Below are positions 1 through 64,000 of a stretch of 64,000 nt of DNA, piece after piece. The notes under the pieces are model-generated. The model was not told the origin of the DNA and made no database searches. It worked only from the letters and a program-made list of their open reading frames with translations. The position numbers were made by a program, and so were the translations under genes. This stretch comes from Bacteroidota bacterium (GTDB lineage: Bacteria > Bacteroidota > Bacteroidia > Flavobacteriales_D > Crocinitomicaceae), in NCBI GenBank assembly GCA_016192075.1, contig JACPUU010000002.1, positions 248,001-312,000 on the forward strand. The letters are read 5' to 3'. How positions within the stretch are numbered: position 1 is the stretch's first letter; the number at the start of each line of letters is the position of its first letter.

Positions 1-1632
1 TTCTGCGCTATAAACCTCAACGCCATTTAAATAGGTTTTTTCTACAAACGTTTTTAGAATTTCAGCTGCAGGAATTTCCATAATGTCTTTGGTCAGTATT
101 ACAAAATCTGCCGCGTGTCCGGCAACCAGTGATCCCTTTTTATGTTCTTCAAAATTGGAGTAGGCCGCCCAGCGGGTCATACCCAGTAGCGCTTCTTCAC
201 GGGTTAAAACCTGGTCCGCATAAAATCCGCCGGCCGGGTTTCCGCTTTTGTCCTGCCGGGTTATGGCCGCATAAAATGTTTCAAGGGGTGAAATATTCTC
301 AATGGGAAAATCAGTTCCCAGGGCAATAAGTCCGGCATGCTGCAGCAGTTTTTTATAGGCATAGGCATTCAGGATACGCGTTTTACCTAATCGCTCTTCA
401 GCCCAGCGCATATCTGAAGTACAATGGGTGGGTTGAACCGATGGAATAATGCGAACGGTTTCAAAAAAATGAAAATCTTCAGGTGCCACCAGTTGTGCAT
501 GCTCAATTTTCCAGCGGTGATCCTGTTTGCCCTGAACAACATCTGCATAAATTTTCAGAATTACCCGGTTGGCTGAATCACCTATGGCGTGCGTGTTTAC
601 CTGGTAACCAATTTCAGCGGCAAACGAAGCAATTTCTAAAATTTCATTGGGGTTGCGCAAGAGCATTCCGTAATTGGCTGAATCGTCGTGATAGGGTTCT
701 AATAAACAGGCGCCGCGTGATCCCATAGCACCATCGGCAATAATTTTAAACGAGCGAATAGTCAGGTTCCCGCTTTCAAAAATACCGGTATCAGCTGCAA
801 ATTTCAGGTTGTTTTCATCCGGAAAAAGCATCATATAATTTTTTATAAGCAAATCACCATTGGCATACCAGCGCATGAACAAATCACGGTCATGACTTGC
901 AACACCGGCATCATTAATGGAAGTTAGTCCCTGCTCAAAGAGTTTGTATTGCGCATCCTGCAGGTAATTAAGCTTGAGTGCAGCATCAGGCTCCGGCACA
1001 AATTTAGTCACTGAATCAAAGGCATTGTCCAGCAAAATTCCGGTGAGTTTTCCCCATTCATTTTTTTTGATTTCACCGCCTGAAATGGCTGTTTCTGTTG
1101 TGACCCCGGCAATCTCAAGCGCTTTTGAATTGGCAAGTGCAGCATGGCCGTCTATGCGTCGTATCAGAACCGGGCGATTGGGAAACAAACTATCCAGTGC
1201 CTCATTTGTTGGAAATTCACCACCCGGCCAAAGGGTCTGATCCCATCCGCGGCCGGTAATCCAATCTCCTTTATAATTTTGACTGTAGTCAACCAGGCGG
1301 GTGCAAACTTCATCCCACGATGCTGAACCGGTCAAATCAACTTCTGCCAGTGTTTGGGCATAGGCCCAGAAATGACAATGCGCATCGTGAAACCCGGGGT
1401 ACACCGGTTTTAACTGTGCATCAATGATATTGTCACAATCATAACCGTTCAGAATTTCGCGCTCAGGACCCAGCTGCAGAATTTTACCATCTTTAACCGC
1501 CATGGCTTCATAAATGGTAAAATTTTCATCACATGAGTAGATTCTGGCATTATAAACAATCAGGTCAGCACGCTGACCCTGGTAGCATGAACTCAGTGTG
1601 GCAATAAGAATCAGAGCGAAAAAAAATCTCAT
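1..1632 (-). CDS. YtcJ-like metal-dependent amidohydrolase lipoprotein (3' end outside window)
   Basis: Reading from the ATG at 1632 down to base 1 gives 544 codons with no stop, so the C-terminus lies beyond the window edge. The N-terminus is a lipoprotein signal with lipobox LSSC (Cys16), so the enzyme is probably anchored in the envelope. A metal-binding HCH motif follows at His85/His87 (HDAHCHF). Further on are the family's INDAG, NTHAIGD, IEHAQL and LGTDFP segments. This matches the amidohydrolase_3/YtcJ group, which hydrolyses C-N bonds of unknown substrates; several relatives are annotated as imidazolonepropionase-like or amidase. Its start overlaps the stop of the upstream membrane-protein gene by four bases (ATGA), so the two are co-transcribed and probably translationally coupled. 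The substrate cannot be deduced from sequence. The family call is firm. Confidence 0.88.
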   Translation of the reverse strand, partial: MRFFFALILIATLSSCYQGQRADLIVYNARIYSCDENFTIYEAMAVKDGKILQLGPEREILNGYDCDNIIDAQLKPVYPGFHDAHCHFWAYAQTLAEVDLTGSASWDEVCTRLVDYSQNYKGDWITGRGWDQTLWPGGEFPTNEALDSLFPNRPVLIRRIDGHAALANSKALEIAGVTTETAISGGEIKKNEWGKLTGILLDNAFDSVTKFVPEPDAALKLNYLQDAQYKLFEQGLTSINDAGVASHDRDLFMRWYANGDLLIKNYMMLFPDENNLKFAADTGIFESGNLTIRSFKIIADGAMGSRGACLLEPYHDDSANYGMLLRNPNEILEIASFAAEIGYQVNTHAIGDSANRVILKIYADVVQGKQDHRWKIEHAQLVAPEDFHFFETVRIIPSVQPTHCTSDMRWAEERLGKTRILNAYAYKKLLQHAGLIALGTDFPIENISPLETFYAAITRQDKSGNPAGGFYADQVLTREEALLGMTRWAAYSNFEEHKKGSLVAGHAADFVILTKDIMEIPAAEILKTFVEKTYLNGVEVYSAE

Positions 1633-3143
1633 GGTTTGACAGGTTTAAGTGGCTTATAAAGTATAAAAAGACTGATCAGTAAAAAAATATCTACCGGTAC
1701 CTTGTAACGGACAATGGCACCAAATACCGGGGTTGTCCACCCAATTACCAAAAGTAAAATGAACGACGCCGTAAGCAGAATAAAAAGCCAGTAACGTTCA
1801 AAAGCAGAAAGCACTTTTTTTCTGAAAAAAACCAAACCGGTAAAAATAAGAAGGGCCCAGTTTTGAAAAATAGTTACAAACTTGAGTATACTCCCCGGGT
1901 CGTTGGGGAAAGGCCTCACCAGGGTATTCAGCAAACATTCAGGAATGGTTTTAACCAGGTTAATGCCCTGGTAGTTGATAGCCGTTGTTTCAAAATAACT
2001 GCTCGAGGGTTCTGCCACCAGGTAAATTTCATACGGTGTGGCAGCTGGTTTAATCTTAAAAGGATGAAAAATTTTTTCACCAAATAATTTGTATTCACCA
2101 GGTGTTTCAGCGGTTACTACAATTTTGTTGTTTCCAACGGTGTCAAAATTTTCAAAATAGCTGAAATCCATTGCACAGAAAGAAGAGTCAGTTACAAAAA
2201 ACACACCACCCCGCGCAAGATTCGTCATGTCTTTTTGTTTGTATGAAATTTTTTCTACCAGGTTAAATTTGTCCGGCATATAGGATAGAAAAATGGCCGA
2301 ACCCAAAATTAGCAGCGAACCAACCCAAAGAAGGTTTTTTTTCCAGTTGAAATACGATCCGGCAAACAACATCAATGTTAGCGGAACAATTACAAGTCCG
2401 GTATATGGTTTATTAAAAAAGCAGAGCATGGCGGCAATCAGAAAACTGATCAGTACGGGCAGGCTGAACTTTTCATGAACCAGTTTTACAACGGACCAGA
2501 AAAGAAGACCCAGGCTAAAAATCAGGATGGTTTCTTTGGTTAAGCCGCTGCCAAAAAAGGCAATAGAAGGTAACAGGCAAATAGCAAAGAAAAAAAGTTT
2601 TCGTGCGGTCACAAAATTTGCAAATGCTTTATAAAGGAGTACCAGTCCCAAAAGTGAGAGCATTGAAAAAAGTGTTACATGCACATACACATTTCCAAAA
2701 GAAATAAAATGAACCAGTGAATTCAGCCGTATAATGAGCCGGTTATCGTTGATCCAGTCTCCGTTGTCACCATAATCCCAGATATTGGTTTGGGCCAGGG
2801 GTCCGTTCAGTAATCCGGGATCATCTGCCTGAAAGCCCAGGAGCACGCTCACGTACTTTTGAGGATCAGAAGCGGCCAGATCTGCTAAAACCCGGCTGTC
2901 TTCCATAAAATGGAGTGCGTCACCCTGTATGCGATAACCTTCTCCGTAATAGGTTGTAAAAATGTAGACATAAATCAATGAGCAGACCAGTTTTGCGGTC
3001 CACACCAGGGCTAACCAGCTTTGCGGAATTTGCATTTTACGGGATAGCACGCGCACCAGGAAAAATCCTGCCAGAATACATGCTATGAAAATGATATTTC
3101 CCACTAAAAATGTGCCGTGTAGCCAAAATACAAATTTAATCAA
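1629..3143 (-). CDS. Polytopic membrane protein, possibly EpsG/oligosaccharide-polymerase-like
   Basis: This 504-residue protein has about ten hydrophobic segments: two near the N-terminus (about 10-30 and 45-65), a cluster from about 155 to 300, and three at the C-terminus. A soluble loop lies at about 300-410. The segment LLPSIAFFGSGLTKETIL, just after a transmembrane helix, resembles the P-S-x-x-F-W...KE motif of EpsG-like polysaccharide polymerases and other GT-C-type membrane proteins. No catalytic assignment is possible by eye. The gene is first of a two-gene minus-strand operon and its stop overlaps the start of the amidohydrolase gene. Substrate and role are unknown. I would call it a conserved membrane protein, with the polymerase-like relation a weak inference. 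Confidence 0.75.
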   Translation of the reverse strand: MIKFVFWLHGTFLVGNIIFIACILAGFFLVRVLSRKMQIPQSWLALVWTAKLVCSLIYVYIFTTYYGEGYRIQGDALHFMEDSRVLADLAASDPQKYVSVLLGFQADDPGLLNGPLAQTNIWDYGDNGDWINDNRLIIRLNSLVHFISFGNVYVHVTLFSMLSLLGLVLLYKAFANFVTARKLFFFAICLLPSIAFFGSGLTKETILIFSLGLLFWSVVKLVHEKFSLPVLISFLIAAMLCFFNKPYTGLVIVPLTLMLFAGSYFNWKKNLLWVGSLLILGSAIFLSYMPDKFNLVEKISYKQKDMTNLARGGVFFVTDSSFCAMDFSYFENFDTVGNNKIVVTAETPGEYKLFGEKIFHPFKIKPAATPYEIYLVAEPSSSYFETTAINYQGINLVKTIPECLLNTLVRPFPNDPGSILKFVTIFQNWALLIFTGLVFFRKKVLSAFERYWLFILLTASFILLLVIGWTTPVFGAIVRYKVPVDIFLLISLFILYKPLKPVKP

Positions 3144-3398
3144 TTCGGCTATGTGATTATATTTCAGCGCTGCCTCACAAAATCACCGGCTCGCTGATCC
3201 TAAAGGGAGTGCGGCAGGGGGGCTGAATCTGTACGGTATGTTCTGAGAATCAGTTCCGGTGAATTTTGAAGGCGGGGCTTGCCTGATCTGCACTGGGTAA
3301 CTGTTTCGGTAATGCTTATAAACATTGAGCCCGGGGCAATTGTTGAAAATTTCAGGTAACATGAACCAGGCCTTGCGCAATACCCTCAGAAGAATGAC

Positions 3399-3406
3399 TA
3401 AATTTG
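3399..3406 (+). promoter_or_regulatory. TAnnTTTG -7 element for purL
   Basis: TAAATTTG matches the Bacteroidota -7 consensus TAnnTTTG. A TTG lies at 3373-3375, 23 bases upstream, within the usual range for the -33 element. Predicted transcription start is about 3411-3414, leaving a leader of about 20 nt before the ATG at 3434. This also argues against the in-frame TTG at 3404 as start codon, since it lies inside the promoter. Confidence 0.55.
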
Positions 3407-3433
3407 CGCATCAATCAACAACCATCACCCGTT

Positions 3434-5665
3434 ATGAGTTCAAAAGTATCATCACTTGCAACCGTAGAACAAGCACAGGAACTTGGATTGCGTCCTGAAG
3501 AATTTGATAAGATCAAAGAAATTCTGGGGCGTACTCCCAATTTTACCGAGCTGTCAGTCTACTCTGTCATGTGGTCAGAACATTGTTCTTATAAGAACTC
3601 AATCAAATGGTTAAAAACACTGCCCAAAGACGGACCACACATGTTGGTGAAAGCCGGTGAAGAAAATGCCGGACTGGTAGATGTGGGTGACGGCGTGGGC
3701 TGCGCATTCAAAATTGAATCACACAACCACCCGAGTGCTTTGGAACCTTACCAGGGTGCAGCTACCGGTGTTGGCGGAATCAACCGCGATATTTTTACGA
3801 TGGGTGCACGCCCGGTTGCCCAATTAAACTCACTGCGTTTTGGTGAGTTGGATAAGGCCCGTACAAAATGGCTTGTAAAAGGTGTGGTAAAGGGAATAGG
3901 GGATTATGGAAATGCTTTCGGAATTCCGATTATAGGGGGTGAAGTTTTCTTTGATAAATGTTACAATACAAACCCATTAGTGAATGCTTTTTCAGCCGGA
4001 ATACTGGAAGGTAAAATGATTTCTGCCAAAGCAAAAGGTCCCGGAAACCCGGTTTACATAGTAGGTTCAGCTACCGGTAAAGACGGTATTGCCGGTGCAG
4101 CATTTGCCAGTAAAGATCTGACAGCTGAATCAGCGGCTGACTTGCCTGCAGTACAGGTGGGTGATCCGTTCCAGGAAAAATTGTTGCTGGAAGCTACGCT
4201 TGAACTTGCAAAAACAGATGCCATTGTTGGTATGCAGGATATGGGCGCGGCAGGTATCACCTGTTCAACCACTGAGATGAGTGCCGGCGGTGGCGTGGGT
4301 ATGGACATTGACCTGGACAAAGTGCCAACCCGCCAGGAAAACATGAAAGACTGGGAAATTTTATTGTCTGAGTCGCAGGAACGCATGTTGGTTGTTATTC
4401 ACAAGGGAAAAGAAAAAATTGTAGAAGCTATTTTCAAAAAATGGGACCTGCACGCTGTACAAATTGGTGTTGTAACAGAAGGCGGCACCGTTAATTATTT
4501 TATGCACGGTGAAAAAGTGGCATCTGTTCCGGCTCATTCACTGGTACTGGGCGGCGGTGCCCCGGTTTATGAAAGAGAATATAAAGAACCGGCTTATTTT
4601 CAGCAATACAAAAAATTCAAAATTGAATCAGTCAAACAACCCGACGATTTGAAAAAAGTGGCCATGCAGTTGATGAAGAGCCCGAATATTGCTTCTAAAC
4701 GTTGGATCTATGAACAGTATGATTCGATGGTTGGCACAAATACAATGACAACCAATCGTCCGGCAGATGCAGGTATTGTCAATTTAAAAGGATCAAACCG
4801 CGCATTGGCCATGACAGTTGATTGCAATTCACGGTATGTAAATGCTGACCCTGAAGTTGGAACACAAATAGCGGTTTCTGAAGCAGCACGTAACCTGGTT
4901 TGTTCCGGCGCCGTGCCAAGTGCAGTAACCAATTGTCTGAATTTTGGAAACCCCTACAACCCTGAATGCTATTGGCAGTTTGTAGGTGCAATTAAAGGAA
5001 TGGGCAAAGCCTGTCTCAAATTCGAAACACCGGTTACCGGCGGAAATGTTTCTTTTTACAATCAAACAAAAGTAGACGGAAAAGAAGAACCCGTTTTTCC
5101 AACCCCTACTATTGGAATGATTGGTGTTATCAAAGACAAGTCTAAAATTATGACGCTGGATTTTAAAACCAAGGGAGATCTGATTTTTCTGGTAGGTGAA
5201 TCCAAAGATGATATTTCATCTTCAGAATACCTGGTATCGTATCATGGTATTAATGAATCTCCGGCGCCTTATTTTGACCTGGACAAGGAATACGCCATGC
5301 AGGACACCATTAAAGGGCTGATTGATAAAAAACTGATCAATGCGGCGCATGATTGTGCTGATGGTGGCTTATTTACCACCTTAATTGAAATGGCAATTCC
5401 AAATAAACTGGGCTTTGACATTGTTACCGATTCTGAAGTGCGCGAGGATGCCTTTTTATTTGGTGAAGCGCAAGGCAGGGTTATTGTTGGTGTGAGTGAA
5501 GCGCAGGAAGATGAGTTCATTGAGTTTATGATGAAACAAAAAACGCCTTACACGCTTTTAGGACACGTAACCAAAGGCAAAATTTGCGTCGATGAAAATC
5601 AGTTTGGATTCCTGGATGATTTCAGAACCGTTTACGATAATTCACTGGCTGAGGCATTGGCATAG
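3434..5665 (+). CDS. purL: Phosphoribosylformylglycinamidine synthase subunit PurL
   Basis: PurL is the ATP-dependent synthetase subunit that converts FGAR and glutamine-derived ammonia to FGAM in de novo purine synthesis, in the cytoplasm. At about 743 residues it is the short bacterial form, which works with separate PurQ and PurS; neither is in this window. Diagnostic segments are [12 protein letters not shown] near the N-terminus, [20 protein letters not shown] (substrate/ATP site), [18 protein letters not shown], and a second AIR-synthase-like half containing [10 protein letters not shown] and [10 protein letters not shown] chose the ATG at 3434 rather than the upstream in-frame TTG at 3404, because the TTG overlaps a TAnnTTTG promoter. 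The gene stands alone and faces away from the preceding operon. Identity is secure. Confidence 0.97.
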
Positions 5666-5718
5666 TTTAGATAAGCGGCGGGAGCCCTGCGTAAAAAGGC
5701 CCTTGTCACCAAAAACAG

Positions 5719-6201
5719 ATGGTACGCAACGCAACAACACAAGATGCAGCTCAATTGGTTGATCTCTACAACCACTACATCCGCCATACCCTGATTACAT
5801 TTGAAGAAGAAGAATTGACTGCTGCACAATTTGCAGAACGCATTCAGAAAATTTCAGCACACTATCCCTTTTTGGTTTATGAAGAAAAGGGTGAGATACT
5901 CGGCTTTGCTTATGGTAACAAATGGCGTGAACGGTCAGCATACCGGTTTGCGCTTGAGAGCAGTGTTTATGTCAGACAAGGCCATTTCGGAAAAAAAATC
6001 GGCAACAAACTCTACGAAAAATTATTTGAAGAACTCAAAAACCAGGGATGCAAACAGGTTATTGGTGTTATCACACTACCCAATGAAACCAGTGTTCGCA
6101 TGCATGAAAAATTTGGCTTTGAAAAAGTAGCCCATTTTAAGCAGGTGGGGCTGAAATTCGGCCAGTGGTGCGACGTGGGATTTTGGCAGAAGACACTTTG
6201 A
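5719..6201 (+). CDS. GNAT-family N-acetyltransferase, phosphinothricin/amino-acid acetyltransferase type
   Basis: The protein has 160 residues, the normal size for the Pat/YncA (MnaT) branch of GNAT enzymes. It opens with the strand-helix VRNATTQDAAQLVDLYNHYI and keeps the family's ITFEEEELTAAQFAERI segment. The acetyl-CoA pyrophosphate loop is seen as RQGHFGKKIGNKLYEKL at about residue 92, followed by NETSVRMHEKFGFEKVAHFKQVGLKFGQWCDVGFWQK, the typical C-terminal half. These enzymes acetylate the amino group of phosphinothricin, methionine sulfone/sulfoximine or related amino acids; the natural substrate here is unknown. It lies 53 bases after purL on the same strand and may be co-transcribed with it. 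Confidence 0.9.
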   Translation: MVRNATTQDAAQLVDLYNHYIRHTLITFEEEELTAAQFAERIQKISAHYPFLVYEEKGEILGFAYGNKWRERSAYRFALESSVYVRQGHFGKKIGNKLYEKLFEELKNQGCKQVIGVITLPNETSVRMHEKFGFEKVAHFKQVGLKFGQWCDVGFWQKTL

Positions 6202-6207
6202 TCCATT

Positions 6208-6239
6208 ACTTAACCCGGGAATGAATTCCGGGGTTAAGT
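6208..6239. repeat. Palindromic hairpin between convergent genes with CCCGGGAAT core
   Basis: A 9-bp perfect outer stem (ACTTAACCC paired with GGGTTAAGT) encloses a second paired segment around the core CCCGGGAATGAATTCC, with a single mismatch between the two. It sits between the 3' ends of the acetyltransferase gene and the response-regulator gene, so it may terminate both, but there is no clear T tract. Its core closely matches the 46-bp palindrome at 17443-17488 beside the RAYT gene, so it may be a dispersed copy of a REP-like element. Confidence 0.6.
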
Positions 6240-6245
6240 GAAAGT

Positions 6246-6998
6246 TTATTCATGTGATTTCAGTATGGAAATAATTTCGGTTTTTTTACGGCGGCTTACT
6301 TCAATTTCAAGGCTACTTCCCTGCATGAGAATAATACATTCCTGCCCTTTGGTGTACGAATTTACGTGGTGAACATTGATAATGCAACTTTTGTTTACGC
6401 GTATAAAATTAGGTACACGTTCCAGCAATTCAGCATAGTCTCCCAGTGGTTTTGCTGAAATATAATGCTGCTGTTTTACATCCAGTATTTCACTGTAAAC
6501 ACGGTGGGCAGTGATGTAAACAATGTCGTTTAAATCAATTATATGAACCTTGTCGTTGCCGTGGATCATAATTTTTTTGACGTAGTTTGTTTTTTCTTCC
6601 AGTGAGTGAACAAACCGAATGAGGTTTTTAGATCCGACATCAAGTTGCTTTTCCGCTTTTTTGACAGCCTTGATTAATTTGAGATGGTCAATGGGTTTCA
6701 GTACATAATCTACTGCATTAAATTCAAATGCTTTGATTGCATATTCGTCAAATCCGGTTACAAAAATGACAGAAAAATTAATTTCATCAAAGAGCCGGAG
6801 CAAATCAAATCCTGTTTTTTCGGGCATGTTAATATCCAGAAAAATTACATCAGGGTTTGTATCACAAATCAACCGGTAAGCACTGTCAGCTGAATCTGCA
6901 ATGCCAATTATTTCAACCTGGGGACAGTGTTTTGTTAAGAGACTTGACAGCAGAATCTGGTTGTCTTGCTCGTCATCGATAAGAATTGCTTTCATCAT
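6246..6998 (-). CDS. LytTR-family two-component response regulator
   Basis: The 250-residue protein has an N-terminal receiver domain (about 1-120) with acidic pocket D8/D9, phospho-acceptor D55 in VIFLDINMP, T81 and K101 in YVLKPID. A C-terminal LytTR DNA-binding domain (about 145-245) shows IIDLNDIVYITAHRVYSEI and the VPNFIRVNKSCIINVHHV segment. It is presumably phosphorylated by the sensor kinase encoded immediately upstream, whose stop lies 26 bases inside this gene, so the pair is one transcript and probably translationally coupled. LytTR regulators bind direct repeats upstream of target genes; targets are not identifiable here. Starting at Met2 would shorten the overlap by only three bases. 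Confidence 0.95.
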   Translation of the reverse strand: MMKAILIDDEQDNQILLSSLLTKHCPQVEIIGIADSADSAYRLICDTNPDVIFLDINMPEKTGFDLLRLFDEINFSVIFVTGFDEYAIKAFEFNAVDYVLKPIDHLKLIKAVKKAEKQLDVGSKNLIRFVHSLEEKTNYVKKIMIHGNDKVHIIDLNDIVYITAHRVYSEILDVKQQHYISAKPLGDYAELLERVPNFIRVNKSCIINVHHVNSYTKGQECIILMQGSSLEIEVSRRKKTEIISILKSHE

Positions 6999-9909
6999 AT
7001 TCTTTTTCCAATTTGTCCGGCAGAGAGACCGGTAATTTCAGATTTACCTGCGTTCCAACCGGGTTCATAAAATCATCATACAAATCAATCGTTGTTACTT
7101 CTGCAGCAGTGTTTGTGTAGAACTGGTTAATGCTGTCAATACGATCCTGAATAATCTGTGTTCCCTTACTTACTTTATGTTCATTTACATGAATGGGTTT
7201 TCTGTCTGCCGCTTTTACCCGGCCCAATCCATTGTCAATGATCGAAATCACAATAAAGTCATTCTCTTTGGTAATGGTCAAAATCAGTTTTGGATTTCTT
7301 TCAGATTTGAGGGGAACGAGTCCGTGCCAGATTGCATTTTCAATGAACGGCTGTGTAATCAGCGGCGGCACATAGGTATCAGCCAGGTCAATGTCATCAG
7401 AAATTTGTTTGATAAACAAAAAATTTGTTGGAAACCGCAGTTGTTCCAGCTCAATATTTAAATCAATTATTTTCAGTTCATCACTCAGGCGCGCAACACT
7501 TCGATCACTGTATTTTAAAATATAACGGATCAAAAGCCCGAATTTGGCAATGTATAAGTTTGCCCGGTCTGCGTTTCCGGAATCAATCATAAGTTGAATG
7601 GCAGCCAGTGAATTTGAGATAAAATGCGGATTTATCTGTGCTTTGAGCGCCATTAATTTATAGGTGGCAACCCGGTTGTCAAATTCAGTTTGTCTGCGCT
7701 CGCGCTTTCGTTTCAGGTGATAGTAAAACCGTACCAGGGCCCCTGAAATAATGGCAATGGCAAGTATAACCAGGATTCTGAACCAATACGTTTGCCAGAA
7801 AGCCGGATGAATGATAAAGGATTTTGAAACAAACGTGTCCTCTTTCGTACTAAGACCGTTGAAGGGGAACACACCTAACTCATACGATCCGGGGCTGAGG
7901 TTTTGAATCTGAAGAACGTTTCCGTTAATGATTCCGCTTGATTCTGTGGGGCCGGCAAGTGTATACCAGAAACGCTGTACCTGTGACTGATAGTTCAGAA
8001 AATGCAGGTTAAAACGAAGATCATTTTCAGAATGGGCCAGTTCAGAAAAATCAGATGGCAATAGCTGTGAGTTGGCATAAACCGCATCAATAAAAACAGG
8101 ATAGGTTTGATTTTGGTTCAGGTGCTGAATGGCTTTTGAATAAAGGCCTGATTTGGATGCTATCCAGATTGTGGCTGAGTCAGTTTCTACTGCATTTACT
8201 TCATGGTCAAACAACAACTGCCAGTCTTCTGCCCTGGTTTTTTTGGTAGAATGGTTGTAATAAACACCTTTGTTGGTAGAAAAAATAATGCCGTCGGTAC
8301 CAAAAAAATCAATGTCTTTAACGGTAACTGACGGAAGGTAGGAGTAGCACATTATTTCCTGCCGGGGTGTAACAATGAACAATTCATTTCCGCTGGTTGA
8401 CACCCATAAGTTACCTGTTTGATCATACGCCAGCTTCAGTATAAAACGGTCAGCAAAAAATGGCAAACAGGGAACAATGGTATTTTTTTTATAGTTGTAC
8501 ACATAAATACCGTATGTCGTTCCAAGCAGGCACTCATCTTCGTCTTTTGGGACCGAGCAGCAATATTTGGAATTCATATACACATAAGAGGCCACCCGGT
8601 CATCTTTAAAGTGGACGGCTGAAGAGGCTCCAAGACTTATAAATTCACGATCATTGATAATCCAGAAAGTGTTGGAATAGAGGCTGCCTTCAAGCGGACC
8701 TTTTATTTCACTAACAGGGCCATTATCCGGCTTGTGAAAAACACCTTTTTTTGTACCAATTAAATATCCGTTCTTGTATCTTGAAATGTCTTCACAAAAA
8801 AGTTGCCGGGTAAAAGAATGAATCAGTTCAGGTTTGCCCTTGTTGATTACGTAGCATCCTCCTTTGGAATCACAGGTGTAAATTGTTTTTCCGTCATTTT
8901 TAATAAAAAATATTTCTTCCCGCGGAACACTGTTTTCATACGATATAAAGCGCTTGTCTTTACAGTAATAAATTCCCTCTCCAATGGTTGATACCCATAT
9001 TCCTCCTTTGTTATCAAAGCAAATGTCAGAAATGGTTCTGGAGCCAAGGTACGTTGCCAGCACATTCAGGTCTGAATTCATAACCACCAGTCCTTGCGTG
9101 GTTAGCACCCATATCAGGTTATTGTCATCGGTTTCAAACGTAACAATATCGTTCAGTTCAGCACTTATATTGGAACCGTCAGGCGCTATCCGGTAAATTT
9201 TTTGGTTGGTTGAAAGCAGGTAAAAATTGTTCATCTTTCTCATTGTCCGGCGGTCGTAGTATGTATCAAATACCACCTTGCTGAAAATTGTTTTGTCATG
9301 ATCCCTGATTTTTGCATTAACCAATCCGTATTGGCAAAGATCCGGCCGCGATGAAAAAAAATAAGTATCAGTTAACGCAGAAAATACAAAGTCATGTACT
9401 GAATCTTCAAGCGTCAGTTCACTTATCTCATTTGTCAGCGCAGTATATTTGTAATTCTGGTTAATGGTAGAAAAGAAAATGTTTCCGGAACTGTCAATAG
9501 CCAGCTGCAAAATGGGGTCATTCATCTTATTAAAAGTAGGGCTGAATGATTCAATGGCCTTAATGCTGAAGGCAGAATCATTTTTAATCGTATATATTTT
9601 GCAAAGTGAATTGGCAAAATACAATTCTCCCCCGGGTGATTGAAAAACGGCGTATGCCGTTTGTTCTTTGGGCTCCAGGTTGGTACATACCGGGTAAAAA
9701 TTTGAACCATTGTGTTTTACAATACCGTATTCACTGAAAACCCAAATGTATCCCTGTTTGTCCTGAATTACGTTGTAACATTCGGCGGCGGGCAAGCCGT
9801 CTTTAGCGGTCAGTTGTTCAAATCGTAAGGTTTGTCCGTACGATGGATAAAAGAAAAAAGACGCCAGACAAAAAAATACAAAAAAAGTACTTTGGTATGT
9901 ATTAGTCAT
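6973..9909 (-). CDS. Propeller-Y_Y_Y sensor histidine kinase (LytS-type His_kinase domain)
   Basis: The 978-residue membrane sensor begins with a signal peptide ending SYGQ. A periplasmic region follows with about a dozen Reg_prop beta-propeller repeats (for example DKQGYIWVFSEYGI, DNKGGIWVSTIGEGIYY, DQTGNLWVSTSGNELF), then a Y_Y_Y domain with FWYTLAG...LSPGSYELGV. One transmembrane helix lies at about 710-735. The cytoplasmic kinase is the PF06580 type: LKAQINPHFISNSLAAI with phospho-acceptor His near 762, N-box FIENAIWHGL near 857 and DNGLG near 893. The middle of the H-box reads PHFISNSL rather than the common PHFLFNSL. It is transcribed together with the LytTR regulator. In Bacteroidetes relatives such propellers sense polysaccharide fragments or other periplasmic ligands; no SusCD-like locus is adjacent, so the signal is unknown. 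Confidence 0.92.
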   Translation of the reverse strand: MTNTYQSTFFVFFCLASFFFYPSYGQTLRFEQLTAKDGLPAAECYNVIQDKQGYIWVFSEYGIVKHNGSNFYPVCTNLEPKEQTAYAVFQSPGGELYFANSLCKIYTIKNDSAFSIKAIESFSPTFNKMNDPILQLAIDSSGNIFFSTINQNYKYTALTNEISELTLEDSVHDFVFSALTDTYFFSSRPDLCQYGLVNAKIRDHDKTIFSKVVFDTYYDRRTMRKMNNFYLLSTNQKIYRIAPDGSNISAELNDIVTFETDDNNLIWVLTTQGLVVMNSDLNVLATYLGSRTISDICFDNKGGIWVSTIGEGIYYCKDKRFISYENSVPREEIFFIKNDGKTIYTCDSKGGCYVINKGKPELIHSFTRQLFCEDISRYKNGYLIGTKKGVFHKPDNGPVSEIKGPLEGSLYSNTFWIINDREFISLGASSAVHFKDDRVASYVYMNSKYCCSVPKDEDECLLGTTYGIYVYNYKKNTIVPCLPFFADRFILKLAYDQTGNLWVSTSGNELFIVTPRQEIMCYSYLPSVTVKDIDFFGTDGIIFSTNKGVYYNHSTKKTRAEDWQLLFDHEVNAVETDSATIWIASKSGLYSKAIQHLNQNQTYPVFIDAVYANSQLLPSDFSELAHSENDLRFNLHFLNYQSQVQRFWYTLAGPTESSGIINGNVLQIQNLSPGSYELGVFPFNGLSTKEDTFVSKSFIIHPAFWQTYWFRILVILAIAIISGALVRFYYHLKRKRERRQTEFDNRVATYKLMALKAQINPHFISNSLAAIQLMIDSGNADRANLYIAKFGLLIRYILKYSDRSVARLSDELKIIDLNIELEQLRFPTNFLFIKQISDDIDLADTYVPPLITQPFIENAIWHGLVPLKSERNPKLILTITKENDFIVISIIDNGLGRVKAADRKPIHVNEHKVSKGTQIIQDRIDSINQFYTNTAAEVTTIDLYDDFMNPVGTQVNLKLPVSLPDKLEKEYDESNSYR

Positions 9910-10345
9910 TTTACAAGTATGGCAATTACGCAGCTACTTTCCGGTTGAAATTATTTAAATGCAGTTACCATTAATTCTGCTGTATGATTCAAAAAAAATA
10001 CGCAGAACCGGTGGATTTATTTTGCTAATTTAAGAAATACTTTACTGCACCTATCCATTCTGAGAGGTATATCATTCAAGAATCCGATTGCTGAATTTTT
10101 GAGAATCAATTATTTATTTTGGAGTAAGTCTGCGCAAAAATCGTTGGGTTGGCGAATTAGGTTTCCGATCGTTTTTTTGACAACCAACTAAAAATTCCTG
10201 CATCGTTTTTCGAAACGTTTAACCCGCGCTGTTTCATGAATTTGAGGTGAATTTTCTGCAATTTCAGGGCGTTGTGTCAAAAACCTTTCCAGTGGTTTTT
10301 TTTGAGATTCAAAATGGTTGAGCTTTGTCCTGAAAAAAAATATAT
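9910..10345. other. 436-bp divergent intergenic region
   Basis: This AT-rich spacer lies between the start of the sensor kinase (minus) and a secreted protein gene (plus). It must carry promoters for both. I found no exact TAnnTTTG element near either start codon, no convincing hairpin and no coding potential. Confidence 0.6.
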
Positions 10346-12481
10346 ATGAGAAATCTTAAATCAACTTTAGCCTTAGCGGCGCTCATCGGATTTTCGTCCG
10401 CAAATGGGCAAACCTGTACAGGTTATGTGCAACCACCCAATGATTTGGTTCAGAACGGAGGCATGGAATATTTTTCGAAGCCATGCGCCAATCTGGAGAT
10501 CAACAACGGCCCTTTTTACCCGTGTTGTTTTTGGACCTACCCATTGTCCAGCAATACAACCAGCTCTATTCTGGCGTCAGATTATTACAACGCGTGTGCG
10601 CCAACACCAACAACAAATGTTCAGGCCGGTAATTCTGTAAACGCATCACTTAATCTGCACAATTTCAGCTATGGTAGCCCGCCCACAGCGTTTATGGCAG
10701 TAAGTCCGCATACCGGAAACGGGTATTCAGGAATTTCAGTGTGTCAAAGTACCTCAGGTTTCGAGCATCGTGAATACATAACGTCTCAGTTGGTTTCAAC
10801 ATTGCAGGTAGGTGCTACCTATCAGTTCAGCGCCTGGGTAAGATTGTCGCCGGATAGCCAGTATGGAATTCAGAATTTGTCTGTTTTATTTTCAAACGCG
10901 CCTGCTGTTCAGGGTACATCGGGTTCCATTGGTTTACCAATTAATCCGGCAGCGGGTGATCTGTTGGTTCCGCTTAGTACAAGTCCTGTCACAAACAAAA
11001 CCGGTTGGGTTCAATTAACCGCAAATGTGGTAATACCAACCGGCTCAAGTTTTTCATACATTACTATTGGAAATTATTCAACCAATGCGGCAACAACATT
11101 GAGCAGTTTACTTCCGGTAGGTACAGCAAACAGTGTGTTCTCGTACTATTTTGTAGATGATGTTTCACTCACGTATGTTTGCGGACCAATTACACCTTCC
11201 ATTGCTGTTGCTTCAACGTATTGTTATGGATCTCCCATCAGTTTTGTCGGATCATCGACCGGTACAGCAAATTACAATGTATGGACCGTAGTTGAGAGTG
11301 ATCAGTTTGGAACCCCGGTAGTAGGTGCAACAGAGTGGTGGAGCCCTTGGTTTACTGGTAATCCTGGCTATTACACATTGCCTTCTGTGAATGGTCCGGC
11401 ATTGGCTTGTGGAAAATACTACCGTATAAAATTAGCTGTGGGCAATGACTGTTATGGCTGGGTTGAAACCACGCAGGTTATTTATTTAAACTGTCCGCCA
11501 CTTTCATACAGTCTTGCTGATCAGACAATCTGTAACGGAGATTGTGTGACACTCTCTGTTCCGGGTCCGTTAAAACATCATTCCTATACATGGACTTACC
11601 AGTCAGATGAACCTTTTGTTATTAGTACTGTGAATTCAGTAGTTGTTTGTCCAACACAGACTTCAACCTATTGCATAACTGTTACAAACAATCTCACCGG
11701 ATGCTCGACAACCACGTGTACAACGGTATATGTTGAAACGGCAAATCCGGCTTTCAGTTTATCAGTTACCCCAACGGCAGCAACCTACCAGACTTTTAAA
11801 GGGACTCCTGTTCAAACAACAAACCTTCCGTCCGGTTTTGGTTTTGTATGGTTTGTTGAAGAACTGGATGGATCTTACAACACCATTTATACGGTAAACA
11901 GCAGTGATCCAAACCTGATTCCTTGCTGGTGGACATTCCCTGGCGCTGAAGATTTTGACGGGTTTGACGGTACAACACCAACCCCGACATTAAGCACAAG
12001 CTGTTCACCGTCACTAGGTAAATTCAAATACAATACAAACTACCGTATTACACGTGGTACATGGTCAGATAATTGCCCGTGGACCCAAATGTCATACCTG
12101 GTTTATACCGCAAAAACAGCCGATGGAAATGTAGTGATTGTAGAAGATGAAAACGCACCTGATTTCAGCTATTTAATGAATGATGTAAGCGGTGTGGCAT
12201 CTGCAAATGGTCTGCTTCCGTTAGCGGATGAAACAACATTGTCAGTTTACCCGAATCCTTCAAACGACCTGGTAAACCTGACCTATTCATTCAACGAAGG
12301 CGTCAGCGGAAAAATAACAATCACTGACATCTCCGGAAGAACAGTTCAAACACTGGTTCTGTCTGCCAATACCGGTACAATTAAACTGGATATGATGGCC
12401 AATGAAAACGGAATCTATTTTGTCAATTTATTTGAAGGTGATGAGCTCATCAAAACAGAAAAACTGATTTTGAATCATTAA
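10346..12481 (+). CDS. Secreted T9SS type A surface protein, function unknown
   Basis: The 711-residue exported protein has a signal peptide MRNLKSTLALAALIGFSSANGQ. The N-terminal half (about 22-280) resembles the jelly-roll modules of Bacteroidota adhesins: NGGMEYF..., SAWVRLSPDSQYGIQNLSVLFS, NKTGWVQLTANVVIPTG and YFVDDVSLTYVCG. Ig-like, cysteine-containing segments follow (QTICNGDCVTLSVPG, CPTQTSTYCITVTN). The C-terminal 80 residues are a type IX secretion type A sorting domain: LSVYPNPSNDLVNLTY, GKITITDISGRTV, ENGIYFVNLFEGDELIKTEKLIL. The domain should direct export through T9SS and cleavage or anchoring at the surface. No enzymatic motif is visible, so adhesion or a matrix role is an inference. 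A strong terminator follows. Confidence 0.85.
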   Translation: MRNLKSTLALAALIGFSSANGQTCTGYVQPPNDLVQNGGMEYFSKPCANLEINNGPFYPCCFWTYPLSSNTTSSILASDYYNACAPTPTTNVQAGNSVNASLNLHNFSYGSPPTAFMAVSPHTGNGYSGISVCQSTSGFEHREYITSQLVSTLQVGATYQFSAWVRLSPDSQYGIQNLSVLFSNAPAVQGTSGSIGLPINPAAGDLLVPLSTSPVTNKTGWVQLTANVVIPTGSSFSYITIGNYSTNAATTLSSLLPVGTANSVFSYYFVDDVSLTYVCGPITPSIAVASTYCYGSPISFVGSSTGTANYNVWTVVESDQFGTPVVGATEWWSPWFTGNPGYYTLPSVNGPALACGKYYRIKLAVGNDCYGWVETTQVIYLNCPPLSYSLADQTICNGDCVTLSVPGPLKHHSYTWTYQSDEPFVISTVNSVVVCPTQTSTYCITVTNNLTGCSTTTCTTVYVETANPAFSLSVTPTAATYQTFKGTPVQTTNLPSGFGFVWFVEELDGSYNTIYTVNSSDPNLIPCWWTFPGAEDFDGFDGTTPTPTLSTSCSPSLGKFKYNTNYRITRGTWSDNCPWTQMSYLVYTAKTADGNVVIVEDENAPDFSYLMNDVSGVASANGLLPLADETTLSVYPNPSNDLVNLTYSFNEGVSGKITITDISGRTVQTLVLSANTGTIKLDMMANENGIYFVNLFEGDELIKTEKLILNH

Positions 12482-12502
12482 AAAGCAGTTTAGCTGATGT
12501 AT

Positions 12503-12541
12503 AAAACTCCGGCAACCTCATCGTTGCCGGAGTTTTTTTTT
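12503..12541 (+). terminator. Rho-independent terminator
   Basis: An 11-bp perfect stem, ACTCCGGCAAC with GTTGCCGGAGT, surrounds a six-base loop and is followed by a run of nine T. It lies just after the stop of the secreted protein gene and ends its transcript. Confidence 0.9.
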
Positions 12542-12682
12542 GCACTGAGGTCATGTGCCAAAAACTTTCCCTGTGGTAGTGATAAAAAAATAAGTTCAAA
12601 ATTCAGTCATTTTAGTGTACGTCGGTAGCAACTGTAGCGTTTAGTCAGCGTTAATAGCTAAGAGTATAAGAATCCGGTATAC

Positions 12683-14767
12683 ATGAAAACGTATATTTTC
12701 TCAGGAGTTTTCCTGCTGTTATGTTTGTCTGGTGCTGCACAACCTGGCGGATGCCCTCTGCCGGTGATCAGTTATACCGCTGATTGCGGAGCTGATTCAA
12801 CTCAATTGATGGCCTCCCCGGGATTTGACAGCTATACCTGGTTTCCCGCTGCAGGACTTTCTGATTCCACGGTTCAAAATCCAATGGCTCTTTTGAATAT
12901 AGGTGCAACCTATAACTTAATTACCACAACCCTGGGGCCTGAGTTGGTTTTCAATGGTGATTTTGCTTTGGGCAATACTGGATTTATCAGCGGGCAAATA
13001 TATTCATCGTGGTATTCTCCCTGCAATTATTATGTGGCCCCCACTTTTTTTACAACCGCATACAGCCTTACGGATCATACACCCACCGCTGATAATTTTT
13101 TCATGTCTGTTGACGGCTGCGGCCCTGCAACCATTTTGTGGGAACAAACAATTTCAACCATTGATCCTTTTGAAATCTATGACTTTTCGTTTTGGGGCAC
13201 CAAGGTAGATTATAATCAACCCATTTATGAAATGCATTTGATTGGCAATGTAACCGGTGATGTTGTTGTTGCAACGCAAACGGGCGTGGTTTATACCGGT
13301 ATCTGGGATTGGGATGAATACGGATTTTCTTCCTGGAATTCAGGGGCTAACACATCCGTTACAATTCGTATTGTAAACCTCGAAACAAATGGCTTCGGAA
13401 ATGATTTTGCGCTGGATGATTTTTCATTTCGTAAAATTTGCGTTGATACAACCAGCGTAACGCTTTCAGAAGGTGTGCTGACTGCAGATTTCGATTTCAC
13501 ACCCGGTTGTCCGGGAACAGAATCCAGCTTTACTGATTTAACACCCGGCACTCCGGATTCATGGTCGTGGAATTTTGGTGACGGTGCCACTTCAACAGAC
13601 CAAAATCCGCAGCATGTTTTTTCAAACTCCGGTACATACCCTGTAACACTTTTTGCAACCACGCTGAGTGGATGCCAGGATTCGGTAACCCTTTCTGTTT
13701 TGGTTCCTGAATTACCGGTTGCCGATTTTGGTTTTGTCAACGATTGTTATTACAATGTAGCAGCGTTCACTGATCTGTCAACCGTTTCGTCAGGTTCAAT
13801 CAATCAATGGGAGTGGAATTTTGGAGATGGATCAACAAGTCTACTGCAGAACAGTACGCATCTATATTCGGGTAGCGGAACATTTAACGTTCAACTGGTT
13901 GTTACTTCTGACGCCAATTGCAAGGATAGTGTGACACAGGTAATAAACAGGTTTGAAGCACCGGTTGCCAATTTCAGCAGTATCACTGAAGCGTGTGAAC
14001 AGGCATGTATACCCTTTACTGATTTATCAACCTTCGTCGACATTCCAATTGCATCGTGGCAATGGGATTTTGGCAACGGCCAGACCTTTGGTACACCTGA
14101 TCCTGTTCCCTGTTTTACCAATTTATCTGCGGTTGTTTCTTCATTTGATGTAACGTTAACCGTGGTCAATGATTCGGGGTGCCAACATACTTTTTCGGTT
14201 GCAGACTACCTGCAGATTTTTCCAAAACCGGTGGCTTCTTTTACATATAGTCCCAATGATCCTGATGTAACGCATTCAACAGTGCAGTTTAATAATACCT
14301 CGCAATTTGCAGATTCGTACGCCTGGAATTTTGGTGATTCTGATGGTTCGTCAAATGAAACAGATCCGTCTCATGTTTATGAAAATTCTCCCGGCTCTTA
14401 CCTTGTAACGCTTATTGTTTCTTCGTTTAATGGTTCCTGTGCTGATACTGCGCAGGTAATGATCACCATTCTGGAAGATCCGGTGTTTTATGTGCCGAAT
14501 TGTTTTACGCCGGATGGAGATGCATTTAACCAGGTATTCCTGCCCATATTTACAGAGAGTTTTGATCCCTATGCATTTCACTTAACCATTTTTAACCGTT
14601 GGGGAGAAATTGTTTTTGAATCATACAACGCAGCCATAGGGTGGGATGGAACGTATGAGAATAAGGGGCTTGTTCAGGACGGCGTTTATGTTTGGCGAAT
14701 CAGCCTTAAAGAATCAGCTTCAGAAATGCCAGCTGAATATACCGGGCATGTAACCATTCTTAAGTAA
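12683..14767 (+). CDS. Secreted PKD-domain protein with CHU_C (T9SS type B) C-terminus
   Basis: The 694-residue protein has a signal peptide ending GAAQ. A jelly-roll-like module follows at about 90-250 (ELVFNGDFALGNTGF ... FALDDFSFRKIC). Four PKD domains come next, each with a WNFGDG-type motif (WSWNFGDGATSTDQNP, WEWNFGDGSTSLLQN, WQWDFGNGQTFG, YAWNFGDSDGSSNETDP). The last 90 residues are the gliding-motility-associated/CHU_C domain: VPNCFTPDGDAFNQVF, FHLTIFNRWGEIVFES, GWDGTYENKGLVQDGVYVW, TGHVTILK. Such proteins are T9SS cargo handled by the type B route, usually large cell-surface adhesins. The gene starts with ATG 140 bases after the preceding terminator and appears monocistronic. Confidence 0.88.
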   Translation: MKTYIFSGVFLLLCLSGAAQPGGCPLPVISYTADCGADSTQLMASPGFDSYTWFPAAGLSDSTVQNPMALLNIGATYNLITTTLGPELVFNGDFALGNTGFISGQIYSSWYSPCNYYVAPTFFTTAYSLTDHTPTADNFFMSVDGCGPATILWEQTISTIDPFEIYDFSFWGTKVDYNQPIYEMHLIGNVTGDVVVATQTGVVYTGIWDWDEYGFSSWNSGANTSVTIRIVNLETNGFGNDFALDDFSFRKICVDTTSVTLSEGVLTADFDFTPGCPGTESSFTDLTPGTPDSWSWNFGDGATSTDQNPQHVFSNSGTYPVTLFATTLSGCQDSVTLSVLVPELPVADFGFVNDCYYNVAAFTDLSTVSSGSINQWEWNFGDGSTSLLQNSTHLYSGSGTFNVQLVVTSDANCKDSVTQVINRFEAPVANFSSITEACEQACIPFTDLSTFVDIPIASWQWDFGNGQTFGTPDPVPCFTNLSAVVSSFDVTLTVVNDSGCQHTFSVADYLQIFPKPVASFTYSPNDPDVTHSTVQFNNTSQFADSYAWNFGDSDGSSNETDPSHVYENSPGSYLVTLIVSSFNGSCADTAQVMITILEDPVFYVPNCFTPDGDAFNQVFLPIFTESFDPYAFHLTIFNRWGEIVFESYNAAIGWDGTYENKGLVQDGVYVWRISLKESASEMPAEYTGHVTILK

Positions 14768-14786
14768 TAACTGGTTATTTCAGGTC

Positions 14787-14823
14787 AAAAAAAAATCGCC
14801 CGGAATCTGAGTCCCGGGCGATT
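14787..14823 (-). terminator. Terminator between convergent genes
   Basis: A 10-bp stem (AATCGCCCGG with CCGGGCGATT) and ten-base loop is bordered by a run of nine A on the left, giving a U tract for minus-strand transcription. It therefore ends the lipoprotein mRNA at 14836 and may also stop read-through from 14767. Confidence 0.85.
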
Positions 14824-14835
14824 GTCGTCAGCAAT

Positions 14836-15786
14836 TTAAAAATTGTTGATGGTGGTAGTAAGTTCACCTTGTGTGGTAGGTGTCAGTTCTGATATGGTTA
14901 TAATTTGTCCATCCGTAATGGTAACATCTTTAATAGCGTGATGCAGTTCATCATCAATGATGGCAACCGCTACCACGTGAACATGCAAACCAATTGGAAT
15001 TTGTCCGTAGTGTTCTGAGAAATAACCTTCAGGGGTAAAAGCATCCAGCCTGGCCAGGCAGTTAGGCATATCATCATATACCAGGTAAATTTCACAGTTT
15101 GACAGGTCATATCCCTCAGGCATTTCAACCAGTAAGGTTGTTTTTGGATTAGGGTCAGACCAGAAACGATCAACATTGGTCCAGCCCCATTCACCGTCCA
15201 TGATTCCGTAAGAACCGCTGCCGGTTGTGTCTACAACCATAGCCGTGTCGGCAACATCAAGCTCCCACAAATCTTCGCCGGTATTTACATCACCGCCCAT
15301 GCGAAAAAGCTCCATGTTCGGGTCCATTCCCCCGGTTAAATTAGCCGGAACATTCACCAGCACATACGAATTTGTATGTAACTGATTACCGTTTTGTGTA
15401 ATGTTGAGGTAATATTCACCGCCTGAAAGCAATAACGTTGGCTCACCTCCTGGTTGAACGCCAATAGTAGGCTTGTTGTTAAACAACATGGAAGCGCGGT
15501 CAAAAATTTCAATAAGCTCTACGGTTACATTTCCGCTCACCAGGTTGTTTGATGCGTCAAGCAATGTATTCGGAAAAATTTCCACAGTTGTTCCGTGAGT
15601 TCCAGTAATCACGTCGCCGGTAGTTGCATTGACGGTATAGGTCTGCACGGCTCCGTTGCGGTTTGAGGTAAACAGGTCGGTTAATGCGCTGCCGTCCGGT
15701 GTTGGGGGAGGAATAACTTCAGGTTTGTTGCAGGAATAGGCCAGCAACAAAACAGCGGTTGCTATTAAAAGAGATTTTGTTTTCAT
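14836..15786 (-). CDS. Lipoprotein of unknown function
   Basis: The 316-residue protein has a lipoprotein signal MKTKSLLIATAVLLLAYSC with Cys19 as the lipidated residue, then a short proline-rich linker (KPEVIPPPTPDG). The rest is beta-rich and soluble. A segment at about 50-115 (VIFPNTLLDASNNLVSGNVTVELIEIFDR-like, with TTVEIFPNTLLD) resembles the ZU5/carboxypeptidase-regulatory-like folds of Bacteroidota lipoproteins. A repeat of similar character occurs near the C-terminus. I do not recognise a catalytic site. It is probably exposed on the inner or outer membrane. It is monocistronic with its own terminator. Confidence 0.8.
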   Translation of the reverse strand: MKTKSLLIATAVLLLAYSCNKPEVIPPPTPDGSALTDLFTSNRNGAVQTYTVNATTGDVITGTHGTTVEIFPNTLLDASNNLVSGNVTVELIEIFDRASMLFNNKPTIGVQPGGEPTLLLSGGEYYLNITQNGNQLHTNSYVLVNVPANLTGGMDPNMELFRMGGDVNTGEDLWELDVADTAMVVDTTGSGSYGIMDGEWGWTNVDRFWSDPNPKTTLLVEMPEGYDLSNCEIYLVYDDMPNCLARLDAFTPEGYFSEHYGQIPIGLHVHVVAVAIIDDELHHAIKDVTITDGQIITISELTPTTQGELTTTINNF

Positions 15787-15950
15787 CGTAGTTAGTTTTT
15801 GTTAGATACAAATCGTTGCGTTGAATGGTTGTCTGGATTTCAGTAGATATTTTAATCTGCTTAACATCAATAAGTTAACGTGTTTATTTCGGATACAAAC
15901 GGCTGGAGACAATACTAAAAAGTTCAAAAAAATTTGGAAATTAAGTTAGA

Positions 15951-15976
15951 TAGTTAGACATTTGTTTAAATAACTA
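15951..15976 (+). promoter_or_regulatory. Candidate autoregulatory operator of the SdpR-type repressor
   Basis: TAGTTA and TAACTA form an inverted repeat separated by 14 bases, ending five bases before the repressor start codon. A further GTTAGA-type direct repeat lies immediately upstream (15944-15957). ArsR/SdpR repressors bind imperfect inverted repeats over their own promoter, so this is the natural operator candidate. The site is inferred from position and symmetry only. Confidence 0.35.
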
Positions 15977-15981
15977 ATCAA

Positions 15982-16236
15982 ATGAATCGTCTTTTCAAAG
16001 CACTGAATGATAAAACAAGGCGCCGGATTCTGGAACTTTTGCGCAAGGGCGATATGACTGCGGGTGAAATTGCAGAGCAATTCAATATGACCAAGCCAAG
16101 CATTTCACATCACCTGGATTTATTAAAACAGTCGGACCTTGTTACAGCTGAAAAAAAAGGACAGTTTGTAGTATACAGTATTAATACAACAGTCATTGAT
16201 GACTTATTGAAATGGGTTTTGAAAATCAAAAAATAA
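15982..16236 (+). CDS. ArsR-family transcriptional repressor, SdpR autorepressor type
   Basis: The 84-residue protein is a compact winged helix-turn-helix: LFKALNDKTRRRILELLRKGDMTAGEIAEQFNMTKPSISHHLDLLKQSDLVTAEKKGQFVVYSINTTV. That arrangement is typical of the SdpR autorepressor group, which lacks the metal-binding cysteines of classical ArsR. It lies 37 bases upstream of an SdpI-family membrane protein, reproducing the Bacillus sdpRI immunity/signal operon arrangement. In Bacillus, SdpI captures SdpR at the membrane when the SdpC toxin is present; whether the same happens here is not shown by the sequence. No SdpC-like toxin gene is seen nearby. Confidence 0.9.
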   Translation: MNRLFKALNDKTRRRILELLRKGDMTAGEIAEQFNMTKPSISHHLDLLKQSDLVTAEKKGQFVVYSINTTVIDDLLKWVLKIKK

Positions 16237-16273
16237 GTGCAGGTACCAATCTGCCGAACTAAAAATAACAGTT

Positions 16274-16933
16274 ATGAAAACAAAAAAAATCAGTCGGGAA
16301 ATTTTATTTATCCTGCTTCATTCAGTCCCTTTTATTTACCTGGCGCTTAACTATGCGTCGCTGCCTGAAATGGTGCCTACTCATTTTAATGTAGCCGGTG
16401 AGGCAGATGGATTCAGTTCACGGCAATCGCTGATATGGATACTGCTGGCTTTAAACGGGCTGGGGTATTTACTTTTCTTGGTAATTCCGTTTATTGATCC
16501 CAAAAAATTTGCCACCACACATGAAAAAATCTATTTCCGCATCCGCATCGGAATGGCTTTACTGCTTGTGGCATTAAGTGTATTGATGGTTTATCTGGCC
16601 AATGGTGATCCGATGAAAGGAATTTTTGCGCTGGGCGTTTTCTTTGTACTGATTTGTGTTTTTCTGGGTAATTATTTACAGGCCGTAAAAACCAATTATT
16701 TTATCGGAATCAGAACTCCCTGGACGCTGAATAGTGAAACTAACTGGCGAAAAACACACCTGGTGACCGGCCGCATTCTTTTTTACGGCGGCATTGCCAG
16801 CATACCACTCTTGTTTATACTCCCGGCCAATCTGGCGCCAACAGGTGCGGTGGGAGTCCTTCTCGGTGGTTGTTTGTTTGGGTTGATTTATTCGTACGTA
16901 CTCTTCCGCAACGAAAAAAAGGAGACTGTCTGA
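16274..16933 (+). CDS. SdpI-family membrane protein (DUF1648/SdpI)
   Basis: The 219-residue protein has about six transmembrane helices. It carries the DUF1648 signature LPEMVPTHFNVAGEADGFSSR in the first extracytoplasmic loop and the SdpI-domain signature FIGIRTPWTLNSETNWRKTH near residue 145. Members act as immunity or sensor proteins against the SDP cannibalism peptide in Bacillus; in other phyla they are found with SdpR repressors without known ligands. It is co-transcribed with the repressor upstream. Its 3' end overlaps, on the opposite strand, the C-terminal tail of the RAYT transposase reading frame. A palindrome directly after the stop codon may end transcription. Confidence 0.9.
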   Translation: MKTKKISREILFILLHSVPFIYLALNYASLPEMVPTHFNVAGEADGFSSRQSLIWILLALNGLGYLLFLVIPFIDPKKFATTHEKIYFRIRIGMALLLVALSVLMVYLANGDPMKGIFALGVFFVLICVFLGNYLQAVKTNYFIGIRTPWTLNSETNWRKTHLVTGRILFYGGIASIPLLFILPANLAPTGAVGVLLGGCLFGLIYSYVLFRNEKKETV

Positions 16934-17346
16934 TTCCCCACACCCCACATCCCGGGATATGGGGTGTGGGGGATACCATGATGCACTTTCTGATTCTGAA
17001 TATATTCAAACACTTTTTCCAGCGCAGATTCACTGACTGAGAATGCTCCATATCCTTCCTGCCAGCTAAATCTACCCGGTACTGATGCGTATTCATTTAC
17101 ATAGCGGGATGAACTTCCTTTAACCTGTTTAATGGTATCTGCAATGGAAACTGACGCATTCATCTTAAACAAACAATGAACGTGATCGGGGGCTCCGTTA
17201 ATAATTTTCACCGGGCACCGTAATTGCATGAACTCAGCACGCATTTTCGGGTACAGAATTTTCTCCAGGGAAGGTGTAATAACAGGTTCACGGTATTTAG
17301 TTGTCCAAACGGCATGTACCCATATTTTGCTTAACGAATGTGACAT
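16888..17346 (-). CDS. REP-associated tyrosine transposase (RAYT, Y1/HUH family), altered C-terminus
   Basis: The protein starts MSHSLSKIWVHAVWTTKYREPVI, the usual beginning of Bacteroidota IS200-like/REP-associated transposases, so I prefer the Met at 17346 to the one three codons upstream. The HUH motif is DHVHCLFKM. The catalytic-helix region is FSWQEGYGAFSVSESALEKVFEYIQNQKVHH, with the likely nucleophilic Tyr in VFEYIQ. After VHH the familiar tail is absent. Instead the reading frame runs through a palindrome and then antisense to the SdpI gene's 3' end (GIPHTPYPGMWGVGNQT...). The gene is bracketed by two long palindromes (16936-16971 and 17443-17488), as expected for a RAYT and its REP targets. 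Function may be impaired by the altered tail. Confidence 0.85.
   Translation of the reverse strand: MSHSLSKIWVHAVWTTKYREPVITPSLEKILYPKMRAEFMQLRCPVKIINGAPDHVHCLFKMNASVSIADTIKQVKGSSSRYVNEYASVPGRFSWQEGYGAFSVSESALEKVFEYIQNQKVHHGIPHTPYPGMWGVGNQTVSFFSLRKSTYE
16936..16971. repeat. Long palindrome at 3' end of RAYT gene (REP-like)
   Basis: A 12-bp perfect outer stem (CCCCACACCCCA with TGGGGTGTGGGG) encloses the 10-bp palindrome ATCCCGGGAT after one mismatch. It begins two bases after the SdpI stop codon and lies within the RAYT reading frame. Shared features with the palindrome on the other side of the RAYT (CCCCAC tips, CCCGGGA core) suggest a REP pair. Confidence 0.8.
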
Positions 17347-17442
17347 CGCAAACATTAAATAGAAGATTATTCGTCTGGGAATTTTTTTTGATCGCAGATA
17401 AATTCTCTCAATAGAATAGCGATCCCGTTGCGTTTTAAATTA

Positions 17443-17488
17443 CCCCCACGCTCAGCCCGGGAATTAATTCCCGGGCTGAGCGTGGGGG
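17443..17488. repeat. Perfect 46-bp palindrome upstream of RAYT gene (REP-like)
   Basis: Both 23-base arms are exactly complementary (tips CCCCCACGCTCAG, centre CCCGGGAATT/AATTCCCGGG). It lies 8 bases past the stop of the serine protease gene and about 97 bases upstream of the RAYT start. It may also act as terminator of the protease operon, although no T tract follows. Confidence 0.85.
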
Positions 17489-17496
17489 GTGTTGTT

Positions 17497-18582
17497 TCAA
17501 TTTTCAGCTAACTCCATACCATATTGCTCAGACAGCAAATGGTCATAATGATCTGCTTTTTTGAACAAATCATCCAGTATTGTTTTTCCGGTTTCTTCGT
17601 TCAGGTCTTCGTCATACATGATGGTGCCCAAAACAATATTCTGGCGGTCAACAGAAAAGGTGAGTGATTCCAGCGTATAATTTTCGCGCAGCAGAAACTC
17701 GTATAATTTTCCAATGTTTTCTTTAGGCAGTGAACCAAGCGTTGCATCACAATAAACAAAACGGTTGTTGGTGTTGTAAGATACTTTGATGAGGGCACTG
17801 CCGCTTTCTACATCCCATCCCACTTTGCCTACACGTGAAAGTTCTACATTTTTTCCAATGCCTGCAAGAATTTTTTCAATGGTGGCAGAAACTCCTTCAG
17901 GCTGATACGGGGTTGATTCAAATTCCTTTACATCAAACTGATTTCCGCAATGCGGGCAATAGCCATCCTGTAAGCTTGATTTGGTCAGAATGTTTGTACA
18001 TGATGGGCATTTGGATGCTCTTTCATTGTTTGATTTTTCTGAAAATTCGCGTAAAATTTCATTCAGTTTAACCGATGGCAGTGCAAATCCAAGACTTTCA
18101 CCATCTCTGAAAATAAACGTGTTTACACCTACTACTTCTCCGCGTTCATTGATCAGTGGTCCGCCGCTGTTGCCGGGATTAATGGCTGCATCTACCTGAA
18201 TATAATCCACGTTATTAAACTTCCGTTCGGCTTTTGAAACAATTCCCTGTGTGGCTGTAAACCGCAATCCAAGCGGGTGACCAATGGCAATAATTTTTTC
18301 ACCGGCTTCTACTTTCCTGTCAGAGATTTGTACCTGGCCTGAATTCTGGTATCCGTCAGGTACGCGCAAAAAAGCAATATCATTCAACGGGTCCGTGTAA
18401 ATAACATTTGCCATGGTTTTGCTGAATTTTTCACCGCGTATTACCACCCGTTCATTACCAAAAATAACGTGACGGTTTGTTACAATCAGATTTTTTTCTT
18501 TTACAATAAATCCGCTTCCTGATCCTCCTGGCGTGTGGATTTGTACAATAATATCCTGGTATGTGTTAATGATGTCTTTCAT
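17497..18582 (-). CDS. Cytosolic HtrA-like trypsin-fold protease with zinc ribbon and C-terminal YbjN-like domain
   Basis: The 361-residue protein has a trypsin-2/HtrA-type protease domain (about 5-180) with a complete triad: His38 (TNRHVI), Asp68 (LNDIAFL) and Ser139 (GNSGGPL). There is no signal peptide or membrane anchor, and no PDZ domain. Instead a rubredoxin-like zinc ribbon (Cys192, Cys195, Cys209, Cys212; CPSC and CPHC) follows. The last part (about 235-350) is an alpha/beta domain resembling YbjN/type III chaperone-like folds (SRVGKVGWDVESGSALIKV ... LPKENIGKLYEFLLRENYTL). A similar domain appears in the protein encoded 15 bases upstream, so the two probably work together in the cytoplasm. 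Substrates are unknown. A perfect palindrome follows the stop. Confidence 0.88.
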   Translation of the reverse strand: MKDIINTYQDIIVQIHTPGGSGSGFIVKEKNLIVTNRHVIFGNERVVIRGEKFSKTMANVIYTDPLNDIAFLRVPDGYQNSGQVQISDRKVEAGEKIIAIGHPLGLRFTATQGIVSKAERKFNNVDYIQVDAAINPGNSGGPLINERGEVVGVNTFIFRDGESLGFALPSVKLNEILREFSEKSNNERASKCPSCTNILTKSSLQDGYCPHCGNQFDVKEFESTPYQPEGVSATIEKILAGIGKNVELSRVGKVGWDVESGSALIKVSYNTNNRFVYCDATLGSLPKENIGKLYEFLLRENYTLESLTFSVDRQNIVLGTIMYDEDLNEETGKTILDDLFKKADHYDHLLSEQYGMELAEN

Positions 18583-18597
18583 ACTTTAAAGGGGGCT

Positions 18598-19953
18598 TTA
18601 ATTTTTTCGTAAATCAAATTTGTCAAGTTCAACAATCAGTGAGTCAATAAAATTGGTCACACTGGTATAGTTCAGCACATTTGGATCCAGTTTAACAAAG
18701 GGGTATTCTGCATTACTTTTCTTAACCAGCCGGTTAATTTCGTTCTTAATCGCTGCCGTGTTCAACACCCGGCCGGCGTCAACCAGTTTTACCGGTGCCC
18801 CAAATTTTTCATAGTATTCATGATTCATTACATGCATGGCCAGGTTCAGCATATCTGAAACCGGGTAAACCATTCCATAGTTGAAAAAAGCATAACTGGT
18901 CATATAACTGTATATGGCTTCAACAATTTGCGGATAGTTGTTGTCACGATACCAGCCCACTTTATTGCGTTCGTCAAACATCATGTCCATAACCGTTTTG
19001 TGCGCTGCCGGGTTAGCAATGGCAAATGTGCATTTCACGTTATAGAGTCCGGCAAGTACTTTTTCTTTTGGCCAGTTGGCAATTTTGTCAAACTCAGCCA
19101 TAATATTTTTGTTCTTTTCAGTGGTGGTAAGGTTGTCTTTGGCAAAGAACATTTGCTGAATTTTTTCAAGTGAGTCAGTTAATGTTCCCTGCGGAGCAAT
19201 CAGGTAGTCAATTTTGTAAGACAGGTTCAGTAGTATAAATGCAATTCCGCCGGCCATAAAAGCCGGATCATGTTTGGCAATTTCAGTTTTGGTATCATTG
19301 ATCCAGCTTACCAGGGCCTGGTATTTCACTTCTTTGTCATGGTCTGACAAGGCTATGATCTGGTCCGTATCAATGGTTTTGAGAGACGCAAATTCTGCTG
19401 CCAGCAAATCGTCCTGCTGATCGGCTTTTTTAGCCAGTTCTTTTAATGCCGCGTAGAGTTTGTTGGGAGATGCATCAATGGCATTTGAACTGAATTTCAT
19501 AACCAGCACATTGTCTTTCAGTGCAAATTTGGAATAAAGCAGCGTATAGTTAATGGCCATTAATTTGCGCATTACCGGTATGCTTGGGTTATCCATTTGA
19601 ATAATGGGTGACTCTGCCCATATTTTAGAAGCGGTTGCCTTGCCCCGTACTACTTTTGAACCCTGCAGCAATTCAAAATCAATGCTGTCACTGCCCCGGG
19701 TAATTTTAACGTTGTTGGCCTCTTCATCACGTATATAGTTCAGAAAAGCTTCAAATGAATCCAGGTAAGCCTTTTCTTTAAACTTGCTCACAGAGGTGTT
19801 CCAGAATTCAATTTGTTTCTTGTTTTTGTTGCAGTCGGTATAACGCCCGAATTTTACTTCTTTGGAAGAACCATTGCCTGCATTTGCCGTTGCGGCCGGA
19901 GTAGTGACAGAAGATTCGTCACCGTTCCCGAATATTTTTTTTAAGAATGACAT
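18598..19953 (-). CDS. YbjN-like/type III chaperone-like domain protein, partner of the protease
   Basis: The 451-residue soluble protein has no signal peptide. The N-terminus MSFLKKIFGNGDES is followed by a low-complexity Ala/Thr/Gly linker. Residues about 40-200 look like a YbjN-type fold: FWNTSVSKFKEKAYLDSFEAFLNYIRD, DNPSIPVMRKLMAINYTLLYSKFALKDNVLVMKFS, PNKLYAALKELAKKADQQDDLLAAEF. The LM..NYTL...F.L..N.L and LL-terminal helix parallel the end of the adjacent protease (LLRENYTLESLTFSVDRQNIVL ... LFKKADHYDHLL). The C-terminal half (about 210-450) is helical and unrecognised. The gene is first of a two-gene operon with the protease. Confidence 0.75.
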   Translation of the reverse strand: MSFLKKIFGNGDESSVTTPAATANAGNGSSKEVKFGRYTDCNKNKKQIEFWNTSVSKFKEKAYLDSFEAFLNYIRDEEANNVKITRGSDSIDFELLQGSKVVRGKATASKIWAESPIIQMDNPSIPVMRKLMAINYTLLYSKFALKDNVLVMKFSSNAIDASPNKLYAALKELAKKADQQDDLLAAEFASLKTIDTDQIIALSDHDKEVKYQALVSWINDTKTEIAKHDPAFMAGGIAFILLNLSYKIDYLIAPQGTLTDSLEKIQQMFFAKDNLTTTEKNKNIMAEFDKIANWPKEKVLAGLYNVKCTFAIANPAAHKTVMDMMFDERNKVGWYRDNNYPQIVEAIYSYMTSYAFFNYGMVYPVSDMLNLAMHVMNHEYYEKFGAPVKLVDAGRVLNTAAIKNEINRLVKKSNAEYPFVKLDPNVLNYTSVTNFIDSLIVELDKFDLRKN

Positions 19954-20091
19954 AGGTCTTTAAATGTTTTTCAGGTCCAAATTAATGAATTGTTCTATAA
20001 ATTGATAGTATCGTACGACAAATTAAGTGTATATTTCTACTAAATCGTTTGTACGGTTTGTTTCAAAAGTTTTGCACGTTGTTTGATTAGC

Positions 20092-20099
20092 TATATTTG
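20092..20099 (+). promoter_or_regulatory. TAnnTTTG promoter of the propeller-SpoIIE gene
   Basis: TATATTTG matches the Bacteroidota -7 element. A TTG at 20072-20074 lies 17 bases upstream as -33 element. The ATG at 20107 is only seven bases after the element, so the transcript should be leaderless or nearly so. Confidence 0.55.
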
Positions 20100-20106
20100 T
20101 TTAGAT

Positions 20107-23100
20107 ATGTTTCGGCAAATTTTCTTATCCCTTTTTCTGGTTTTTCCGGCGTTTGGAATGTCGCAGCAGTTTAATTTTAAAAAGTACGGACTGGAAGAAG
20201 GGCTGCCGCGTGTAGGGGTTTATGATATGCATCAGGACCACAGAGGCTTTCTCTGGATTGGAACAGAGGGCGGCGGAGTCTGTATTTTTGATGGCATTAA
20301 ATTTCATTCCTATACACGCCGCAACGGTTTGCCCTCCGATAATGTGCGCATCATTTTTCAGGATTCAGATAAAACCATTTGGCTGGCTACCGATGAAGGT
20401 ATTTGTTATTTTGACGGTGCCGTTTTTAACCGGGTAGCCCTGCAGGATACAGCAACCGATACCCGTATCAGGGCTATTAGTCAGGATGCTTCTGGCCGGC
20501 TTTGGGTGGGCACTGATCAGGGCTTGAGTTTTATTGATGTAAAGGCAAAAAAACTGGATACCCAATTTGCAGTTGAGCAGAATTTTACAGACAGCACAGT
20601 GCGTACCTTATTCTGGTATGAGAATCAAATGCTGGTAGGTACTGATTCGGGCCTCTATACTTTTAACCAGTCAAAATTGGTCCCGCACACCATTCAGCCA
20701 AAACTATCGTCATACCGCATTCTGGAACTGTTTGCCGATGTTGACGGCGCCCTGTGGATTGGAACGGCAAATGGTGTAAATAAAATTGATACAGCCGGTG
20801 TTCAGCAGTGGACAACCGCCGAGGGCCTGGTGAATAATCGGGTCCGGTCAATTGAGCAAGATCAGTACGGCACTATCTGGCTGGGAACTTCACGCGGCAT
20901 AAGTCTTTTTAACGGGGACTATTTTACAACCCTGACACCGCAAAACGGGCTGACCAACGAACGTGTGCGGTGCATTATGAAAGACAGTTTCAAAAACATG
21001 TGGGTGGGCACGTTCTATGGCGGTATCATGCGTTTTAATTACAAAGATTTTATTGGTTTTACAACCACTGAAGGGTTGGGCAGTAATCAGATTCAGAGCA
21101 TTTGTGAAGATGAGTATGGGGATGTGCTGGTTGGCACCAGTTCAGGATTTACAACCCTGGAGGTAATTGATAATAAACTCTACAATTATTCCACCGTCAA
21201 ATTATCAGATAACTACCTGACCAATTCCATAAAAGCGGTTTATTATGATAAGAACGGGTACACCTGGCTTGGAAATGCACACGGCATAACTATTTTAAAG
21301 GGAGAGTATAAAAAAGAAATTGTATTCCGGTCACTTGATCCTGAAGAGGCCAATGTTGGGGTAAAGGTTCTCTGCGGTTTTAATGACAAAATATGGGTCG
21401 GTACTACCCAGGGGCTGTTTCAGATTGGTGTGGTGGGTGACTATGATAGTTTTGAAATTGTCAATCTGTCTGACAATAACAAGCTGGCCGGTAAAGAAGT
21501 TTCGTGCATTACGCCGGATAGTATGGGAAGAATCTGGATTGGTTTTTCAGACGGTAAAATAAGTGTGTATGAAAAGGCGCATCTAATTACACCCGTTGTT
21601 CCCAAAAGTCTGGAAATGGTTTTGTCTATTGCCGTTGATACGCTTGGCAATCTTTGGATAGGAACAAACGGGAATGGACTTTTTGCAGGCACCTACAACG
21701 CGGCAAACCGGTCACTTGATTTGAAAAATTTTTCAACGCATGAACAGCTGACATCCAATTATATTTATTCCATTTTACTCACAAAAGACAGAATCTGGCT
21801 GGGACATGAAAGAGGGCTTGATGTGCTGGTTGGTACCATTGATTCAATTACCAGCATTCTGCGCTGCGGCGTTGAAACCGGGTTTAAGGGACTCCAGAAT
21901 TATCCCAATTCAGCATTGCATGACAGCAACGGCAATATCTGGTTTGGAACCATAAACGGGCTTTACCGGTTAAATGCAAAAGAAGAAAGCCGTTTTCTGG
22001 AAGGTACCCCGTCAATCATTTACCTCACCGGTCTGAAAATAAATACGCAGCATGAAAACTGGAAAGAGTCAGCCTGGTGTGATACCACCTGGGGAGATTA
22101 TAATTTACCGGTTAACCTGAATTTACCGTATAACAAAAACAATCTTGACTTTGAATTCATAGGCCTCAATTATACAGCGCCTGAAAAAATCCGTTACAGT
22201 TGGAAACTGGATGGCTTTGATGAAGATTGGAGTGCCCCGGCAAGTGAAAATCATGTATCGTACACCAATTTACCGCCGGGCATATACACTTTCAGGGTAC
22301 GTGCATCAGACGAACTTGGCATTATTCAACCCAATGAGCAAACACTCACATTTATTATTCTTAAACCGTATTGGGAAACCTGGTGGTTCCGCATACTGGT
22401 TGCCATTGTATTGCTGCTGACCGGTATTTTTGTTACACGTTGGAGAACCAGGCAGCTTAGGCTGAATCAGAAAAAACTCGAAACCATTATAGAGCAGCGT
22501 ACAGCTGAAGTAAAAAGTCAGAATGAAATGCTGGAGGAAAAAAATAAAGAGATTACCGATTCCATTTTTTATTCGCGCCGCATTCAACGATCCGTTTTAC
22601 CGGCCAAAGAAAAAGTAGCAAAATTGCTGGCAAACTATTTTATTTTCTTCAGGCCAAAAGACATTGTATCAGGTGATTTTTACTGGGCTGAAAAATCGCT
22701 TGATAAAACAAAGACATTTTTTGCTGTTGCAGACTGTACCGGTCACGGCGTTCCGGGTGCTATGGTTTCATTGATTGGTACCCGTGCCCTGACCAGTGCG
22801 CTGCGTGAATCGGGTATTACCAGGGCGTCAGAAATTCTGGACAATGTGAATGAATCCATGATAGAGTCGTTTACAGACACCGCAACCGGAACGGTTATAA
22901 AAGACGGTATGGACATTGCACTTTGCTCTGTAGATTATTCAACCCCGGGCCAGGTTGCATTTCAGTATGCCGGTGCACAAAATTCCTGCTGGATTGTGAG
23001 GGCAGAGCAAGATGCCGATATACAGGTAAATGGTGCAAGGCTTGAACCTAACCTGGTAGCTCACGGGTATAAATTATTTGAAATCAAGGCAGACAAACAA

Positions 23101-23376
23101 CCCATTGGTTATTTTGAAACGCGCGTTCTTTTCAGAAACAATGATGTTGTACTGAAAACGGGTGACCGCATTTATTTATACAGTGATGGTTTTGCTGATC
23201 AGTTTGGCGGTGAAAAGGGAAAAAAATTCAAATATAAAACGCTGAAAGAACTGATATTGTCAATTCAGAATCAACCAATCAATCAGCATTATGAAGCAGT
23301 GCGTAATGCCTTCTATGATTGGAAACGGGAGTTCGAACAAATTGATGATGTTTGCGTAATGGGCGTTGAGGTTTAA
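20107..23376 (+). CDS. Double-propeller sensor with Y_Y_Y domain and SpoIIE/PP2C phosphatase output
   Basis: I chose the ATG at 20107, which opens a clear signal peptide MFRQIFLSLFLVFPAFGMSQQ; an upstream in-frame start at 20083 overlaps the promoter. The periplasmic part contains 14 Reg_prop repeats of the form DxxGxLWIGTxxGL, enough for two seven-bladed propellers, then a Y_Y_Y domain (RYSWKLDGFDEDWS, LPPGIYTFRVRASD). A single transmembrane helix lies at about 757-777. A coiled-coil linker (EMLEEKNKEITDSIFYSRRIQRSVLP) leads to the SpoIIE phosphatase with metal ligands in SGDFYW, DCTGHGVPGA, DGMDIAL and DDVCVMG. It should dephosphorylate a Ser/Thr-phosphorylated partner, probably an anti-sigma-antagonist-like protein, on periplasmic stimulus. 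Its stop codon overlaps that of the convergent patatin gene. Confidence 0.92.
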   Translation: MFRQIFLSLFLVFPAFGMSQQFNFKKYGLEEGLPRVGVYDMHQDHRGFLWIGTEGGGVCIFDGIKFHSYTRRNGLPSDNVRIIFQDSDKTIWLATDEGICYFDGAVFNRVALQDTATDTRIRAISQDASGRLWVGTDQGLSFIDVKAKKLDTQFAVEQNFTDSTVRTLFWYENQMLVGTDSGLYTFNQSKLVPHTIQPKLSSYRILELFADVDGALWIGTANGVNKIDTAGVQQWTTAEGLVNNRVRSIEQDQYGTIWLGTSRGISLFNGDYFTTLTPQNGLTNERVRCIMKDSFKNMWVGTFYGGIMRFNYKDFIGFTTTEGLGSNQIQSICEDEYGDVLVGTSSGFTTLEVIDNKLYNYSTVKLSDNYLTNSIKAVYYDKNGYTWLGNAHGITILKGEYKKEIVFRSLDPEEANVGVKVLCGFNDKIWVGTTQGLFQIGVVGDYDSFEIVNLSDNNKLAGKEVSCITPDSMGRIWIGFSDGKISVYEKAHLITPVVPKSLEMVLSIAVDTLGNLWIGTNGNGLFAGTYNAANRSLDLKNFSTHEQLTSNYIYSILLTKDRIWLGHERGLDVLVGTIDSITSILRCGVETGFKGLQNYPNSALHDSNGNIWFGTINGLYRLNAKEESRFLEGTPSIIYLTGLKINTQHENWKESAWCDTTWGDYNLPVNLNLPYNKNNLDFEFIGLNYTAPEKIRYSWKLDGFDEDWSAPASENHVSYTNLPPGIYTFRVRASDELGIIQPNEQTLTFIILKPYWETWWFRILVAIVLLLTGIFVTRWRTRQLRLNQKKLETIIEQRTAEVKSQNEMLEEKNKEITDSIFYSRRIQRSVLPAKEKVAKLLANYFIFFRPKDIVSGDFYWAEKSLDKTKTFFAVADCTGHGVPGAMVSLIGTRALTSALRESGITRASEILDNVNESMIESFTDTATGTVIKDGMDIALCSVDYSTPGQVAFQYAGAQNSCWIVRAEQDADIQVNGARLEPNLVAHGYKLFEIKADKQPIGYFETRVLFRNNDVVLKTGDRIYLYSDGFADQFGGEKGKKFKYKTLKELILSIQNQPINQHYEAVRNAFYDWKREFEQIDDVCVMGVEV

Positions 23377-24185
23377 GCCGTCAGTAACTGAATCAGCTGA
23401 TCTACTTTACTTTTTTTACGCTGAAGGTAATTCTCAGTATCTTTCTTAAGCCCGAAAATATTTTTTAAGCGGGTATCCTGCATGCTGTCAGCCGCCTCTT
23501 CCAGCGTAGGGTTAAACCGGAAATAATGAAACCCCGTTTTTTGACTCAGGTTTTCACATTCAACATGTGTTGCCTTTACCTGAATTTCAGTTTCGTCTAT
23601 TTCACGTAAAATACCGGTGCCCAGGCTAAGCAATATCAGATCTGCATTTTGATTTTCGTTTTCAACGGCAATTGCCGCCGGATTTTTAGCTTTAATAAAA
23701 CCATCTACATAATAATGATCCCTTATTTTCACCGGGTCAAACATACCCGGTACAGCGCACGTTGCTTTGAGCGCATCAGCCAGGGTCACATTGTTTTTCA
23801 GGTTAAAAATTTCAGTTTCATAAGCCGGTAGCCTGCATGTAACTACATGAAGGTTGGGCAAGCGCTCAAAACTGAATTCATCAAAATTTTCATCGAGTAT
23901 TTTATGAAGTGCCCTCGCAGGATTTGAATTTCCAAGCGGGTTGGCTGATGAGGCCGATCTGAATTCATAAATATCCAGCACATTTTGAATGGCCTGTGTA
24001 AAATCAGGTTCGTCCTGAATCAGTAAACCGGCGGCAATCAACGCTCCTGTTGATGTGCCATACCAGCTACCTGTCAAATCAGGTAAAGGTTTTTTAAGCT
24101 GACTTTGAATGGCGCGCAAAACTACCAGTGGTATAATTCCCCTGATTCCGCCGCCGTCAATAGATATGATAAGTCGTTTAGCCAA
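23373..24185 (-). CDS. Patatin-like phospholipase
   Basis: The 270-residue cytosolic protein opens with the oxyanion-hole motif DGGGIRGIIPL (residues 10-20). The nucleophile elbow GTSTG has Ser45, and the catalytic Asp is Asp161 in the DG dyad (YVDGFI). This Ser-Asp dyad defines patatin-type lipid acyl hydrolases, which release fatty acids from phospholipids. The motif set and size match the CapV-like and general bacterial patatin groups, but no cyclase (CD-NTase) gene or other CBASS component is adjacent, so a defence role is not supported. Its stop codon TAA is shared as TTAA with the converging SpoIIE gene. It is followed two bases later by the M23 gene's stop on the same strand, so those two genes form an operon. 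Confidence 0.92.
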   Translation of the reverse strand: MAKRLIISIDGGGIRGIIPLVVLRAIQSQLKKPLPDLTGSWYGTSTGALIAAGLLIQDEPDFTQAIQNVLDIYEFRSASSANPLGNSNPARALHKILDENFDEFSFERLPNLHVVTCRLPAYETEIFNLKNNVTLADALKATCAVPGMFDPVKIRDHYYVDGFIKAKNPAAIAVENENQNADLILLSLGTGILREIDETEIQVKATHVECENLSQKTGFHYFRFNPTLEEAADSMQDTRLKNIFGLKKDTENYLQRKKSKVDQLIQLLTA

Positions 24186-24187
24186 AA

Positions 24188-25165
24188 TCAGCGCACTTTC
24201 AATACCTGGCCAATGTGAATGATATCGGTTGATTTTATACCGTTCAGCTGGCAGAGTTTTGTAACCGTGGTGCCATACTGCACTGCAATTTTAGAAAGGG
24301 TATCGCCGCTTCTGACCTTGTGCGTTTTTGCTGCTGTGCCAGAACTGCTGGTTGTGTTGGCAGTGCCACCGCCGGTTCCAACAGTTGCCGGTGCGTCATC
24401 TACCCGGGCAGTTGAACGGTATCCGCCGTCAACAAAAACACCTTTGTGTACAAGCAAATTGTCATGAACCTCTTTGTATTTAAAATTAAAAATCAGTTCA
24501 GGATCAATGGGTACGTCGTAAAAACGCACTTCAAAATGAAGGTGGGCACCGTATGAATGGCCGGTGTTTCCCCCCAAACCAATCGGGTCACCTGCTTTTA
24601 TTTCCTGGTTAGGCCCAACAAGTACTTTAGAGCAGTGTGCATAATAGGTTTCAAGACCATTGTAATGCCGTATAATAATCAGGTTACCAAAACCATTTTC
24701 GTGATACATGGCATAGCGTACTTTGCCGTCAAAAGCGGCACGAATGGTGTCACCTTCTTCAAGGTCAAGGTCAACACCGTTGTGATTTCTGCCATGGCGG
24801 TAACCAAAACCGGATGTTATTCTGCCATCAAACGGAATGCAGAAATTCTGATGTGCTGAATCCAGCACACACATCCAGATTGTATCACGCATGGCTCCAA
24901 CATCATTTTGGTTGCAGGTAATGGTTACATCTGTTTTCCATTTTTGAAGATACCCGTAGCTGGTGTCATTTGCAATGTATTCATGCAGGGATGTATTCAT
25001 GATTCCGTCAAAAAACATGTCTTCCAGGTAAGTCCAGGAACGGTCAGGGTATAGCAGCACAGTTCCGTGATCGGTGTAGAAAGTGTCTATCGGGGTATAT
25101 AAACTCTGGGCCTCAAGTCTTGTCAGACTAAGAATGGCAAATGCAGCTACCAGGAATCGATTCAT
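24188..25165 (-). CDS. M23-family murein endopeptidase with C-terminal LysM
   Basis: The 325-residue secreted protein has a signal peptide ending LEAQ. The M23/lysostaphin-type domain (about 110-225) has all zinc and catalytic residues: His128 and Asp132 in HNGVDLD, His177 in YYAHCS, and His208/His210 in GAHLHFEV. A Thr/Gly/Ser-rich linker (about 250-280) leads to one LysM domain (281-325, THKVRSGDTLSKIAVQYGTT) that binds peptidoglycan. It is expected to cut stem-peptide cross-links during cell-wall growth or remodelling. It precedes the patatin gene by two bases and is probably co-transcribed with it. Confidence 0.94.
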   Translation of the reverse strand: MNRFLVAAFAILSLTRLEAQSLYTPIDTFYTDHGTVLLYPDRSWTYLEDMFFDGIMNTSLHEYIANDTSYGYLQKWKTDVTITCNQNDVGAMRDTIWMCVLDSAHQNFCIPFDGRITSGFGYRHGRNHNGVDLDLEEGDTIRAAFDGKVRYAMYHENGFGNLIIIRHYNGLETYYAHCSKVLVGPNQEIKAGDPIGLGGNTGHSYGAHLHFEVRFYDVPIDPELIFNFKYKEVHDNLLVHKGVFVDGGYRSTARVDDAPATVGTGGGTANTTSSSGTAAKTHKVRSGDTLSKIAVQYGTTVTKLCQLNGIKSTDIIHIGQVLKVR

Positions 25166-25329
25166 TGTTATGCAGACTTAATTTTTTAAGACTGCCTAAG
25201 ATAGAGCATTTCTCCCGGTAATTCCGGCCAGTGTGTGGGTTTAATGCTGTTAAAAAATGTTACTACATTGATTTTCAATGTTTTAAAATGATAATTTTTG
25301 AAATTAGCGCACAATTGTAAAAAAGAGCG

Positions 25330-25337
25330 TACCTTTG
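25330..25337 (+). promoter_or_regulatory. TAnnTTTG promoter of the DEAD-box helicase gene
   Basis: TACCTTTG is an exact match to the -7 consensus. A TTG with the usual spacing is not obvious. Transcription from about 25342 would give a 5' leader of roughly 124 nt. Confidence 0.5.
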
Positions 25338-25341
25338 CACC

Positions 25342-25465
25342 ACAATTCACCGTAAGAGAAAGGTGAATCGACTTCGGTCTTGATAATAATTCATGTCGCG
25401 TAAATTGGAGAATTTAGTTAACGGATTAGGATCAGGAGAGGCGAATTTTAACTAAATAAGACATA
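25342..25465 (+). promoter_or_regulatory. Structured 5' leader of the DEAD-box helicase mRNA
   Basis: The leader contains a 7-bp stem ATTCACC (25345-25351) with GGTGAAT (25362-25368). Directly after it is GAC-UUCG-GUC (25370-25379), a UUCG tetraloop with flanking ATC/GAT pairing. The remainder is AT-rich and ends in a purine-rich stretch near the start codon. Long structured leaders before DEAD-box helicase genes are known cold-responsive or autoregulatory elements in other bacteria; the assignment here is inference. Confidence 0.45.
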
Positions 25466-27499
25466 ATGACATTTCAAGAACTTGGTCTGAAGAAAGAGAT
25501 TCTTTCAGCCATAGAAAAAATTGGATTTGTAAATCCAACACCCATTCAACAACAAGCTATTCCGTATTTATTAGAGCAACAAGGTGACCTTGTAGGTCTT
25601 GCTTCTACCGGTACCGGAAAAACAGCCGCTTTTGGTTTACCCATGTTAAACCTGATTGATGCTGATTCAAGAGCCACACAGGGCCTGGTACTTTGTCCAA
25701 CACGTGAACTTTGTATTCAAATCACCAACGATCTTCAGAATTATTCTGAATTTATGAGTGGTATTAATGTAGTACCGGTTTATGGGGGTACAGACATCGT
25801 CAAACAAATCCGCCAGATTGAAAGAGGTGCCCAAATTGTAGTTGCAACACCGGGCCGTTTGATTGATTTAATTGAGCGTAAAAAAGTAAAACTGCAAACC
25901 ATTCAGTACGTTGTTTTGGATGAAGCAGATGAAATGCTCAACATGGGCTTTAAAGAAGACATTGATCAGATTCTGACACAAACACCAGAAGAAAAAAGTG
26001 TCTGGTTATTTTCAGCCACCATGCCCCGTGAAGTAGCAAGCATTGCTAAAAATTACATGGAGCAGCCGTTTGAAATTACCGTAGGTGGTAAAAACGAAGG
26101 CAATAAAAACATTGAGCATGATTATTATGTGGTGCGTGAACGTGATCGGTATGATGCTCTGAAACGTATCATCGATTTTAACCCTGATATTTACGGTTTG
26201 ATTTTCTGCAGAACCCGTATGGAAACAGGTAAAGTAGCCGATAAATTAATGGCCGAAGGGTATAATGCTGAACCACTGCACGGTGACCTTTCACAGGCAC
26301 AGCGTGACCGCGTTATGGATAAATTCCGCCAGCGCACACTTCAGATTCTGGTAGCTACTGATGTGGCCGCAAGAGGTATTGATGTAACAGACATCACACA
26401 CGTTATTCATTACAACCTGCCTGAAGATGTGGAAAACTACACACACCGGAGCGGACGTACTGCCCGTGCCGGTAAAAAAGGAATCTCTATTGCTTTGGTG
26501 AATACCAAAGAAATGTACAAGATCAAAGCCATTGAACGTATCATTAAATCAAACTTCAGCACGCGTTCTATTCCGTCACCTGACCAGATTTGTGAAATCC
26601 GCCTGATGCACATGGTTAACAAAGTAGCAGAGGCACCAGTTGATGCAAACAGAATGAACAAATACATGCCGGCCGTAATGGAAAAGCTGGATCAGTTTTC
26701 AAAAGAAGAATTGGTACAGCGTTTTGTTTCAGGTGAATTCAATAAATTATTGGATTATTACAACGGCGCCGCGCATGATTTGAATGCAGATGGTAAATCA
26801 GACCGCAATTCAGACCGCGGAAGAAGAGAGGATCGCAATTCAGATTCGGGCTCTTTCCAGAAAGGCCGTCGTGAATCAAACAGCAGAAACGATGAAAATT
26901 TCCAGCGCTTTTTTGTAAACCTGGGCCGCAAAGACGGCTTTAATCAGGGAGCACTTTTACGCATGGTTTGTGACAATACCGGTATGGATAAATCAGGTAT
27001 TGGTAAAATTGACATCATGAATAATTTTTCATTTTTTGATGCTGAGAAATCACAGACAGAAACCATTCTTGCCAAATTATCAGGCACTGATTTTGAAGGA
27101 AAAACCATGTCGGTTGAACAAACCAGTAAAGGGGATACCCGTGGTGCTGGTGAGAGCAAAGGCGGTGGAAGCCGTGATTTTGGTTCACGCAGAAATGACC
27201 GGTTCAATGACCGTAAACCCAAAAAAGAATTTGGATCTTACAGAGACCGTGACGATAAACCAAAAAAAGAATTTGGAGCAAAACGTGAGTTCGGGGCAAA
27301 ACGTGAATTTGGTTCAAAACGCACCAGTGATCGTTTTGACGACAGACCCAAAAAAGAATTTGGCGCAAAAAAAAGCACCAGCCTTGACGATAAACCGAAA
27401 AGAGAATACGGCGGATTTAAAAAAGAAGATGGCGGCGCATTTAAATCTCCCCGCAGATCAAGCTCTTCATCCGAAAGACCACGCGTAAAAAGAAAATAA
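25466..27499 (+). CDS. DEAD-box RNA helicase with DbpA-like RNA-binding domain and basic repeat tail
   Basis: The 677-residue enzyme unwinds RNA in ribosome assembly or mRNA decay, typically at low temperature. Motifs in order: Q motif PTPIQQQAIPY, motif I ASTGTGKT (about 48-55), GG and TPGR, motif II DEAD, motif III SAT, motif V ATDVAARGIDV, motif VI HRSGRTARAG. After residue 430 comes an Arg/Asp/Ser-rich linker. A DbpA-type RRM (about 470-550, FFVNLGRKDGFNQGALLRMV, IGKIDIMNNFSFF) follows. The disordered cationic tail is built from repeats of KPKKEFG/AKREFG. The domain order matches the DeaD/CshA group of Bacteroidota. It has its own structured leader, and an 18-bp palindrome separates it from typA. 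Confidence 0.95.
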   Translation: MTFQELGLKKEILSAIEKIGFVNPTPIQQQAIPYLLEQQGDLVGLASTGTGKTAAFGLPMLNLIDADSRATQGLVLCPTRELCIQITNDLQNYSEFMSGINVVPVYGGTDIVKQIRQIERGAQIVVATPGRLIDLIERKKVKLQTIQYVVLDEADEMLNMGFKEDIDQILTQTPEEKSVWLFSATMPREVASIAKNYMEQPFEITVGGKNEGNKNIEHDYYVVRERDRYDALKRIIDFNPDIYGLIFCRTRMETGKVADKLMAEGYNAEPLHGDLSQAQRDRVMDKFRQRTLQILVATDVAARGIDVTDITHVIHYNLPEDVENYTHRSGRTARAGKKGISIALVNTKEMYKIKAIERIIKSNFSTRSIPSPDQICEIRLMHMVNKVAEAPVDANRMNKYMPAVMEKLDQFSKEELVQRFVSGEFNKLLDYYNGAAHDLNADGKSDRNSDRGRREDRNSDSGSFQKGRRESNSRNDENFQRFFVNLGRKDGFNQGALLRMVCDNTGMDKSGIGKIDIMNNFSFFDAEKSQTETILAKLSGTDFEGKTMSVEQTSKGDTRGAGESKGGGSRDFGSRRNDRFNDRKPKKEFGSYRDRDDKPKKEFGAKREFGAKREFGSKRTSDRFDDRPKKEFGAKKSTSLDDKPKREYGGFKKEDGGAFKSPRRSSSSSERPRVKRK

Positions 27500-27505
27500 A
27501 GTAGC

Positions 27506-27523
27506 GGCCGATCGCGATCGGCC
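27506..27523. repeat. Perfect 18-bp palindrome between helicase and typA genes
   Basis: GGCCGATCGCGATCGGCC starts six bases after the helicase stop codon and ends 31 bases before the typA start. It is GC-rich in an otherwise moderate-GC region and has no T tract. It could be a weak terminator, an RNA-stability hairpin or a protein-binding site. Confidence 0.6.
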
Positions 27524-27554
27524 CAACAAATCAATAACAGCATAATTTACAAAA

Positions 27555-29342
27555 ATGGATATCAGAAACATTGCAATTATTGCACACGTTGACCACGGCA
27601 AAACGACCCTGGTTGACCGTATGATCGAAGCCGGTAAAAATCCAATTAAAAGCACCGGTGACCTTATTATGGACAGCAACGATTTAGAGCGTGAGCGTGG
27701 AATCACCATCACGGCCAAAAACGTATCTGTATTTTACAAAGACACTAAAATCAACATCATTGACACCCCGGGTCACTCTGATTTTGGCGGTGAAGTGGAG
27801 CGTGTATTGAACATGGCTGATGGTGTTTGTCTTTTGGTGGATGCCTTTGAAGGACCTATGCCGCAAACCCGCTTTGTATTGCAAAAAGCGTTGCAGTTAG
27901 GCTTAAAAGCATTGCTTGTAATTAATAAAGTAGATAAAGAAAACTGCAATCCTGAAGATGTGCATGAGAAAGTATTTGACCTCATGTTTGAACTGGATGC
28001 CAACGATGATCAGCTGAATTTCGAAACTGTTTATGGTTCGGCCAAACAAGGGTGGATGAGTACTGATTGGAGAAAACCAACAACCTCTATTGAAACCATT
28101 CTGGATAAAATTATTACCTATTTCCCGCCGCGTAAATTTGCTGAAGGAAATACGCAGATGCTTATTACCTCACTGGATTATTCTTCGTTTGTAGGCCGTA
28201 TTGCGGTGGGCCGTTTGACCCGCGGTGAAATAAAACCAAATCAGCCCATCATTCTGGTAAAACGTGACGGCACGCATGAGAAATCACGCATTAAAGAAGT
28301 GTTTGTATTTGAAGGGCTTGAAAAACGCAAAGTAGAATCCGTTCAGGTAGGAGATATTTGTGCCGTAACCGGTATTGAAGGATTTGAAATTGGTGATTGT
28401 ATTTGTGATTTTGAAAAACCAGAACCACTGGAATCTATTACCATTGATGAACCAACAATGAGTATGTTATTTACCATTAACGATTCACCGTTCTATGGTA
28501 AAGAAGGAAAATTTGTGACATCAAGACATATCTACGAGCGTCTTCAGAAAGAGCTTGAAAAAAATCTGGCACTGAAAGTCGGCACAACAGGTTCGGCAGA
28601 CAGATGGAATGTGTTTGGCCGTGGTGTCATGCACTTGTCTGTATTGCTTGAGACCATGCGTCGTGAAGGATATGAAGTGCAGGTTGGTCAGCCACAGGTA
28701 ATTCTGAAAGAAATTGACGGTGTAAAATGTGAGCCGATTGAAGATTTAACGGTTGATGTGCCTGAAGTTAATTCAGGTACCGTAATTGATGCCGTAACCC
28801 GCAGAAAAGGAGAAATGCTGAGCATGGAACCAAAAGGGGAACGTATGATATGCAAATTCAAAATTCCGTCACGCGGATTAATTGGTTTGAGAAGTTATTT
28901 GCTGACCCAAACTGCCGGAGAGGCTGTCATGTCACACCGCTTTATTGCTTATGAACCTTATAAAGGAGATATACCGGGCAGACAAAATGGCTCATTGATC
29001 TCTATGGAAATGGGTAAAAGCATTCCATTCTCATTACACAACCTGCAGGACCGTGGTAAATTCTTTATTGAGGCAAACGTTGAAATTTATGAAGGCCAGG
29101 TAATTGGAGAAAATTCCAAAGCCGGTGACATGATTGTAAATGTTACCAAAACAAAGAAACTGACAAACATGCGTGCCAGCGGAACCGATGAAAAGATGAA
29201 AATTGCTCCGCCTAAATCATTCTCATTGGAAGAGGCGCTGGAATATATTCAGGAAGATGAGTATGTTGAATTAACACCGCAGAACATCCGTATCCGCAAG
29301 GTTCTTTTGAAAGAACATGAGCGTAAACGTGCCGGCAAATAG
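27555..29342 (+). CDS. typA: Ribosome-associated GTPase TypA/BipA
   Basis: The 595-residue translation-factor-family GTPase, length typical for BipA, binds the ribosome and is needed for 50S assembly and growth at low temperature or stress. GTPase motifs are AHVDHGKTTL (G1), RERGITITAK (G2), DTPGHSDFGGEVERVL (G3) and NKVDKE (G4). EF-G-like domains III and V follow, and the BipA-specific C-terminal part includes SRGLIGLRSYLLTQTAGEAVMSHRF, RQNGSLISMEMGKS and KKLTNMRASGTDEKMKIAPP. It starts 55 bases after the helicase stop; both products act on RNA/ribosomes at low temperature, so the adjacency may be functional. Confidence 0.97.
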   Translation: MDIRNIAIIAHVDHGKTTLVDRMIEAGKNPIKSTGDLIMDSNDLERERGITITAKNVSVFYKDTKINIIDTPGHSDFGGEVERVLNMADGVCLLVDAFEGPMPQTRFVLQKALQLGLKALLVINKVDKENCNPEDVHEKVFDLMFELDANDDQLNFETVYGSAKQGWMSTDWRKPTTSIETILDKIITYFPPRKFAEGNTQMLITSLDYSSFVGRIAVGRLTRGEIKPNQPIILVKRDGTHEKSRIKEVFVFEGLEKRKVESVQVGDICAVTGIEGFEIGDCICDFEKPEPLESITIDEPTMSMLFTINDSPFYGKEGKFVTSRHIYERLQKELEKNLALKVGTTGSADRWNVFGRGVMHLSVLLETMRREGYEVQVGQPQVILKEIDGVKCEPIEDLTVDVPEVNSGTVIDAVTRRKGEMLSMEPKGERMICKFKIPSRGLIGLRSYLLTQTAGEAVMSHRFIAYEPYKGDIPGRQNGSLISMEMGKSIPFSLHNLQDRGKFFIEANVEIYEGQVIGENSKAGDMIVNVTKTKKLTNMRASGTDEKMKIAPPKSFSLEEALEYIQEDEYVELTPQNIRIRKVLLKEHERKRAGK

Positions 29343-29391
29343 TTTTTAGGGCAAGAGGGGGCATTTTAAAGCTGCTCTGATCACCGCCCTT

Positions 29392-29470
29392 GCCTGCGCC
29401 AGCGCGCAGGCATAAGCTAAGGCGCAAGCGTTCATGACTCTTCCTCCTTCCTTGCCTTTGCGTAGCAAGG
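29392..29470. repeat. Two hairpins after typA
   Basis: An 8-bp perfect stem, GCCTGCGC (29392-29399) with GCGCAGGC (29404-29411), is followed by a 6-bp stem CCTTGC/GCAAGG (29450-29470). No T tract follows, so termination by these is uncertain. They lie in the 294-bp spacer between typA and the TPR gene, which otherwise shows only a promoter element. Confidence 0.5.
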
Positions 29471-29548
29471 CCTTAAAAATGAAATAAATTGTTCATAAGC
29501 GTGTTAATAATATTGGGTCAGTTTAGCCGATCCATTTAGCTATAATTC

Positions 29549-29556
29549 TATTTTTG
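29549..29556 (+). promoter_or_regulatory. TAnnTTTG promoter of the TPR-protein gene
   Basis: TATTTTTG matches the -7 consensus, about 80 bases before the start codon. No clear -33 element at standard spacing was seen. Confidence 0.4.
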
Positions 29557-29636
29557 TTTAGGATCTTTTTTAGGCCGGGTAACTGACAATGTCACTTTGG
29601 AATAAAAATTGAGGAAAACATAAAAAGGAAGATTCT

Positions 29637-31058
29637 ATGTTTGACGACGAGGACGAAGAAGAACTTTTTGACGCTCACTTTCATGCTGAGCTTGAGCGAT
29701 ACGAAAAAATGATCCGCAACAGGGAATCGTATTATTTTGATCCTGAGGTGCTGGAGCAAATCATTGACCATTTTATTGTTAAAAACCAGGTGAAAAACGG
29801 CCTGAATGCTATTGATTTTGCAAAAAGTCAGCACCCGCATAACCTGGTGTATGACCTGCGCAAGGCCCAGATTTTTTCAACCACTGGTAAGCTCAAAGAA
29901 AGTCTTTTAATTTTACAGGCACTCGAGAAAACCGATACCCTGAATCCCGAAATATACATTACCAAAGCCTCGGTTTTCAGCCAGTTGCGTGATCATGAAA
30001 AAGCCATCAAGTACTTTGAAAAGGCCATTGAAGTTTCGGGTGAATTTGAAATGGAAGAGGTAGATGACATTCGTTTTGACCTGGCGCTGGAATATGAAAA
30101 TGTGCAGGATTATTCAAGCGCCATCCGGGAACTGACAAAAATACTGGAAAATACACCTGACAATGAGGCAGCAATTTATGAAATAGCCTATTGTTATGAA
30201 CGAACCGGCAATTTTGATCAGTGCATTGAATTTTACAATAAGTACATTGACAATAATCCCTACTCCTTTACGGCCTGGTACAACCTGGGCAATATCTATT
30301 TTCTGAAAAATAACATTGAAAAGGCCATTTGGGCTTATGATTACGCCATTGTTATTAATGAAGATTTTTCGTCAGCTCATTTTAACATGGGTAATACCTA
30401 CATGCAAACCGGTGAATATGCCAAAGCAGTAGAATCATACCGCCGCTGTATTGAAATTGATGGTGAAGAGGCCCTGACTTTGAGTTACCTGGCTGAGGCG
30501 TATGAGCGGCTGGAACGGTATGATGAGGCGCTCTATTATTATGAACGCAGTAAAGAACTGAACCCTGAACTGGCTGAACCCTGGATAGGAATTGGAATTA
30601 TTAAAGAGGTTCAGGGATCTTATCCGGATGCAACGGCATTTATAAAACATGCAGTCAGCATTCAGCCTGAAAATGCCAATTACCGGCTGGTACTGGCCGA
30701 ATGTCTTTACAAGAACAACTTTGTAGAAGAGGCTGAGAAGGAGCTTGAAACAGCCATTGAGCTTGATCCCGCTTACAGTGACGCCATTGTTTTGCTGGCG
30801 GCCATTTATGAAGAGTCAGACCCTGCAAAAGCACTCACCTTTCTGGAAAGTCTGCCTGATCTTGAGAATCTTGAAAACAAAGTCAGGTTAAGCCTTGTGG
30901 CGCTCTGCTACAAAGCCGGCCGCCATACTGATGCCCTGTTATTGTTTGCTGCCGAAATGAAAAAGGATGTCAATTCAGCCAAAACCTTACTTTTGTACCT
31001 TCCGGAAGCAGAAACAATTCCGGAATTTGTGCAAATAATAGAATCATACAATGACTAG
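29637..31058 (+). CDS. Tetratricopeptide repeat protein
   Basis: The 473-residue soluble protein begins with a very acidic segment (MFDDEDEEELFDAHFHAELE) and has no signal peptide. At least eight TPR units follow, for example NPEIYITKASVFSQLRDHEKAIKYFEKAIEV, FTAWYNLGNIYFLKNNIEKAIWAYDYAI and ANYRLVLAECLYKNNFVEEAEKELETAIEL. It is therefore a cytoplasmic scaffold or adaptor; partners are unknown. It overlaps the downstream ComA-like gene by eight bases, so the two are translationally coupled. Confidence 0.9.
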   Translation: MFDDEDEEELFDAHFHAELERYEKMIRNRESYYFDPEVLEQIIDHFIVKNQVKNGLNAIDFAKSQHPHNLVYDLRKAQIFSTTGKLKESLLILQALEKTDTLNPEIYITKASVFSQLRDHEKAIKYFEKAIEVSGEFEMEEVDDIRFDLALEYENVQDYSSAIRELTKILENTPDNEAAIYEIAYCYERTGNFDQCIEFYNKYIDNNPYSFTAWYNLGNIYFLKNNIEKAIWAYDYAIVINEDFSSAHFNMGNTYMQTGEYAKAVESYRRCIEIDGEEALTLSYLAEAYERLERYDEALYYYERSKELNPELAEPWIGIGIIKEVQGSYPDATAFIKHAVSIQPENANYRLVLAECLYKNNFVEEAEKELETAIELDPAYSDAIVLLAAIYEESDPAKALTFLESLPDLENLENKVRLSLVALCYKAGRHTDALLLFAAEMKKDVNSAKTLLLYLPEAETIPEFVQIIESYND

Positions 31059-31866
31059 AAATTTTGAACTTCCATACATTCCTGAACGTTCCGTTAAACC
31101 CCGTAAAGCCGGTGTTACCATGATGATGGACAAAGGAATGAGCTTATCTGAAACCGCCGCATTTATTGAGGGTAACAGTGATCTGACCGACCTTGCCAAA
31201 TTTGGATTTGGAACATCCATGATCACACCCAACCTGAAAGAGAAAATCAAATTATACAAAGAGGCAGGCATCCGGCCGTATTTTGGCGGAACCCTTTTCG
31301 AAATTTTTCTGGCGCGTAACAAGTTCAATGATTACCGTAAATTACTTGATAAATATGATCTTGATTTGTGTGAGGTTTCAGACGGATCAATCATTATACC
31401 GCATGACAAAAAACTGGAATACATTCAAAAGCTTTCCAAAGACAGAACCGTACTTTCAGAAGTAGGGTCTAAAGATGCCGGTATTATTATCAGCCCGGCT
31501 AAATGGATCAAAATGATGAGTACTGAACTGCAGGCCGGTTCCTGGAAAGTTATTGCCGAAGGGCGTGAGAGCGGCAACGTTGGTGTTTTCAGACCAAACG
31601 GAAATGCACACACCTACCTGATCAATAAAATTATTTCCAAAGTTGATCCTGCAGATATTTTGTGGGAGGCTCCTAAAAAAACACAGCAGGTTTGGTTTAT
31701 TCGTTTATTTGGTGCCAATGTGAATCTTGGAAACATAGCTCCCAACGAAGTAATTTCGTTAGAAACACTGCGCCTTGGGTTAAGGGGAGATACATTCTTT
31801 GAGTTTTTGCCTGAAGAAATTGGGGCTGAGTTGAAACAAAGCCAGCAGGTTGAAGACGACGAATAG
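31051..31866 (+). CDS. Phosphosulfolactate synthase (ComA) family protein
   Basis: The 271-residue protein has the ComA family TIM-barrel signature: KPRKAGVTMMMDKGMS, LAKFGFGTSMI, GIRPYFGGTLFEIFLARN, EVSDGSIIIPHDKKLEYI, VLSEVGSKDAG, VIAEGRESGNVGVF and ILWEAPKKTQQVWFIRLFGANVNLGNI. ComA adds sulfite to phosphoenolpyruvate to give phosphosulfolactate, the first step of coenzyme M synthesis in methanogens. Bacteroidota have no coenzyme M; a plausible use is to supply sulfolactate or cysteate for sulfonolipids, which is inference. It overlaps the preceding TPR gene by eight bases and no other sulfonate gene is next to it. Confidence 0.9.
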   Translation: MTRNFELPYIPERSVKPRKAGVTMMMDKGMSLSETAAFIEGNSDLTDLAKFGFGTSMITPNLKEKIKLYKEAGIRPYFGGTLFEIFLARNKFNDYRKLLDKYDLDLCEVSDGSIIIPHDKKLEYIQKLSKDRTVLSEVGSKDAGIIISPAKWIKMMSTELQAGSWKVIAEGRESGNVGVFRPNGNAHTYLINKIISKVDPADILWEAPKKTQQVWFIRLFGANVNLGNIAPNEVISLETLRLGLRGDTFFEFLPEEIGAELKQSQQVEDDE

Positions 31867-31933
31867 TTATTTCGTAAAATCCGTATCATTTCGCTTAAAA
31901 TAACTCCTTTATTCAGGTAACCGCCTATTTCGT

Positions 31934-32578
31934 ATGGTAGAACTATTTACACACATCATTCACCTTGATTTTGAATGGTTGTTTGCCAACTATAACGATG
32001 CCGTCTATGTCATCCTTTTCCTGGTCATCTTCATTGAAACCGGGTTGGTGATTATGCCCTTTTTGCCGGGTGACTCGTTGTTGTTTACTGCCGGTTTATT
32101 TGCGCGGCTGGGGTTTCTCAATATTTCATTTCTGTTTCTGCTGCTCTTTGTTGCTGCTGTACTTGGTGACAATACCAACTACTGGATTGGCCGGAAAATC
32201 GGGTTAAAAGCGGTTCAGATCAAGTTTCGGAAAAAGAAACTTGTCAAGCAGGAATACCTGGATAAAACACATACCTTTTTTGAAAAATACGGAACCAAAA
32301 CCATTATCATGGCACGCTTTGTTCCTATCGTGCGCACGTTTGCCCCTTTTGTAGCCGGAATTGCAGAAATGACTTACCGCCGCTTTTTACTTTTTGACAT
32401 CATTGGCGGGGCAATATGGATTGGCAGCCTGGTGTTTGCCGGATATTTTTTGGGTGAAATTCCATGGATCCGTAAAAATATCGAACTGGTGGCCCTTGGT
32501 ATTATTTTTATTTCCATTCTCCCGATTCTGATAGAATACATCAGACATCGCCTCAAAAAACAAAAAGGTCAGGCCTGA
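31934..32578 (+). CDS. DedA-family membrane protein
   Basis: The 214-residue polytopic protein has about five membrane segments. It shows the DedA/VTT signatures FIETGLVIMPFLPGDSLLFTAG, AVLGDNTNYWIGRKIG and ARFVPIVRTFAPFVAGIAEMTYRRFLLFDIIGGAIW. DedA proteins are flippase-like transporters that recycle undecaprenyl phosphate or move phospholipids, and they support envelope integrity and pH homeostasis. The conserved acidic and arginine residues of the re-entrant loops are present. It follows the ComA-like gene by 67 bases and could be read from the same transcript. Confidence 0.93.
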   Translation: MVELFTHIIHLDFEWLFANYNDAVYVILFLVIFIETGLVIMPFLPGDSLLFTAGLFARLGFLNISFLFLLLFVAAVLGDNTNYWIGRKIGLKAVQIKFRKKKLVKQEYLDKTHTFFEKYGTKTIIMARFVPIVRTFAPFVAGIAEMTYRRFLLFDIIGGAIWIGSLVFAGYFLGEIPWIRKNIELVALGIIFISILPILIEYIRHRLKKQKGQA

Positions 32579-32706
32579 AAGCCAAAAAAACGGCTGTTAT
32601 CTAACAGTATTCAGCAACTTGGTTTGTAAATTAACTTTTGTTGATATCAACCGTTATACAGGAATAATTCTTGTACCGGCGTAGCAAACATAAAATGGAA
32701 ATGTCT

Positions 32707-32714
32707 TAAATTTG
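32707..32714 (+). promoter_or_regulatory. TAnnTTTG promoter of the small membrane-protein gene
   Basis: TAAATTTG lies eight bases before the ATG at 32723. The transcript would have a leader of only a few nucleotides. A -33 TTG at standard spacing is not evident. Confidence 0.45.
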
Positions 32715-32722
32715 AGTGTATT

Positions 32723-33094
32723 ATGAAAACACACCTCATACGCATTGGTATTTGCAGCATTGTTTTTTTAACAACCACTTCCTTTTATTTCCAGTCGGTT
32801 CAATACTTTGTACAATTCCGTATTATGGCTGTTCCCGACAGTGAATCGGCCAAAGAGGTAGATGAAAAAATGAGTTCTAAAGCGGGTATTTTGGATTCCC
32901 GCACAGATTATATTACCAGCACCTATTTCTGCCTGCTCAGTGCTGATGCGGATTACGCGCGTGAAGATTTTGAAAACTGGTTTGCAAAAATGGGGTATTC
33001 CATTTCGTGCTACAGTAGAGGTATGCAAAATGTAGATATGATGATATCACCGCATGTCCTCAAAAACTGTGTAGAGGAAAACGGTGAGCATTAA
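32723..33094 (+). CDS. Small membrane-anchored or secreted protein of unknown function
   Basis: The 123-residue protein has an N-terminal hydrophobic segment (about 8-25), either a signal peptide or an anchor. A small alpha/beta domain follows: FRIMAVPDSESAKEVDEKMSSKAGILDSRTDY ... ADADYAREDFENWFAKMGYSISCYSRG. The strand-helix-strand pattern resembles a heavy-metal-associated (HMA-like) ferredoxin fold, but the CxxC metal site is missing. No function can be assigned. It stands alone with its own promoter. Confidence 0.7.
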   Translation: MKTHLIRIGICSIVFLTTTSFYFQSVQYFVQFRIMAVPDSESAKEVDEKMSSKAGILDSRTDYITSTYFCLLSADADYAREDFENWFAKMGYSISCYSRGMQNVDMMISPHVLKNCVEENGEH

Positions 33095-33119
33095 CCTCAG
33101 GTGTGTAAACACCATGTTC

Positions 33120-33141
33120 AAAAAAAAAGATCTTTTTTTTT
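33120..33141. repeat. A9-GATC-T9 palindrome
   Basis: Nine A, GATC and nine T form a perfect 22-bp AT palindrome between a small membrane-protein gene and a secreted-protein gene. It may act as a terminator or a bendable promoter-upstream element, and is prone to length change. Confidence 0.6.
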
Positions 33142-33188
33142 ACCTTAGGGACCTTCTTTACGTATTAACCAGAGTATAAAATGACGAA

Positions 33189-35333
33189 ATGAAAATGAGA
33201 GTTGCAATGAAAAAGAGTGTTATTGCCGGTTTGCTTTTAACTGCAGGAACTTGTTTTAGTCAGGGACCAAACTGCGTGTATCAGGCCAGTGATATTTATC
33301 CCGGGTCATACGGGTCGTTGCCAAGTGCCATGACCATTTATAATGGTGTTCTTTATTTTTCGGCAACCGGTAATTCTCAGGGAGCAGAACTCTGGAAATT
33401 TGAAAATGGCACACCTTCAATGGTGGCAGACATTAACCCGGGTGCTTTTAGCTCCCTGCCAAACGAATTCACCGTATTTGGTTCTGACCTTTATTTTACT
33501 GCAAATGATGGTACAACAGGCATGGAGCTCTTCAAGTATGATGGTGTAAGCGTGTCTTTGGTTGCTGATATTGTACCCGGTGTAGGAGGGTCTTATGTAA
33601 ATAAACTGACAGTCCACGGATCTGAATTGTATTTTATTGCCAATGACGGTGTGAATGGAATGGAGCCCTGGAAATACGATGGTGTTTCTGCTACCATGGT
33701 TGCAGATATTTATCCCGGAAGTACAGGCTCAAATCCTTTTGACATTGAAGGAGTAGGAAGTAATGTCTATTTTGTAGCCACACACCCTTCATACGGACAG
33801 GAATTGTGGAAATATAACGGTGTTACAACTACTGTTACCGATATCTGGCCAGGTACCACCGGGTCAGATGCCAATGAGCTCACTGCCTGTGACAATGAAC
33901 TTGTTTTTCGTGCAACTGATGGTACGTTGGGATACGAACTGTTTATGTATGATGGAACTACCCTGACCAACTATGATATGAACCCCGGTGCGGCTGATTT
34001 TACAGCGTGGGAGCTGAAAGCAATGGGCACCAATGTTTATTTCAGAGGGGTTATTCCAGGTGCTGGTTATGAGTTTTGCAAATATGATGGAATAACAGAG
34101 TCCGTTTCCATGGTAATGGATATTCGCCCCGGAACAGGTAACTCAACACCAAGCAATTTTACGGTTGTGAACGGAACAGATTTGTTTTTTTCAGCGCATA
34201 ATGGTGTCAACGGTGTTGAACTGTGGCATCATAATGGAACAACAACTTCGCTGGTTGCAGATATCCGTCCGGGATCATCCGGCTCAATGCCTGCATTGGG
34301 TGCTGAGAAGTTTGGAGCCATGGACAGCAACGGGAATGTTTTTATCGTTGCAGATAATGGCACTGCTGGAAATGAATTGTGGCGATACGATGGAACCTCG
34401 GCCGTTTTAAGTAAAGATATTGTACCCGGAACCGGGACATCCTCCCCTACAGGTATGAAAGCCATGGGTACCATTATGTACTGGATGGCAGATGATGGCA
34501 TTACCGGAGGTGAGTTATGGACCTGGGATACAGAAGCTGATTTAACGGAGACTATTAATGTCACCGTATGTGGTGATTATACCTCACCGGCAGGTAATTA
34601 TTATACGACAGAAGGATTTTACAATTTTGTAGATACCATTCCAAGTATCAGATGCCCGGGTTGCGACAGCCTCATTACAGTTAACCTTACCATTACAGAA
34701 CCGGTCTCTTCTATTACCGTATTTGCATGCAACGATTATACTTCACCAAGCGGGACCTTTTATAATGTGGTAGGAAACTATACCATTACCGATGTTATTC
34801 CAAGTATTGCCTGCCCGGGTGTTGACAGTATTATTACCATTGATCTTACCATCGTAGATCAAATCAGTACTGCAGTGGTTGTTTTTACCGGCGTTATTGT
34901 TTCCCAGCAATCGGGTGCAGTCTATCAATGGCTTGACTGTGACAATGGCTATGCACCTGTTGCCGGTGCTACGGATCAGGATTTTCTGCCATCTGCAGAT
35001 GGAAACTATGCCTGTGAAATTACGCTTGGATCTTGTGTTGATACCACAAACTGTTATTTTGTTGAAGAGAATATCGGAATAGGCTTCTCTGAAAATAAAA
35101 AAGATAACATTTCTGTTTATCCAAACCCTTTTGCTGATCAGGTTATGATTGTTGCCGAAAGTGCCTCTTTCGTAAAGGTTCAGCTTATAGATAACCTGGG
35201 TAATATTGTTCTTATGGCAGATGATACCAGTAATCAATTGCAGCTGGATGTAAGTAAACTGCCAAAAGGGGTGTATTACCTTCGTGTTGAAACAGACACT
35301 GAAAGCACGTTGCAAAAGTTGTCAAAACAGTGA
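33189..35333 (+). CDS. Secreted ELWxxDGT-repeat protein, T9SS type A
   Basis: The protein is up to 714 residues. The signal peptide ends near CFSQG; starts at 33189, 33195 or 33207 are all in frame and cannot be separated by eye. About nine tandem repeats of some 45 residues follow, each with an ELWK(Y/F)xG, VADIxPG and LYFxAxDG pattern; they should fold as a beta-propeller. Next are two cysteine-containing modules of the form CxxYTSPxGxYY...DTIPSIxCPGxDSxITxxLTI. The C-terminal YPNPFADQVMIVAESAS...GVYYLRVETDTESTLQKLSKQ is a type A sorting domain, so it is T9SS cargo. No catalytic residues are recognisable; a surface or extracellular binding role is inferred. Confidence 0.87.
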   Translation: MKMRVAMKKSVIAGLLLTAGTCFSQGPNCVYQASDIYPGSYGSLPSAMTIYNGVLYFSATGNSQGAELWKFENGTPSMVADINPGAFSSLPNEFTVFGSDLYFTANDGTTGMELFKYDGVSVSLVADIVPGVGGSYVNKLTVHGSELYFIANDGVNGMEPWKYDGVSATMVADIYPGSTGSNPFDIEGVGSNVYFVATHPSYGQELWKYNGVTTTVTDIWPGTTGSDANELTACDNELVFRATDGTLGYELFMYDGTTLTNYDMNPGAADFTAWELKAMGTNVYFRGVIPGAGYEFCKYDGITESVSMVMDIRPGTGNSTPSNFTVVNGTDLFFSAHNGVNGVELWHHNGTTTSLVADIRPGSSGSMPALGAEKFGAMDSNGNVFIVADNGTAGNELWRYDGTSAVLSKDIVPGTGTSSPTGMKAMGTIMYWMADDGITGGELWTWDTEADLTETINVTVCGDYTSPAGNYYTTEGFYNFVDTIPSIRCPGCDSLITVNLTITEPVSSITVFACNDYTSPSGTFYNVVGNYTITDVIPSIACPGVDSIITIDLTIVDQISTAVVVFTGVIVSQQSGAVYQWLDCDNGYAPVAGATDQDFLPSADGNYACEITLGSCVDTTNCYFVEENIGIGFSENKKDNISVYPNPFADQVMIVAESASFVKVQLIDNLGNIVLMADDTSNQLQLDVSKLPKGVYYLRVETDTESTLQKLSKQ

Positions 35334-35655
35334 CACTGGTTTCTGAAAATCAGGCCCTGTGTGGGATTCGTTATTTCACCCGGGAAATTACAGTGGGGGC
35401 AATTCTGGTCGCTTTTTTTAACAAGATGAGCTAAAAAGGTTATTTTTTATCTTCGAATGTTGAAAATTTTAACTGTAAAACAACCATTTACAACCATTTA
35501 GGGTTAGTTTTGGTCGAAAAAAAATAAAACCAAAAAAAAAATCGACGAAGCAACCATTTTTACTGTACTACGTTCTGTTATTAACTGCTGAGGATTAGAG
35601 TTGCCGGGATTCTTTCAAATGTAAGGATCATTTCTAATCTGGAAATTAAGAAATT
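35334..35655 (+). other. 322-bp spacer with direct repeats and a promoter element
   Basis: Between two secreted-protein genes. It holds two adjacent copies of CAACCATTTA (about 35481-35500) directly upstream of TAGTTTTG at 35505-35512, a TAnnTTTG promoter match. A partial CCCGGGAAATT core occurs near 35379. Nothing coding is seen. Confidence 0.5.
35505..35512 (+). promoter_or_regulatory. TAnnTTTG promoter of the glycine-rich surface-protein gene
   Basis: TAGTTTTG matches the consensus. Transcription from about 35517 gives a leader near 140 nt. The tandem CAACCATTTA repeats immediately upstream could bind a regulator. Confidence 0.4.
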
Positions 35656-38595
35656 ATGAAAAAAAGAGTGGATATATCAAAAAAACTAGCATTTTTTGCT
35701 GCCTGGCTACTAGGAAGCGTGGCTGTTTTTGGCCAAACTACAGTTACCTTTCCGTTTACGGGGGCAGCTGATTCATGGACCGTACCAAACTGCGTAACAA
35801 GTATTACAATTACAGTTGCGGGTGCTCAGGGTGGTAATTCATTAGACGGTGCCGGATCAACCGGATCAACCGGAACACCGGTTCTGGGTGGTGAAGGAGC
35901 TGTGGTTACAGCAACAATACCTGTCACCCCGGGTGATGTTTTAGATATAATTGTTGGAGGTCAGGGAGGTCTTGGTAACGTTCCCGGCTTCAACGGTGGT
36001 GGTTTAGGTAATTTTTCGCTGGATGGTCAATTAGTAAATGCTTCCGCTGGCGGAGGTGGATCAACCAATGTTAACATAAATGGTTCTCCTTATATCATTG
36101 CTGCTGGCGGTGGCGGTGGCGGTGGTGGATCGTATTCATTTGGAGCAGAGACCAACGTAGGAGGAGATGGCGGATGTACAACCGGTCAGGCTCCGAGTCC
36201 TGGTTCTCCATGGATTGGAGTAGGTGGTGGCGGTGGAACGCAGACTGCACCGGGAGCCGGTGGTGCTCCTTGGGCTGGTGTTCCAACTGGTGGATATGCA
36301 GGTATTGGTAGCACTGGTGGTAACGGGGGTATGTGGAATACTGCACCTGGTGGCGGCGGCGGCGGCGGCTATTTTGGCGGCGGCGGCGGCGGTAATGACG
36401 GATGCTGTACAGGAGCCAACGGCGGTGCCGGTGGTGGTGGTGGATCAAGTCTGGTCCCTCCGGGAGCCGGATGTACCCAGGGTGCTAATACCGGTAACGG
36501 TTCCGTAACCATTACATATACTGGTGGTAGCTCAAGTGCATCTATTGCGGATAACCTTATCTGCGAAGGCGAAGCAACAACAGTAACCCTTGCCGGATTT
36601 GTAAGTGCATTTGAGTGGGAAGTATCAACAGATGGTGGTACAACCTGGGCTCCAACCGGTGTTACAACTTCACCTTATCCTACAGGTGCATTATCAACAA
36701 GTACTTGCTACAGAGCGTATGAGCCAAGTGGCGGATGTGCTGGTGTACCTTATTCTAACGTAGTTTGCGTAACTGTAAATCCGGCGCTTACCCCATCCGC
36801 TGGTCTTGATGACTCTATCTGTCACTCAACCCTTCCGGGTGCCGGGTACGCATTGCAGGGAAGTTTGTCAGGAGTAGGAACAACAGGAAGCTGGTCAATG
36901 ACCGGAGTTCCTCCGGGAACACCTGCTCCGCCAAATACTGTCTACTCACCTAATAATACAAACCCGAATGCAATGGCTACGGTAAACTATCCGGGTACTT
37001 ATACTTATACCTGGACAGAAGTAGATCCAACCGGTGTCTGCCCGAATGCAACTGATCAGGTTTCAATTCTTTTTGCAAAAGAAGCACATACAACATCGTT
37101 TACAAATCCTGTATGTAACGGTTACGCTGACGGATCAATTTCTGTTACGTCAACCGGTAACCCGGGGGCTATCGAATATAGCTATGACGGAGGAGCAACG
37201 TTTGTTGGTTCAAATACATCCGGATTAACTTTACTGGCAGGAACCTATACTGTAATTTCACGTGATGCTATTGGCTGTACTTTCCAGAGCACCGTTACAT
37301 TAACTGATCCTGCTCCGGTTGTTCTGACACCTTCAAACGATACCACTGTTTGTGAAAACGGTACTGCAACTGTATCTGCCAGTTCAACAGGTGGAACAAG
37401 TTATACCTATTATTGGTCAATGACTGCTGATCCGGGTGCGGTTCAGACAGTATCACCAGTTGTACCTGAAACCGTAACGGTATATGCCATGAATGAATTT
37501 AACTGCCAGTCAAATACTGAGGATATTGCAATTAGTCTTTACGACCCGATTACCTTGGCAATTACAGCGAATGATACCGTGTGCCCAGGTTATGCTTCAT
37601 CTCATACAGTGACTGCTGTGGGAGGTTATAACGGTTATAACTATGTTTGGACCGCCAATGGTGCCGCAATGGCCGGATCGTCTGATATGATAGCTGTTAA
37701 CCCTGTTGTACAGACTGTTTATTGTGTTACTGTAACTGACGTTTGTGAAACTACACCGCGCAATATTTGTACAAGTACACTGATGCGTGAAGTACCTAAT
37801 CCAATCTTTACAAGTGACCTGGTTGAAGGCTGCTCTCCGACAGAAATTGAATTTACCGATCTGACAACACTTGTGGCGCCGGCTACAGTAGATTCAGTTA
37901 CCTGGATGATTGACGGAATTATTTCTCATGACATGGTGCCATTCACACATAATTTTATAAATGTGGGTACTTATGATATCTGGTTTGAGGTATACACCAA
38001 TTACGGATGCCACAATTCGGTAACAGTAGATGATTACATTACCATTCATGCAAATCCTGAAGCGTTGTATTATGCAAATCCAAATCCAACCACTGTATTT
38101 AATACCGAGGTTGAATTCAATAACCTTTCAACGCCTGGAATTAATACTTACCAATGGTCGTTCGCCGGCGGAAATCCTACTTCTTCAGTTGAAGAATCAC
38201 CAACAGTGGTTTATCCTGAAGGATTTGCAGCACAGTATCCGGTTCAATTGATTGTAACAAATGAATGGGGATGCACTGATACGGTAGCGGGTGTTGTAGA
38301 TGTACAAAGTGACATTCTGCTTTACGCTCCAAACGCATTTACACCAGATGGTGACGAATTCAATGAAACCTGGAGAGTATACATTGCGGGAATTGATATT
38401 TATGATTTCCACCTTACCATTTTTAACCGCTGGGGTGAAATTGTATGGGAATCATACAATCCTGAGGCTTCATGGAACGGAACTTATGGTACCACGGAAT
38501 CTAAAACCGGAACCTATGTTTGGGTGATTGAAGCCAAAGACAAGTTCTCGGATAAAAAATTAGCCTGGAGAGGACACGTAACTGTTCTGAAATAG
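35656..38595 (+). CDS. Large secreted glycine-rich protein with Ig/SprB-like repeats, PKD domain and CHU_C (T9SS type B) end
   Basis: The 979-residue protein begins with a basic N-region and signal peptide ending VFGQ. Residues about 30-290 form a glycine-rich domain resembling the ALK/LTK-type Gly-rich fold (FPFTGAADSWTVPNCVTSITITVAGAQGG, ILDIIVGGQGG-type, long G runs with Cys pairs). Ig-like and SprB-like repeats follow (CNGYADGSISVTSTGNPGAIEYSYDGG, DTTVCENGTATVSASSTGG), then a PKD-like unit (NLSTPGINTYQWSFAGGNP). The last 90 residues are the CHU_C domain: APNAFTPDGDEFNETW, FHLTIFNRWGEIVWES, GHVTVLK. It is T9SS type B cargo, likely an adhesin or matrix protein. A degenerate copy of its final codons and terminator follows at 38667. 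Confidence 0.88.
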   Translation: MKKRVDISKKLAFFAAWLLGSVAVFGQTTVTFPFTGAADSWTVPNCVTSITITVAGAQGGNSLDGAGSTGSTGTPVLGGEGAVVTATIPVTPGDVLDIIVGGQGGLGNVPGFNGGGLGNFSLDGQLVNASAGGGGSTNVNINGSPYIIAAGGGGGGGGSYSFGAETNVGGDGGCTTGQAPSPGSPWIGVGGGGGTQTAPGAGGAPWAGVPTGGYAGIGSTGGNGGMWNTAPGGGGGGGYFGGGGGGNDGCCTGANGGAGGGGGSSLVPPGAGCTQGANTGNGSVTITYTGGSSSASIADNLICEGEATTVTLAGFVSAFEWEVSTDGGTTWAPTGVTTSPYPTGALSTSTCYRAYEPSGGCAGVPYSNVVCVTVNPALTPSAGLDDSICHSTLPGAGYALQGSLSGVGTTGSWSMTGVPPGTPAPPNTVYSPNNTNPNAMATVNYPGTYTYTWTEVDPTGVCPNATDQVSILFAKEAHTTSFTNPVCNGYADGSISVTSTGNPGAIEYSYDGGATFVGSNTSGLTLLAGTYTVISRDAIGCTFQSTVTLTDPAPVVLTPSNDTTVCENGTATVSASSTGGTSYTYYWSMTADPGAVQTVSPVVPETVTVYAMNEFNCQSNTEDIAISLYDPITLAITANDTVCPGYASSHTVTAVGGYNGYNYVWTANGAAMAGSSDMIAVNPVVQTVYCVTVTDVCETTPRNICTSTLMREVPNPIFTSDLVEGCSPTEIEFTDLTTLVAPATVDSVTWMIDGIISHDMVPFTHNFINVGTYDIWFEVYTNYGCHNSVTVDDYITIHANPEALYYANPNPTTVFNTEVEFNNLSTPGINTYQWSFAGGNPTSSVEESPTVVYPEGFAAQYPVQLIVTNEWGCTDTVAGVVDVQSDILLYAPNAFTPDGDEFNETWRVYIAGIDIYDFHLTIFNRWGEIVWESYNPEASWNGTYGTTESKTGTYVWVIEAKDKFSDKKLAWRGHVTVLK

Positions 38596-38663
38596 AATTA
38601 AAGAGATAAAAATGAAAAGAGGGGTACAGAAATGGCTCCTCTTTTTTTTGCTCTATAAGTTTA
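38531..38663 (+). repeat. Tandem repeat unit 1: gene 3' end plus terminator
   Basis: This unit covers the last 22 codons of the CHU_C gene and its 3' untranslated region with terminator. It is repeated at 38667-38798, with a period of 136 bp and roughly 90 % identity by eye. Confidence 0.85.
38615..38649 (+). terminator. Terminator of the CHU_C gene
   Basis: The stem AAAAGAGG with CCTCTTTT encloses a loop containing GGTACAGAAATGG and is followed by a T tract. It is duplicated downstream. Confidence 0.75.
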
Positions 38664-38666
38664 CTA

Positions 38667-38798
38667 AAGCCAGAGACAAGTTTCTCAGGTGAAAAATTAG
38701 CTGGAGCGGACACGTAACAGTTTTGAAATAGAATTAAAGAGATAAAAGTGAAACGAGGAGTACAGAAATGGCTCCTCTTTTTTTGTTTTATAGGTTTA
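38667..38798 (+). repeat. Tandem repeat unit 2: degenerate copy of gene 3' end and terminator
   Basis: This copy begins AAGCCAGAGACAAG and includes GGACACGTAACAGTTTTGAAATAG, the counterpart of the real gene's GHVTVLK-stop end. Small insertions and deletions break the frame, so it is a non-coding remnant. It ends in a second terminator (stem GAGGAG 38755-38760 with CTCCTC 38772-38777, then T tract), whose stem pairing is better than in copy 1. Confidence 0.8.
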
Positions 38799-38833
38799 AA
38801 TGTAAATGTTTGTTATGGGGGCTGATTTGGTGG

Positions 38834-39903
38834 GGGGTTGTTGTGTTTCGGAGTTTGAAAAAAATGATTCTCCGCATTGATACCAGAACGTAAATAGATT
38901 ACGATCTGAACGTTGAGCATTGCTCTAAAAAGACAGGGGCGATGACAATTTCAGAATTTTATAGACTTTTTCCAACCGAAGTCAGCTGCAGAAAACATTT
39001 AAAACGCATGCGCGAAAATCAGGGGATTTCATGCAAAAGGTGTTCGTGTACCAAACACTATTGGCTGGAGTCAAAAGAACAATGGCAATGCAGCACATGT
39101 GGATTCAGAACCACGTTGTTAAGCGGAACTCTTTTTGAGGCCAGTAAGCTAAAATTGAGATTGTGGTTTCAGGCGCTCTACCTGGTGTGTAATACAAAAA
39201 AGGGGATCTCGGCCTGTGAGCTCCAGCGGCAGCTTGGTCTCAAAAGAAACGAACCCGCCTGGTACATGATGCAAAAGATTCGCAAGGCTATGGCCCGGAT
39301 CAATGAAAAGCAGCAGGTATCCGGTGAAATAGAAATGGATGATGCATTCTTCACGACCATTGAAAACCCTAAAGACCATTCAGACAACCTTATTCGGGAG
39401 ACTTCAAAAACGAGTCGCAGAATAACAAAACAAAAGGCATTTGTGATGGTAGAATCCATGATGCCTGCAGCCGGAACACACAAAGGAAAATATGGCAAAA
39501 TCAGAATGCTCAGAACTGAGGTAATCGACACGGATACCGTGTGGCGCATGCAGCATCAAAAACCTGGAAAATCGCCTAAAACCAAAACCACCGGATATAG
39601 AAAAGTCAGAATTCTGGAGCCGCATAGGTATGAACCCAGTGTTGTCTCAACAAACAAATCGTATAAAATTCTGCCCTGGGTACACACCGCCATCGAAAAT
39701 GTGAAAAGACTGATCAATGGAATTTACCATCACGTCTCTTCAAAATTTGCCCAACTTTATTTTGACGAGTTTTGTTTCAAATTCAACTATAGATTTCATA
39801 AAGTCAAATGGGGCGTGGTATTTGAACATGCTTTAACCTTTAACTGGTAACTTTGCGGAGAACCATTTTAGAATGGATTGTTTGAAAAATTCAACCCAAC
39901 CCC
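38834..39903 (+). mobile_element. IS1595-family insertion sequence (boundaries tentative)
   Basis: One transposase gene lies between inverted repeats. The well-conserved inner part is AAAATGATTCTCCGCA (38861-38876) against TGCGGAGAACCATTTT (39854-39869), 15 of 16 matching. Outside them GGGGTTG (38834) and CAACCCC (ending 39903) suggest the tips, with a length difference of about seven bases between the two ends. I found no matching 8-bp target duplication, so the insertion is old or the ends are misplaced. Confidence 0.6.
38942..39850 (+). CDS. IS1595-family (ISXO2-like) transposase, possibly inactive
   Basis: The 302-residue protein has an N-terminal transposase zinc ribbon (CKRCSC ... CSTCGF, about 31-60) and the ISXO2-like DDE domain. 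The first catalytic Asp is in GEIEMDDAFF. The C-terminal signature is LPWVHTAIENVKRLINGIYHHVSSKFAQLYFDEFCFKFNYRF, matching the family's LPWVHI.I.NLKR...GTYHGVS pattern. In the central part, where relatives have a (S/T)DG(F/Y).(S/G)Y motif with the second Asp, this protein reads KTKTTGYRKV, so the residue appears lost. That suggests a decayed element despite the intact reading frame. Confidence 0.87.
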   Translation: MTISEFYRLFPTEVSCRKHLKRMRENQGISCKRCSCTKHYWLESKEQWQCSTCGFRTTLLSGTLFEASKLKLRLWFQALYLVCNTKKGISACELQRQLGLKRNEPAWYMMQKIRKAMARINEKQQVSGEIEMDDAFFTTIENPKDHSDNLIRETSKTSRRITKQKAFVMVESMMPAAGTHKGKYGKIRMLRTEVIDTDTVWRMQHQKPGKSPKTKTTGYRKVRILEPHRYEPSVVSTNKSYKILPWVHTAIENVKRLINGIYHHVSSKFAQLYFDEFCFKFNYRFHKVKWGVVFEHALTFNW

Positions 39904-39918
39904 ATCCGCCAAAAACTA

Positions 39919-41259
39919 CTATTCCTGCGGGGTTACTTTTTCCGCAACGTTATATTCCTGCGATATAGATCCCGTTAAACGCATGAGGTCAAAGTGCGTT
40001 TTTAAAAGATCAAACAACCGGTCATAGTAGTTCAGAACGGCTTGCTCATAACGCAGTTTGATATCGTTTAATTCAAACAAGCGGAGGTTGCCCATGTTAT
40101 AATCTTCAATTCCCATTTCCCAGAACATTTTGCCGTTTTTTACCCGTTCAAGAGACATATCTTCTACTTTGGACTGGGTTTGATACAGTTCAAAAATAGC
40201 TCTCAGGTTATGCGATAGGGTCAGTATCAAATCATCCGTTTGCAGGCTGGCTATATTTTCCTGGACCTTTGCAATTTCAATATTACGCTGCCGTGCATAA
40301 CCGTTGAAAAGGGTATAACGAAGTGCAAAGTTCCCGTAATAATTCATGGAGTTGGTGTTGGTAGTGAAGGCCTGATCACCAAACAACTCAATACGTCCGA
40401 CAGAGGGGGTGGCTCCTACATTTAAGGTAAGGGTAGGATACAGGACGGCTTGTTTCTGTTCTGTATTCAACCGCTGAATTTCCATAGCGATGTACTGATT
40501 TTTGATATTCTGATTATTGGCAATCATATAGGCATACAGTTCCTGCCAGGTAGCTGTTGGGACATCAAATTCAATGGAGTCGGTAAGATTATAGGATGTT
40601 TCCACCAGGTCACCCATTTCCAGGTTGAGGTTGCGTTTTGCATTGCTGAATGCAAGCTGCTGCATCAGAAAATTGCTGGAGTCAGTTAACACCTGGTTTT
40701 TAAATTCCAGTAGTTCGATGGAGGGTTGCAGACCCATGTCTGATTTGAGTTGAAAATAGTCAAATTTAGACTTTGAAAAGTTGAGCATCTGTCTCAGAAT
40801 ATCCAGTTTTCGTCCTTGTGTTACAGCGCTGAAATAAGCAATAATCACATCGTAAATGGTAGATTCGATGGCAACAATAACATTGCCCTTGGTTTGTTCT
40901 TCCAGCTGATCATAGCGTTCTTTATTGATGCGGATTCCAAAGCCTGAGAAAACCGTCCAGGACATATCCAGGCTGGCGTTCAAATTATCAGTCAGTACCA
41001 CTCCCGGAAAAAAAGTTGCCGGGTTATTGGTGTTATCCGTCAGGTTGTTTGAATTGTTTGCATTCAGTGAAATGGTAGGTACCATGCCCGCCATTCCCCA
41101 GGTATTCTGAATTTGCGATATGTCATAATTAGCCTTTACCAGTTTGATCTGGTAATTATTGGCAAGCGCTTTTTCAATTGCCTGGGCAAGACTCAGGTCT
41201 TCCTGTGCTGAAAGATTCAGTGCTAAAAAAAATCCGACGAGTGAGAGTATTTTTTTCAT
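39919..41259 (-). CDS. TolC-family outer membrane efflux protein
   Basis: The 446-residue protein has a signal peptide ending NLSAQ. The TolC helical-hairpin architecture follows, with SLAQAIEKALANNYQIKLVKANYDISQ at the start, the repeated LNLEMGDLVE and NLRLFELNDIKLRYEQAVLNYYDRLFDLLKTHFDLMRLTG segment near the end. It forms the outer-membrane channel of the tripartite efflux pump encoded with the RND permease and adaptor upstream on the same strand; the gap to the permease gene is four bases. The insertion-sequence end lies 15 bases past its stop. Confidence 0.93.
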   Translation of the reverse strand: MKKILSLVGFFLALNLSAQEDLSLAQAIEKALANNYQIKLVKANYDISQIQNTWGMAGMVPTISLNANNSNNLTDNTNNPATFFPGVVLTDNLNASLDMSWTVFSGFGIRINKERYDQLEEQTKGNVIVAIESTIYDVIIAYFSAVTQGRKLDILRQMLNFSKSKFDYFQLKSDMGLQPSIELLEFKNQVLTDSSNFLMQQLAFSNAKRNLNLEMGDLVETSYNLTDSIEFDVPTATWQELYAYMIANNQNIKNQYIAMEIQRLNTEQKQAVLYPTLTLNVGATPSVGRIELFGDQAFTTNTNSMNYYGNFALRYTLFNGYARQRNIEIAKVQENIASLQTDDLILTLSHNLRAIFELYQTQSKVEDMSLERVKNGKMFWEMGIEDYNMGNLRLFELNDIKLRYEQAVLNYYDRLFDLLKTHFDLMRLTGSISQEYNVAEKVTPQE

Positions 41260-41263
41260 GTGT

Positions 41264-44200
41264 TTAAATGGTTCGTTCGTCTTCTGCTTTTTTATTAATC
41301 AGGGCCGGTTCTGATTCCAGCGCAGGTTTTATATCCGGCAACGACCAAATGGCGCTGAGAATACGACTGAATCCCCGGTTTGGAAATAATACTGTAATAG
41401 GCCCCAGTATAATAGCAACAATGTAAAGCAGGAAAGAGGCATTCAGGCGCAGAATTCCCAGGAAAATATTTTTATCATGGTTGAGCACATGATTCCATGC
41501 TCTTCTGAAATCAGCACTGGCCATAATAATGGTAGGGAAAAATAGCAGAATGAAAATGGTTCCAAACAAAATTCCGAATGAAATAGAGGCCGCCATTGGA
41601 ATCAGAAATTGTGCCTGAAAACTGGTTTCCATAATCAGCGGCATCATACCGGCAACTGTAGTAACAGATGTAAGCATAATGGGTCTGAAACGTGATTTGG
41701 CTGCTTCGGCTACAGCGTCGTTGATACTCATACCGTCCAGGATATTGCGGTTGTACTGATCAAGGAACACGATAGCATCATTTACCAGAATTCCAATCAG
41801 TGCAATCATTCCAAAAGCACTTAAAATGGAAACCGGAATACCAATCAATGTATGACCCAGAATTCCACCGGCAACACCTGCAGGTATAACCAGCATAATA
41901 AGTAAAGACTGGTAGACAGAGCGGAAAGAAAGAGCAATAATCAGAATCATAATTACAAACAAAATCAGCAGGTTGATCTGCATTGATGCAAGTGCTTTGG
42001 TACTGCGTTCACCCTGCCCGCGCTGAATAATTTCAACATCGGGATATTGTGCTTTTACCTGTGGAATAACTTCGTCTACAATGGTTGAGTTTACACTTCC
42101 CACTTTGGTTGGGTCATCGACACCGGCGTCTACGACAATTTCTCTTCGTCCGTCACGCCGTTTCAGGCTGATAGGGCCGCGGGCCACGTCATAGTCTGCC
42201 AGGCTTGATAAAAGAATCTGTTTTCCATCAACCGTTTTAATGCGCATGTTTTCAAGGTCAAACTGATCTTCACGTCCGGCTTTGTCATACCGCACCCAGA
42301 TTTTGACTTCGTCGGTTCCAATAATTACCCGCTGCACTTCTTGTCCAAAAACACCCTGGCGCACCTGTTTGGTCACTTCAAATACTCCCAGTCCGTAAAA
42401 ATCTGCTTCGGGTTTCATGTGCAGGTCAATTTCTTTGCGGCCCAGCGGTTCATTGTCTTTCAGGTTATTGACCAGCGGAATTTTAGCAACCAGTTGTTTG
42501 AAAAGGTTACGGGCATTTCTGACATCCACATCGTTGTTACCGGTTATGGAATATTCGATTGGCTTTCCAAATTGCATAGCCATGCCGCCGACATAGATTG
42601 ACTCAGCCAGTTTGGTAGATTCAATACGGTCAAGTTTTTCCATAATGCGCCGCTGCAATGAATCTACCGGAACAGATTTGCCTTCCCCGGCAATGGTAAG
42701 TGAAAACATACCGGTGTGAAAACCTGATTCTCCAAGCATCTGTGACATACCCAGTGACATGCTGTATTTCGTCATCAGGGTATCACCGGTTAAATCAATA
42801 ATTTCCTGGTTTGATTTCAGAATTGCCTGTTCAGCTTGCAGCAGCCAGCTTTTGGTGATTTCTTTGGAGGTACCCGGCACAAAAGCAATTTCAACATTCA
42901 GAATTTCAGGTTTGATTTCAGGGAAAAAGGTATAGTTGATAATTCCCTTTACACTGAAAACAATAATGAAAATGGTAAATAGTAATGGCAGCAATACGTA
43001 TGCGCGATACCGTTTAAAAATAAATTGCTGGATGTCATAGAAAAATTTGTCACGGGTAACGTCAACTATTTTGTTGAGTATATTTCTGAATTTACCGCGG
43101 GTTGATCCTTCTTTGGCGCGCGCCAGTACTTTGTGACTTGCCATGTGAACCGGTAATGTCACAAAGGCTTCAAGAACAGAGAATCCAAGTGCAAGAATGA
43201 CCACAATTGGCATTTCCCACATCATTTCCATTTTATCTACATACAGCAGCATCATAAATGCCGCAATGGTTGTTAATACGGAACTGATAACGCTTGGCAG
43301 CACCTCCATGGCACCATCAAGCGCGGCCTGGTGAGGTGATTTTCCACGTTCAAAATGAACCACAATATTTTCAGCAATCACAATACCATCGTCTACCAGA
43401 ATTCCCACCACCAGAATCATTCCAAACAGGGTAATCATGTTAATGGTAAGCCCCATCATTACGGCAACAATGAACATTCCCAAAAAGGCAAATGGAATAC
43501 CGAAAGCCACCCAAATGGAAACGCGTGTGCTCAAAAACAGTCCCAGCATGAGTATAACCAATACCAATCCAAACATACCGTTTGATGTCAGCAGGTCAAT
43601 CCGGTCCTGCAGATTTACTTCTGCTTCGTACTGAATGGCTATTTTTGCCGGGTGGTTTTCTGTGTTGTATTTTGCGGTATAGTCACGCACGTAATCGGTA
43701 ATGGCACCCAAATCCTGGTCGGGTGTTTTTTTGACTTCAATGCTGATGGAACGTTTACCCAGGTAATATACTTCCGAAGATGTCTCGGCAAATCCCAGGC
43801 TTACGTCAGCCACATCTTTAATCAGAATTTTTTGCCCCGATGGGGTGGTGCGCACCACAATGTTTTCAATTTCTTTGGGATCCGTAGTTCTTTGCCGTGA
43901 GCGGATCACGAGTTCTTCTTTTTCACTGCGCAGAATGCCGCCGGTGAGGTCCTGGTTATTCCGCTGTATGGCCAGCGAAACCTCATCTATGAGTATTCCG
44001 TACTTGAGCAGATTTTCTTCTTTTACCTCAACCACCAGTTCCAGTTCCGGAAAACCGCGCATCTCAATGGTAGAAATCAGGCCGGAATTGAACAGGTCAT
44101 TTTCAATCTGGTCTGCTTCTTTTTTCAGCGTCATAAAATCACAGTCACCGCTCAGGGCAATAGTGCTTACCATCTCAGACATGGGGTTTGCCTTTAGCCG

Positions 44201-44587
44201 TCTTACAATTGGTTTTTCAGCTCCCTGAGGAAAAGAGTTAATGCTGTTTACGGCATTCTCTACATCTTTATAAACCTCATCCATGTCAGCATTTTCAAAT
44301 GCCTGAACGGTAATGGTGGCTACGTTTTCAGACGAGGTGGAGTTGATTTGTTCAACACCGCTGATACCCCTGAGTGCCTGCTCAATTTTGATGGTTATAC
44401 CTTCTTCCATTTCCTCCGGCGAGGCACCCGGATACATAACGTTGATCATCACCCGGCGCGGATCCAGTTCCGGAAAAAAGGATTTATTCATGCTGAACAT
44501 GCTGTAAATACCAAACAGGGTAATTACAAAAATGAACGCATTGGCGTAAATTGGATATTTGATAAAATAGCGTATAAGATTTCTCAT
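41264..44587 (-). CDS. RND-family efflux permease (HAE1/AcrB-like)
   Basis: The 1107-residue inner-membrane proton-driven transporter has the expected two-fold repeat with 12 membrane helices. Features: N-terminal helix YANAFIFVITLFGIYSMFSM, NVMYPGASPEEMEEGITIKIEQAL, FDDI porter elements, and helix 4 motif GILVDDGIVIAENIVVHFERG with the paired Asp residues of the proton relay. The second-half counterpart is GILVNDAIVFLDQYNRNILDG. A C-terminal extension of about 60 residues is slightly longer than AcrB. Substrates may be drugs, bile-like compounds or metals; not inferable. It lies between adaptor and TolC genes (gaps of six and four bases), a complete tripartite operon. Confidence 0.95.
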   Translation of the reverse strand: MRNLIRYFIKYPIYANAFIFVITLFGIYSMFSMNKSFFPELDPRRVMINVMYPGASPEEMEEGITIKIEQALRGISGVEQINSTSSENVATITVQAFENADMDEVYKDVENAVNSINSFPQGAEKPIVRRLKANPMSEMVSTIALSGDCDFMTLKKEADQIENDLFNSGLISTIEMRGFPELELVVEVKEENLLKYGILIDEVSLAIQRNNQDLTGGILRSEKEELVIRSRQRTTDPKEIENIVVRTTPSGQKILIKDVADVSLGFAETSSEVYYLGKRSISIEVKKTPDQDLGAITDYVRDYTAKYNTENHPAKIAIQYEAEVNLQDRIDLLTSNGMFGLVLVILMLGLFLSTRVSIWVAFGIPFAFLGMFIVAVMMGLTINMITLFGMILVVGILVDDGIVIAENIVVHFERGKSPHQAALDGAMEVLPSVISSVLTTIAAFMMLLYVDKMEMMWEMPIVVILALGFSVLEAFVTLPVHMASHKVLARAKEGSTRGKFRNILNKIVDVTRDKFFYDIQQFIFKRYRAYVLLPLLFTIFIIVFSVKGIINYTFFPEIKPEILNVEIAFVPGTSKEITKSWLLQAEQAILKSNQEIIDLTGDTLMTKYSMSLGMSQMLGESGFHTGMFSLTIAGEGKSVPVDSLQRRIMEKLDRIESTKLAESIYVGGMAMQFGKPIEYSITGNNDVDVRNARNLFKQLVAKIPLVNNLKDNEPLGRKEIDLHMKPEADFYGLGVFEVTKQVRQGVFGQEVQRVIIGTDEVKIWVRYDKAGREDQFDLENMRIKTVDGKQILLSSLADYDVARGPISLKRRDGRREIVVDAGVDDPTKVGSVNSTIVDEVIPQVKAQYPDVEIIQRGQGERSTKALASMQINLLILFVIMILIIALSFRSVYQSLLIMLVIPAGVAGGILGHTLIGIPVSILSAFGMIALIGILVNDAIVFLDQYNRNILDGMSINDAVAEAAKSRFRPIMLTSVTTVAGMMPLIMETSFQAQFLIPMAASISFGILFGTIFILLFFPTIIMASADFRRAWNHVLNHDKNIFLGILRLNASFLLYIVAIILGPITVLFPNRGFSRILSAIWSLPDIKPALESEPALINKKAEDERTI

Positions 44588-44593
44588 GGCGGG

Positions 44594-45718
44594 CTATTTT
44601 AAAATGATGGCAAATCTGGTAGAATCGGAATAGTTGGTTACTTCCTGAATCACTACGGTTTCATTATCCTGCAGGCCTGATACAAAGGCACCAAGTTCGT
44701 TTTCGTTCAGAATCTGAATGGGTTTTTTGTACAAAAGAGAGTCTGTTTTGGAATACACGTAAACCTGGTTGTCTTTAATGGCAGATTGTGGAAGCCTGAT
44801 TCCTTTCTGGGTAATTTTTGCGTTGATTTTTACCAGCAGGTATTCTCCTTCTATATACGGACGCTCATTTTCAGAGCCTGGTTTTACATAGATGGTGACA
44901 CTTTGAGTGGTGCGGTTGATCACCTCAGAAATACGCACTACCGATCCGACACCGCGCTGCGTACCATCCGTTGAATAAATGCTGCACTCCGTTCCCTGCT
45001 CAACAAGGTGCAGCTGGCTTACCGGCACTGCAACCGGAATTTCATAATTTCCGGTTTGTACCACTTTCATGATTTTGGCACCGGGGTTTACAAATGAAAA
45101 TTCAGGCATGTACACCTCACTGATCATACCATTAAACGGCGCATAGACTGAGAATTTTTTCAGCTGCTCCTCCTGGCTTTTGATGTTAAAGTATTCACTT
45201 AAGATGTTGCGGGTTGATAAAAATATTTTTTCTTTTTCTGAATTCCACGACGGAAGCTGCGGCAGGTTTTCATTGAGTTTGATGCTTTCCATGTATTCAT
45301 TCCATTTCTGGTATTCTGACGCAAAATCTATTTTTATATCAGGCATTATATTGGCCAGTAAATTAATGAACGCACTTTTGCGCGCCCTGTTTGTATAGCG
45401 GGCTTCTACATCATCAATTCTGAAAAGCAGCTCGCCCTTTTTGAATTTTATGCCCGGTTTGAGCGCCCTGGTTCCGGTATATAATTTCCCCTGTACCTCC
45501 GCTGCCAGGTCAACCGTGTTGTACGATGAAAGTGTTCCATAGCCGCTTACCGTCAAATCTTCTTCGGTATTGGTAACCGTGATAGCTTCCACGTGCGGAA
45601 TAAATGTTTTGTCTTTTTCCTCTTCTGTCTCTTTGGGCTTGGCGTTTAGCAGGGCTATTAGAATAAGCGCATTCACAAGTACAAAAGAGGCAATGATTAC
45701 AATGTGTCTGATTTTCAT
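44594..45718 (-). CDS. RND efflux periplasmic adaptor (membrane fusion protein)
   Basis: The 374-residue protein has an N-terminal membrane anchor (MKIRHIVIIASFVLVNALILIALL). It has the adaptor plan: VSGYGTLSSYNTVDLAAEVQGKLYTG (lipoyl part), a helical hairpin at about 120-180, KKFSVYAPFNGMISEVYMPEFSFVNPGAKIMKVVQ, and a beta-barrel with VGSVVRISEVINRTTQSVTIYVKPG. It links the inner-membrane RND permease to the outer-membrane channel and is the first gene of the operon. A 331-bp spacer upstream is shared with the divergent barrel gene and should hold its promoter. Confidence 0.93.
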   Translation of the reverse strand: MKIRHIVIIASFVLVNALILIALLNAKPKETEEEKDKTFIPHVEAITVTNTEEDLTVSGYGTLSSYNTVDLAAEVQGKLYTGTRALKPGIKFKKGELLFRIDDVEARYTNRARKSAFINLLANIMPDIKIDFASEYQKWNEYMESIKLNENLPQLPSWNSEKEKIFLSTRNILSEYFNIKSQEEQLKKFSVYAPFNGMISEVYMPEFSFVNPGAKIMKVVQTGNYEIPVAVPVSQLHLVEQGTECSIYSTDGTQRGVGSVVRISEVINRTTQSVTIYVKPGSENERPYIEGEYLLVKINAKITQKGIRLPQSAIKDNQVYVYSKTDSLLYKKPIQILNENELGAFVSGLQDNETVVIQEVTNYSDSTRFAIILK

Positions 45719-46049
45719 AATTGAGGTAGGGATGTTGGAGGTAAAAATAGGCAGAATGTTTTAGAGACACGCTAAGCACTGGTTCTGATTCGTCCGGATT
45801 TCAATTAACCCCGAAATCAGTTCTACCAAAAGCAGCTTTATGTCAATCAAAAATTGACCCTTTTTTGCGACTCATGCAACGGTTTTTGGCGACACGTTCA
45901 TTATTTGCGAATTGCGCAAGTATTTTGACGGCTCTTGTGAAATTCAATTATAACCGGCCGCAGCACCCGGTTACTTTTGGTCTTGTAATCAGGGGAAAAA
46001 AGTTAGGTAACGGATTTTCCTGAAAAATAAAAACCAAAAAAATAATTCT
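45719..46049. other. 331-bp divergent intergenic region
   Basis: It separates the efflux operon (minus) from an outer-membrane barrel gene (plus). The only clear element is TACTTTTG at 45972-45979 for the plus side. No hairpin, repeat or coding region is seen and the minus-side promoter is unclear. Confidence 0.55.
45972..45979 (+). promoter_or_regulatory. TAnnTTTG promoter of the barrel-protein gene
   Basis: TACTTTTG matches the -7 consensus, about 70 bases before the ATG at 46050. No TTG at normal -33 spacing. Confidence 0.4.
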
Positions 46050-46697
46050 ATGAAAAAGTCAATTCTACTTTGTGCGTTAATCAGCTTGTTGAATGCGGTT
46101 AGTTTTTCACAGCTGACGCTGAGTGTTTCACCGGGTATTAATCTGAACGGGGCAACGGTTGGATACAAAATTTCAGATCGTTTTGTTCCCTATGCCGGTT
46201 TCAGATACATGCGTGCTTCGATGGATTATACCTATTCCGGAAGCGAGTATTCAGCCATTGTTCCCGGGCAAATCAATCAGGTGGAGTATACCGATGAGGC
46301 AAAGGTCAATTTTATGCTGCCAACAATCGGGCTTAAAACATTCCTGGTGAGCCGGAATAAATTGAAGGCGTATGTTTCGGTATCGGCATCCAAGCCCATG
46401 CTTACCGGTAAATACATTGAAGACGGAACGGTTAATCAGCAGGTGAAAGAGGAACTGCGGAACATGCATTTTTTTGCGGCTGAATGTGGTTTTGGAATGG
46501 AGTATTTTTTTGATGCTAATTTCAGTATAGGGGGTGAGTTTGGGTTGAGGTATATGAAGTTCAGGTATTCTGCTGAACACGATGAAACCATTTACGATCC
46601 GTTCTCAGGTGCCTCAACACCGGCAACGCATGAGCATGATTATAATTTTGCATTAAGCCCAACCTACAGCAAAATTGCACTCAACTTTTATTTCTGA
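46050..46697 (+). CDS. Outer membrane beta-barrel protein
   Basis: The 215-residue protein has a signal peptide (MKKSILLCALISLLNAVSFSQ). The remainder is alternating amphipathic strands (LTLSVSPGINLNGATVGYKIS, FVPYAGFRYMRASMDYTY, FSIGGEFGLRYMKFRYS) ending KIALNFYF, where the terminal Phe is the Bam recognition residue. The size fits an eight-stranded OmpA/OmpW-like barrel. Function unknown. It is followed 23 bases later by a small lipoprotein gene on the same strand. Confidence 0.85.
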   Translation: MKKSILLCALISLLNAVSFSQLTLSVSPGINLNGATVGYKISDRFVPYAGFRYMRASMDYTYSGSEYSAIVPGQINQVEYTDEAKVNFMLPTIGLKTFLVSRNKLKAYVSVSASKPMLTGKYIEDGTVNQQVKEELRNMHFFAAECGFGMEYFFDANFSIGGEFGLRYMKFRYSAEHDETIYDPFSGASTPATHEHDYNFALSPTYSKIALNFYF

Positions 46698-46720
46698 ACA
46701 ATTAAAGCGAACTCCCTAAA

Positions 46721-47116
46721 ATGAAAATTATGATGTGTTTACTTGCGGCATTTACATTGATAACGAGCTGCAAAAAAGAAATGACAACGGTAAATTATTT
46801 ACCCGGTAAATGGAACCTGGTTCAGACAGAACTTTATGAAAATGACAGCCTGAAAGCGGTGGCGCACGCTGATGAAATAACAACCGTGTATTACTTTTCA
46901 TCGTGTGAAACCAATACCGAATCAGCATGCGATATGTATGTGGAAGAAGACGGGGAACAGCACTATTACCCCTATGTTTTTGATTCAAAAGAAAATAGCC
47001 TGATGGTTGGTGAAACCAGCATTTTTACAATAACATCAATTACTGAAACGCAGCTTTGCCTGGTACGGACCTATGATACTTACCAATCGGTTTACTTCTT
47101 TACAAAAAGTGAGTAG
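46721..47116 (+). CDS. Small lipocalin-like lipoprotein
   Basis: The 131-residue protein has the lipoprotein signal MKIMMCLLAAFTLITSC (Cys17). The following LPGKWNLVQTELYENDSLKA is the pattern of small Bacteroidota lipocalin-like lipoproteins (GxW motif in the first strand). The rest is beta-strand rich with two Cys (CETNTESAC). Ligand unknown. It probably shares a transcript with the barrel protein gene and is ended by the terminator at 47144. Confidence 0.8.
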   Translation: MKIMMCLLAAFTLITSCKKEMTTVNYLPGKWNLVQTELYENDSLKAVAHADEITTVYYFSSCETNTESACDMYVEEDGEQHYYPYVFDSKENSLMVGETSIFTITSITETQLCLVRTYDTYQSVYFFTKSE

Positions 47117-47143
47117 GCATTATTTGTTTGCTGAACTCATACC

Positions 47144-47174
47144 AAAAGCATCTTCAAAAGAAGGTGCTTTTTTT
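47144..47174 (+). terminator. Rho-independent terminator
   Basis: An 11-bp stem, AAAGCATCTTC with GAAGGTGCTTT (one G-U), an AAAA loop and a T run ends the barrel/lipoprotein transcript. Confidence 0.85.
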
Positions 47175-47206
47175 GTACCTTCGGTTTTGAACCAACTCTG
47201 TTTTTT

Positions 47207-48958
47207 GTGATACGATTTTTTGGAATCTCTTTTGTAGTGTTATTCATGCTGCCTGTTTCGGCGCAGGTAGAACCTTATCTTTCTAACCAGACGTATACTT
47301 ACGAAGAAGCTATTCTGCAATACACCACACTGGCTAAAAAATACCCCAAATTATGTGCCTACCAGGAATTTGGCCTCAGCGATTACGGGCTGCCCGTTTC
47401 ACTTTTTCTGATCAATAAATCAGGCAAATTTTATCCGCGTGAGTTTGAATCCAAAACGGTGCTTTTAATCAATAATGCCATTCACCCGGGTGAGCCGGAA
47501 GGGGTAGATGCATCTATAAAACTAAGCAAAGACCTGCTGGCTGATACAGCAAAAATTCCCGATAATGTCATCATTGCCATCATTCCCATCTACAACATTG
47601 GCGGCGCACACAACCGTAATTGCTGCAGCCGTGCCAATCAAAATGGTCCGCAGGAATATGGTTTCAGAGGCAATGCCAAAAACCTCGACCTGAACCGTGA
47701 TTTTATAAAATCAGACAGCAAAAATACCTATGCATTCTGGACCATTTTTCACACCCTGAAACCAGCTGTTTTTATTGATACCCATACCTCTGACGGCGCC
47801 GATTACCAGTATGTAATGACCCTGATCACAAGCCAGGTGAGTAAAATGAACCCGGTGCTGGCTGATTATGTGACAAATCAAATGGACCCTTACCTCTATG
47901 AAAAAATGGAGAAAAAAGGATTTCCAATGGTTCCGTATGTAAACACGCTGACTGAAATTCCGGATGACGGCATTGTTGCTTTTATGGAGACACCGCGTTA
48001 TTCAACCGGCTATACCAACCTGTTTAATACCATTGGTTATGTGGCCGAAACGCACATGCTGAAACCTTTTGATCAGCGGGTAGAAGCAACGTATGATCTG
48101 TTAATGACCGTTATTGAATACATGGATGCCAATCACCGGCAACTGAAAGAACTTAAAAAGAAAGCAGATGAACAACTCATGGCTACAGAAACCTTTGCGC
48201 TGAATTGGGAACTCGACACCACTGCTTACGAAATGATTCCTTTTTCAGGATATGAAGCGGCGTATAAAAAAAGTGACGTTACCGGTTCAGAGCGCTTGTT
48301 TTATGACCAGCAAAAACCCTACACCAAAAAAGTACGGTTTTACAACACCTATACACCGCGTGACCAGGTAAAGCGTCCGGAGTACTATATCATTCCGCAG
48401 GCGTGGGATTTTGCCATTGAAAAATTAAAACGAAACATGGTTAAAGTGTATCGCTTCAACCAGGAAATTTCATTGGAGGCAGAGGTATATGACATTATTC
48501 ATTTTGAAACCGTGAACGGGCCTTACGAAGGACATTACCTGCATCATTCCATAGAGGTAGACAAAGAGATTCAAACCGTTACATACCGCAAGGGAGATTA
48601 CGTAATTCCAACCCGAAACCTCAATGCACGTTTTATAATAGAAACACTTGAACCAAAAGCCGGTGACAGTTATCTGGCCTGGAATTATTTTGATGCCGTA
48701 TTGCAGCAAAAAGAATGGTTTTCAGCGTATGTTTTTGAAGATGAAGCATTGGGTGTACTTGCCGCAAATCCGGCCCTGAAAGAAGCCTTTGAAGAGAAGA
48801 AAGAGAATGATCCCGATTTTGCAGCAAACACCTTTGCACAACTTTATTTTATTTACAAAGGGTCTGATCATTATGAACCGTCACACAACCAATACCCGGT
48901 TACCCGGGTCATGAGTAAGATCGATGAAACGGTGCTGGAAGAGTCGAGTGTGAGGTGA
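47207..48958 (+). CDS. M14-family zinc carboxypeptidase
   Basis: The 583-residue secreted enzyme starts with GTG and a signal peptide MIRFFGISFVVLFMLPVSAQ. The M14 fold holds zinc ligands His93 and Glu96 (NNAIHPGEPEG) and His193 (FIDTHTSDGADYQYV). The substrate-binding Arg/Asn region is RGNAKNLDLNRDF, and the catalytic-Glu segment GYVAETHMLKPF lies near 285. The C-terminal part (about 330-583) is an uncharacterised beta-rich extension common in Bacteroidota M14 proteins. It removes C-terminal amino acids from peptides, in the periplasm or outside. Weak promoter TACCTTCG lies at 47176-47183, next to the previous terminator. Confidence 0.9.
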   Translation: MIRFFGISFVVLFMLPVSAQVEPYLSNQTYTYEEAILQYTTLAKKYPKLCAYQEFGLSDYGLPVSLFLINKSGKFYPREFESKTVLLINNAIHPGEPEGVDASIKLSKDLLADTAKIPDNVIIAIIPIYNIGGAHNRNCCSRANQNGPQEYGFRGNAKNLDLNRDFIKSDSKNTYAFWTIFHTLKPAVFIDTHTSDGADYQYVMTLITSQVSKMNPVLADYVTNQMDPYLYEKMEKKGFPMVPYVNTLTEIPDDGIVAFMETPRYSTGYTNLFNTIGYVAETHMLKPFDQRVEATYDLLMTVIEYMDANHRQLKELKKKADEQLMATETFALNWELDTTAYEMIPFSGYEAAYKKSDVTGSERLFYDQQKPYTKKVRFYNTYTPRDQVKRPEYYIIPQAWDFAIEKLKRNMVKVYRFNQEISLEAEVYDIIHFETVNGPYEGHYLHHSIEVDKEIQTVTYRKGDYVIPTRNLNARFIIETLEPKAGDSYLAWNYFDAVLQQKEWFSAYVFEDEALGVLAANPALKEAFEEKKENDPDFAANTFAQLYFIYKGSDHYEPSHNQYPVTRVMSKIDETVLEESSVR

Positions 48959-49500
48959 GCGTACCCGTTTGAGGTTTTGTTTTGCCATTGTTGTAAGGAA
49001 AAAATTAATAAACCTTTTATCCGGGTAAAATAGTGCACAAAGCCTGTTCGGGCATCAAAACATGACAAGATAATTCGATTTGATTTTTCGTGTGAAATCT
49101 ATTCACGTCATGGAACTCTGACATAAGTACACCACGTAACTACAATGTTAAAGGTCCGCTGGCGTCATTCTCTCTATTGCTCTACTCCGCGGCCCTCGGC
49201 GCCTTTTTATCAATGGCAGCTTTTTCGGAGATAGATTCTCTGAATCTCTGCGGTTAAAATTCACATTCTATTCTGTGTTTATTTAGGATACATCTAAAGG
49301 CAAATTGAACACGGATGAAACGGATTTTACAGATCACCACAGATTTTTTTCGGTACTGCTTTTTATCCGGTGCTCTGATCAATCTGATCTGAATCGTGCG
49401 AGGTCAGTAATTAAGAAACGCCATGACAATTTGAAAATCCGGAAAAAATTATCACGGCAATTAGAACAAACTCACGTTAAACAAGTGATAGTGGTTCCAA
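48959..49500. other. 542-bp non-coding spacer with eroded repeat-like sequence
   Basis: It lies between the 3' ends of the carboxypeptidase and the MMPL gene (convergent). It contains tracts such as AACACGGATGAAACGGATTTT, CAGATCACCACAGATTTTTTT and TCTCTGCGGTTAAAATTC, which look like the degenerate direct repeats often found between genes. A reading frame inside it (49305-49589) has a composition typical of translated repeats and is not credible. No terminator with T tract was recognised. Confidence 0.5.
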
Positions 49501-51765
49501 TCACGCTTTCGGTTTCCGGTAAAAAATCATCAGCAGCACGGGCAGCAAAAACAAATCTGCAAGCAGGGCAAAAAGCAGTGTTAAGCTAATCAACAGTCCC
49601 ACATAAAAGGTGCCCAGAAAATCAGAAAAGAGCAACAGTAAAAATCCGGCGCAAAGAATTACCGATGTCAGCACAATGGCTTTTCCGGTAGAAAGAAAGG
49701 TGCGTTTCAAAGCGTACAGATATGATTTGCCGCGTTTCAATTCCATTTTGAACCGGCTCATAAAATGCAGGGTATCATCCACGGCAATTCCAAATGAGAT
49801 GGTAAAAATAATGGCTGTGGATACCTTCAGGTCAACGCCGGCAAAACCGAGTAAGGCTGCAATCATCAGTAATGGCAGAATGTTAACCGCCAATGCTATA
49901 ATCACCATTTTTACAGACCGGTACAGCAGCCCCATAATCAATCCGATCAGTCCTACTGAAATCAGTAAGCCATAGAGCAGATTTTTTGACAGGTAGCTCA
50001 TATTCAGATCCAGTAAATGCCCTGTTCCTGTCATTTTAAATTCTACCAGGCTGTGATCAATGTTGACTTCAATAAATGCATTCAGGCCTGCATTTTTTTC
50101 ACGTATGGCGTACAGACCAATGTCACCAATAGTACTTGAAATACGGCCATAACGCGAGGTGGAATCAACCAGGTTTGCCATCTGATTTTTTTTATCAAAT
50201 GTCTGAATCTGGTATATGAATTTTTTGGTGTCAGCTGAATCAGGTAATGTAAAATAGGAATCCTGCCCGCCATGTTCAGCCCGGTTGGCAATTTTCAATA
50301 CACTCACCAGTGAAAAACATTGGCGCAGGCCATAGTTTTCGGTCAGGTAATTTTCCAGCTTTGCCATTTCACAAATCACATCGTAGTCGTAGATGGTTTT
50401 TGTAGAATCCTTTACAATAACAGCCATTTCAAAAGGCCTCAGTCCCATAAACTCGTTGTCAAAATATTCATAGTCCTGCCGCAGTGTGCTGTCTTCACTG
50501 ATATCTTCGAGCAGAAAATAATTTGCCTTTATAAAAAACACACCAATCAAACTGATAACGGCTGTTACCAGGAAAGCCATAAATACCTGTCGCCGCTTGC
50601 GGATAAGTCCCCGGAAAAGTTTGTGCAGAATCTTGTACCAGGCTGTATCAGTCAGTGACGTATCAGCAATTTTTGGTGTTTTGGTAAAGAGCAGTAACCC
50701 CGGCAGAACGGTATAGGCCAGGGTAAAGGCAAGCATTACGCCAATGGCCGTATAAATGCCAAAGTCTTTCACCGGTTCCATGTTAACGGTTAACAGCGTA
50801 ATAAATCCAATGGCGGTTGTTACTGAAGTCATCAGGGTTGCCAGCCCTACTTCTTTATAGGCGGTTTTTACGGCATCGGTTTTGGTTTTGCCGGTTCTGA
50901 TTTCGTCCAGGAATTTTGAAACCAGGTGAATAACATCAGACATGGCTACTACAAAAATGATAGATGGCAGAACCGTAAGCACGAGGTTGATGGGTTGATT
51001 TACCAATACCATGAAACCAACCACCCAAACCATAGACAGGGTAACAATGGTAAGCGGCACCCAAACGCCCCAGAACGATTTGAACGTAAGCGCCAGAAAA
51101 GCAATGACCAGTATAAAAGAGAGTCCAATGAATAAGCCGGTCTCATACTGCATTTTGTCAATATAGTAACCCAGGCCAACGGCGCGCCCGGCAATTTTAT
51201 AATCTTTCAGCCCATGAAAATCCAACAGGTTGGTTATGTCTGCTTTCAGCTGATCACATTTCCGTTTGGACATGTATTGCTGGTGTTTTACAAAAAGCAG
51301 CAATGCGTCTGCCTTTTGATTGATAAAGAAACCAACCAGTTCTTTTTTCTTAAAAATGCGGGTAGAATCTTTTGTAAAATCTGTTCCGGTATAAGGGTTC
51401 AGGTAGGGTTTTTCAAAAACCAGGGGAGAGAACGGCGTTTTGATATACTCGCTCATGTTTGTCAGGCACTGTACTTCACGCACCAGTGTGTCGTTGGCAA
51501 GTGAATCAGCAAACTGATCTACCTTTTGCAGAAACGATGCCTCAAAAACAGAAGGTTTATTTTGGATGGCAATAAAAACAAAATCATTGTCTGATTCAAA
51601 CCGTTTGCGGTGTGCCTCAAAAAATTTTGTTTCCGGATCGTTCTCCGGAAAAAACGCTTCAAAATCATAATCAAAGCGGAGGTCTTTAATTAAATAACCT
51701 AAAAAAACGGACAAAAGCAGGGCAACAGCCAGACTGACCTTTGAAAATTTCCTGATGCCTTCCAA
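49501..51765 (-). CDS. MMPL/RND-superfamily exporter
   Basis: The 754-residue polytopic protein has two repeated halves, each a membrane helix, a large periplasmic loop and about five more helices. Typical segments are RFDYDFEAFFPENDPETKFFEAHRKRFESDNDFVFIAI after helix 1, LPSIIFVVAMSDVIHLVSKFLDEIRTGKTKTDAVKTAYKEVGLATLMTSVTTAIGFITLL, and the mirrored FGIAVDDTLHFMSRFKMELKRGKSYLYALKRTFLSTGKAIVLTSVILCAGFLLLLFS. MMPL proteins move lipids or hydrophobic solutes out of the inner membrane, often as the RND exporters of lipid or hopanoid type. No partner gene is adjacent. It is divergent from the T9SS protein gene at 51837. Confidence 0.92.
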   Translation of the reverse strand: MEGIRKFSKVSLAVALLLSVFLGYLIKDLRFDYDFEAFFPENDPETKFFEAHRKRFESDNDFVFIAIQNKPSVFEASFLQKVDQFADSLANDTLVREVQCLTNMSEYIKTPFSPLVFEKPYLNPYTGTDFTKDSTRIFKKKELVGFFINQKADALLLFVKHQQYMSKRKCDQLKADITNLLDFHGLKDYKIAGRAVGLGYYIDKMQYETGLFIGLSFILVIAFLALTFKSFWGVWVPLTIVTLSMVWVVGFMVLVNQPINLVLTVLPSIIFVVAMSDVIHLVSKFLDEIRTGKTKTDAVKTAYKEVGLATLMTSVTTAIGFITLLTVNMEPVKDFGIYTAIGVMLAFTLAYTVLPGLLLFTKTPKIADTSLTDTAWYKILHKLFRGLIRKRRQVFMAFLVTAVISLIGVFFIKANYFLLEDISEDSTLRQDYEYFDNEFMGLRPFEMAVIVKDSTKTIYDYDVICEMAKLENYLTENYGLRQCFSLVSVLKIANRAEHGGQDSYFTLPDSADTKKFIYQIQTFDKKNQMANLVDSTSRYGRISSTIGDIGLYAIREKNAGLNAFIEVNIDHSLVEFKMTGTGHLLDLNMSYLSKNLLYGLLISVGLIGLIMGLLYRSVKMVIIALAVNILPLLMIAALLGFAGVDLKVSTAIIFTISFGIAVDDTLHFMSRFKMELKRGKSYLYALKRTFLSTGKAIVLTSVILCAGFLLLLFSDFLGTFYVGLLISLTLLFALLADLFLLPVLLMIFYRKPKA

Positions 51766-51836
51766 CCAATTGTAGTTTTAATTCGTTAGCAAAGTTGTAC
51801 ATTTAGTCACTAATTCAAAACAAAAACAAAGAAATT

Positions 51837-52862
51837 ATGAGAAAAGTATTACTCGTTTCTGCGGTATTTCTGGGAGTTGGAGCAAACGCCCAGACTTTTA
51901 CAGCAGCTGACACACTTGCTCCCGGTATGTCTACCGTTTATTATGTAATGGATAGTAGCGCAGCCACACTGGACGCCACAACCGGCACGGGAGTTACCTG
52001 GGATTATTCAGCAGTTTACGGCGAATTGGGTGTTGCCACAAACCAGGACAACATTACTGACGCTTCAACAGCCCCGTTTGCATCTACCTTTACAGAGGCA
52101 GAGTATAACGATGACCTGGCTACATTTGCATCGATCTATTTTTCAAACAGCCCTGATTCAACAACCGTTCACGGGTATGTTTTTACAGTAGACGCTTATG
52201 AAGTGGTAATGCACCATGATATTGATCCGCTGAAAGCACTCACGTATCCGATTTCAGTTGGGGCTACCTATTCTGATAATACAGAAGGAACAGTAGATGT
52301 AAATTCAGGTACTGCTACCGGTACAACCACCGGTTCAGCCAACGTTACTGTGGATGGTTTTGGAACATTGAAAGTAGGTGGAGATACTTATACCAATGTG
52401 ATTCGTGTTAAACTGGTTGAAAACATCTCAACCAGCATTACCATTACTCCGTTCCCTCCTGATAACGGAACTGTAGTAAGAACAATTTATTCATACTACC
52501 AGTTGGGAACCGATAAACAGGCAATCTTTATGCATGGAACAGTGACCATTACCAGTACATTGATCAATGACAATTTCACATCGGTTTATTACGCATTTAC
52601 ACCTGATTATGCCGGTGTTGCAGAATTGAATGACGGTGATTTTTCAGTTTACCCCAATCCGGCAAACCACGTGGTTAATATCACCACAGATGGTACAGCT
52701 GATAAATTGAATGTGTTCAACACATCCGGCCAGCTGGTTGCTTCAGTGATTAATCCTGCTGCCACTGAAACAATTGATGTAACAAATTTTGTACCGGGTA
52801 TGTATATCATTCAGGTTACCAACAACGGTGTGGTAACAGAAGATAAACTGGTTATTGAATAA
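51837..52862 (+). CDS. Secreted protein with T9SS type A sorting domain
   Basis: The 341-residue protein has a signal peptide MRKVLLVSAVFLGVGANAQ. A beta-rich domain (about 25-250) contains TGVTWDYSAVYGELG and PISVGATYSDNTEGTVDVNSG, which have no recognised function. The C-terminal 75 residues are a type A sorting domain: DFSVYPNPANHVVNITTDG, LNVFNTSGQLVASV, FVPGMYIIQVTNNGVVTEDKLVIE. It is therefore exported by T9SS. A strong terminator follows. Confidence 0.88.
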   Translation: MRKVLLVSAVFLGVGANAQTFTAADTLAPGMSTVYYVMDSSAATLDATTGTGVTWDYSAVYGELGVATNQDNITDASTAPFASTFTEAEYNDDLATFASIYFSNSPDSTTVHGYVFTVDAYEVVMHHDIDPLKALTYPISVGATYSDNTEGTVDVNSGTATGTTTGSANVTVDGFGTLKVGGDTYTNVIRVKLVENISTSITITPFPPDNGTVVRTIYSYYQLGTDKQAIFMHGTVTITSTLINDNFTSVYYAFTPDYAGVAELNDGDFSVYPNPANHVVNITTDGTADKLNVFNTSGQLVASVINPAATETIDVTNFVPGMYIIQVTNNGVVTEDKLVIE

Positions 52863-52882
52863 TTGATAAATTCAGAAATTCA

Positions 52883-52914
52883 AAAACTGCATCGGTTTCC
52901 GGTGCAGTTTTTTT
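52883..52914 (+). terminator. Rho-independent terminator
   Basis: A stem of 12-13 bp, AAAACTGCATCGG with CCGGTGCAGTTTT (one wobble), a TTT loop and a T tract, immediately before the YrdC promoter. Confidence 0.9.
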
Positions 52915-52926
52915 ATGTTTAAACTG

Positions 52927-52934
52927 TACCTTTG
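52927..52934 (+). promoter_or_regulatory. TAnnTTTG promoter of the YrdC/Sua5 gene
   Basis: TACCTTTG is followed four bases later by the in-frame GTG at 52939. Transcription should begin at or next to this codon, giving a leaderless mRNA. An in-frame ATG at 52915 lies upstream of the promoter and would then be untranslated. Confidence 0.5.
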
Positions 52935-52938
52935 GACC

Positions 52939-53499
52939 GTGAAAGAAGAAGTTGAAAAAGCAGCACAGGTAATTCGTGAGGGCGGTGTCATCTTATATCC
53001 TACAGACACAATATGGGGTCTTGGATGTGATCCGCAGAATGAAAAAGCCATTGACAAAATAGCGGCCATCAAGAAGCGTAATGAATCAAAACAGTTTATT
53101 GTTCTGGTAAACAGTGAACACCTGCTGAATAAATACGTAGAAACGGTTCCTGATCTTTGTTATGATTTAATGGATATGGCTGAAAGACCCATTACCATTG
53201 TCTACCCCAAAGGCATTCAGGTATCAAAAAAAATACTGGCAGAAGATGGAAGCATAGCCGTGCGTAAAACAAATCACCCGTTTTGCGATGCGCTGATGCA
53301 AAAAACCAAATGCGGGCTTATTTCAACATCGGCCAATATTTCGGGTCAGCCTTTTCCGGCTGCATTCCGTGATATTGATCCGCAAATTCTGAACCAGGTT
53401 GATTACGTTGTAAATTTGTACCGTGATCAGAAAGCCGGGGTGCCATCACAAATTGTGAAAATAGGGCTGAAGGGGGAATTAAAAATTATCCGTAAGTAA
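52939..53499 (+). CDS. L-threonylcarbamoyladenylate synthase (YrdC/Sua5/TsaC family)
   Basis: The 187-residue enzyme (195 if started from the ATG at 52915) makes threonylcarbamoyl-AMP from threonine, bicarbonate and ATP for the t6A modification of ANN-decoding tRNAs. Diagnostic segments: GGVILYPTDTIWGLGCDPQNEKAIDKIAAIKKRNESKQFIVLV, ERPITIVYP, SIAVRKTNHPFCDALM, GLISTSANISGQPFP and GVPSQIVKIG. It lacks the C-terminal Sua5 domain, so it is the short TsaC-like form. I prefer the GTG at 52939 because a promoter sits just before it. One base separates its stop from the downstream nucleotidyltransferase start, so the two tRNA-maturation genes form an operon. Confidence 0.9.
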   Translation: MKEEVEKAAQVIREGGVILYPTDTIWGLGCDPQNEKAIDKIAAIKKRNESKQFIVLVNSEHLLNKYVETVPDLCYDLMDMAERPITIVYPKGIQVSKKILAEDGSIAVRKTNHPFCDALMQKTKCGLISTSANISGQPFPAAFRDIDPQILNQVDYVVNLYRDQKAGVPSQIVKIGLKGELKIIRK

Positions 53500-53500
53500 G

Positions 53501-54919
53501 TTGAATTTAAAAGATAAATTGAATCATCGCATCTTTCAGGCAGTGTCTGATGTTGCTGCCCGTGAAGGAAAATCGTCATTTGTTATTGGCGGCTTTGTGC
53601 GTGACATGGTACTTAAAAGACCTTCCAAAGACATTGATTTTGTAGTGTTGGGTGACGGACTTGATTTTGCGCAGAAAGTGGCAGATGAACTGGGCATAAA
53701 AAAGGTGGCGTTTTATAAAAATTTTGGAACCGCTGCATTTGTGTGTGATGATCTGGATATTGAATTTGTAGGTGCGCGCAAAGAATCGTACAGCCGTGAT
53801 TCACGCAAACCCCTGGTTGAAGGTGGGTCACTTTCAGACGATCAGAAAAGGCGTGATTTTACCATCAATGCATTGGCCATAAGCCTGGCAAAAAGCAGTT
53901 TTGGTGAAGTGATTGATCCGTTTGACGGACTTGAAGATTTGAAGAATAAATTAATCCGCACGCCGCTTGATCCCGATCAAACTTATTCAGATGATCCGCT
54001 GCGGATGATGCGAGCCATTCGTTTTTCATCACAGCTCGGTTTTCGCATTGATGAAAATTCACTGGCATCTATTCAGAAAAATGCAGAGCGGTTAAAAATT
54101 ATTTCAGTTGAGCGCATCATGGATGAGTTCAATAAAATTGTACTGTCTGAAAAACCATCGCGTGGTATTGGTTTGCTGTTTGACACCCGGTTGCTTCATG
54201 AGTTTTTTCCTGAAATGGTAGCGCTGCAGGGTGTTGATACCATTAGTGGAAAATCACACAAAGATAACTTCTACCACACGCTTGAGGTGCTTGATAATAT
54301 TACACTGGATACCGACGATCTGTGGTTGCGCTGGTCTGCCATTTTACATGATATTGCCAAACCAAAAACAAAAAAATTTCAACCTCCGGTCGGCTGGACT
54401 TTTCATGGGCATGAAGAGTTGGGTGCCCGAATGGTAAAAGGAATTTTTACGCGACTGAAACTGCCGCTTGACGCCAAAATGAAATACGTGGAAAAACTGG
54501 TCCGGCTTCATTTGCGCCCCATTGCACTGGTCAGCGGCACCGTTACAGATTCAGCCATACGACGGTTGTTGTTTGAAGCCGGTGATGATATTGATGATTT
54601 GATGATACTCTGTAATGCAGACATCACCACCAAGAATGAATTTAAAATGGTGCGCTACCGCCAGAATTTTCAAAAAGTGCGTGAGAAATTAAAATCAGTC
54701 GAAGCAAAAGACCATGTCCGCAATTTTCAGCCGCCCATTTCCGGTGAGCAAATCATGGCTATTTTTGGACTTGAACCCTCCAAAGTGGTAGGTATTCTCA
54801 AAAATGAGATCAAAGAAGCGATCCTGGAAGGGCAGATAAAAAATGAGTACAACCAGGCTTATGAATTTTTGCTCAAACAGGCAGAAACAAAAGGAATTCA
54901 GGTAAAATCGCGCAAATAA
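53501..54919 (+). CDS. CCA-adding enzyme/poly(A) polymerase-family nucleotidyltransferase with HD domain
   Basis: The 472-residue protein begins at TTG directly after the YrdC stop. The class II nucleotidyltransferase head has GGFVRDMVLKRPSKDIDFVV (catalytic DxD) and RRDFTINALAISL. The RNA-binding domain has DPLRMMRAIRFSSQLGF. The C-terminal HD domain shows HTLEVLDNI, ILHDIAKPKT and HGHEELGARM. In Bacteroidota this single protein adds or repairs the 3' CCA of tRNA. Adjacency to the t6A gene supports a tRNA role. Confidence 0.92.
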   Translation: MNLKDKLNHRIFQAVSDVAAREGKSSFVIGGFVRDMVLKRPSKDIDFVVLGDGLDFAQKVADELGIKKVAFYKNFGTAAFVCDDLDIEFVGARKESYSRDSRKPLVEGGSLSDDQKRRDFTINALAISLAKSSFGEVIDPFDGLEDLKNKLIRTPLDPDQTYSDDPLRMMRAIRFSSQLGFRIDENSLASIQKNAERLKIISVERIMDEFNKIVLSEKPSRGIGLLFDTRLLHEFFPEMVALQGVDTISGKSHKDNFYHTLEVLDNITLDTDDLWLRWSAILHDIAKPKTKKFQPPVGWTFHGHEELGARMVKGIFTRLKLPLDAKMKYVEKLVRLHLRPIALVSGTVTDSAIRRLLFEAGDDIDDLMILCNADITTKNEFKMVRYRQNFQKVREKLKSVEAKDHVRNFQPPISGEQIMAIFGLEPSKVVGILKNEIKEAILEGQIKNEYNQAYEFLLKQAETKGIQVKSRK

Positions 54920-55099
54920 AAAGGGTTAATTTCTTAACAATTTCTTAATCCCTCTCAACTTTCAGGTGTGAATAACTCCGCGCTGCTTGGGTTTAAAGCA
55001 TTTAGGCTTCGCTTTATCTTCGTTTATTATTCCCTGCCGGTATGCCATTTGTTTGTGTAAACAGACAAGCACAGGCAGACAGGTGCGTAAACCCATTTT

Positions 55100-55645
55100 A
55101 TGTTTGGACTCCTTGTTAAGAAAAAACTCGATCACAACCGGCTTGCCAATGTGTTCGTAAACTCGCTGAATGAAGCGGTTGAAAGTGGCTTTCAGGATAT
55201 TGCCGATATGATTAACGACGATCCGGCCTTTGTTCATCATCCAGGTGTTAATGCTGATTTTGCAGATGGTTTTCTGCTTATTGTGATGGTTGGAAACCTG
55301 CGTTACCTCGATACCCATTTTGAGCCGGAAGATGCCAGAGAAATCCGTTCTAAAATAATTGAAAAGGTAGCTGCCGTCTATGAAATGAACACTGCCGATT
55401 TTGAAAAAATTGTCAACGAACAGGATTCGTTTATTTCACGGGTCAATCATCCGTCTAAAAATACCTTGTATGGTATGTCAAAGGCCCTGTTTCATAAATT
55501 TAACCTGAATGATTACCAGGAGGTCTACTTTAAAAGCATGCGGGCACCCAATCCGCTTTTTCTGAAACGCATGGATGAAATTATGCTGAACTACCTTTGG
55601 GACTGGGATGCTTTCTTTAAAAAGCACCGTTTACAAAGCGCTTGA
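55100..55645 (+). CDS. Conserved hypothetical cytosolic protein
   Basis: The 181-residue protein has no signal peptide and no membrane segment. Recognisable features are limited to a helical character and several conserved-looking stretches (HHPGVNADFADGFLLIVMVGNLRYL, FEPEDAREIRSKIIEKVAAVYEM, SKNTLYGMSKALFHKFNLNDYQEVYFKSMR, NYLWDWDAFFKKHR). I do not recognise the family. It begins 180 bases after the CCA enzyme gene. No obvious promoter element or operon partner. Confidence 0.7.
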   Translation: MFGLLVKKKLDHNRLANVFVNSLNEAVESGFQDIADMINDDPAFVHHPGVNADFADGFLLIVMVGNLRYLDTHFEPEDAREIRSKIIEKVAAVYEMNTADFEKIVNEQDSFISRVNHPSKNTLYGMSKALFHKFNLNDYQEVYFKSMRAPNPLFLKRMDEIMLNYLWDWDAFFKKHRLQSA

Positions 55646-55781
55646 CGCAGCATCACAAATCCTGCAAAAAAGCGACACAAACGCTCTCTAAATCACCTTT
55701 TGTCAAGTTCTTAACATTTGTCGGGAGGCAGGTTTTTTTTTATAAATTTATCCGTCATTTATAAACTAAAAATCCTATCAC

Positions 55782-58700
55782 ATGAAAAAAGTGTACCTAT
55801 TGGCAGCATCTGTTTTGATGATTGCTACGGCGTATTCACAGGGACAGGAAAAGGTTCAGCAGGCAATTCAGGGCGGAAGTTCCGCTCAGACATTCCCGGC
55901 AACAACCAAAATACAAACCATCAATACCGATTACCTGGGCGGTGGCACGTATACCCACAACTGTAAAACGCATGAACTGGAAGAGGCTCATTATGCGGAG
56001 CTCGGCTATGATTACGATCAGCTGCTGCTGCAAAATCAGCAGGAAATAGCCAATTCACAAGCTGTAAATTCACAGCAGAAAACGCCTGGCACCAATACCA
56101 TTTCGGTTATTTTCCACGTGGTTTACAACACCCCGTCTGAGAACGTATCCAATGGTTTGATCATGCAGGTGTTTAATGATCTGCAGGAAGATTACCAGTT
56201 GTTGAATGCTGATGCGGTAAACGCCCGCACCGGTTTTGGATTTGTTCCGGCAGATGCCAACATCAATTTTTGTCTCGCCACTCAAACACCAGCCGGTGCT
56301 CCATTAACAGAGGTAGGGGTTGAGCGTGTTTCAACCACCGAAGTTTGGTATGATTCAGATAACGGGGAAGAGAACAAAATGAAATCTGCCATAACCGGCG
56401 GAGCCAACATCTGGGATCGTAATAAATACCTTAACGTCTGGATCTGTGATATCTCAAACGGTGCCGGTTCCGGAACAGCAGGGTATGCCTATCGCCCAAT
56501 CGGCGGGGTTTTGCCTGGCTCTACCATTGATGGTATTGTGTTGGATTATAACCTGGGAATGAACAATGAGAATGTACTGACCCATGAAGTTGGTCACTAC
56601 CTTGGATTGGATCACACCTGGGGTGGATCAGGTTCATGCTCCCTGGATGACGGATTTACCGACACACCCAATACTGCAGGACCATCGTTTAACTACGCCG
56701 GTTCATGCTCAGGCAATCAGACAACTTGCGGCAGTACACAAACCCAGTATGAAAACTACATGGATTATGCAAATTGTACCTGCATGTTCACAACTGAACA
56801 GGCCAACTTTATGCTTTCTGTATTAACCGGTATCCGCAGTTCACTTTTATTGTCTACTGGTTGTGACCCAACCAATACACCACCAAACTCTGCATTTACG
56901 GCGGATATAGGTTCTCCTATTATTATTCCGGTAAACGGAACAGTAAACCTGATTGATCAGTCTACCAACGTACCTACCGGATGGTCGTGGGTGATTTCGG
57001 GAACAGCCGGGGTGAACTGGAATTATGTGGGCGGAACAACTGCTGCATCTCAGAATCCATCCGTAACCTTTTTAACTGTTGGAACCTACAATGTCACGTT
57101 GACGGCATCCAATAGTTATGGGGCAGATGCCACACCAGCCGTTCAAACGGGATATATTCAGGTGGTGGCTGCCTCGTCCGGAACGGCGTGTGATACCTTG
57201 CGCAATTATACATCCGCTACAGAAGATCTTGCTGCCTATATTCTTGAGTTTTCAGGTTATTCTGACTGGGGCTACATGCCAGGGCACGGCGCTTATGATG
57301 TGGCACCGCCGCTTTATAATATTACCCGTTACGGTGATCGTTATACTGCTTCTGCTACATCGCAGGTACGCAGAATCCGCATTCCGGTTTTACAGGCGGA
57401 TGACCTTAGCACCACCGGATTTGTAAAAGTACGTGTACACTCTGAAACAGGTACTACACCGGGGGCTGTACTCACTACGGATACCATGTACATCGCAGAC
57501 ATGAATGCCGGTTATTGGAACGAATTTGATTTTACAAATCCCGCTACGGTAACAGGTGCCTTTTGGGTAACGTTTGAGTTCTTCTATGGCAGCCCGCAGG
57601 ATACAGTCATCTTTGCCTGTGTGGACATGGCTGACCGTGCACTCACGACCAATGTCAATACCATGAAAATGATGGTGAACGGAACCTATTATCAGCCGCA
57701 GGATTTGTACGGCTCAACCTGGAGAACCAGTTTGTACATGGATGTACTTTTGTCTAACGGAGCTGCACCAGTGGCAGATATGATTTATTCAGATACAGAA
57801 GTGTGTCCGGGTGGACAGATTGTGGTTAATGGTGCATCGTCTACCAACACCACCAATTATTATTGGTACCAGACTGATGAACCGGTGACAACGGTTATTG
57901 CATCCAGCACAGCGGGCGGTGTTACATTTACATTCCCCGGCCCGGCTGGTGATTACAACATCTTCCTGTATGCTGACGGGTCTTGTAAAACAGACGCCAT
58001 CTATTTACCGGTAACTGTTCACCCTGCAGTAACAGCAAGTGCAACAGTAACCAATACCACCTGCGGATATAACAACGGTGTTATTACAGTAACCGGTGCA
58101 TCCGGCGGAACAGGTACGTATGAATACAGCCTGAACGGAACAAGCTGGCAGACATCGAACGTGTTCTCCAATCTTCCATCCGGAAGTTATACCGTTTATG
58201 TGCGTACAACAATCGGAAATAATTGCGATTATTCATTTGCGGCCAACGTTGCCGCTTCAACCGCTTTCACCACAGCTACCGTATCTCTGAACCAGGATAT
58301 TTGCCCGGGCGGAAATGCGAACATTACTGCTGGCGGAGGTTCTACTTATTCCTGGTCAAATGGTGCAACCGTTATTGGTACCACACCAACGGTCAATGTA
58401 ACGCCGTCTGTCACCACCTCGTATACCTGCACCGTTACAAACGGTACAGGATGCCAGGCTAACGTAACTACAACAGTTACCGTTGACCCGCTGGATGATG
58501 CAACATTTGATTTCTTTGATTTCTGTTTTGGTGCTTCCAATGCTGCAGTAAATATTGCAACGTCGGGCGGTACCTTCTCATTCAATCCTGCTCCCGGCGA
58601 TGGTGCAACCATCAACGCAACTACAGGTGAAATCAGCAATGAGGTGGTTGGTACAACATACACAGTTCAGTATTCATCAAGCGTAGTTTGTGCAAATACA

Positions 58701-60152
58701 AGTACACAAACGGTGTTTGTAAATACAGTTGATGATCCGCAGTTCACAACGGCAAGTTATTGTTCTGGCGGCACCAATGCGGTTACTGGTATTGCAACAC
58801 CGGGCGGTACATTTACCTATAACGGAGCAGATGCATCTTCAATCAATGCATCAACCGGTGTAATTACCGGCGGTGTTTCAGGTACTACCTACCAGATTAC
58901 GTATACCACCCCAGCTGGTGTTTGCCAGTCGGTGTCGGCACCGGTTTCTGTAACAGTAAATCCTACGCCAACGGTATCTGCGGTCAGCAGTCAGTCCGTT
59001 TGTGAAGGTTCAAACTTTACAGCCGTTACTTATAGCGGAACAGGCGGTTCAACATTCAACTGGTCAAATACAAATACCGCAGTTGGTCTTGCCGCAAGCG
59101 GATCAGGCAACATTGCTGCCTTTGCCGCAACCGGTACTACAACCGGTGGTTCAGATATCAGCGGAACAATAACCGTAACACCGGTACTTGGCTCTTGTTC
59201 AGGAACACCTCAGAACTTTACATTCACCGTAAAAGCACTGCCAGATGTTCAGGCAGGATCTGATCAGACAATCTGCGTAGGTCAATCTGTTACCCTGGCT
59301 GGTTCAGGCGCTGCAAGCTATGCATGGGACAATGGTGTTACAGATGGTGTTTCGTTTAACCCGGCCGTTGGATCTGTGGTTTATACCGTAACCGGCACCG
59401 GGGCAAACCTGTGTCAGAATACAGACCAGGTAACCGTAACGGTAACAAACCTGGATGACGCTTCTTTTGTTAGTACAGACATTTGTGAAGGAGCGGTGAA
59501 TGCCGTAACCGGAGTTGTTGTATCAGGCGGAACGTTTACCTATGATGGTACAGATACATCTGCAATTGATCCGTCAACCGGTATGATTACCGGCGGTATG
59601 CTTGGAACAACGTACAATGTTATTTATACAACACCGGCAGGAGCCTGCCAGAGCGTATCCGCTCCGGTAAGTGTTACCGTGTTTGCCAACCCGACATTAA
59701 CGGGTACTGTTACAAATGATGACGGAACGACAAACGGTGCAATTGATGTAACAGCAACCGGCGGTGCAGCACCGTATACCTATGCATGGGATCATGGTCC
59801 GACAACAGAAGATGTAACAGGATTAGCAGCAGGGTCATACGGCGTTAATGTAACCGATGCAAACGGATGCAGCTATTACCTGGCCTTCAATGTAATTTCA
59901 ACAGTTGGGCTCGAGTCTGATCCGTTAAGCGCAACGCTGACCATTTATCCGAATCCAACCAACGGAATGATTACCGTTATGCTGGATGGTGATTTCAATG
60001 TAATGATTCAGGATTCACGCGGACGAATTGTAGCTGAAAAATCAGGGAATAACAATCTTCAGATAGATATGTCATCCCTGGAATCTGCAATTTATTTTGT
60101 ATCTGTTCAGCAAGACAACAATGTGGTTGTTAAGCGAATTGTGAAACACTAA
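55782..60152 (+). CDS. Secreted M43 (cytophagalysin/pappalysin-like) metalloprotease with repeats and T9SS type A end
   Basis: The 1456-residue protein has a signal peptide ending TAYSQ. The protease domain holds the zinc motif HEVGHYLGLDH (His268, Glu269, His272, His278) and Met-turn Met327 (ENYMDY), as in M43 metzincins. Downstream is a PKD-type unit (PTGWSWVISGTAGVNWNYVGG), a jelly-roll domain (about 465-650), SprB-like units and Ig-like repeats. Three similar modules of about 78 residues occur at 905-982, 984-1061 and 1225-1302, starting DDATF, DDPQF and DDASF and ending in an SV(T/F)V strand. The tail is a type A sorting domain (TIYPNPTNGMITVML ... AIYFVSVQQDNNVVVKRIVKH). It should be exported through T9SS and degrade extracellular protein. 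Confidence 0.93.
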   Translation: MKKVYLLAASVLMIATAYSQGQEKVQQAIQGGSSAQTFPATTKIQTINTDYLGGGTYTHNCKTHELEEAHYAELGYDYDQLLLQNQQEIANSQAVNSQQKTPGTNTISVIFHVVYNTPSENVSNGLIMQVFNDLQEDYQLLNADAVNARTGFGFVPADANINFCLATQTPAGAPLTEVGVERVSTTEVWYDSDNGEENKMKSAITGGANIWDRNKYLNVWICDISNGAGSGTAGYAYRPIGGVLPGSTIDGIVLDYNLGMNNENVLTHEVGHYLGLDHTWGGSGSCSLDDGFTDTPNTAGPSFNYAGSCSGNQTTCGSTQTQYENYMDYANCTCMFTTEQANFMLSVLTGIRSSLLLSTGCDPTNTPPNSAFTADIGSPIIIPVNGTVNLIDQSTNVPTGWSWVISGTAGVNWNYVGGTTAASQNPSVTFLTVGTYNVTLTASNSYGADATPAVQTGYIQVVAASSGTACDTLRNYTSATEDLAAYILEFSGYSDWGYMPGHGAYDVAPPLYNITRYGDRYTASATSQVRRIRIPVLQADDLSTTGFVKVRVHSETGTTPGAVLTTDTMYIADMNAGYWNEFDFTNPATVTGAFWVTFEFFYGSPQDTVIFACVDMADRALTTNVNTMKMMVNGTYYQPQDLYGSTWRTSLYMDVLLSNGAAPVADMIYSDTEVCPGGQIVVNGASSTNTTNYYWYQTDEPVTTVIASSTAGGVTFTFPGPAGDYNIFLYADGSCKTDAIYLPVTVHPAVTASATVTNTTCGYNNGVITVTGASGGTGTYEYSLNGTSWQTSNVFSNLPSGSYTVYVRTTIGNNCDYSFAANVAASTAFTTATVSLNQDICPGGNANITAGGGSTYSWSNGATVIGTTPTVNVTPSVTTSYTCTVTNGTGCQANVTTTVTVDPLDDATFDFFDFCFGASNAAVNIATSGGTFSFNPAPGDGATINATTGEISNEVVGTTYTVQYSSSVVCANTSTQTVFVNTVDDPQFTTASYCSGGTNAVTGIATPGGTFTYNGADASSINASTGVITGGVSGTTYQITYTTPAGVCQSVSAPVSVTVNPTPTVSAVSSQSVCEGSNFTAVTYSGTGGSTFNWSNTNTAVGLAASGSGNIAAFAATGTTTGGSDISGTITVTPVLGSCSGTPQNFTFTVKALPDVQAGSDQTICVGQSVTLAGSGAASYAWDNGVTDGVSFNPAVGSVVYTVTGTGANLCQNTDQVTVTVTNLDDASFVSTDICEGAVNAVTGVVVSGGTFTYDGTDTSAIDPSTGMITGGMLGTTYNVIYTTPAGACQSVSAPVSVTVFANPTLTGTVTNDDGTTNGAIDVTATGGAAPYTYAWDHGPTTEDVTGLAAGSYGVNVTDANGCSYYLAFNVISTVGLESDPLSATLTIYPNPTNGMITVMLDGDFNVMIQDSRGRIVAEKSGNNNLQIDMSSLESAIYFVSVQQDNNVVVKRIVKH

Positions 60153-60170
60153 AACCGGATTTTTTTTGAG

Positions 60171-60204
60171 AAAGGCCCGCTGGATTTTCCGGCGGGCCTT
60201 TTCT
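60171..60204 (+). terminator. Rho-independent terminator
   Basis: A 13-bp stem AAAGGCCCGCTGG with CCGGCGGGCCTTT (one G-U) and ATTTT loop is followed by T-rich sequence, ending the metalloprotease transcript. Confidence 0.85.
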
Positions 60205-60294
60205 TTTCGTGAAGAATTATTGAATATTGCTTTGAACTTAGACCGCTAAGATGTATTATAGTACTCTATTTAAGTTGCAATTCAACGCATTCGG

Positions 60295-62442
60295 GTGATT
60301 CGTTCAGGTTATATCTTTTTTCTGATACTGCTTTACGGGGAGTTTGCTTCTCATGCAGCAAACCGTGATTCACTGTGGAATGCATGGCAGAACAAGGAAC
60401 TTCATGATACCCTCCGGCGGGACGCCATTCATGATTTAGGCTGGTCTTACGTCAATTCAAATCCTGACAGCGCAGTTTATTATTCAAAGCTCGAATATAA
60501 TTTTTGTGTTCGTAAAAAATTTCCGGTAGGGCAGAGTGATGCCATGAATACCACCGGTGTTGCTTACCTCATGAAAGCAGAGTACGATTCTGCGCTGGTA
60601 TATCTGGAACGAAGCGCACAGCTGCTGGAGCAGATAGGTGAAAAAGGCAAAGCGGGCATTGCCAAAATAAACATCGGGTCAATCTATGGCCGGCAGGACA
60701 AACTGATGAATGCGCTCGATTATTTTTACCAGGCCGCTGAAATTTTTGAAGAGATAGAAGATTCGGTGCTGCTGGTAAAAGCCTTTTTTAATATTGGCGT
60801 TGTACACAAAAAAATGGGGGAGACCGATGTTGCGCTGAAACATTATTTCAGGGCGCTGGAGACTTGTAAAAAGTACAACATTCCGGACATGGAATCATTG
60901 AGTTATGCCAACATCGCCAACACGTATAAAGAACTTGGAAAAATTGATTCATCGGGTTATTACATTCAAAAAGCACTGGCTATCCAGGTCACCCTTGGAG
61001 ATATAGAAGGACAGGGACGTTCACACAACATCATTGCCGATAATTTTCTGCTGCTTGGTCTGCCTGATTCAGCAAAGGTACATGCTTACACGGCAATATC
61101 TATTCGTCAGCGCATAGATGACATTCAGGGAATTGCATCAACCAGTAATCTTTTAGGCCGGATTCATTTTGAACTTGCACGGTATGACAGTGCCTTGTAT
61201 TATTTTAACGAGGGCTTAAGGGCCGGTATACAGTCTTCTTCACTCATTGAACAGAGTTCAGCTTACGAAGGTCTTGCCAGGGTTTATGAAAAAAAGGGGA
61301 GCTATGCGGATGCGCTGAAAAACTACAAACTATTTATTGCCTGCTCAGACAGCCTCAATAGTGATGAAAATTTTAAGGCACTGGCGCAGCAGGAAATGCA
61401 GTATGAGTTCAATAAAAAAGCCCTGCACGATTCACTGAACCGGCGTAATGAATTAACCGCTGTTCAGCTGGCCGGTGAAAAGCAGCAAGCTGTTGCCAAG
61501 GAAGCGGGACGCAGAAACCTGGTTATTCTTTCAGGCGTTTTGGCGGCACTTATTCTCGCAGGAGTTATCGCAGTTATTTTATATCGCTCCAACAAACGGC
61601 GTAAAAAAGATCATGAAATAATCAGTCACCAGAAAAGTGAAGTAGAACTACAAAAACACCTGCTGGAAGAAAAAAACGACGAAATTACAGACTCTATTAT
61701 TTACGCCAAACGAATTCAGTCAGCCATACTGCCACCGGTAAAATTGGTACAATCCTATTTGCCTGATTCATTTGTACTGTATCAGCCAAAAGACATCGTA
61801 GCCGGAGATTTTTACTGGTGCCATCAGGCGGGTGATACACTTTTGCTTGGTGTATCAGATTGTACCGGGCACGGTGTTCCGGGTGCATTGGTCAGCGTAG
61901 TATGCAACAATGCCCTTACGCGCAGCGTGAGTGAATATAAACTAACCGTTCCCAACCTGGTTCTGGATAAAACGCGCGAACTGGTTCTTGAAACATTTGA
62001 GCGCAGCGAAGACCAGGTGAGAGATGGGATGGATATGGCACTCATTGCAATCAGCAAAAATGCAGCAGGTGTATATACCAAACTGCAGTTTGCAGGGGCC
62101 AACAATGGACTTTACATTATCCGTAACGGAATTTTGACCGAATTAAAACCAGACAAACAACCCGTTGGAAAATTTGAAAATGCCAGACCTTTTACACTGC
62201 AAACCGAAACGCTGGAACCCGGAGATCTTGTTTTTTTATTCTCAGATGGTTTTGCAGATCAGTTTGGCGGCCCCAAAGCCAAAAAACTAAAGTACCAGCC
62301 GCTGAAAGATTTTCTATGTAATTATCATACCGTAAAAATGAGCGGAATGGAAGCTAAACTGCAACGTTTTTTTAATGATTGGCGCGGTGGGTATGAGCAG
62401 ATAGATGATGTTTGTATAATCGGATTCAGAGTAACAGCATGA
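60295..62442 (+). CDS. TPR sensor with SpoIIE/PP2C phosphatase output (paralog 1)
   Basis: The 715-residue protein starts with GTG and a signal peptide (MIRSGYIFFLILLYGEFASHAA). A periplasmic TPR domain (about 25-375) has DSALVYLERSAQLLEQIGEKGKAGIAKINIGSIYGRQDKLMNALDYFYQAAEIFEE and relatives. One membrane helix lies at about 408-430. The coiled-coil linker LLEEKNDEITDSIIYAKRIQSAILPP leads to a SpoIIE domain from about 503, with AGDFYW, DCTGHGVPGALVS, RDGMDMAL and DDVCIIG metal-site motifs. It should dephosphorylate a cytoplasmic phosphoprotein in response to a TPR-bound signal. Its stop overlaps the start of a close paralog (ATGA), so the two are in one operon. Confidence 0.93.
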   Translation: MIRSGYIFFLILLYGEFASHAANRDSLWNAWQNKELHDTLRRDAIHDLGWSYVNSNPDSAVYYSKLEYNFCVRKKFPVGQSDAMNTTGVAYLMKAEYDSALVYLERSAQLLEQIGEKGKAGIAKINIGSIYGRQDKLMNALDYFYQAAEIFEEIEDSVLLVKAFFNIGVVHKKMGETDVALKHYFRALETCKKYNIPDMESLSYANIANTYKELGKIDSSGYYIQKALAIQVTLGDIEGQGRSHNIIADNFLLLGLPDSAKVHAYTAISIRQRIDDIQGIASTSNLLGRIHFELARYDSALYYFNEGLRAGIQSSSLIEQSSAYEGLARVYEKKGSYADALKNYKLFIACSDSLNSDENFKALAQQEMQYEFNKKALHDSLNRRNELTAVQLAGEKQQAVAKEAGRRNLVILSGVLAALILAGVIAVILYRSNKRRKKDHEIISHQKSEVELQKHLLEEKNDEITDSIIYAKRIQSAILPPVKLVQSYLPDSFVLYQPKDIVAGDFYWCHQAGDTLLLGVSDCTGHGVPGALVSVVCNNALTRSVSEYKLTVPNLVLDKTRELVLETFERSEDQVRDGMDMALIAISKNAAGVYTKLQFAGANNGLYIIRNGILTELKPDKQPVGKFENARPFTLQTETLEPGDLVFLFSDGFADQFGGPKAKKLKYQPLKDFLCNYHTVKMSGMEAKLQRFFNDWRGGYEQIDDVCIIGFRVTA

Positions 62443-64000
62443 GGTATCAGTATGCCATAACATTTGTTCTGCTTACCGTGTGGGTGAATTTGTCTGCCAC
62501 TGTAAATAAAGATTCGCTGCTGCAGATCTGGAATACTCAAACGGTGAATGATTCAATCAGGCTGGAGGCCATACACGATGTTGCCTGGTCGTATATTTCA
62601 GTATATCCTGATTCAGCTATTTACTATGCCCGTATGGAAGGATCGTTTGGTCACAAAACCAAACACTACAAATTCGAAGCATTTTCATTGTACACCATTG
62701 GAACAGCGCACATGATGAAGGGTGAGACAGATTCAGCCATTTATTACCTGGAAGAAAATTGTGCCATGATGGAACGCCTGGGTGAAATGAGTTCAGCAGG
62801 AGTTTCCAAATCAACCATTGGGGCTATTTATGCGCGTGAAGACCGTCTCTATGAAGCGCTTGATTACATGTATCAGTCCATGGCTATTTTTGAGTCGCTG
62901 CAGGACACCACTAAAATCATAAGTGCATCTGTCAACATTGGTGTAATACATAAAAAACTGGGAGAATATTCCAGCGCGCTGACACATTACTTCAAAGGGC
63001 TGGCTGCCGCCACCAGCAGAGGGAATGAATACATCCAATCAATCTGTTACATCAACATTGGCAGTGTTTACCTGGAGCTGGATAAACCCGATTCGACTGA
63101 TTATTACATTGACAAGGCAGTTGAAATTCAGCTGCGTACCAATGACATTAAAGGTCTTGGAAATTCATACAACATTCTGGCCAATAATTTTGTGAAACTG
63201 GACATGCTGGACTCTGCAAAATACTATGCCACACGTGATCTTGAAATTATGAAAGCATCGCAGGATAAATCGGCTGTTTCGTCAGCAGCCAATATTCTGG
63301 GACTGATCAGTTACCTTGAAAATGATATGGCCCGCTCCCTGTTTTATCACAACCTGGCACTTACCAATGCAAAAGAATCTTCGTCATTGATTGACCAGAT
63401 GCAGGCGCATGAAGGGTTGTCGAAAGTCTATGAAAAGCGCGGCAATTCCAAAGAGGCTTACCTGAATTACAAGTTGTATATTCTGCTGCGTGATAGTTTA
63501 AACAGTGAAGAAAATCTGAAAGCGCTTGCCCAGCAGGAAATGAAATTTCAGTTTACCCGAAAAACACTGCAGGATTCGCTGGATTATCAAAATACGCTGA
63601 CAACCATTCAGGCAGAACAGGAAAAACAGGAGGCCATTTCAAAAGAAGTGCAGCAGCGCAATTTTGTCATTCAGATAGCCTCCGTGGTGCTGGTACTTCT
63701 GGTAGCTGGAATTGCTTTGGTGTTTTACCAGGCTAACAAGCGCCGTAAGGCAGACAATGAATTAATTTCACAGCAAAAGGAAGAAGTAGAAAATCAAAAA
63801 CACCTGCTGGAAGAAAAAAATACCGAGATAACTGATTCAATTACCTATGCCAAACGAATTCAGTCAGCCATACTTCCCCCGCTGAAACTGATTCAGTCTG
63901 AATTACCTGATTCGTTTGTACTTTATTTGCCTAAAGACATTGTTGCCGGAGATTTTTACTGGGCAGAGAAAACACGTGACCAGTTTTTTCTGGCGGTTTC
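62439..64000 (+). CDS. TPR sensor with SpoIIE/PP2C phosphatase output (paralog 2, 3' end outside window)
   Basis: The ATG at 62439 overlaps the previous stop by four bases. The reading frame is open for 520 codons to the window end. The architecture repeats paralog 1: signal peptide MRYQYAITFVLLTVWVNLSA, periplasmic TPRs (DSAIYYLEENCAMMERLGEMSSAGVSKSTIGAIYAREDRLYEALDYMYQSMAIFES), membrane helix at about 408-430, linker LLEEKNTEITDSITYAKRIQSAILPPLKL, and the beginning of the SpoIIE domain AGDFYWAEKTRDQFFLAVS. The phosphatase active site beyond GDFYW lies outside the window. It arose by tandem duplication of the neighbour. Confidence 0.92.
   Translation, partial: MRYQYAITFVLLTVWVNLSATVNKDSLLQIWNTQTVNDSIRLEAIHDVAWSYISVYPDSAIYYARMEGSFGHKTKHYKFEAFSLYTIGTAHMMKGETDSAIYYLEENCAMMERLGEMSSAGVSKSTIGAIYAREDRLYEALDYMYQSMAIFESLQDTTKIISASVNIGVIHKKLGEYSSALTHYFKGLAAATSRGNEYIQSICYINIGSVYLELDKPDSTDYYIDKAVEIQLRTNDIKGLGNSYNILANNFVKLDMLDSAKYYATRDLEIMKASQDKSAVSSAANILGLISYLENDMARSLFYHNLALTNAKESSSLIDQMQAHEGLSKVYEKRGNSKEAYLNYKLYILLRDSLNSEENLKALAQQEMKFQFTRKTLQDSLDYQNTLTTIQAEQEKQEAISKEVQQRNFVIQIASVVLVLLVAGIALVFYQANKRRKADNELISQQKEEVENQKHLLEEKNTEITDSITYAKRIQSAILPPLKLIQSELPDSFVLYLPKDIVAGDFYWAEKTRDQFFLAV

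Follow-up and report, generated by a model that had tools for sequence, protein, structure and literature searches.

The window analyzed here, a stretch of 64,000 nucleotides from a Crocinitomicaceae genome (assembly GCA_016192075.1), contains a gene for a Y1/HUH transposase, tnpA, that is flanked by two long palindromes (Table 1). The larger palindrome, which follows the stop of a trypsin-like gene after a gap of 8 nt and lies 5' of tnpA at a coordinate distance of 88 nt, has 23-nt arms with no spacer and, as single-stranded DNA, a folding energy of -30.4 kcal/mol (z -12). The smaller one, whose sole mispair is C.A on the + strand, begins 2 nt past the stop of an SdpI-like gene and falls within the 3' portion of the tnpA frame. 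A sequence-only reading of this DNA had described a perfect and an interrupted palindrome on either side of the transposase gene, sharing CCCCAC tips and a CCCGGGA core. Both palindromes and their common elements were confirmed, and both do flank the gene, but tnpA does not simply lie between them, since its frame runs through the 36-bp palindrome. The possible third copy proposed at the same time is real; two genes converge on it, with a coordinate distance of 7 to either stop. A partial core proposed near 35379 (cacccgggaaattaca) did not hold up: it is not among the inverted repeats of the window, no palindrome is visible there by eye, and it was dropped as a family member. Searched with up to three mismatches, CCCGGGAATNNATTCCCGGG matches the window at 6214 and 17456 only (0.00 matches expected from 100 shuffles), and this pattern does not pick up the 36-bp palindrome. 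An Rfam scan of positions 5800-18700 returned a single match, below threshold and elsewhere than the palindromes; this NsiR1 match at 12490-12541 (33.3 bits, gathering 39) covers an ordinary terminator hairpin and is probably due to chance. Positions 15982-16933 hold an ArsR-type repressor gene followed by a gene for an SdpI/DUF1648 membrane protein, a pair that we take to resemble the SdpR-SdpI immunity pair.

Table 1. Positions in the window of tnpA and of the palindromes
Feature	Position	Strand	Description
tnpA, Y1/HUH transposase	16888..17355	-	IS200/IS605 type, subclass 1.2 signature; Y1_Tnp
36-bp palindrome	16936..16971	.	near-perfect, 17/18 pairs
46-bp palindrome	17443..17488	.	perfect, CCCCCACGCTCAG-CCCGGG-AATTAATT-...
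Dispersed family copy ACTTAACCCGGGAATGAATTCCGGGGTTAAGT	6208..6239	.	15-nt arms, 93%, 2-nt spacer

Judging from its sequence, the window protein is an IS200/IS605-type TnpA of subclass 1.2 and not a curated RAYT. It matches Y1_Tnp with an E value of 2e-26, and its catalytic HUH and Tyr are retained, D57-H58-x-H60 and Y118 being invariant. Its motifs DHVH, WQ, and YIQNQKVHH fit the subclass 1.2 signature (DH[IV]H, WQ, and Y---Q--HH). In the accessible part of the classification of Quentin et al. 2018 (PMC6006769), subclass 1.2 TnpA_Y1 proteins, with DH[IV]H, WQ, and YIxNQxxHH, are described as low-copy proteins of Bacteroidetes whose C-terminal domain, about 30 residues long, is conserved. The NCBIfam model for IS200/IS605 transposases (NF033573) gives 73.5 bits, which passes the cut-off of 55, and the closest solved structures are the IS608 and ISDra2 transposases, with the RAYT structure 4er8 ranked 30th. 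Among the three neighboring proteins scanned, none is a TnpB. The proteins of relatives end in a tail of some 25-30 residues, and in close relatives about 25 residues follow Y-x-x-x-Q-x-x-H-H. This tail is lost in the window protein, in which residues 129-140 are encoded by the 36-bp palindrome (residue 129 begins at 16971) and residues 141-155 lie opposite the final stretch of the SdpI gene, in antisense. An AlphaFold2 model built from 10 sequences keeps the core fold with moderate confidence (mean pLDDT 65), with pLDDT below 50 for residues 129-155.

The sequence-only reading took the pair for a genuine RAYT with its classical REP family, which we find hardly credible. Palindromes on either side of a Y1 gene, with further ones dispersed between genes, are what such a system would look like, but the RAYT model (NF047646) reaches 33.8 bits where its cut-off asks for 80, the Y-x-x-x-N-P motif of RAYT is absent, with YIQNQ in its place (YxxxQ rather than YxxxNP), the repeats are few and have no loop, and real RAYT genes are found elsewhere in the same genome. 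The reading is thus partly supported: the dispersed copies are there and many homologues are flanked in the same way, but the protein is not a curated RAYT and the repeats are low in number and poor in loops. Three other Y1 genes of the source genome (L013, L014, and L015, at C20:43955-44212, C7:93493-93729, and C18:168102-168335) are of class 2 with Y-x-x-x-N-P. On these, NF047646 gives 99.6 and 101.9 bits for two, which pass, and 62.1 for the third, scored from an internal start. Hairpins near L013 have GCGAGCGTCCCGCTCGC-like cores and represent a different repeat family.

The palindromes belong to a family that is dispersed in the source genome (4,654,694 bases in 22 contigs). A 20-bp core searched with up to three mismatches was found at nine places, against none for the reversed pattern, and a looser core at 16 places, against one for its control; the 16 looser-core places and two more from the 20-bp search make up the 18 core places that we studied. 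We then scored the outer pairs, at distances 10-16 from the center, which lie outside the looser-core pattern (for the two added places, just distance 10 lay inside the 20-bp pattern). At least six of these seven pairs are kept in nine of the 18 places, and five in two more. The outer arms vary between copies yet remain self-complementary, with a pairing of 0.66 versus 0.37 for mixed arms (0/2000 permutations). Together with the 36-bp palindrome, the nine places give 10 long copies, a count that misses any copy with another core. Further genomic copies, which the sequence-only reading had left to a genome-wide search, thus exist and are mostly intergenic at gene 3' ends. As for the question of whether they sit 3' of convergent genes, four of the 10 long copies lie between convergent genes, including the 36-bp one between SdpI and tnpA. 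REPs usually exceed 100 copies, according to the accessible text of PMC2817692, and 10 long copies in 4.65 Mb are far below this number. The source-genome repeats are loop-less dyads, and outside the hairpin there is no GTRG foot. Within the stem, the signature is looser in this genome, the foot register being occupied by TAG in some copies and by TAA, TAC, CAG, or GAG in others.

Two other repeats were noticed in the course of this work. The first is a second palindrome family with cores TTATGCGCC and GCGCATAA (L008 1791-1835 and L230 8518-8562), whose outer arms differ yet remain self-complementary. The second, in the source genome, is a long imperfect hairpin repeat, GTCATGCTGAACT..TTCAGCATC / GATCCTGA..AGTTCAGGATGAC (L231 2900-2965 and L248 18497-18565).

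The position of the copies at gene ends brings up the possibility that they are transcription terminators, many of them bidirectional, and that a transposase merely happens to lie between two of them. By distances that depend on mechanically called ORFs, a stop codon lies within 35 nt of nine of the 10 long palindromes (the C19 copy is 105 nt off), which this explanation would account for. In two of the 10, the stop codon is inside the palindrome, and at C17:99k a mechanical ORF start overlaps the palindrome too. Pfam searches with the genes that stop inside a palindrome, in which the C6 match ends before the palindrome and C8 has no family, did not distinguish the older arm. In four of the 10 long copies (C6, C12:788k, C17:99k, and the 46-bp palindrome of the window), the stem is followed on one or both strands by 8 nt that include five or more T, and a scan calls the 46-bp stem terminator-like on the + strand. 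However, the other six long copies have no such T-run, and the 46-bp palindrome has its T-run on one strand while the trypsin-like gene and tnpA are on the other. In a sample of the source genome, ordinary terminators also look different, having a loop and a T-run. This baseline of 464 kb, made of the window and 20 stretches, three of which were chosen knowing of hits, has 19 hairpins that reach an arm score of 12; its T-run hairpins are all looped except for one family copy at C17, and loop-less long palindromes are a minority. A point against the pairing of such transposases with palindromes is that, near the other two subclass 1.2-like genes of the source genome, C5 and C16 (broken), there is no palindrome with an arm score of 12 within 1.5 kb; a different, unrelated loop-less palindrome lies approximately 3.2 kb from the C5 gene.

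Palindromes accompany tnpA in other genomes as well. In a first scan, run over genome contigs, a relative was present at 50 loci, and all six of the closest homologues in it (52-55% identity) have a palindrome of 32-38 bp at 33-35 nt past the tnpA stop, which is perfect in five and has one mismatch in the sixth (L032). This palindrome usually lies between short hairpins of the types AATCGTTGAAACGATT and AACCATTTCAATGGTT, degenerate in some. The pattern derived from the relatives occurs at 36 places in seven such genomes. In one of them (G006) it has 19 matches, two of which look like one place because of overlapping contig ends, versus none for the reversed control, which gives one or two matches in G001-G003 and G008. 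Among 27 distinct sequences, pairs that the pattern leaves unconstrained are kept at 0.933 versus 0.501 after shuffling (0/2000). Palindrome matches in G006 exceed the tnpA hits found there (one gene, L036, and a fragment, L066). Of the 79 relative genomes searched, in which the source genome is the sole member of its own genus, the strict pattern is present in 6/6 having a clade tnpA versus 3/73 others (P = 3e-7), an association that carries little weight: some of those six genomes went into the making of the pattern, one of them (G042) holds a fragment only, and another (G080, 41% identity) was added to the group after its palindrome had been seen. With two mismatches, a loose pattern was swamped by AT-rich background, matching 79/79 genomes, and it was kept for the count in G018 alone; this genome has 69 matches versus 9 for the control and no matching tnpA, which counts against the pairing, and, with a stricter pattern, 0 matches versus 3 for the control.

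Several of these loci bear on mobility. The tnpA units of G023, a genome of the same family as the source genome, and G089 are 94% identical over 544 nt in unrelated flanks, while conserved neighbor DNA of the two genomes is about 80% identical, which argues for movement. The G023 copy is the same as that at L035 of a Bacteroidota MAG, which makes a Bacteroidota host likely. The exact ends of the G023 unit are unreadable because just one of its flanks is matched, being present without the unit in G042 and G089, while the other flank was not found. What looked like its 5' palindrome comes after the 3' end of a remnant of an older tnpA; judging from the sequence of this remnant, units appear to have been inserted side by side. 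In G066, three tandem copies of ATAGCYCAGGGTTTAAACCCTGGGCTAT with a period of approximately 75 bp lie directly 5' of tnpA at a contig end (L128 1-230). By a broader measure, which includes some ordinary looped hairpins, GC-rich hairpins within 250 nt are found 3' of 17/71 homologues versus 5/121 control ORFs, and 5' of 15/72 versus 8/117. When 58 proteins were placed in a quick tree, those labeled "palindrome," a label that again covers some looped hairpins, clustered (8 changes versus 12.7 when shuffled, 0/500), and the window protein is on a long branch without a starred set.

A similarity-ranked survey of the order quantified this pairing. The query was an alignment of six TnpA proteins, each from a palindrome-flanked locus, and 104 of the 399 genomes searched have a match at an E value of 1e-25 or better. 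For the best 30 loci of more than 150 matches, with a threshold that was fixed after the palindromes had been listed (arm of at least 10, spacer of at most 2, GC of at least 0.33), there are 43 palindromes in 29,445 nt beside tnpA versus 3 in 50,226 nt farther away. This corresponds to 1.46 versus 0.06 per kb, or an approximately 24-fold difference, with a control that is not matched for distance to stop codons. At the same threshold, a 400-kb sample of the source genome has 14 palindromes (0.035 per kb). Palindromes lie beside 21 of these 30 loci, the window's own included: 10/10 records that had been seen earlier, recognized via their contig numbers and palindromes, and 11/20 new loci. The other nine new loci, among them 4/4 of genus g18 and one at a contig edge, have none at this threshold. 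The tnpA gene of G088 has perfect palindromes of 52 and 54 bp on either side, as in the window, with a core common to both and different outer arms. The 54-bp palindrome is preceded, 3' of tnpA (L309 1950-2300), by degenerate half-sites such as AACTACGAACACACCC that run into it, in what looks like a decayed inverted array. At the register defined in the first set, AG is present in 9/19 palindromes of new loci and in 6/10 genomes, against an expectation of 1 in 16; the 19 are palindromes of at least 24 bp listed by hand, and they are not all independent since three are near-copies from G160. These observations weigh further against the terminator explanation: palindromes are dense beside tnpA (by an unmatched control), they also lie 5' of tnpA or in tandem (three in G066), and a TTAA center and a foot recur, which are not needed for termination. 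We regard this explanation as unlikely, although a terminator role at gene ends may exist.

A plain IS200/IS605 insertion sequence, with the two palindromes as its end hairpins, would agree with the model that the protein passes and with the hairpins present on both sides of tnpA here and in G088. Against this, several homologues have palindromes that are one-sided, tandem, or adjoining tnpA remnants, the matches in G006 outnumber the tnpA hits, and the palindromes are symmetric, with both strands alike, unlike IS200/IS605 ends, which makes this explanation unlikely. The comparison with IS608 and ISDra2 TnpA is similar: the fold and catalytic residues are alike, but the end hairpins of these elements are imperfect and strand-specific (in part from the accessible text of PMC8266576), and the palindromes here are symmetric.

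There are also important similarities to and differences from repeat-associated transposases. Like the RAYT/TnpA_REP REPtron, the unit described here has palindromes on the flanks of its Y1 gene and dispersed between other genes, and many copies have a T[A/G]G foot that faces CT or CC and resembles the last three letters of GTRG. Unlike in the REPtron, the protein fails the RAYT model, and the palindromes are longer, symmetric, loop-poor, and few. As described in the available portion of PMC8266576, TnpA_REP acts on one strand only and uses a loop or bulge; the hairpin is bound on one strand, the GTAG foot serves as a guide, and cutting occurs at CT and once also at CA. Double-foot REPs of TnpA_REP subclass 2.4, as far as the excerpted text of PMC6006769 goes, are alike in having a foot and its reverse complement on either side of the hairpin and in that a REP can lie inside tnpA with the frame unbroken. 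They differ in that the protein is of another class, and the foot here is within a longer paired stem. TIRYT/TIRtrons, in the sections of PMC3733652 at hand, likewise have Y1 genes flanked by non-GTAG repeats, some of them in repeat families, but the repeats there are terminal inverted repeats, and the Y1 proteins that accompany them are different ones. Here, each of the two flanks forms a palindrome on its own, and the protein belongs to the short class 1 type. Compared to subclass 1.2 as published (PMC6006769, accessible sections), the motifs are alike, palindromes flank many members here, and the window copy is tail-less. In that part of the study, the REP entry for subclass 1.2 in the table is "no," and the automatic search for REPs looked for GTAG/GTGG next to a hairpin that has either a loop of 2-5 nt or a bulge. 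Since a GTAG/GTGG foot and a loop were required, most palindromes described here would be missed. Our literature search found no paper tying subclass 1.2 TnpA to palindromic repeats, and the accessible text of PMC6006769 reports none. Our results suggest that a transposase group thought to lack partner repeats may well have them.

We favor, with a probability of about 0.68, a REPtron-like unit that would combine a subclass 1.2 single-strand-DNA TnpA with its own class of symmetric palindrome repeats. Gene and palindrome are paired in many genomes, copies are dispersed, arms co-vary, and palindromes adjoin stop codons. The partner repeats are long and nearly loop-less, with C-rich tips and a dyad core that is often T[A/G]G-N6-NNTTAANN-N6-C[T/C]A. 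When present in a single strand, for example in the lagging-strand template, such a palindrome would fold into a hairpin topped by a TTAA-type tetraloop. For the inner hairpin, the sequences suggest a stem of 8 bp below a TTAA-like tetraloop and, in many copies, a foot resembling T[A/G]G that faces CT or CC. TnpA might bind this hairpin, use the TAG-like foot as a guide, and cut at the complementary CT; by rejoining strands, it could then spread or replace palindromes beside tnpA and elsewhere. Given the symmetry of the dyad, TnpA could act on one strand as well as on the other. Replication template-switching makes and repairs perfect stems, according to the accessible part of PMC8794818, and it probably corrects one arm from the other here, which would keep the arms perfect while their sequence changes; the arms could thus change together without many selected double mutations. 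The low copy number and the loss of the C-terminal tail to a palindrome suggest that the unit in the source genome is probably decayed or weakly active. A different role for the enzyme, which we consider a long shot, is that the transposase makes the palindromes instead of just moving them. It would insert or re-cut a symmetric core in single-stranded DNA, with adjoining host sequence copied into an inverted repeat, by which each copy would gain locus-specific yet perfect outer arms, and, since the two strands carry an identical core, it would need no strand choice of the IS200/REP type.

If the REPtron-like reading is correct, it has several implications. First, should the palindromes be the substrate, a whole branch of Bacteroidota proteins would become testable with single oligonucleotides. 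Second, a hairpin that is identical on both strands would challenge the notion that strands are discriminated by a loop, bulge, or foot. Third, arms that vary but stay perfect may offer a natural record of how palindromes stay perfect.
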